A stretch of 18,112 bases of DNA from the NCBI GenBank assembly GCA_025354075.1, contig JANXNO010000336.1, forward strand, positions 1 through 18,112. Direction: 5' to 3'. The notes under the pieces are model-generated. The model was not told the DNA's origin. It ran no database searches and worked only from the letters and a program-made list of their open reading frames with translations. Made by a program: the position numbers and the translations under genes. Of this stretch, positions 1 to 18,112 are shown in pieces (the stretch's first letter is position 1; the number at the start of each line of letters is the position of its first letter). The DNA is from Burkholderiales bacterium (GTDB taxonomy: Bacteria > Pseudomonadota > Gammaproteobacteria > Burkholderiales > Casimicrobiaceae).

Positions 1-324
1 GCGCAGTTCGCGTCGGACCTCGACGAAGCAACCCGCAAGCAGTTGGAGCGTGGTCGTCTGGTGACCGAGCTCATGAAGCAGGCTCAGTACGCGCCGTTGT
101 CAGTGTCTGAAATGGCGTTCACGCTGTTCGGCGTCAACAACGGCTTCTTTGACGATGTGGATGTCAAGAAAGCACTGGCTGCTGAAAAAGCGCTGCACAA
201 ATTCATGCAGGCGAAATATGCTGATTTGACCAAGCGCATCGAAGACACCAAAGATTTGTCGAAAGACGACGAGACCGCACTGACCGCTGCGATGAAAGAC
301 TTTAAAGCCAACGGCTCTTACTAA
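1..324 (+). CDS. atpA: ATP synthase F1 subunit alpha, C-terminal part
   Basis: This is the end of the alpha subunit of the F1 sector, the catalytic head of the H+-translocating ATP synthase on the cytoplasmic face of the inner membrane. Alpha alternates with beta in the hexamer and carries the non-catalytic nucleotide sites. The frame is open from base 1, so the gene begins outside the window; 107 residues are visible. They are the helical C-terminal domain, with the family run [20 protein letters not shown] near the start, then a charged helix and a short tail. The nucleotide-binding domains lie upstream of the window. It is followed by atpG in the usual A-G-D order, but after an unusually long 133-base spacer containing a hairpin. 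Identification is secure from residue wording and position. Confidence 0.97.
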
Positions 325-358
325 TCATGCGGACTACTGCGCTCGTTGATGCGTCGTT

Positions 359-399
359 GTCGATCTCGTTGCGTACATTTGTACGCGGCCTCAATCGAC
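359..399 (+). repeat. hairpin / REP-like palindrome in the atpA-atpG spacer
   Basis: A perfect 6-bp stem (371-376 with 381-386, loop ATTT) sits inside a second 6-bp pairing (359-364 with 394-399), separated by internal loops of 6 and 7 bases. The tip stem GCGTAC/GTACGC is self-complementary on both strands. There is no U-tract, so it does not look like a terminator. It may be an intergenic repeat or an mRNA-stability or attenuation element; its function is inferred only. Confidence 0.6.
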
Positions 400-457
400 G
401 CCTCGCCTCAACTTCGCTCGCTACGTTCGCATGGATTGAATTGGCGAAAGCAAAATA

Positions 458-1336
458 ATGGCTGGCTCAAAAGAGATTAGAACCAAGATCAAGAGCGTGC
501 AAAACACGCGCAAGATCACCAAGGCAATGGAGATGGTCGCCGCATCGAAAATGCGCAAAGCGCAGGAACGCATGCGCGCCGCCCGTCCCTACGCGGATAA
601 AATCCGCAACGTCGCCGCACACATGGCGTCGGCCAATCCCGAGTACCGCCATCCGTTTCTCGTGAAGCGCGACGCGGTGAAAAACGCGGGCATGATCGTG
701 GTGACAACGGACAAGGGCTTGTGCGGTGGTTTGAATACCAACGTGCTTCGCCTCGTGGTTGCCAAGTTCAAGGAATTCGATGCCTCTGGCGTCAAAGTTC
801 AAGTGACAGCCGTCGGCAACAAGGGTTTCGGCTTCATGAATCGCCTCGGCGCCAAACTCGTGTCGCACGTGATCGGCTTGGGCGATACGCCGCATCTTGA
901 AAAGCTTATCGGTGCGGTGAAGATTCAGCTCGACGCCTACGAAAAAGGCGAAGTGGATGTGGTGTACCTTGCGTACACCAAGTTCATCAACACGATGAAA
1001 CAGGAGACCGTGGTTGAGCAATTGCTGCCACTGACCGCCGACAAGTTCGCACAATCCGCCGCCGAGAAGCAGGCGTATGGCTGGGACTACATCTACGAGC
1101 CCGACGCGCAAACCGTAGTGGACGAATTGCTCGTCCGTTACGTTGAGGCCCTCGTGTATCAGGCGGTTGCCGAGAATATGGCTTCCGAACAATCGGCGCG
1201 TATGGTGGCGATGAAATCAGCGTCCGATAACGCCAAGAGTGTTATCGGCGAGCTGCAACTGTCGTACAACAAAGCGCGGCAGGCTGCGATTACCAAAGAA
1301 CTCTCCGAGATCGTCGGCGGCGCAGCCGCTGTTTGA
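458..1336 (+). CDS. atpG: ATP synthase F1 subunit gamma
   Basis: Gamma is the central rotor shaft of F1. Its coiled N- and C-terminal helices turn inside the alpha3-beta3 ring and couple proton flow to catalysis. The 292-residue product has the usual length. It begins with the family signature [20 protein letters not shown] and continues through the N-terminal coil ([15 protein letters not shown]). The conserved [11 protein letters not shown] segment is near residues 83-93, and it ends in the C-terminal helix with [18 protein letters not shown]. The ATG at 458 is the only sensible start because the signature begins there. The ribosome-binding site is weak, with only a purine run (GAAAG) upstream. 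It is 43 bases upstream of the atpD start. No lesions are seen. Confidence 0.98.
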
Positions 1337-1355
1337 TGATTCGAACAATTTTTAG

Positions 1356-2810
<1,455 letters not shown>

Positions 2811-2850
2811 TCGCATCGCCGCTAGTAAGGCGGCAGCAGGAGTAACGACT

Positions 2851-3249
2851 ATGACCGACAAGCTTCCAGACCACGATTTGTTCGATTTCGGGGGATCTTT
2901 TTTCCCATCCGACAGCGTTGTCGCGTTCTTCAACAGCGAGGCTGATGCCAACGCGGTTAAGGCTGAAATCAATACCAAGCTGCCTGCAGCGCGGTGTGAA
3001 GTGTTCAGCCCGAAGAAGGTTCACGAGTGGGCGTCCGACGGTCTGGCTAACGCGGGCTTCATCGCCTCACTCGGCTACGGCATAAAAATCGTTGAAAAGC
3101 ACGAAGAACTGTCAAAAGCAGGTAAGTGGTCGATCATCGCGCATGTGCCCGGCGAGTCCGGCACCGAGATCGCGATGGCGGCCATTCGGAAAAAGCCATT
3201 TTTTCAGGCCAACAAATACAACACGCTCACCGTTGAAGACCTGAGCTAG
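2851..3249 (+). CDS. unrecognised 132-residue protein encoded between atpD and atpC
   Basis: I cannot name this product. It is a clear gene: ATG at 2851 with AGGAG at 2838-2842, same strand as the operon, 40 bases after atpD and 10 bases before atpC. The protein is small, soluble and has no signal peptide or membrane segment. It reads as alternating strands and helices: a strand (SVVAFF, about residues 22-27), a helix (EADANAVKAEINTKL), a strand with EVFSP, a Gly-rich stretch (LANAGFIASLGYGI), then KWSIIAHVP as another strand, a helix, and a tail ending Y-N-T-L-T-V-E-D-L. This pattern loosely recalls small alpha/beta stress-protein-like families that end in a Y-x-x-L-x-[IV]-E-[DE]-L motif; that resemblance is from memory. 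Position suggests co-expression with F1, so assembly, stability or regulation is possible but unproven. Confidence 0.85.
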   Translation: MTDKLPDHDLFDFGGSFFPSDSVVAFFNSEADANAVKAEINTKLPAARCEVFSPKKVHEWASDGLANAGFIASLGYGIKIVEKHEELSKAGKWSIIAHVPGESGTEIAMAAIRKKPFFQANKYNTLTVEDLS

Positions 3250-3259
3250 ATAGATTTAT

Positions 3260-3673
3260 ATGTCCACTATTCACGTCGATGTCGTCAGCGCAGAATCCTT
3301 GATCTTCTCAGGGGAAGCCAAGTTTGTTGCACTTCCTGGTGAAGGCGGTGAGCTGGGCATTCTGCCTAAGCACACTCCGTTGATCACCCGCATCAAACCG
3401 GGTGCTGTGCGTATCGAAAAAGCCGACGGCACGGAGGAATTCGTGTTCGTGGCAGGTGGCATCCTCGAAGTTCAGCCGAACGTCGTCACGGTGCTCGCAG
3501 ATACCGCCATTCGCGGCAAAGACCTCGACGAGGCCAAAGCCGAAGAAGCCAAGAAGCGAGCCGAGGAAGCATTGCGCAATCAGGACGCCTCTATGGATTA
3601 CGCCGTCGCTCAGGCCGAACTCGTTTCAGCGGTGGCACAATTGGCTGCGATACGGAAACTGCGCGCGAGGTGA
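3260..3673 (+). CDS. atpC: ATP synthase F1 subunit epsilon
   Basis: Epsilon binds gamma at the foot of the central stalk, and its C-terminal helices can inhibit ATP hydrolysis. The product has 137 residues, the standard length. The N-terminal beta-sandwich is recognisable from [38 protein letters not shown], followed by the GAVRI and [19 protein letters not shown] strands. The C-terminal helical hairpin ([13 protein letters not shown] and onward to LAAIRKLR) is complete. The ATG at 3260 has no convincing Shine-Dalgarno sequence and lies only 10 bases after the stop of the preceding gene. Its translation is therefore probably coupled to that extra gene. It is the last gene of the operon; a terminator follows. 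Confidence 0.97.
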
Positions 3674-3690
3674 TTTCTCGGCGCATATTA

Positions 3691-3718
3691 AAAAAAGGCG
3701 ATTCTGGTCGCCTTTTTT
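3691..3718 (+). terminator. rho-independent terminator of the atp operon
   Basis: An 11-bp stem (3691-3701 with 3708-3718) has a 6-base loop TTCTGG. The GC-rich top (GGCGA/TCGCC) sits on an A6/T6 base, so the descending arm supplies the U-tract. It lies 18 bases after the atpC stop. The matching A-tract means it could also work on the opposite strand. Confidence 0.92.
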
Positions 3719-3742
3719 ATTGGTTGCGTGTTGCATCTGTCT

Positions 3743-3797
3743 GAGCGGCTTGCGGCGACCTGCGCACGTTGCGGAGTCGCGGCGAGCCGCTCCTACA
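3743..3797. repeat. REP-like GC-rich inverted repeat upstream of glpD
   Basis: Two 17-base arms (3743-3759 and 3776-3792) can pair at 15 of 17 positions, plus one possible G-T pair, around a 16-base loop. The outer arm sequence GAGCGGCT/AGCCGCTC followed by CTACA (3793-3797) resembles the REP palindromes common in pseudomonads and xanthomonads. The resemblance is from memory; no copy-number test was possible. It lies between the atp terminator and glpD. Confidence 0.7.
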
Positions 3798-3841
3798 AGA
3801 ACCATCGAGCGGACGTAGCTCGCCTTCGCTACCATTAAGCC

Positions 3842-5353
3842 ATGCAGCTGCCGCAATCCTCACCGTTCACCGTTGATCTTCTAGTCATTGGCGGCGGCAT
3901 CAATGGCGCTGGCATTGCGCGCGATGCAGTGGGCCGTGGCCTCTCGGTGCTCCTCGTCGAAAAAGACGATCTCGCCGCGCACACGTCGCAGTGGTCGTCC
4001 AAGCTCATTCATGGCGGCTTGCGATATCTTGAACAATACGAATTTCGTCTCGTGGGCGAAGCGTTGGCTGAGCGCGAAGTGTTGCTGCGTGTTGCGCCGC
4101 ATCTGATCAAGCCGCTGCAATTCGTGTTGCCGCATGAGCCGCATTTGCGACCGAAATGGATGCTGCGTGCCGGGCTATTTTTGTACGACCGGCTCGGTGG
4201 CTGGAGCGGCCAAAAGCAAACGCTGCCCACGTCTTTCTCAGCTTCGCTCAGGAAGACGCCATCGTCCGACTGGGGTGCCGGACTAAAGCCGCAATTTGCC
4301 GAAGGCTTCGTCTACTCCGACGCGCAGGTGAACGACGCACGACTCGTCGTTGAAAACGCCAAAGACGCTCGCGCACGCGGCGCAGATATTCGCGTCGGCG
4401 TCACATTCGTGGCCGCAAAGCGCGTGGCCGACGTGTGGCATGCATCCATTCGCGATAGCAAAACCCATATTGAACAAACCGTTCGCGCCCGCGCAATCGT
4501 CAATGCGGCTGGCCCGTGGGTCAAAGACCTGCTGTCCAGCATCGATACGCCCGCGTCGAAAGAAACCGTCAAGCACATCAAAGGCTCGCACCTGATCGTG
4601 CCGCGCGTGCACGATGCGCCGCACGCGTACATCCTGCAAAACAAGGATGGCCGTATCGTCTTCGTGATTCCGTACTTCGAACGTTTCTCGCTGATCGGCA
4701 CCACCGACGTTCCGGTGACTGAATTCGACGCGCCGCACATCAGCGATGACGAAACGCAGTATCTGCTCGATCTCGCCAACACGTATCTTGATAAATCACT
4801 GACCAAGAGTGACATCGTCGCGACCTACGCCGGCGTGCGCCCGCTGTACGATGATGGCGACGACAACCCGTCCGCAATCACTCGTGACTACACGTTGAAG
4901 CTCGATCATCACGCGGGTGGCGCGCCGCTGCTCAACATCTACGGCGGCAAAATCACCACCTACCGCAAGCTGGCCGAGCATGCGATTGAGAAGTTGCTGC
5001 CGTATTTTCCCAATGCAAGCAAGGCCTCGTGGACGCACGCGCCGCTGCAATCGGGCGCAACGACCGCGACGTTGAACGCGCTCGCTACCGATATCGAATC
5101 CCGAGGCCTGACGCACGGCTACGCGCAACGACTCGTCAACCGCTACGGCCTGGCTGCGGCAACGATTGCATCAAACGACATGGGGGAAATCTTCGACGGA
5201 ACATTTTCCGAAGCGGAGATTCCTTATCTCCGTGATCACGAATGGGCGCACTCTGCGCAGGCCATGCTGCAACGCCGCACGAAAACGAATCTGCTCGCGT
5301 CGCCGTCGTCACTACAACGCATCAACGCCGCCGTTGAGGCTGCGCTACGGTGA
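3842..5353 (+). CDS. glpD: aerobic glycerol-3-phosphate dehydrogenase
   Basis: This is an FAD flavoenzyme at the inner membrane that oxidises sn-glycerol-3-phosphate to dihydroxyacetone phosphate and passes electrons to quinone. At 503 residues it matches the family (about 500). The FAD-binding dinucleotide fold is at residues 9-40 (DLLVIGGGINGAGIARDA). It is followed by the GlpD signature SSKLIHGGLRYLEQYEFRLV and AEREVLLRVAPHLIKP. Further along are IVNAAGPWV, the GTTDVP segment, YAGVRPL and the FAD-contacting NIYGGKITTYRKLAEHA. The C-terminal helical domain closes the protein. The ATG at 3842 fits the family start but has little Shine-Dalgarno sequence. No glpK, glpF or glpR lies in the window. 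The stop overlaps the next gene by 4 bases, so the pair is probably co-translated. Confidence 0.95.
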   Translation: MQLPQSSPFTVDLLVIGGGINGAGIARDAVGRGLSVLLVEKDDLAAHTSQWSSKLIHGGLRYLEQYEFRLVGEALAEREVLLRVAPHLIKPLQFVLPHEPHLRPKWMLRAGLFLYDRLGGWSGQKQTLPTSFSASLRKTPSSDWGAGLKPQFAEGFVYSDAQVNDARLVVENAKDARARGADIRVGVTFVAAKRVADVWHASIRDSKTHIEQTVRARAIVNAAGPWVKDLLSSIDTPASKETVKHIKGSHLIVPRVHDAPHAYILQNKDGRIVFVIPYFERFSLIGTTDVPVTEFDAPHISDDETQYLLDLANTYLDKSLTKSDIVATYAGVRPLYDDGDDNPSAITRDYTLKLDHHAGGAPLLNIYGGKITTYRKLAEHAIEKLLPYFPNASKASWTHAPLQSGATTATLNALATDIESRGLTHGYAQRLVNRYGLAAATIASNDMGEIFDGTFSEAEIPYLRDHEWAHSAQAMLQRRTKTNLLASPSSLQRINAAVEAALR

Positions 5354-6162
5354 CCTCTCAGCAACGCATGCTGCCGCTACGCACACTCCCCAACGACGCG
5401 CTACGCCACATAGAATTCTTGCTGTTCGACGTAGACGAAACTTTCACCACGCACGGACTGCTGCATGCCGAAACCTACGCTTCGCTCTTTGCGTTGCGAG
5501 ACGCTGGCGTCACGGCTATTCCTGTTACTGGCCGTCCGTCGGGCTGGGGCAATGTCATGCTTTCCACGTGGCCGATCAAGGCTTGCGTCACTGAAAACGG
5601 CGGCGTAATTTCGTGGAAAGATTCGACCGGCATTGCGCGCCAGCAAGTTATTCACGAACAGCACCGCGGCGAAGGCTATATCGAAAAACTACGTGCCCTC
5701 GGTAACGAAATTGCCGCGCGTTTTCCGGAGATCAGAGTCAGCGCAGATCAGCCGTATCGGCTCACCGATCTTGCCATTGACTACGCCGAACAATCGCACG
5801 GCGTGAGCGAAAAAACCGTCGCAGATATTGTCGACTGGATGCGCGCCGAAGGCTATCAAACCGCTGTTAGCAGCATCCACATTCATGCATACAAGCCGAC
5901 CAACGAAAAGGCCGACGGCGTGTATCCACTGATGCAGGCCGCGTTTGCGATGAGTGCAGACGCCGTGCATGCGCGCGCTGCGTTCATCGGCGATTCGCCA
6001 AATGACGCGTCACTATTCGCAGCGATTCCGATCTCGGTTGGTGTGGCCAACGTGCGCGCCAGCCTTAGCAAAATTGCCACACCACCTGCCTACGTCAGCG
6101 TAGCCGAATGCGGCGCAGGCTTTGTTGAATTCGCCACCGCGTTGATCGCTGCGCGCGGATAA
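5350..6162 (+). CDS. HAD-superfamily phosphatase (type IIB-like)
   Basis: This is a probable phosphomonoesterase of the haloacid dehalogenase superfamily. The product has 270 residues from the GTG at 5350, whose bases overlap the glpD stop (GTGA); an ATG at 5368 is an alternative start six codons later. Motif I is DVDET (residues 27-31, nucleophile Asp and acid Asp). Motif II is TGRP (60-63). A lysine near residue 182 or 187 may be motif III. Motif IV is GDSPND (214-219). The long stretch between motifs II and III fits a C2 (type IIB) cap, as in Cof-like and sugar-phosphate phosphatases. The substrate cannot be read from sequence. Overlap with glpD makes a phosphorylated glycerol or triose compound a reasonable guess, but only that. 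Confidence 0.88.
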   Translation: MTSQQRMLPLRTLPNDALRHIEFLLFDVDETFTTHGLLHAETYASLFALRDAGVTAIPVTGRPSGWGNVMLSTWPIKACVTENGGVISWKDSTGIARQQVIHEQHRGEGYIEKLRALGNEIAARFPEIRVSADQPYRLTDLAIDYAEQSHGVSEKTVADIVDWMRAEGYQTAVSSIHIHAYKPTNEKADGVYPLMQAAFAMSADAVHARAAFIGDSPNDASLFAAIPISVGVANVRASLSKIATPPAYVSVAECGAGFVEFATALIAARG

Positions 6163-6188
6163 TCGCGGAAAAGTTTCAGGAGAAACAC

Positions 6189-6689
6189 ATGATTGTTTTG
6201 CTTCGCGTTTTTGGCTTACTGTTGCTCGCCATTCTGGTTTTGTTCGGGCTGTGGATCGCCTTCGTCAACCTCACGGGACGCGAAAACTCCATGTGGTTCG
6301 GCGGTCGACCCTCCACGCTTGGCGTCAAGGACGGCAAGCTCTCCGGCCCGCGAAAAACGCCGAACAGCGTGGTCAGCGACGGCGTTGCAGCAACGCATCC
6401 GGCGTATGTGGCGCCCATCGCGTTCACCGGCGACCCGAGAGCTGCGCTCGCCAAACTAGGTAACGTTTTGCAGGCGCTGGACCGCGTGACCATCATCAAG
6501 GTGGAAGAGACCTACCTGTACGCCGAGTTCCGCAGCAAGACGCTGGGCTATGTTGATGATTTTGAAGCGCGGGTGGACGCTGCAGCTAGCGTCATCCACG
6601 TCAGATCCGCGTCCCGCGTCGGTTACGGCGACAAAAACTTCAATCGGGCGCGCGTCGAACTGATTCGCGCGAAGTTTGCTGCGAGCTAG
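6189..6689 (+). CDS. membrane-anchored DUF1499 family protein
   Basis: This 166-residue protein of unknown function has one N-terminal hydrophobic segment (residues 4-26) that looks like a membrane anchor. The rest is a DUF1499-like domain: RPSTLGVKDGKL, then PNSVVSD, an IAFTGDP segment, TIIKVEETYLYAEFRSKTLGYVDD, and the typical end IHVRSASRVGYGDKNFNRARVELI. Many relatives have cysteines in the region corresponding to GPRKTPNSV; none is visible here, and the family assignment comes from the C-terminal half. The start at 6189 is supported by AGGAG at 6179-6183. It lies 26 bases after the HAD gene and may share its transcript. The domain probably faces the periplasm, which is inference. Confidence 0.85.
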   Translation: MIVLLRVFGLLLLAILVLFGLWIAFVNLTGRENSMWFGGRPSTLGVKDGKLSGPRKTPNSVVSDGVAATHPAYVAPIAFTGDPRAALAKLGNVLQALDRVTIIKVEETYLYAEFRSKTLGYVDDFEARVDAAASVIHVRSASRVGYGDKNFNRARVELIRAKFAAS

Positions 6690-6888
6690 CGTGTTTCTCG
6701 CAGGCTGCAGGGTGCGCGTGTAAGCTGGGTCGTCAGCTGCGGGGGGGCGCCCCAAGTCGCGCAAATCCGCTCCGAGCTCATCAACACATTCGACGCCGGA
6801 TGCCGATTCAAATTGACCGAAGCGTAGAGACCCGCCACCACTCAAGCCGCGACTCGTCGAGCGACACCGGTTAGTTAATTTTTAGATC

Positions 6889-6990
6889 GCTGCGTGATCA
6901 GCTTTTCGCAAAAGATACGGGTTTTACAGGGCTAAACGCTTGATTAAGCTAAAAGTCGATAACGACCTATTTTGCCGCTTAGGCCCATGT
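6889..6990 (+). repeat. diverged intergenic element, copy 1
   Basis: Blocks shared with the copy at 14453-14550 occur in the same order: GCTGC (6889), CAGCT (6899), AGGGCTAAACGCT (6928-6940), AAGTCGA (6953-6959), TGCCGC (6973-6978), TTAG then CCC (6979-6985). The gap from AGGGCTAA to AAGTCGA is 25 here and 24 there; from AAGTCGA to TGCCGC it is 20 in both. GGGCTAA at 6929-6935 can pair with TTAGgCCC at 6979-6986 with one bulged base, and a GTCG/CGAC hairpin (6955-6958 with 6963-6966) sits inside. No known family is recognised. Confidence 0.55.
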
Positions 6991-7050
6991 ACAGAAACAG
7001 GCGCAGCAAAAAGCTATAGGCACCACATCGTCTGATCCCCGCCTCTGTTT

Positions 7051-7079
7051 TTGACAAATAATCCCTTATCCGCAACAAT
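7051..7079 (+). promoter_or_regulatory. sigma70-type promoter of the tRNA gene
   Basis: A perfect -35 box TTGACA (7051-7056) is followed after 17 bases by AACAAT (7074-7079), which matches the -10 consensus at 4 of 6 positions. Transcription would begin near 7086, about 40 bases before the mature tRNA. This fits a strong promoter for a stable RNA. Confidence 0.75.
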
Positions 7080-7125
7080 AGATGGCTTCGCTACGAAAAC
7101 ACGAAAATTCGGGAGTAGTGAATAC

Positions 7126-7202
7126 GGCGCTTTAGCTCAGCTGGTTAGAGCGATGGAATCATAATCCACAGGTCCGGGGTTCGAGTCCCTGAAGCGCCAC
7201 CA
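7126..7202 (+). tRNA. tRNA with CAU anticodon, probably elongator tRNA-Met
   Basis: The full cloverleaf can be drawn. The acceptor stem GGCGCTT pairs with AAGCGCC. The D stem is GCTC/GAGC. The anticodon loop 7158-7164 has CAT at 7160-7162. The variable loop AGGTC is followed by the T stem CGGGG/CCCTG with loop TTCGAGT. The discriminator base is A and CCA is encoded. The length is 77 bases. A1-type initiator features (C1-A72 mismatch) are absent, so it is not initiator tRNA. CAU may mean elongator Met, or Ile2 whose C34 is modified to lysidine; Met is more likely from overall wording. The top anticodon-stem pair is an A-C mismatch (7153 with 7169). Confidence 0.93.
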
Positions 7203-7207
7203 TATTC

Positions 7208-7239
7208 AAACCCCGCTTGGTTCGCCGCGCGGGGTTTTT
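7208..7239 (+). terminator. rho-independent terminator of the tRNA gene
   Basis: The stem AACCCCGC (7209-7216) pairs with GCGGGGTT (7229-7236) around a 12-base loop and runs into a T5 tract ending at 7239. It begins five bases after the encoded CCA. Confidence 0.9.
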
Positions 7240-7257
7240 CATTTCCGGGTTGATGTC

Positions 7258-7758
7258 ATGAGCCGTGCGATAGTCGGATTTGTTGTGGTCGCCGTCGCTG
7301 CGCTCGCGCCGCAATTGACGTTGTCCTTCGCGCCGTATTTCAAGCGTGCGAACGCGGCTCGCGTGCGGCGTTTTCATGCGAATTTCGTGCTGTGGATCAT
7401 CTTCGCGCCGATTGTCGCGCTGGCAACGTACTTCCTGCAAACGGACGCCACGACCAAGGCCGCACTCGAGATTTTCGACTGGTGGATTTACACCTCCGTT
7501 GGGCTGGCCTGCATGATTTTGCTGCTCATCACCCTGATTATTTCGTACAAGAACCACGATATGCAGCGAACGCAGGCCGCGCGTGAATTCAATGCGATGG
7601 CATTGACGGAGTTCTCCGGTTTTGTGCTGAACAACGCGCAATCGCTGTGGGTCATCTCGGCGTTTTTGGTCGCGGCTGGCGGCGATCTGGCGACGACAAT
7701 CGCCTATTGCGTGGTCAGCATCGCGATGGTGTTCATTGCGTGGGCTATCGCGCCGTGA
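7258..7758 (+). CDS. hypothetical multi-pass membrane protein
   Basis: I do not recognise this 166-residue product. It is strongly hydrophobic, with segments near residues 4-22, 43-61, 75-98 and one or two between 132 and 165, so four or five membrane passes are likely. Basic clusters (KRANAARVRR at about 29-38, and YKNHDMQRTQAAR at about 100-112) between the segments would favour the cytoplasm by the positive-inside rule. The ATG at 7258 lies 18 bases after the tRNA terminator and has only a weak purine-rich site (GGG) ahead of it. It stands alone between the tRNA and the glutathione transferase gene, with no recognisable promoter. The hydrophobic pattern, rather than homology, is the argument that it is real. 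A longer antisense frame here overlaps the tRNA and was rejected. Confidence 0.68.
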   Translation: MSRAIVGFVVVAVAALAPQLTLSFAPYFKRANAARVRRFHANFVLWIIFAPIVALATYFLQTDATTKAALEIFDWWIYTSVGLACMILLLITLIISYKNHDMQRTQAAREFNAMALTEFSGFVLNNAQSLWVISAFLVAAGGDLATTIAYCVVSIAMVFIAWAIAP

Positions 7759-7865
7759 TCTATCGCCGCGACCCCGCGCTTTAATCTGGTTTGCGGCGTC
7801 AGTTGCACGACGCAAATGCGCCCCTAAATTGCATTAGTCCGTTGTTTGCCATTCAAGGATTCACC

Positions 7866-8570
7866 ATGACCGATCTCGCCGTTTTCCCCATCACGCAAAA
7901 GTGGGCCGCGCAATACCCCGACCGCATTCAACTCTATTCGCTGCCCACGCCTAACGGCGTCAAAGTCTCGATCATGCTGGAGGAAACAGGTCTGCCGTAC
8001 GAGCCGCACCTGGTGAGTTTTGAGACCAACGACCAGATGTCGCCCGCGTTTTTATCGCTCAATCCGAACAACAAAATCCCCGCCATCCTTGATCCGAATG
8101 GACCGGACGGCAAACCGATTGCGTTATTTGAATCCGGCGCAATCCTTATTTATCTGGCAGAGAAAACCGGCAAGTTTATGCCGCAGGACGCAGCGGGCCG
8201 CTACGAAACGATGCAGTGGATCATGTTCCAGATGGGCGGCATCGGCCCGATGTTTGGCCAGCTAGGTTTCTTCCACAAATTCGCGGGCAAAGACTTCGAG
8301 GACAAGCGCCCGCGCGACCGCTACGTGGCCGAATCAAAACGCCTTTTAGGCGTGCTCAACCAGCGCCTCGCAACGCGCGCATGGATCATGGGTGACGACT
8401 ACAGCATCGCCGACATCGCCACCTTTCCTTGGGTGCGAAACCTCATCGGCTTTTACGGCGCGGGCGATCTCGTAGGCTTCGCAGATTTCCCGCACGTGGC
8501 GCGTGCGCTGGAAGCATTCGTGGCGCGGCCTGCGGTGGTCAAGGGACTGGAGATTCCGAAGCGCGGTTGA
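7866..8570 (+). CDS. glutathione S-transferase-like protein (YfcG/YghU type)
   Basis: This cytosolic enzyme has an N-terminal thioredoxin fold and a C-terminal helical domain; relatives YfcG and YghU of E. coli act as glutathione-dependent disulfide-bond reductases. The product has 234 residues from the ATG at 7866, supported by AAGGA at 7855-7859; the longer upstream extension has no family wording. The N-domain begins at about residue 21 (IQLYSLPTPNGVKVSIMLEE), with Thr-Pro-Asn where YfcG-type proteins bind glutathione. The cis-proline segment is NNKIPAI at 68-74 and the glutathione-binding motif ESGAI is at 89-93. The C-domain carries WIMFQMGGIGPMFGQ and YSIADIATFPWV, both typical of this subgroup. 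The gene stands alone, convergent with the methyltransferase 65 bases downstream. Confidence 0.92.
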   Translation: MTDLAVFPITQKWAAQYPDRIQLYSLPTPNGVKVSIMLEETGLPYEPHLVSFETNDQMSPAFLSLNPNNKIPAILDPNGPDGKPIALFESGAILIYLAEKTGKFMPQDAAGRYETMQWIMFQMGGIGPMFGQLGFFHKFAGKDFEDKRPRDRYVAESKRLLGVLNQRLATRAWIMGDDYSIADIATFPWVRNLIGFYGAGDLVGFADFPHVARALEAFVARPAVVKGLEIPKRG

Positions 8571-8635
8571 TCGCGTGACGGTTTGCTGCGTTGCTGCTTC
8601 TCCGCTGTACGCCGCGTCGCGACGACACATCTGAG

Positions 8636-9400
8636 CTATCGTGTTGCCACAATAAACAATCGCCGAAACGGAAACAGCGTTTTGCCATCGGCGCGCGCGG
8701 GGTACGCTACGCGAACACGCGCCGCGTAGTCCGCTTCAAATGCGGCAGCGGTTGGCGCGTCCAGCGCGTCGAGAAACTGTTTGAGCCATGTGCCCTTGGT
8801 CCACTCCTTCACCGGGTCGACACCTTCGAGCACTTGCAGATATTCGCTCTCCCAGATGTCGAGGTTTTTTACGAATCCGCTTAACAGGTCGTAGTAAACG
8901 TCAGGCGTGGCGACTGGCGCGGGTCGCAGCAGCGGCTCAAGCGTTGCGCGCCACGGTCCTGCGACAACGGTTTCGGCAATCATCGTGTGCGACGGTGCTC
9001 CAAAATTTCGCGGCATCTGCACGGCGAGTACACCGTCTGGCGCTAGCTGATTAACGAGCTTTGCAAACAACGCGTGATGATTGGGTAACCAATGCAACGC
9101 CGCGTTGGAATAGATGATGTCGGCTGCGTGCTCGGGGCGCCAGTCGGCGAGGCTTTGCTGCACCCACTTCACGCCCGCCACGCTTTTCGCCGAACGTGCC
9201 AGCATTTCTGCGGAGTCGTCGACGCCCGTGATTTGCGCATCGGGCCAGCGCGTTTTGAGCAGGCGCGTGACGTTGCCTGCGCCGCAGCCGAGATCAAACA
9301 CGTGGGCGGGAGTTGCCGCGTCAATCCGCGTGAGCAAATCAACGGCGGGGCGCAACCGTGGCTCAGCAAACTTGAGATACTGCTCAGGGTTCCAGGTCAT
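8636..9400 (-). CDS. tam: trans-aconitate 2-methyltransferase-like SAM methyltransferase
   Basis: This class I S-adenosylmethionine methyltransferase resembles Tam, which methylates trans-aconitate, an inhibitory by-product of the citric acid cycle. At 254 residues it is close to E. coli Tam (252). I chose the ATG at 9398-9400, starting MTWNPEQYLKFAEPRLRPAVDLL, because this matches the family N-terminus and GGAG stands 6 bases ahead; a frame running further upstream lacks support. SAM motif I is FDLGCGAGN (residues 35-43), followed by an acidic strand end GVDDS. The segments IIYSNAALHWLPNH and LAPDGVLAVQMPRNFGAPSH are characteristic of Tam. The C-terminus FPFRRLFIVA also fits. It is convergent with the glutathione transferase gene and sits 74 bases downstream of the M81 gene on the same strand. 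Confidence 0.9.
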   Translation of the reverse strand: MTWNPEQYLKFAEPRLRPAVDLLTRIDAATPAHVFDLGCGAGNVTRLLKTRWPDAQITGVDDSAEMLARSAKSVAGVKWVQQSLADWRPEHAADIIYSNAALHWLPNHHALFAKLVNQLAPDGVLAVQMPRNFGAPSHTMIAETVVAGPWRATLEPLLRPAPVATPDVYYDLLSGFVKNLDIWESEYLQVLEGVDPVKEWTKGTWLKQFLDALDAPTAAAFEADYAARVRVAYPARADGKTLFPFRRLFIVATR

Positions 9401-9474
9401 GCTGCGCTCCGATGGTGGCCAACGTGAAGCGGTAATTGTGCCGAATTCATTTGAATCGCAAGCGGTGACGTGAA

Positions 9475-11052
9475 CTACCGCGCCGCAAACAGCACCGGCT
9501 CGCCCACCTGCCAGCCCCAATCGTCGTCCAGCGGATAAAGCGGCCGCGGGATGTGCGCATAAGGCACGTTCTTGAGCACAGGTGTAGTGAGCCCCGGCAC
9601 GTCAACTTCGACGATGCGCTCATCGCTGAAAAACGCATCGGCCCAAGCGCGAAAGTGGCCGCGTGATTTGATGATGAGTGAGCGTTGCGCAGCGATGTCC
9701 ACACCCAGCGCTTCCATGAATACAGGATCTTTGGCTTGCTGGCGGACCGTCACGACGATGACCTGAATGCCGCCGACTGTGAGTCGCGCGCACGGACCGA
9801 GGCTAATCGCGTGGCCCGCTGCGATGCCACGACGTCCGATGAATTCGCCGTTGTGTAGTTGCGCGACTGTGGCTTGCGCGCTGAATTTTCCTGACAGCGG
9901 ATGCGATTCGTCACGGTTGAAGTCGGCGTTAAACGTTGCGCCCACGCCTAGCCGATGCGCTTCCGCCGCGAGCGCAGGGTCGTAGAAGATGGCGAGCGTG
10001 CAACCTGTGACTCCCGCCTCGTAAAAAGCTTTGAGAATCCACACCGTGTTGGCGCGTCCGCCGCCGCCTGCGTTGTCGGCGACGTCAGCGAACAGCAGCG
10101 ACGGTTTGCCTACGTTGCGTCCGGCTTCGAGCGCCATGCGCGTTGCGTCTTCGAGTGACGTGAGCTTGGGCACGTAACGCGCGCGGTCTGCCCATGCTTG
10201 CACGGCAACGGTCTTTGCGGCTGTTCGTGCGCCCTCCACAGTACGCGCCGAAACGATCACGCTCATGCCTGCTTTCGGCGTGTCGCCTAGCGTGAAGCCG
10301 GACAGCACACTGACGTTTTGCACGTCTGCATTGATCAGGCTCTGGCCGAAATGAATGACGTCGCCGTAGGGGGTGTTCGCGCCCGGTTTGCGTTCGGTGT
10401 TCTGCGTGACTGAAGGAGGAATGAAGGGCAGCTTCACGAACGCGCGATGCCAGCGCTCGCCACTGGTCAGCGAGTCGTGCAGCGCCCGCGCGCATTCGGC
10501 ACCGCGCTCGTGCGTGTCCACGTGGGGGTTGGTGAGGTAAGCCGAAAGATAGTCTGCGTGCTGCACCATCGCGCTTGAGATATTGCCGTGAAGGTCGAGC
10601 GTGGCGAGGATAGGAACGTCGTCGCCAACGACCGCACGAACGGCGGCAAGCAACGCGCCATCGGGGTCAACCTCCACCGTTGCAATCGCCGCGCCATGCA
10701 GCGACAGAAATACAGCGTCGATTGGGCCTTCACTCACAGCGCTTTTGAGTGACGCAACCATCGAAGCAACAATTTCGTCGAACCACATTTGATCAATCGG
10801 CCCACTCGCGCCGACTGCCGCGGCGATCAGAGGCACCGGTGCCCACGCGCCAATGCGCTGCATCTCATCGTAAAAACCAGCGAGGCAGCCGGGTGACTTC
10901 GGGTGTGCGCTAGCCAGATCAGCAAGCAAATCCTCCGGTTCAACGAGAACGTTTTGCGCAAATTCCTCGCGCGTTGAGGCCGGCGAATGCGCGTTTGATT
11001 CGAGCATGAAACTGCCGATGACGATACGTGGAATCTTTGACGTCGACTGCAT
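9475..11052 (-). CDS. M81 family metallopeptidase (MlrC/microcystinase C-like)
   Basis: This is a probable zinc metallopeptidase of family M81. MlrC, the founding member, cleaves linear microcystin and its tetrapeptide; most members act on unknown small peptides. The product has 525 residues. The N-terminal DUF1485-type domain contains the likely metal-binding segments: FMLESN at residues 15-20, DLHGN at 153-157 and NPHVDTHERG at 175-184. A conserved FADVADNAGGGGRANT runs from 321 to 336. The C-terminal MlrC domain runs to the end. There is no signal peptide, so it should be cytoplasmic. The first ATG has no clear Shine-Dalgarno sequence. It is divergent from a peptide-binding protein gene across a repeat, which suggests that peptides imported by an ABC transporter could be its substrates; this is inference. 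Confidence 0.9.
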   Translation of the reverse strand: MQSTSKIPRIVIGSFMLESNAHSPASTREEFAQNVLVEPEDLLADLASAHPKSPGCLAGFYDEMQRIGAWAPVPLIAAAVGASGPIDQMWFDEIVASMVASLKSAVSEGPIDAVFLSLHGAAIATVEVDPDGALLAAVRAVVGDDVPILATLDLHGNISSAMVQHADYLSAYLTNPHVDTHERGAECARALHDSLTSGERWHRAFVKLPFIPPSVTQNTERKPGANTPYGDVIHFGQSLINADVQNVSVLSGFTLGDTPKAGMSVIVSARTVEGARTAAKTVAVQAWADRARYVPKLTSLEDATRMALEAGRNVGKPSLLFADVADNAGGGGRANTVWILKAFYEAGVTGCTLAIFYDPALAAEAHRLGVGATFNADFNRDESHPLSGKFSAQATVAQLHNGEFIGRRGIAAGHAISLGPCARLTVGGIQVIVVTVRQQAKDPVFMEALGVDIAAQRSLIIKSRGHFRAWADAFFSDERIVEVDVPGLTTPVLKNVPYAHIPRPLYPLDDDWGWQVGEPVLFAAR

Positions 11053-11077
11053 GGGTAATGGTGTAGCTTCCCAGTGC

Positions 11078-11183
11078 CGTCATCCTCGCGTAGCGGGTAT
11101 CCAGTCGTCACCTACAGCGGCGTGCAATTTGGAGGCGCCTCGCAACGTGACCTTCTGGATTCCCGCCCGCGGCGAGAATGACG
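11078..11183. repeat. MITE-like inverted repeat between the M81 and peptide-binding genes
   Basis: Two imperfect inverted arms, 11078-11104 and 11155-11183, enclose about 50 bases. Read inward they share CGTCAT, CTCGC, GGG and ATCCAG; both outer ends are CGTCAT. The wording (CGTCATNCTCGC...ATCCAG) is like the abundant small palindromic elements with CGTCATTCCCGC/CTGGATTCCCGC ends in many proteobacteria. It has no coding capacity and I see no flanking target duplication. It occupies most of the divergent promoter region, so it may influence both genes. Confidence 0.8.
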
Positions 11184-11220
11184 CTACTTTAGATAGCCTG
11201 CTTTCAAGATTTTTGTAATT

Positions 11221-12774
11221 ATGAATATTCGACCTATCGCCATCCTCCTCGCGTTTCTATCCTGCGCGCTTTCTGCGCAAACGCTCACGCTCGGCACCAA
11301 GCTCGAACTCAATACGCTGGATCCACACTTCTTTAACGCCTTTCCAACGGGCTCATCGCATTCGACCATCTACGAAGCGCTCGTGTTCAACGACGAGAAC
11401 CAGAAGTTGCAGCCTGCACTGGCGACGCAATGGAAGGTGGTTAACGACACCACCTGGGAATTCAAACTGCGCAAGGGCGTGAAATTTCACGATGGCAGCG
11501 AATTCAGCGCCGATGACGTGATCGCAACGTATGAGCGCGTGCCCAACGTGCCAAATTCACCGAATTCCTTTGCGCAATTCGTGCGCGGTATCGCGAGCAT
11601 CACGAAGCAGGGCGAGGACACCCTCGTCATCAAAACCAAAGCACCAAACCCGAAGCTCGCGTTCGAGCTGGCCCGCGTGTTCATCGTTCCCGCAAAGATT
11701 GCGAAAGCCGCAACGACCGCCGATTTCAATTCGACCAAAGCGGCCATCGGCACCGGCCCGTACAAAGTCACGGAGTGGGTCAACGGCGACCGTCTTGTAC
11801 TCGCACGCAACGAGACTTACTGGGGAACGAAGCAGCACTGGGCCAAGGTCACCGAGAAAGTCATCGCCAAAGACCCGACGCGTCTCGCCGCGCTGTTGTC
11901 CGGCGAGGTCGATGCGATTGATCTACCCGCCATCGCCGATTTGCCGCGTCTGCGTAACGACAAACGCTTCACGCTGACCAAGGGTGCTGCGGGGCTGGTT
12001 CACTACATCGCGCTCGATTCGGCGCGTGACGTGTCGCCGAACGTCACCGCGAAGGACGGCAAGCCGCTCGCGAAAAATCCGTTGAAAGACCCGCGCGTTC
12101 GCAAAGCGTTGTCACTCGCGATCAACCGCAACGCCATCGCAGAGCGATTGATGGAGGGCAGCGCGGTGCCCGCGTCGCAGCTGCTGCCACTGTCCTATCC
12201 CGGCACCAGCCAGAAGCTCAAACCGGATACGTTCGACCTCGCCAAAGCGCAGGCGTTGCTGAAAGAAGCAGGCTGGGGCGAGGGCTTCCGCATCGTGCTG
12301 TCCGCCACCAATGATCGCTATCCGAACGATGCGGCGGTGGCGCAGACCATCGCGCAGATGTGGACGAAACTGGGCTTGAAGGCCGAGGTTGAGGCGATCC
12401 CCGGCAGCGTGTTTTTCGGCCGTGCCAGCAAGCAGGATTTCAGCGCGTTCGCCGCGCAATACGGCTCGGAAGAAGCGGGCACCGGCATCCGGGCGTTGCT
12501 TATGACGCCGGACGCGTCCATCGGCGCAGGCACGGCCAACCGCACGCGTTACAGCAACAGCAAAGTGGACGCGCTAGCGCACGAGGCGCTGATGCAGATG
12601 GATGAAACCAAACGCGGCGCGTGGCTGGAGAAGGCTATCGAAGTCGCGATGGACGATCAGGGGTTCATCCCGATCTTCTATCCAATCTTTGACTACGCGG
12701 CGAAGAAGGGCCTCAAGGTCACGCATCGCCCCGAGCGGCGGTTCAATGCGCTGATGGTGAGGCCTGACAAGTAG
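11221..12774 (+). CDS. periplasmic oligopeptide/dipeptide-binding protein (ABC transporter, SBP family 5)
   Basis: This is a solute-binding protein of the DppA/OppA family that would deliver peptides or similar solutes to an inner-membrane ABC importer. The product has 517 residues with a Sec signal peptide of about 19 residues (MNIRPIAILLAFLSCALSA, cleavage before QT). The mature protein shows family landmarks: LEPALA-like LQPALATQWKVVNDTTWEFKLRKGVKFHDGSEFSADDV, then IGTGPYKVTEW, the segment PRVRKALSLAINRNAI, AQALLKEAGW, and a C-terminal FIPIFYPI. No lipobox cysteine is seen. The ATG at 11221 has no evident Shine-Dalgarno sequence. No permease or ATPase gene follows, so it is an orphan that must use subunits encoded elsewhere. 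The neighbouring M81 peptidase fits a peptide-use context. Confidence 0.93.
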   Translation: MNIRPIAILLAFLSCALSAQTLTLGTKLELNTLDPHFFNAFPTGSSHSTIYEALVFNDENQKLQPALATQWKVVNDTTWEFKLRKGVKFHDGSEFSADDVIATYERVPNVPNSPNSFAQFVRGIASITKQGEDTLVIKTKAPNPKLAFELARVFIVPAKIAKAATTADFNSTKAAIGTGPYKVTEWVNGDRLVLARNETYWGTKQHWAKVTEKVIAKDPTRLAALLSGEVDAIDLPAIADLPRLRNDKRFTLTKGAAGLVHYIALDSARDVSPNVTAKDGKPLAKNPLKDPRVRKALSLAINRNAIAERLMEGSAVPASQLLPLSYPGTSQKLKPDTFDLAKAQALLKEAGWGEGFRIVLSATNDRYPNDAAVAQTIAQMWTKLGLKAEVEAIPGSVFFGRASKQDFSAFAAQYGSEEAGTGIRALLMTPDASIGAGTANRTRYSNSKVDALAHEALMQMDETKRGAWLEKAIEVAMDDQGFIPIFYPIFDYAAKKGLKVTHRPERRFNALMVRPDK

Positions 12775-12824
12775 TTCAGCGCTCCAGCCACGGCTGACGT
12801 AGCTAGTACAGCGCTAAGGCGAAG

Positions 12825-12840
12825 TATTACAATTGTAATA
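12825..12840. promoter_or_regulatory. perfect 16-bp palindrome, candidate operator of the toxin-antitoxin pair
   Basis: TATTACAATTGTAATA reads identically on both strands and ends 40 bases before the antitoxin start. AbrB/MazE-type antitoxins are DNA-binding dimers that commonly repress their own operon, so this is the obvious operator candidate. It stands out as AT-rich against its surroundings. Binding is inferred, not shown. Confidence 0.7.
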
Positions 12841-12880
12841 ACGTCAATCAAAGCCCGTCAGGCACAGGACAGGAGCCCGC

Positions 12881-13105
12881 ATGCACACCTTAAAACTCAC
12901 TCAGATTGGTAACTCCGTCGGGGTGGTGTTGCCGCGGGAAATTCTCGCGCGACTCGGCGTCGAAAAGGGCGATACGCTTTTCGTTAGTGAGTCACCGGAC
13001 GGCCTGCGGCTCGTCCGCACAGATCCGGAGTTTGAGGCGCAGATGAAGGCCGCTCGTGACGTAATGAAGAAACGCCGTGCGGTTCTCAAAGAGCTGGCGA
13101 AGTGA
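12881..13105 (+). CDS. AbrB/MazE-type antitoxin
   Basis: This 74-residue DNA-binding antitoxin neutralises the toxin encoded next to it and probably represses the operon. The SpoVT-AbrB swapped-hairpin domain fills residues 3-47, with the typical LTQIGNSVGVVLPREILARLGVEKGDTL. The tail, residues 48-74, is highly charged (DPEFEAQMKAARDVMKKRRAVLKEL) and likely helical; this is where such antitoxins bind and block their toxin. The start is well supported: AGGAG at 12871-12875, five bases before the ATG. The stop overlaps the toxin start by 4 bases (GTGA), the usual arrangement for fixing antitoxin to toxin ratio by coupled translation. The 16-bp palindrome at 12825 is the likely operator. Confidence 0.93.
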   Translation: MHTLKLTQIGNSVGVVLPREILARLGVEKGDTLFVSESPDGLRLVRTDPEFEAQMKAARDVMKKRRAVLKELAK

Positions 13106-13491
13106 GCCAGTGGGTCTGGCTGCGTGAAGACGTACTTTATGCGGTTCACGATGCCCAGCTTGCAGAGCATGGCGGTTTGACTGGCGTCCGTGACCACGGC
13201 CTGTTTACTTCGGCGCTGGCACGGCCACAAAACGCAGCTGCTTACGAATCGCCTGATCACGCAGAGCTGGCCGCAGCATACGGCTATGGCATCGCACGAA
13301 ATCATCCCTTTGTTGACGGTAACGAGCGCACTGCGTTTGTCGCTGTTGAACTGTTCCTGCTACTGAACGGTTACGAGCTTGTTGCCAACGATACGGCTTG
13401 CGTTCTCACCATGCTCTCCGTCGCGGCAGGCGAACTCGACGAAGTCGCCTTCGCGGCGTGGATTCGCACGCACAGCGCACGCATAGCCTGA
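13102..13491 (+). CDS. Doc-type toxin of the Fic/Doc fold
   Basis: Doc of phage P1 is a kinase that phosphorylates and inactivates elongation factor Tu; related death-on-curing proteins share the Fic fold. This 129-residue product has Doc length (about 126). The active-site motif is HPFVDGNERTAF at residues 68-79, compared with the Doc consensus HxFx(D/N)(A/G)NKR: His68, Phe70, Asp72, Asn74 and Arg76 are kept, while the usual Lys is Glu75. The N-terminal part LTGVRDHGLFTSALARPQN, near residue 26, is also characteristic of the family. It starts with GTG inside the antitoxin stop. It ends 21 bases before the convergent phosphatase gene. Pairing Doc with an AbrB-type rather than a Phd-type antitoxin is a known but less classical combination. 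Confidence 0.93.
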   Translation: MSQWVWLREDVLYAVHDAQLAEHGGLTGVRDHGLFTSALARPQNAAAYESPDHAELAAAYGYGIARNHPFVDGNERTAFVAVELFLLLNGYELVANDTACVLTMLSVAAGELDEVAFAAWIRTHSARIA

Positions 13492-13512
13492 TTCAGCAGT
13501 CTCCAAAAGCCG

Positions 13513-14373
13513 CTACTGTTTCTGCGCGGCGGCTTCACGAGAACGCAACGTTCCGGCCAGCAGCTTCTCCAGCGTGCTGAGCCGCGCTCCGGGCACGCCG
13601 TCCGCATAGTTGCTCGCGTCGGGACACAGGTTGATCGCACGCACCACCCAGTCATTTGGCTCCGCGCCCATGTCAAGCACATTGATACAACCGGGGCCGT
13701 GCTCAATGCGACCGTAGTAGTCGCGACCACCGCTGATTGCGTGCGAAATGATGGCGTTGTTGACCAGTCCATGCAGCACCAGAAGTGCTACGTCCCAGCT
13801 CGGGTCCGATCGCAGTTTTTGCAGAATCGGCAGCACGCGATCCTGTAATTCTCCGACGCTTTCGCCACCGATGAAACGCGCGCTAGCACTGGTTTTTGGT
13901 GCGGTGATGTCGAGAAAAGCACGTGGCAGCTCGCTCACCGGAACGTTCGTGGTGCCGCCCGGCTTCATCTCGCGCCACTGATCGACGACTTCCGTTTCGG
14001 CGCTGATGTTGGCCGCTGTTAACACTCGCGCGGCAGTTTCTTTGGTACGCGGCAAATTGCTCGAATACACGCGGTCAAATTTCTTGATGCCTAGCGCAGC
14101 CAGATACTTGCCCGCAGCATCGGCCTGAGCGCGGCCCTTTTCGCTGAGCACTACGAGATCGGAGCTGGCGACTGGCTTGCCGTCGGCGCCGAAGTACGCG
14201 ACATCGCCATGCCGCATCAGATAAATGCGGCGACGCTGCGATGGCTTCCAGGTGTCGTCGGTGCCGGTTGCGGCTGGCGTGGTGGCGGGCGTTTGCGCGT
14301 GCGCCGACGGCAAAGTGGAAAAAACCAGCGGAGCGACAACGAACGCTGCGGCACGCAACAGAAATGACCACAT
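13513..14373 (-). CDS. exported histidine phosphatase family protein (phosphoglycerate mutase-like)
   Basis: This is a probable phosphatase that forms a phosphohistidine intermediate. I start it at the ATG 14371-14373, because an excellent AGGAGG lies 5 bases ahead and a signal peptide begins there, giving 286 residues. A frame 17 codons longer lacks both. The signal peptide covers residues 1-26 (hydrophobic core FLLRAAAFVVAPLVF, cleavage AHA before QT), so the enzyme should be periplasmic or secreted. The catalytic RHG motif is at 54-56 (IYLMRHGDVAYF). SSNLPRTKETA is the next conserved element, GGESVGELQDRVLP carries the acidic residue, and LVLHGLVNNAI has the second catalytic His. The substrate is unknown. 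It converges on the toxin gene. Confidence 0.92.
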   Translation of the reverse strand: MWSFLLRAAAFVVAPLVFSTLPSAHAQTPATTPAATGTDDTWKPSQRRRIYLMRHGDVAYFGADGKPVASSDLVVLSEKGRAQADAAGKYLAALGIKKFDRVYSSNLPRTKETAARVLTAANISAETEVVDQWREMKPGGTTNVPVSELPRAFLDITAPKTSASARFIGGESVGELQDRVLPILQKLRSDPSWDVALLVLHGLVNNAIISHAISGGRDYYGRIEHGPGCINVLDMGAEPNDWVVRAINLCPDASNYADGVPGARLSTLEKLLAGTLRSREAAAQKQ

Positions 14374-14452
14374 GGCTACCTCCTTTTTCGCTATTGAGCC
14401 ACATTGTGACAGCGCTGGCGGCACGATTTGTCGGCCTGTGAAACTTACGTTA

Positions 14453-14550
14453 GCTGCTACAGCTCTTGGCTACAAGCTATATTGCATAAGGGCTAACCGC
14501 TCTTTTCAACGCAAGTCGACTATTAGTCTAAATGCCGCCTTAGTCCCTAT
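14453..14550 (+). repeat. diverged intergenic element, copy 2
   Basis: Shared blocks with 6889-6990, in the same order: GCTGC (14453), CAGCT (14460), AGGGCTAACCGCT (14489-14501), AAGTCGA (14513-14519), TGCCGC (14533-14538), TTAG then CCC (14540-14547). GGGCTAA (14490-14496) can pair with TTAGtCCC (14540-14547) with one bulged base, exactly as in the other copy. A small GACT/AGTC hairpin (14518-14521 with 14525-14528) lies inside. The sequences between blocks have diverged. Confidence 0.55.
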
Positions 14551-14679
14551 TAAATAAGGCATTCGACGAAAAGGTATTTATGCGATTTCATGGCGTACCT
14601 GCTTAAAACGCTGCCCGGCAACGCCTCCTAGAGCACTCTTCCTAGCGAAATTACTAGGAGCGCCTAAGCTTTCATGCAA

Positions 14680-14708
14680 AATCGAACAATTGTTTGAATC
14701 GTTCGATT
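14680..14708. promoter_or_regulatory. candidate operator of the PsrA-like TetR regulator
   Basis: Perfect 8-base inverted arms AATCGAAC (14680-14687) and GTTCGATT (14701-14708) flank 13 bases. Nested within, CGAAC-AATT-GTTTG (14683-14696) differs by one base from the reported Pseudomonas PsrA site (C/G)AAAC-N2-4-GTTTG. It lies just upstream of the regulator's ribosome-binding site, the usual place for autorepression. Binding is inferred. Confidence 0.65.
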
Positions 14709-14724
14709 GAAGAAGGAGCGTCCG

Positions 14725-15486
14725 ATGGGTTTTGACATGCAGCTCGCTAGCCATTTTCCAGCGCTGAAAATTCGCGAACGCGAACCACGCAATGAAGGTC
14801 GTGTCGCCACCAAAACGCGCATCCTCGCCGCTACCGAAAAGCTCTTCGTCATCCACGGTTTTGACGCCACCAGCCTGCGTGCGATCACGACCGAAGCGGG
14901 CGTGAATCTGGCCGCCGTGAACTATCACTTCGGCAGTAAGGAGGAGTTGTTTGCGCTGGTGCTGACCAATCGCCTCGATTCACTGAACCTTGAACGCGTG
15001 CGTTTGCTCGACGCGCTCGAAGCCAAGGGCTTTGACGCAGAACACACCGTAGAACAACTCATCGCCACGATGTTTTTGCCCGCATTGCAACTCGCACGCA
15101 ACCCGGAGCGCGGTGGCGATGATTTCCTGAAATTTCTCGGTCGCGCCTACGCCGATCCGTCGCCGTTTGTGCGCGAACTGCTCGCGGATCGTTATGCCGC
15201 GCAGGACACGCGTTTCGTGCAGGCCTTTGCCAAAGCGTTGCCCGAATTGGCAGCTCAGGATCTGTCGATGCGCCTGCATTTCATGCTCGACGCTATCTCG
15301 TCAACGCTTGCCAGCGAGGACGCAAGGAAGCTCATGTCCGCACTCGCTGCCACCAGCAAGGACGCGGTCGAAGAAGACGCCGCCGTGCTCGCGCACTTGG
15401 GCCCCGTCCTCGCGGGCAGCCTGCGCGCCAAGGTCAATCAGTCGTCGCAGCAGCGCGCCATTCGTGCCGTGCTGGCGTTCGCTTAA
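14725..15486 (+). CDS. TetR-family transcriptional regulator, PsrA-like
   Basis: This is a DNA-binding repressor, probably responding to fatty acids or acyl-CoA. The product has 253 residues from the ATG at 14725, supported by AAGGAG at 14713-14718; an in-frame TTG at 14707 would fall within the operator. The TetR N-terminal domain covers roughly residues 28-75: TKTRILAATEKLFVIHGFDATSLRAI, then the helix-turn-helix with AGVNLAAVNYHFGSKEELF, wording very close to PsrA of Pseudomonas. The C-terminal ligand domain contains LKFLGRAYADPSPFVRELL and LSMRLHFMLDAI, again as in PsrA-type proteins. PsrA controls beta-oxidation genes, and the next genes are a thiolase and a multifunctional beta-oxidation protein, so the role is well supported by context. 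About 20 extra residues precede the usual start. Confidence 0.92.
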   Translation: MGFDMQLASHFPALKIREREPRNEGRVATKTRILAATEKLFVIHGFDATSLRAITTEAGVNLAAVNYHFGSKEELFALVLTNRLDSLNLERVRLLDALEAKGFDAEHTVEQLIATMFLPALQLARNPERGGDDFLKFLGRAYADPSPFVRELLADRYAAQDTRFVQAFAKALPELAAQDLSMRLHFMLDAISSTLASEDARKLMSALAATSKDAVEEDAAVLAHLGPVLAGSLRAKVNQSSQQRAIRAVLAFA

Positions 15487-15510
15487 TTCGTTTCTCAAAA
15501 AGGTCTCGCC

Positions 15511-16809
15511 ATGGCATCCGCCCTTCGTGAACCCATTTACGTCGTCGACGGCGCACGCACGCCGTTCCTGAAAGCGCGTAACGCGCCAGGCCCGTTCTCC
15601 GCGTCCGATTTGTCGGTCGCTGCGGGCCGCGCGCTGATGTCGCGCCTGCCCATCGAGCCAACCGAAATTGACGAGGTCATTCTCGGCTGCGCCAATCCGT
15701 CACCCGACGAAGTGAACATTGGTCGCTACGTCGCGATGCGCCTTGGCTGCGGCGACAAAGTCACCGGCTGGACGGTGATGCGCAATTGCGCCAGCGGCAT
15801 GCAAGCGCTCGATTCCGCGATCAACAACATGCTCGCGGGGCGATCCGAGCTAGTGCTCGCAGGCGGCGTTGACGCGCTGTCACGGGCACCATTGCTTTAC
15901 AACGAAAAAATGGTGCTGTGGTTCGCCGCACTCGCCAGCGCAAAGACGATGGGCCAGCGCGTCGGCGTGTTCGCGAAGCTCTCGCCAGCAGCCATGTTTT
16001 CACCCATCATCGCGCTGATGAAAGGTCTCACCGATCCCAAAGTCGGCCTGCTCATGGGACAAACTGCAGAGAACATCGCCTATCGTTTCGGCATCACACG
16101 CAGCGAGATGGACGCGTTTTCCGCCGAGAGCCACAAGCGCGTGCTGGCAGCGCAAGCCGCTGGCACGTTCAAAGGCGAAGTGATTCCGCTGATCGATGGC
16201 AAAGGCAAGGTCTACAACGATGACGACGGCGCACGTGCTGACTCCACGCCGGACAAGCTCGCGAAATTGAAGCCTTTCTTCGACAAGAAATACGGCAACG
16301 TGACCGCTGGCAACAGCTCGCAAATCACCGATGGCGGCGTGTGGCTCATGCTCGCCACGAAGGCTGCCGTCGACAAACACAATTTGCCCGTACTCGGCAA
16401 AATCGTCGACACCCAATGGGCAGGTTGCGACCCCGCACAGATGGGCCTCGGCCCGGTGTACGCATCGACGCCGATCCTCAAACGGAACGGCCTCACGCTC
16501 AACGATCTCGACGCCATCGAAATCAACGAAGCCTTCGCCGCGCAGGTGCTCGGCTGCAAGCGCGCCTGGGAAGACGAAAAATTTTGCAAGGAAGAGCTCG
16601 GCTTGGACGGTGCGATGGGCTCGATTGAAATGAGCAAGTTGAACGTCGATGGCGGCGCGGTTGCGCTTGGCCATCCGGTTGGCGCGTCTGGTGCGCGAAT
16701 CGTGCTGCACGCGCTCAATGTGCTCAAACGCACGGGCGGCAAGCGGGCGCTTGCGACGATTTGTATTGGTGGCGGGCAAGGTGGGGCGATGTTGGTGGAG
16801 GCGGCTTAG
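15511..16809 (+). CDS. fadI: acetyl-CoA acyltransferase (FadI-type thiolase)
   Basis: This enzyme does the last step of beta-oxidation: thiolytic cleavage of 3-ketoacyl-CoA to acetyl-CoA and a shortened acyl-CoA. The product has 432 residues, close to FadI (436) and longer than FadA (about 387). The nucleophile Cys93 lies in RNCASGMQALDSA. NEAFAAQVLG comes later, His388 is in GHPVGASGARI, and the second catalytic Cys418 is in CIGGGQGGAM; all are intact. An insert after the nucleophile domain (about residues 130-180, LWFAALASAKTMGQRVGVFAKLSPAAMFSP) matches the extra loop of FadI and the mitochondrial trifunctional beta subunit, which contacts the alpha chain or membrane. The ATG at 15511 has AAAAGG ahead of it, 24 bases after the regulator. 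The symbol rests on length, loop and neighbour. Confidence 0.88.
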   Translation: MASALREPIYVVDGARTPFLKARNAPGPFSASDLSVAAGRALMSRLPIEPTEIDEVILGCANPSPDEVNIGRYVAMRLGCGDKVTGWTVMRNCASGMQALDSAINNMLAGRSELVLAGGVDALSRAPLLYNEKMVLWFAALASAKTMGQRVGVFAKLSPAAMFSPIIALMKGLTDPKVGLLMGQTAENIAYRFGITRSEMDAFSAESHKRVLAAQAAGTFKGEVIPLIDGKGKVYNDDDGARADSTPDKLAKLKPFFDKKYGNVTAGNSSQITDGGVWLMLATKAAVDKHNLPVLGKIVDTQWAGCDPAQMGLGPVYASTPILKRNGLTLNDLDAIEINEAFAAQVLGCKRAWEDEKFCKEELGLDGAMGSIEMSKLNVDGGAVALGHPVGASGARIVLHALNVLKRTGGKRALATICIGGGQGGAMLVEAA

Positions 16810-16849
16810 AAACGTCGACCGGTAGACAGAGACGGCAACAATTTCGAAG

Positions 16850-16989
16850 CCTTCTCCCGCAAGCGGGAGAAGGTGCCCGACAGAGCGGATGAGGGTGGCG
16901 CGTTAGACGAGCCGGAAGCGCCTGAGCTAGAGCAAGCCTACGCAAAACCACCACCCTCACCCCAACCCTCTCCCGCATGCGGGAGAGGG
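16850..16989. repeat. paired-hairpin repeat in the fadI-fadJ spacer
   Basis: Two perfect 11-bp hairpins, 16850-16873 (loop AA) and 16966-16989 (loop AT), share the core CTCCCGC/GCGGGAG. Each is flanked on the inner side by GAGGGTGG (16891-16898) or its complement CCACCCTC (16951-16958), so the whole element is a larger inverted repeat of about 140 bases. The type (CCCTCTCCCGC...GCGGGAGAGGG beside CACCCTCACCCC) is familiar from many beta- and gammaproteobacterial genomes. It has no coding capacity and interrupts a likely operon. Confidence 0.85.
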
Positions 16990-17024
16990 GGCCGAACAGC
17001 GGCAAACGCACATTAGGGATGATC

Positions 17025-18112
17025 ATGAACTACGAAAACTTCAAACTAAAAACCGACGAACAAGGCATCACCTGGGTCGGCATCGACGTCGCGGGCAGCA
17101 ACGTCAACACCATGGGCACACCAGTGTTAGCCGAGCTTGCTTTGATCCTCGATCAGTTCGACCGCGAAGCGCCGAAGGGCGTGGTGATCCATTCGCTGAA
17201 GTCCTCCGGCTTCATTGCTGGCGCGAACATCCAGGAATTCGAGGCCATTGGCAATACCAATGACGTCGCTGCCGCGACCAAATTGATCCTCACTGGCTAC
17301 GACCTCTACGAACGCCTCGCCGCGGTGAAGTATCCGACGCTCGCGCTGATCAAGGGTTTCTGCATGGGTGGCGGACTGGAGCTGGCAATGGCCTGTCGCT
17401 ACCGTGTCGCCGTGGATGATCCCGCGACGCGCATGGGCCTTCCAGAAGTGATGCTCGGCATCCTGCCCGCGTGGGGCGGTGTCAAACGCTTGCCGCAACT
17501 GCTCGGCGCGCCAGCTGCGTTCGACCTCATGCTTTCGGGCAAAACAGTGGACGCGAAAAAGGCAAAAAAACTCGGTCTAGTTGATGAAGCCGTGCCACCA
17601 CGCATCATGTGGAATGCGGCGATTGGCGTGCTCAAGCTGTTGCCTGCGTCGCGCGAATTGTCGTTCGTACAGAACCTGATGACCAACGGCTTCCTGCGTG
17701 GTTACGTTGCGTCGCAGGCAAAAAAGCAAGTCGCCAAACGCGCACGGCCCGAGAACTATCCCGCGCCATACGCGATTGTTGATCTCTGGCAAAAGTACAA
17801 CGGGGACGTGCACAAGCCAAGCGCCACCGAATCGTGTTCGATGCAGGCGCTGCTGTCGCACTCAACGGCCAAGAACCTCATCCGCGTATTCAGCTTGCGT
17901 GAAAAGCTCAAGGCACAAGCCAAAGGCATTGACTTCAAGGCAAAGCATGTTCACGTCATCGGCGCGGGCGTCATGGGCGGCGACATCGCGGCCTGGTGCG
18001 CGTTGCGCGGCATCACAGTGACCTTGCAAGACCTCGACGCATCGAAAATTGCGCCCGCGATCAAGCGTGCGGCTGACATGTACAAGAAGCGTCTGCGCGA
18101 CGAGCGCCGCAT
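17025..18112 (+). CDS. fadJ: multifunctional beta-oxidation protein, enoyl-CoA hydratase / 3-hydroxyacyl-CoA dehydrogenase, 5' part
   Basis: This is the alpha subunit of the bacterial beta-oxidation complex: it hydrates enoyl-CoA and oxidises the resulting 3-hydroxyacyl-CoA with NAD. 362 codons are visible and the gene runs off the window; the whole protein should be about 700 residues. The crotonase domain is complete, with oxyanion-hole segments SSGFIAGANIQEF (61-73) and GFCMGGGLEL (111-120). The catalytic glutamates are Glu119 and Glu141, the latter in MGLPEVMLGILPAWGG; these match E. coli FadB Glu119 and Glu139. A helical linker follows, then the NAD-binding Rossmann start HVIGAGVMGGDIAAW with GAGVMGG at 313-319. 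AGGGA at 17015-17019 supports the ATG at 17025. It pairs functionally with the thiolase upstream; FadJ rather than FadB is chosen from the thiolase type. Confidence 0.9.
   Translation, partial: MNYENFKLKTDEQGITWVGIDVAGSNVNTMGTPVLAELALILDQFDREAPKGVVIHSLKSSGFIAGANIQEFEAIGNTNDVAAATKLILTGYDLYERLAAVKYPTLALIKGFCMGGGLELAMACRYRVAVDDPATRMGLPEVMLGILPAWGGVKRLPQLLGAPAAFDLMLSGKTVDAKKAKKLGLVDEAVPPRIMWNAAIGVLKLLPASRELSFVQNLMTNGFLRGYVASQAKKQVAKRARPENYPAPYAIVDLWQKYNGDVHKPSATESCSMQALLSHSTAKNLIRVFSLREKLKAQAKGIDFKAKHVHVIGAGVMGGDIAAWCALRGITVTLQDLDASKIAPAIKRAADMYKKRLRDERR

Follow-up and report, generated by a model that had tools for sequence, protein, structure and literature searches.

The atp operon of Rhodobacter blasticus reportedly carries a gene, gene X, between the genes for the gamma and beta subunits, i.e. 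an extra gene inside the F1 cluster. The extra gene described here lies at a different junction, that between atpD and atpC, and it resembles gene X in being an additional gene within the cluster. Further precedents for extra genes in atp operons are found in the accessible text of two papers (PMC5376962, PMC4383579). The operons of N-type ATPases contain atpQ and atpR, genes that are absent from the usual F-type operon and of which atpQ is described in the accessible text as being of unknown function (PMC5376962). These are, like the gene described here, non-standard genes inside an atp operon; however, the same accessible text describes atpQ as encoding a putative membrane protein and as part of a second, rearranged operon (PMC5376962). 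Similarly, atp1/CGL160 has an auxiliary role and is arranged with ATP synthase genes in an operon-like manner, but its product is a thylakoid membrane protein according to the accessible text (PMC4383579). Finally, the alphaproteobacterial zeta subunit is described in the accessible text of two papers as a small protein acting on F1, i.e. with the kind of role suspected for the extra gene (PMC8039183, PMC10469736), but no zeta profile is among the Pfam matches of the extra protein. Among the open-licence papers listed by our searches, none deals with a gene at the atpD-atpC junction.

The extra gene and its slot in the atp operon

The window, i.e. the whole stretch of 18,112 nucleotides that was analysed, has the gene order A-G-D-extra-C. 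The end of atpA (43-324, a frame named from its sequence) precedes open reading frames on the + strand for the F1 gamma subunit (atpG, 458..1336; Pfam ATP-synt), the F1 beta subunit (atpD, 1380..2810; Pfam ATP-synt_ab), the extra protein (2851..3249; 132 amino acids, ATG to TAG) and the F1 epsilon subunit (atpC, 3260..3673; Pfam ATP-synt_DE_N and ATP-synt_DE). The locus L005 has a full atpA and a gene order identical to that of the window. The observation that started this work, a gene of 132 codons inserted on the + strand 40 and 10 bases from its neighbours, therefore holds, and so does the statement that atpD and atpC are normally adjacent, as 27 of the 30 junctions read have no intervening gene.

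Between the stop codon of atpD (2808-2810) and the extra gene are 40 bases (2808..2850 with the stop codon, + strand) that contain a small, GC-rich hairpin, which on folding is not clearly special (z -1.58; 16 of 200 shuffles fold equally well). AGGAG at 2838..2842 (+ strand), 8 bases before the ATG, probably serves the extra gene as its ribosome-binding site. The earlier note called this site strong; the motif and its spacing agree with that, but the duplex energy does not, as 11% of random 18-mers reach its value of -6.9 kcal/mol (drawn from the window in this and all other controls for duplex energies). The 10-base spacer to atpC (3250..3259, + strand) has no clear ribosome-binding site by sequence or duplex energy, and the mRNA structure across both junctions is unremarkable (z 0.65 and 0.57). 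On the 3' side of atpC, a hairpin followed by a T run (AAAAAAAGGCGA-TTCTGG-TCGCCTTTTTTA; 3690..3719, + strand) was recognised by eye as a probable intrinsic terminator, which would place the extra gene within the transcription unit; it is absent from the output of a computational scan. A promoter scan gave 0 sites against 0.5 expected and is little informative.

The extra gene is real and under selection as a protein. A protein search (E<=1) returned 35 relatives with E-values of 1.2e-77 to 3.8e-34, 31 of these are full-length with identities of 67-94%, and 48 of the 134 alignment columns are invariant among 32 sequences. Pairwise comparison of the three genome copies gave 17/18/58, 17/17/59 and 9/7/59 differences at codon positions 1/2/3. 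Because 35 proteins match and the differences concentrate at codon position 3, the reading frame is genuine and not a product of chance. The dN/dS values of the extra gene (0.065, 0.080 and 0.033; rough, since dS is >1.5) compare with 0.075, 0.050 and 0.012 for atpC and 0.079, 0.087 and 0.006 for atpD in the same comparisons. Codon usage was considered as a sign of expression, and the atp genes and the other window genes show no contrast.

Distribution of the gene and its protein family

The extra gene is present in three of the 17 genomes of the genus (G000, G001 and G015) and in the identical three among the 64 genomes of the taxonomic family; a broader profile gave the same result. atpC is present in 58 of 60 relatives, and 30 atpD-atpC junctions were read, half of them within the genus. 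Three of these 15 have the extra gene between atpD and atpC, five have 9-13 bases (G005, G010, G011, G014 and G016) and seven have 115-142 bases (G002, G003, G006, G007, G008, G009 and G013). The 15 junctions read outside the genus are 15-86 bases long, and none has the extra gene. Thus, one genus has three states of one junction (nothing, a hairpin spacer and a gene), offering a ready comparison of epsilon translation with upstream content.

Four of the long-gap junctions were folded and form long hairpins with z of -2.0 to -2.9 (L008:1383-1488, L015:1386-1490, L017:362-480 and L009:575-690). The hairpin element of G002 has matches at the atpD-atpC junction in five genomes, in four other places and, as a short piece, in G014; at the threshold used, its copy number is not high. 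In the G014 assembly, atpC occurs on two contigs. The gap to atpD is 9 bases on one of them (C503); on the other (C83), 22 bases separate atpC from the end of a 32-base piece of the hairpin element. It is possible that the two contigs reflect mixed strains or two operons.

In an rpoB tree, the three carriers form one clade with support of 94/95, just below the star of the tool. This tree is based on the 13 of 17 genus genomes with an rpoB match; it includes G012, the junction of which was unread, and is without G007, G013, G014 and G004. Because the carriers form one rpoB clade, a single gain in its ancestor is the simplest account, but it is not proven, as the carriers do not group together in the atpD tree, which does not resolve the question (one clade is not rejected, p-AU 0.385) and the non-carrier G007 is nearest to the window by AtpC identity (92%, as opposed to 87-88% for the carriers G001 and G015).

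The product had been called unrecognised, and it remains without a family in Pfam, NCBIfam and PHROGs. No credible known family emerged from searches of Pfam, NCBIfam and PDB sequences; the last of seven PDB rows, "ATP synthase subunit b" at E 0.86, was taken as chance. The structure model predicts a small alpha/beta protein, in line with the initial description, and its putative fold looks ferredoxin-like; this fold, that of PII, CutA1 and BMC shell proteins, has beta-alpha-beta twice. The best 50 matches listed per fold search include no epsilon or zeta, which excludes nothing. The Pfam profiles of ATP synthase epsilon and zeta are unmatched by the window protein and by 66 family members. 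Likewise, the PII profile is absent from the matches of the window protein (Pfam, E<=1) and from the 15 families matched by the 66 members at E<=0.5. RRM_1 is not among the matches of the window protein; within E<=0.5, four of the 66 members match it, the best with an E-value of 0.0067.

Judged by its sequence, the extra protein belongs to a large beta/gammaproteobacterial family that is uncharacterised in the libraries searched and within which it forms a divergent branch, and its placement between atpD and atpC was not found in print among open-licence papers. A joint profile search gave 1787 family proteins at E<=0.001, and the close branch is set off from the rest: among the best 120 of these, no full-length identity lies between 67% (79% for fragments) and 34%. 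With one distant member as query, 117 proteins were retrieved. A profile built from close homologues (A1) detected five other genomes among 399 of the order, and one of 245 in another family; the five distant members matched by A1 align from positions 7-15 up to 130-131, with E-values of 2.1e-14 to 5.1e-6. P0029 as query added five further genomes among 369 of the class, and its own source genome, in which it lies on a 2.7-Mb contig, was not found among the 399 order genomes, the 369 of the class or those of two other families (5 and 245). By tblastn with the window protein, eight of 13 distant loci were recovered at E<=0.01 (best for L061, 3.9e-16; L056, 8.1e-15; and L036, 1.7e-12); the five missed (L040, L057, L058, L060 and L062) rest on the profile or on P0029. 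Residues G15, F17, P19, D32, A33, G75, V81, L87, G91, Y123, E129 and D130 are invariant or nearly so across the family. Where source names are given, members are called hypothetical or RNA-binding protein (Xylophilus, Variovorax, Rhodoferax, Ramlibacter, Polaromonas and others). The close branch has sub-branches, one of which holds all three genome copies; these copies may themselves be members of some of the clusters P0001-P0031. The finding also offers an entry point to a family of uncharacterised proteins that numbers well over a thousand. A phage origin was also considered and rejected: an A1 scan of viral contigs gave 41 pattern stretches and no relative, and PHROGs had no match for three proteins.

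The best comparison is with the 134-amino-acid proteins of Xylophilus, Variovorax, Polaromonas, Rhodoferax and kin (for example P0036, P0043 and P0058), which are alike in length and share with the extra protein an FxP near residue 18 and a Y...EDL tail, while identity is about 18-34%. The two groups differ in their surroundings. The three close copies with a readable setting, i.e. the window copy and both genus copies, all lie between atpD and atpC and none elsewhere. By contrast, tblastn detected no atpG, atpD or atpC in the flanks of distant members at any of 13 places in 11 genomes (L036-L040 and L055-L062; flanks of <=1.5 kb on each side, shorter in L058, L061 and L062). The earlier note had proposed counting how often homologues lie in this slot, and the count divides: 3/3 for the readable close copies and 0/13 near F1 genes for the distant ones.

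Pfam was used to name 10 neighbouring proteins at seven of the 13 distant loci and gave PCMT, AhpC/TSA, DsbA-like, photolyase, sigma-54 activator, ACP synthase III and SpoVR, as well as two iron-sulphur proteins read as SdhB; one neighbour was without match. L037 and L039 adjoin Kef-like antiporters (by eye). In L056, L057 and L058, from another family of the class, the relatives are convergent with an iron-sulphur protein gene (Pfam for L056 and L058 only) that we read as sdhB, and a photolyase lies on the other side in two of the three. The recurrent sdhB-like neighbour may hint at the role of the family.

Possible functions of the extra gene and its product

Based on these data, we suggest that the extra gene encodes a soluble member of a dispersed family that became lodged in the atp operon and is kept there by selection, perhaps also relaying ribosomes to atpC; we give this reading a probability of roughly 0.55. 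In this model, the ancestor of the carrier clade would have gained a family copy at the atpD-atpC junction, a site that is variable in the genus. The gene would be transcribed together with the atp operon and translated from its AGGAG site. The job of the protein would probably be a general cellular one, as in the stand-alone relatives, and not that of a part of F1, while its position in the operon would link the amount made to growth and respiration. Initiation of epsilon would probably be aided by ribosomes that come off the extra gene; in relatives without the gene, they would come off atpD. All three readable close copies are in the atp operon and have been retained there across a deep split, which counts against reading the gene as a passenger; such retention is more than a mere passenger need show.

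Alternatively, the extra protein could be a dedicated accessory of F1Fo that binds F1 through beta, gamma or epsilon and aids assembly or restrains ATP hydrolysis, with the slot before atpC setting its dose relative to epsilon. The shared slot of the three readable close copies, its retention over a deep split, the invariant columns and a dN/dS within the range of atpC would all fit such a role, and atpQ, as a non-subunit gene in the N-type atp operon, is a precedent in the accessible text of PMC5376962. However, none of the 13 distant members adjoins F1 genes and 12 of the 15 genus junctions do without the gene. Moreover, no AtpD site separates carriers from non-carriers (14 sequences, two partial) and a single AtpC site does so, the last residue (15 sequences). 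The role in F1 assembly or inhibition that had initially been raised thus finds no backing in the subunits; we regard a dedicated F1 role as possible but unlikely, as no support for it emerged. The AtpD loop after GNDFYHEM, at 21 letters, is longer in the window than in G001 (L005; HEMEESKVLDKVAM), and both carry the extra gene. A composite reading, which we hold to be distinctly improbable, is that a family member recruited into the slot between beta and epsilon both binds F1 and, with ribosomes moving on to atpC, sets the level of epsilon via its own synthesis, i.e. acts as a lineage-specific regulator forming a paired brake with epsilon.

Slightly more doubtful still is the idea that the product matters little and that the gene is kept by selection as a well-translated open frame, from which ribosomes pass to atpC, holding epsilon in a set proportion to beta. 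Hand-over to epsilon, which is also part of the favoured reading above, is suggested because atpC lacks a clear site and, in the three carriers, the gap between the extra gene and the atpC start is 10, 14 or 15 bases. For the atp operon of E. coli, coupling has been reported (Hellmuth 1991, as cited in the accessible text of PMC12548453). Against the idea stands that amino acids are conserved, not the frame alone, and that atpC directly follows atpD in the short-gap non-carriers. Upstream of atpC in the window, the duplex energy is -2.7 kcal/mol, a value reached by 56% of random 18-mers, so that the absence of a clear Shine-Dalgarno site of its own, stated at the outset, is borne out. The site energies are -1.6 to -2.7 in the three carriers, -0.7 to -3.7 in the five short-gap non-carriers and -0.9 to -5.6, i.e. 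somewhat better, in the seven long-gap non-carriers; as 38% of random 18-mers attain even -4.0, real sites hardly stand out from random sequence by duplex energy. In independent pairs, the link between gap and site strength agrees in three of four with none opposed (sign test, p 0.25), and a Mann-Whitney p of 0.018 for the same relation was not relied upon because it ignores relatedness. The earlier note had suggested that atpC translation may depend on the extra gene; the lack of a clear atpC site speaks for this, but the five short-gap non-carriers lack one likewise. Because of these five, any coupling that exists probably predates the extra gene and is probably inherited. There is thus a hint, and no more, that atpC may be translated on the heels of whichever gene precedes it, with the extra gene taking over from atpD.

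Lastly, a chance insertion of a recent, foreign and functionless gene on its way to loss would fit the presence in just three of 64 taxonomic-family genomes and the GC content of 54%, slightly below the 57-61% of ten other window genes, but it is largely disfavoured by the purifying selection evident from dN/dS, by a GC3 of 68% inside the 63-77% of the other window genes and by the identical site in genomes with 82-83% protein identity, and we consider it very improbable.

Elsewhere in the window, at 12881-13491, an AbrB-like frame of 74 amino acids overlaps a Fic/Doc-like frame of 129 amino acids with HPFVDGNERTA, an arrangement that, with both frames named from their sequences, resembles a toxin-antitoxin pair.
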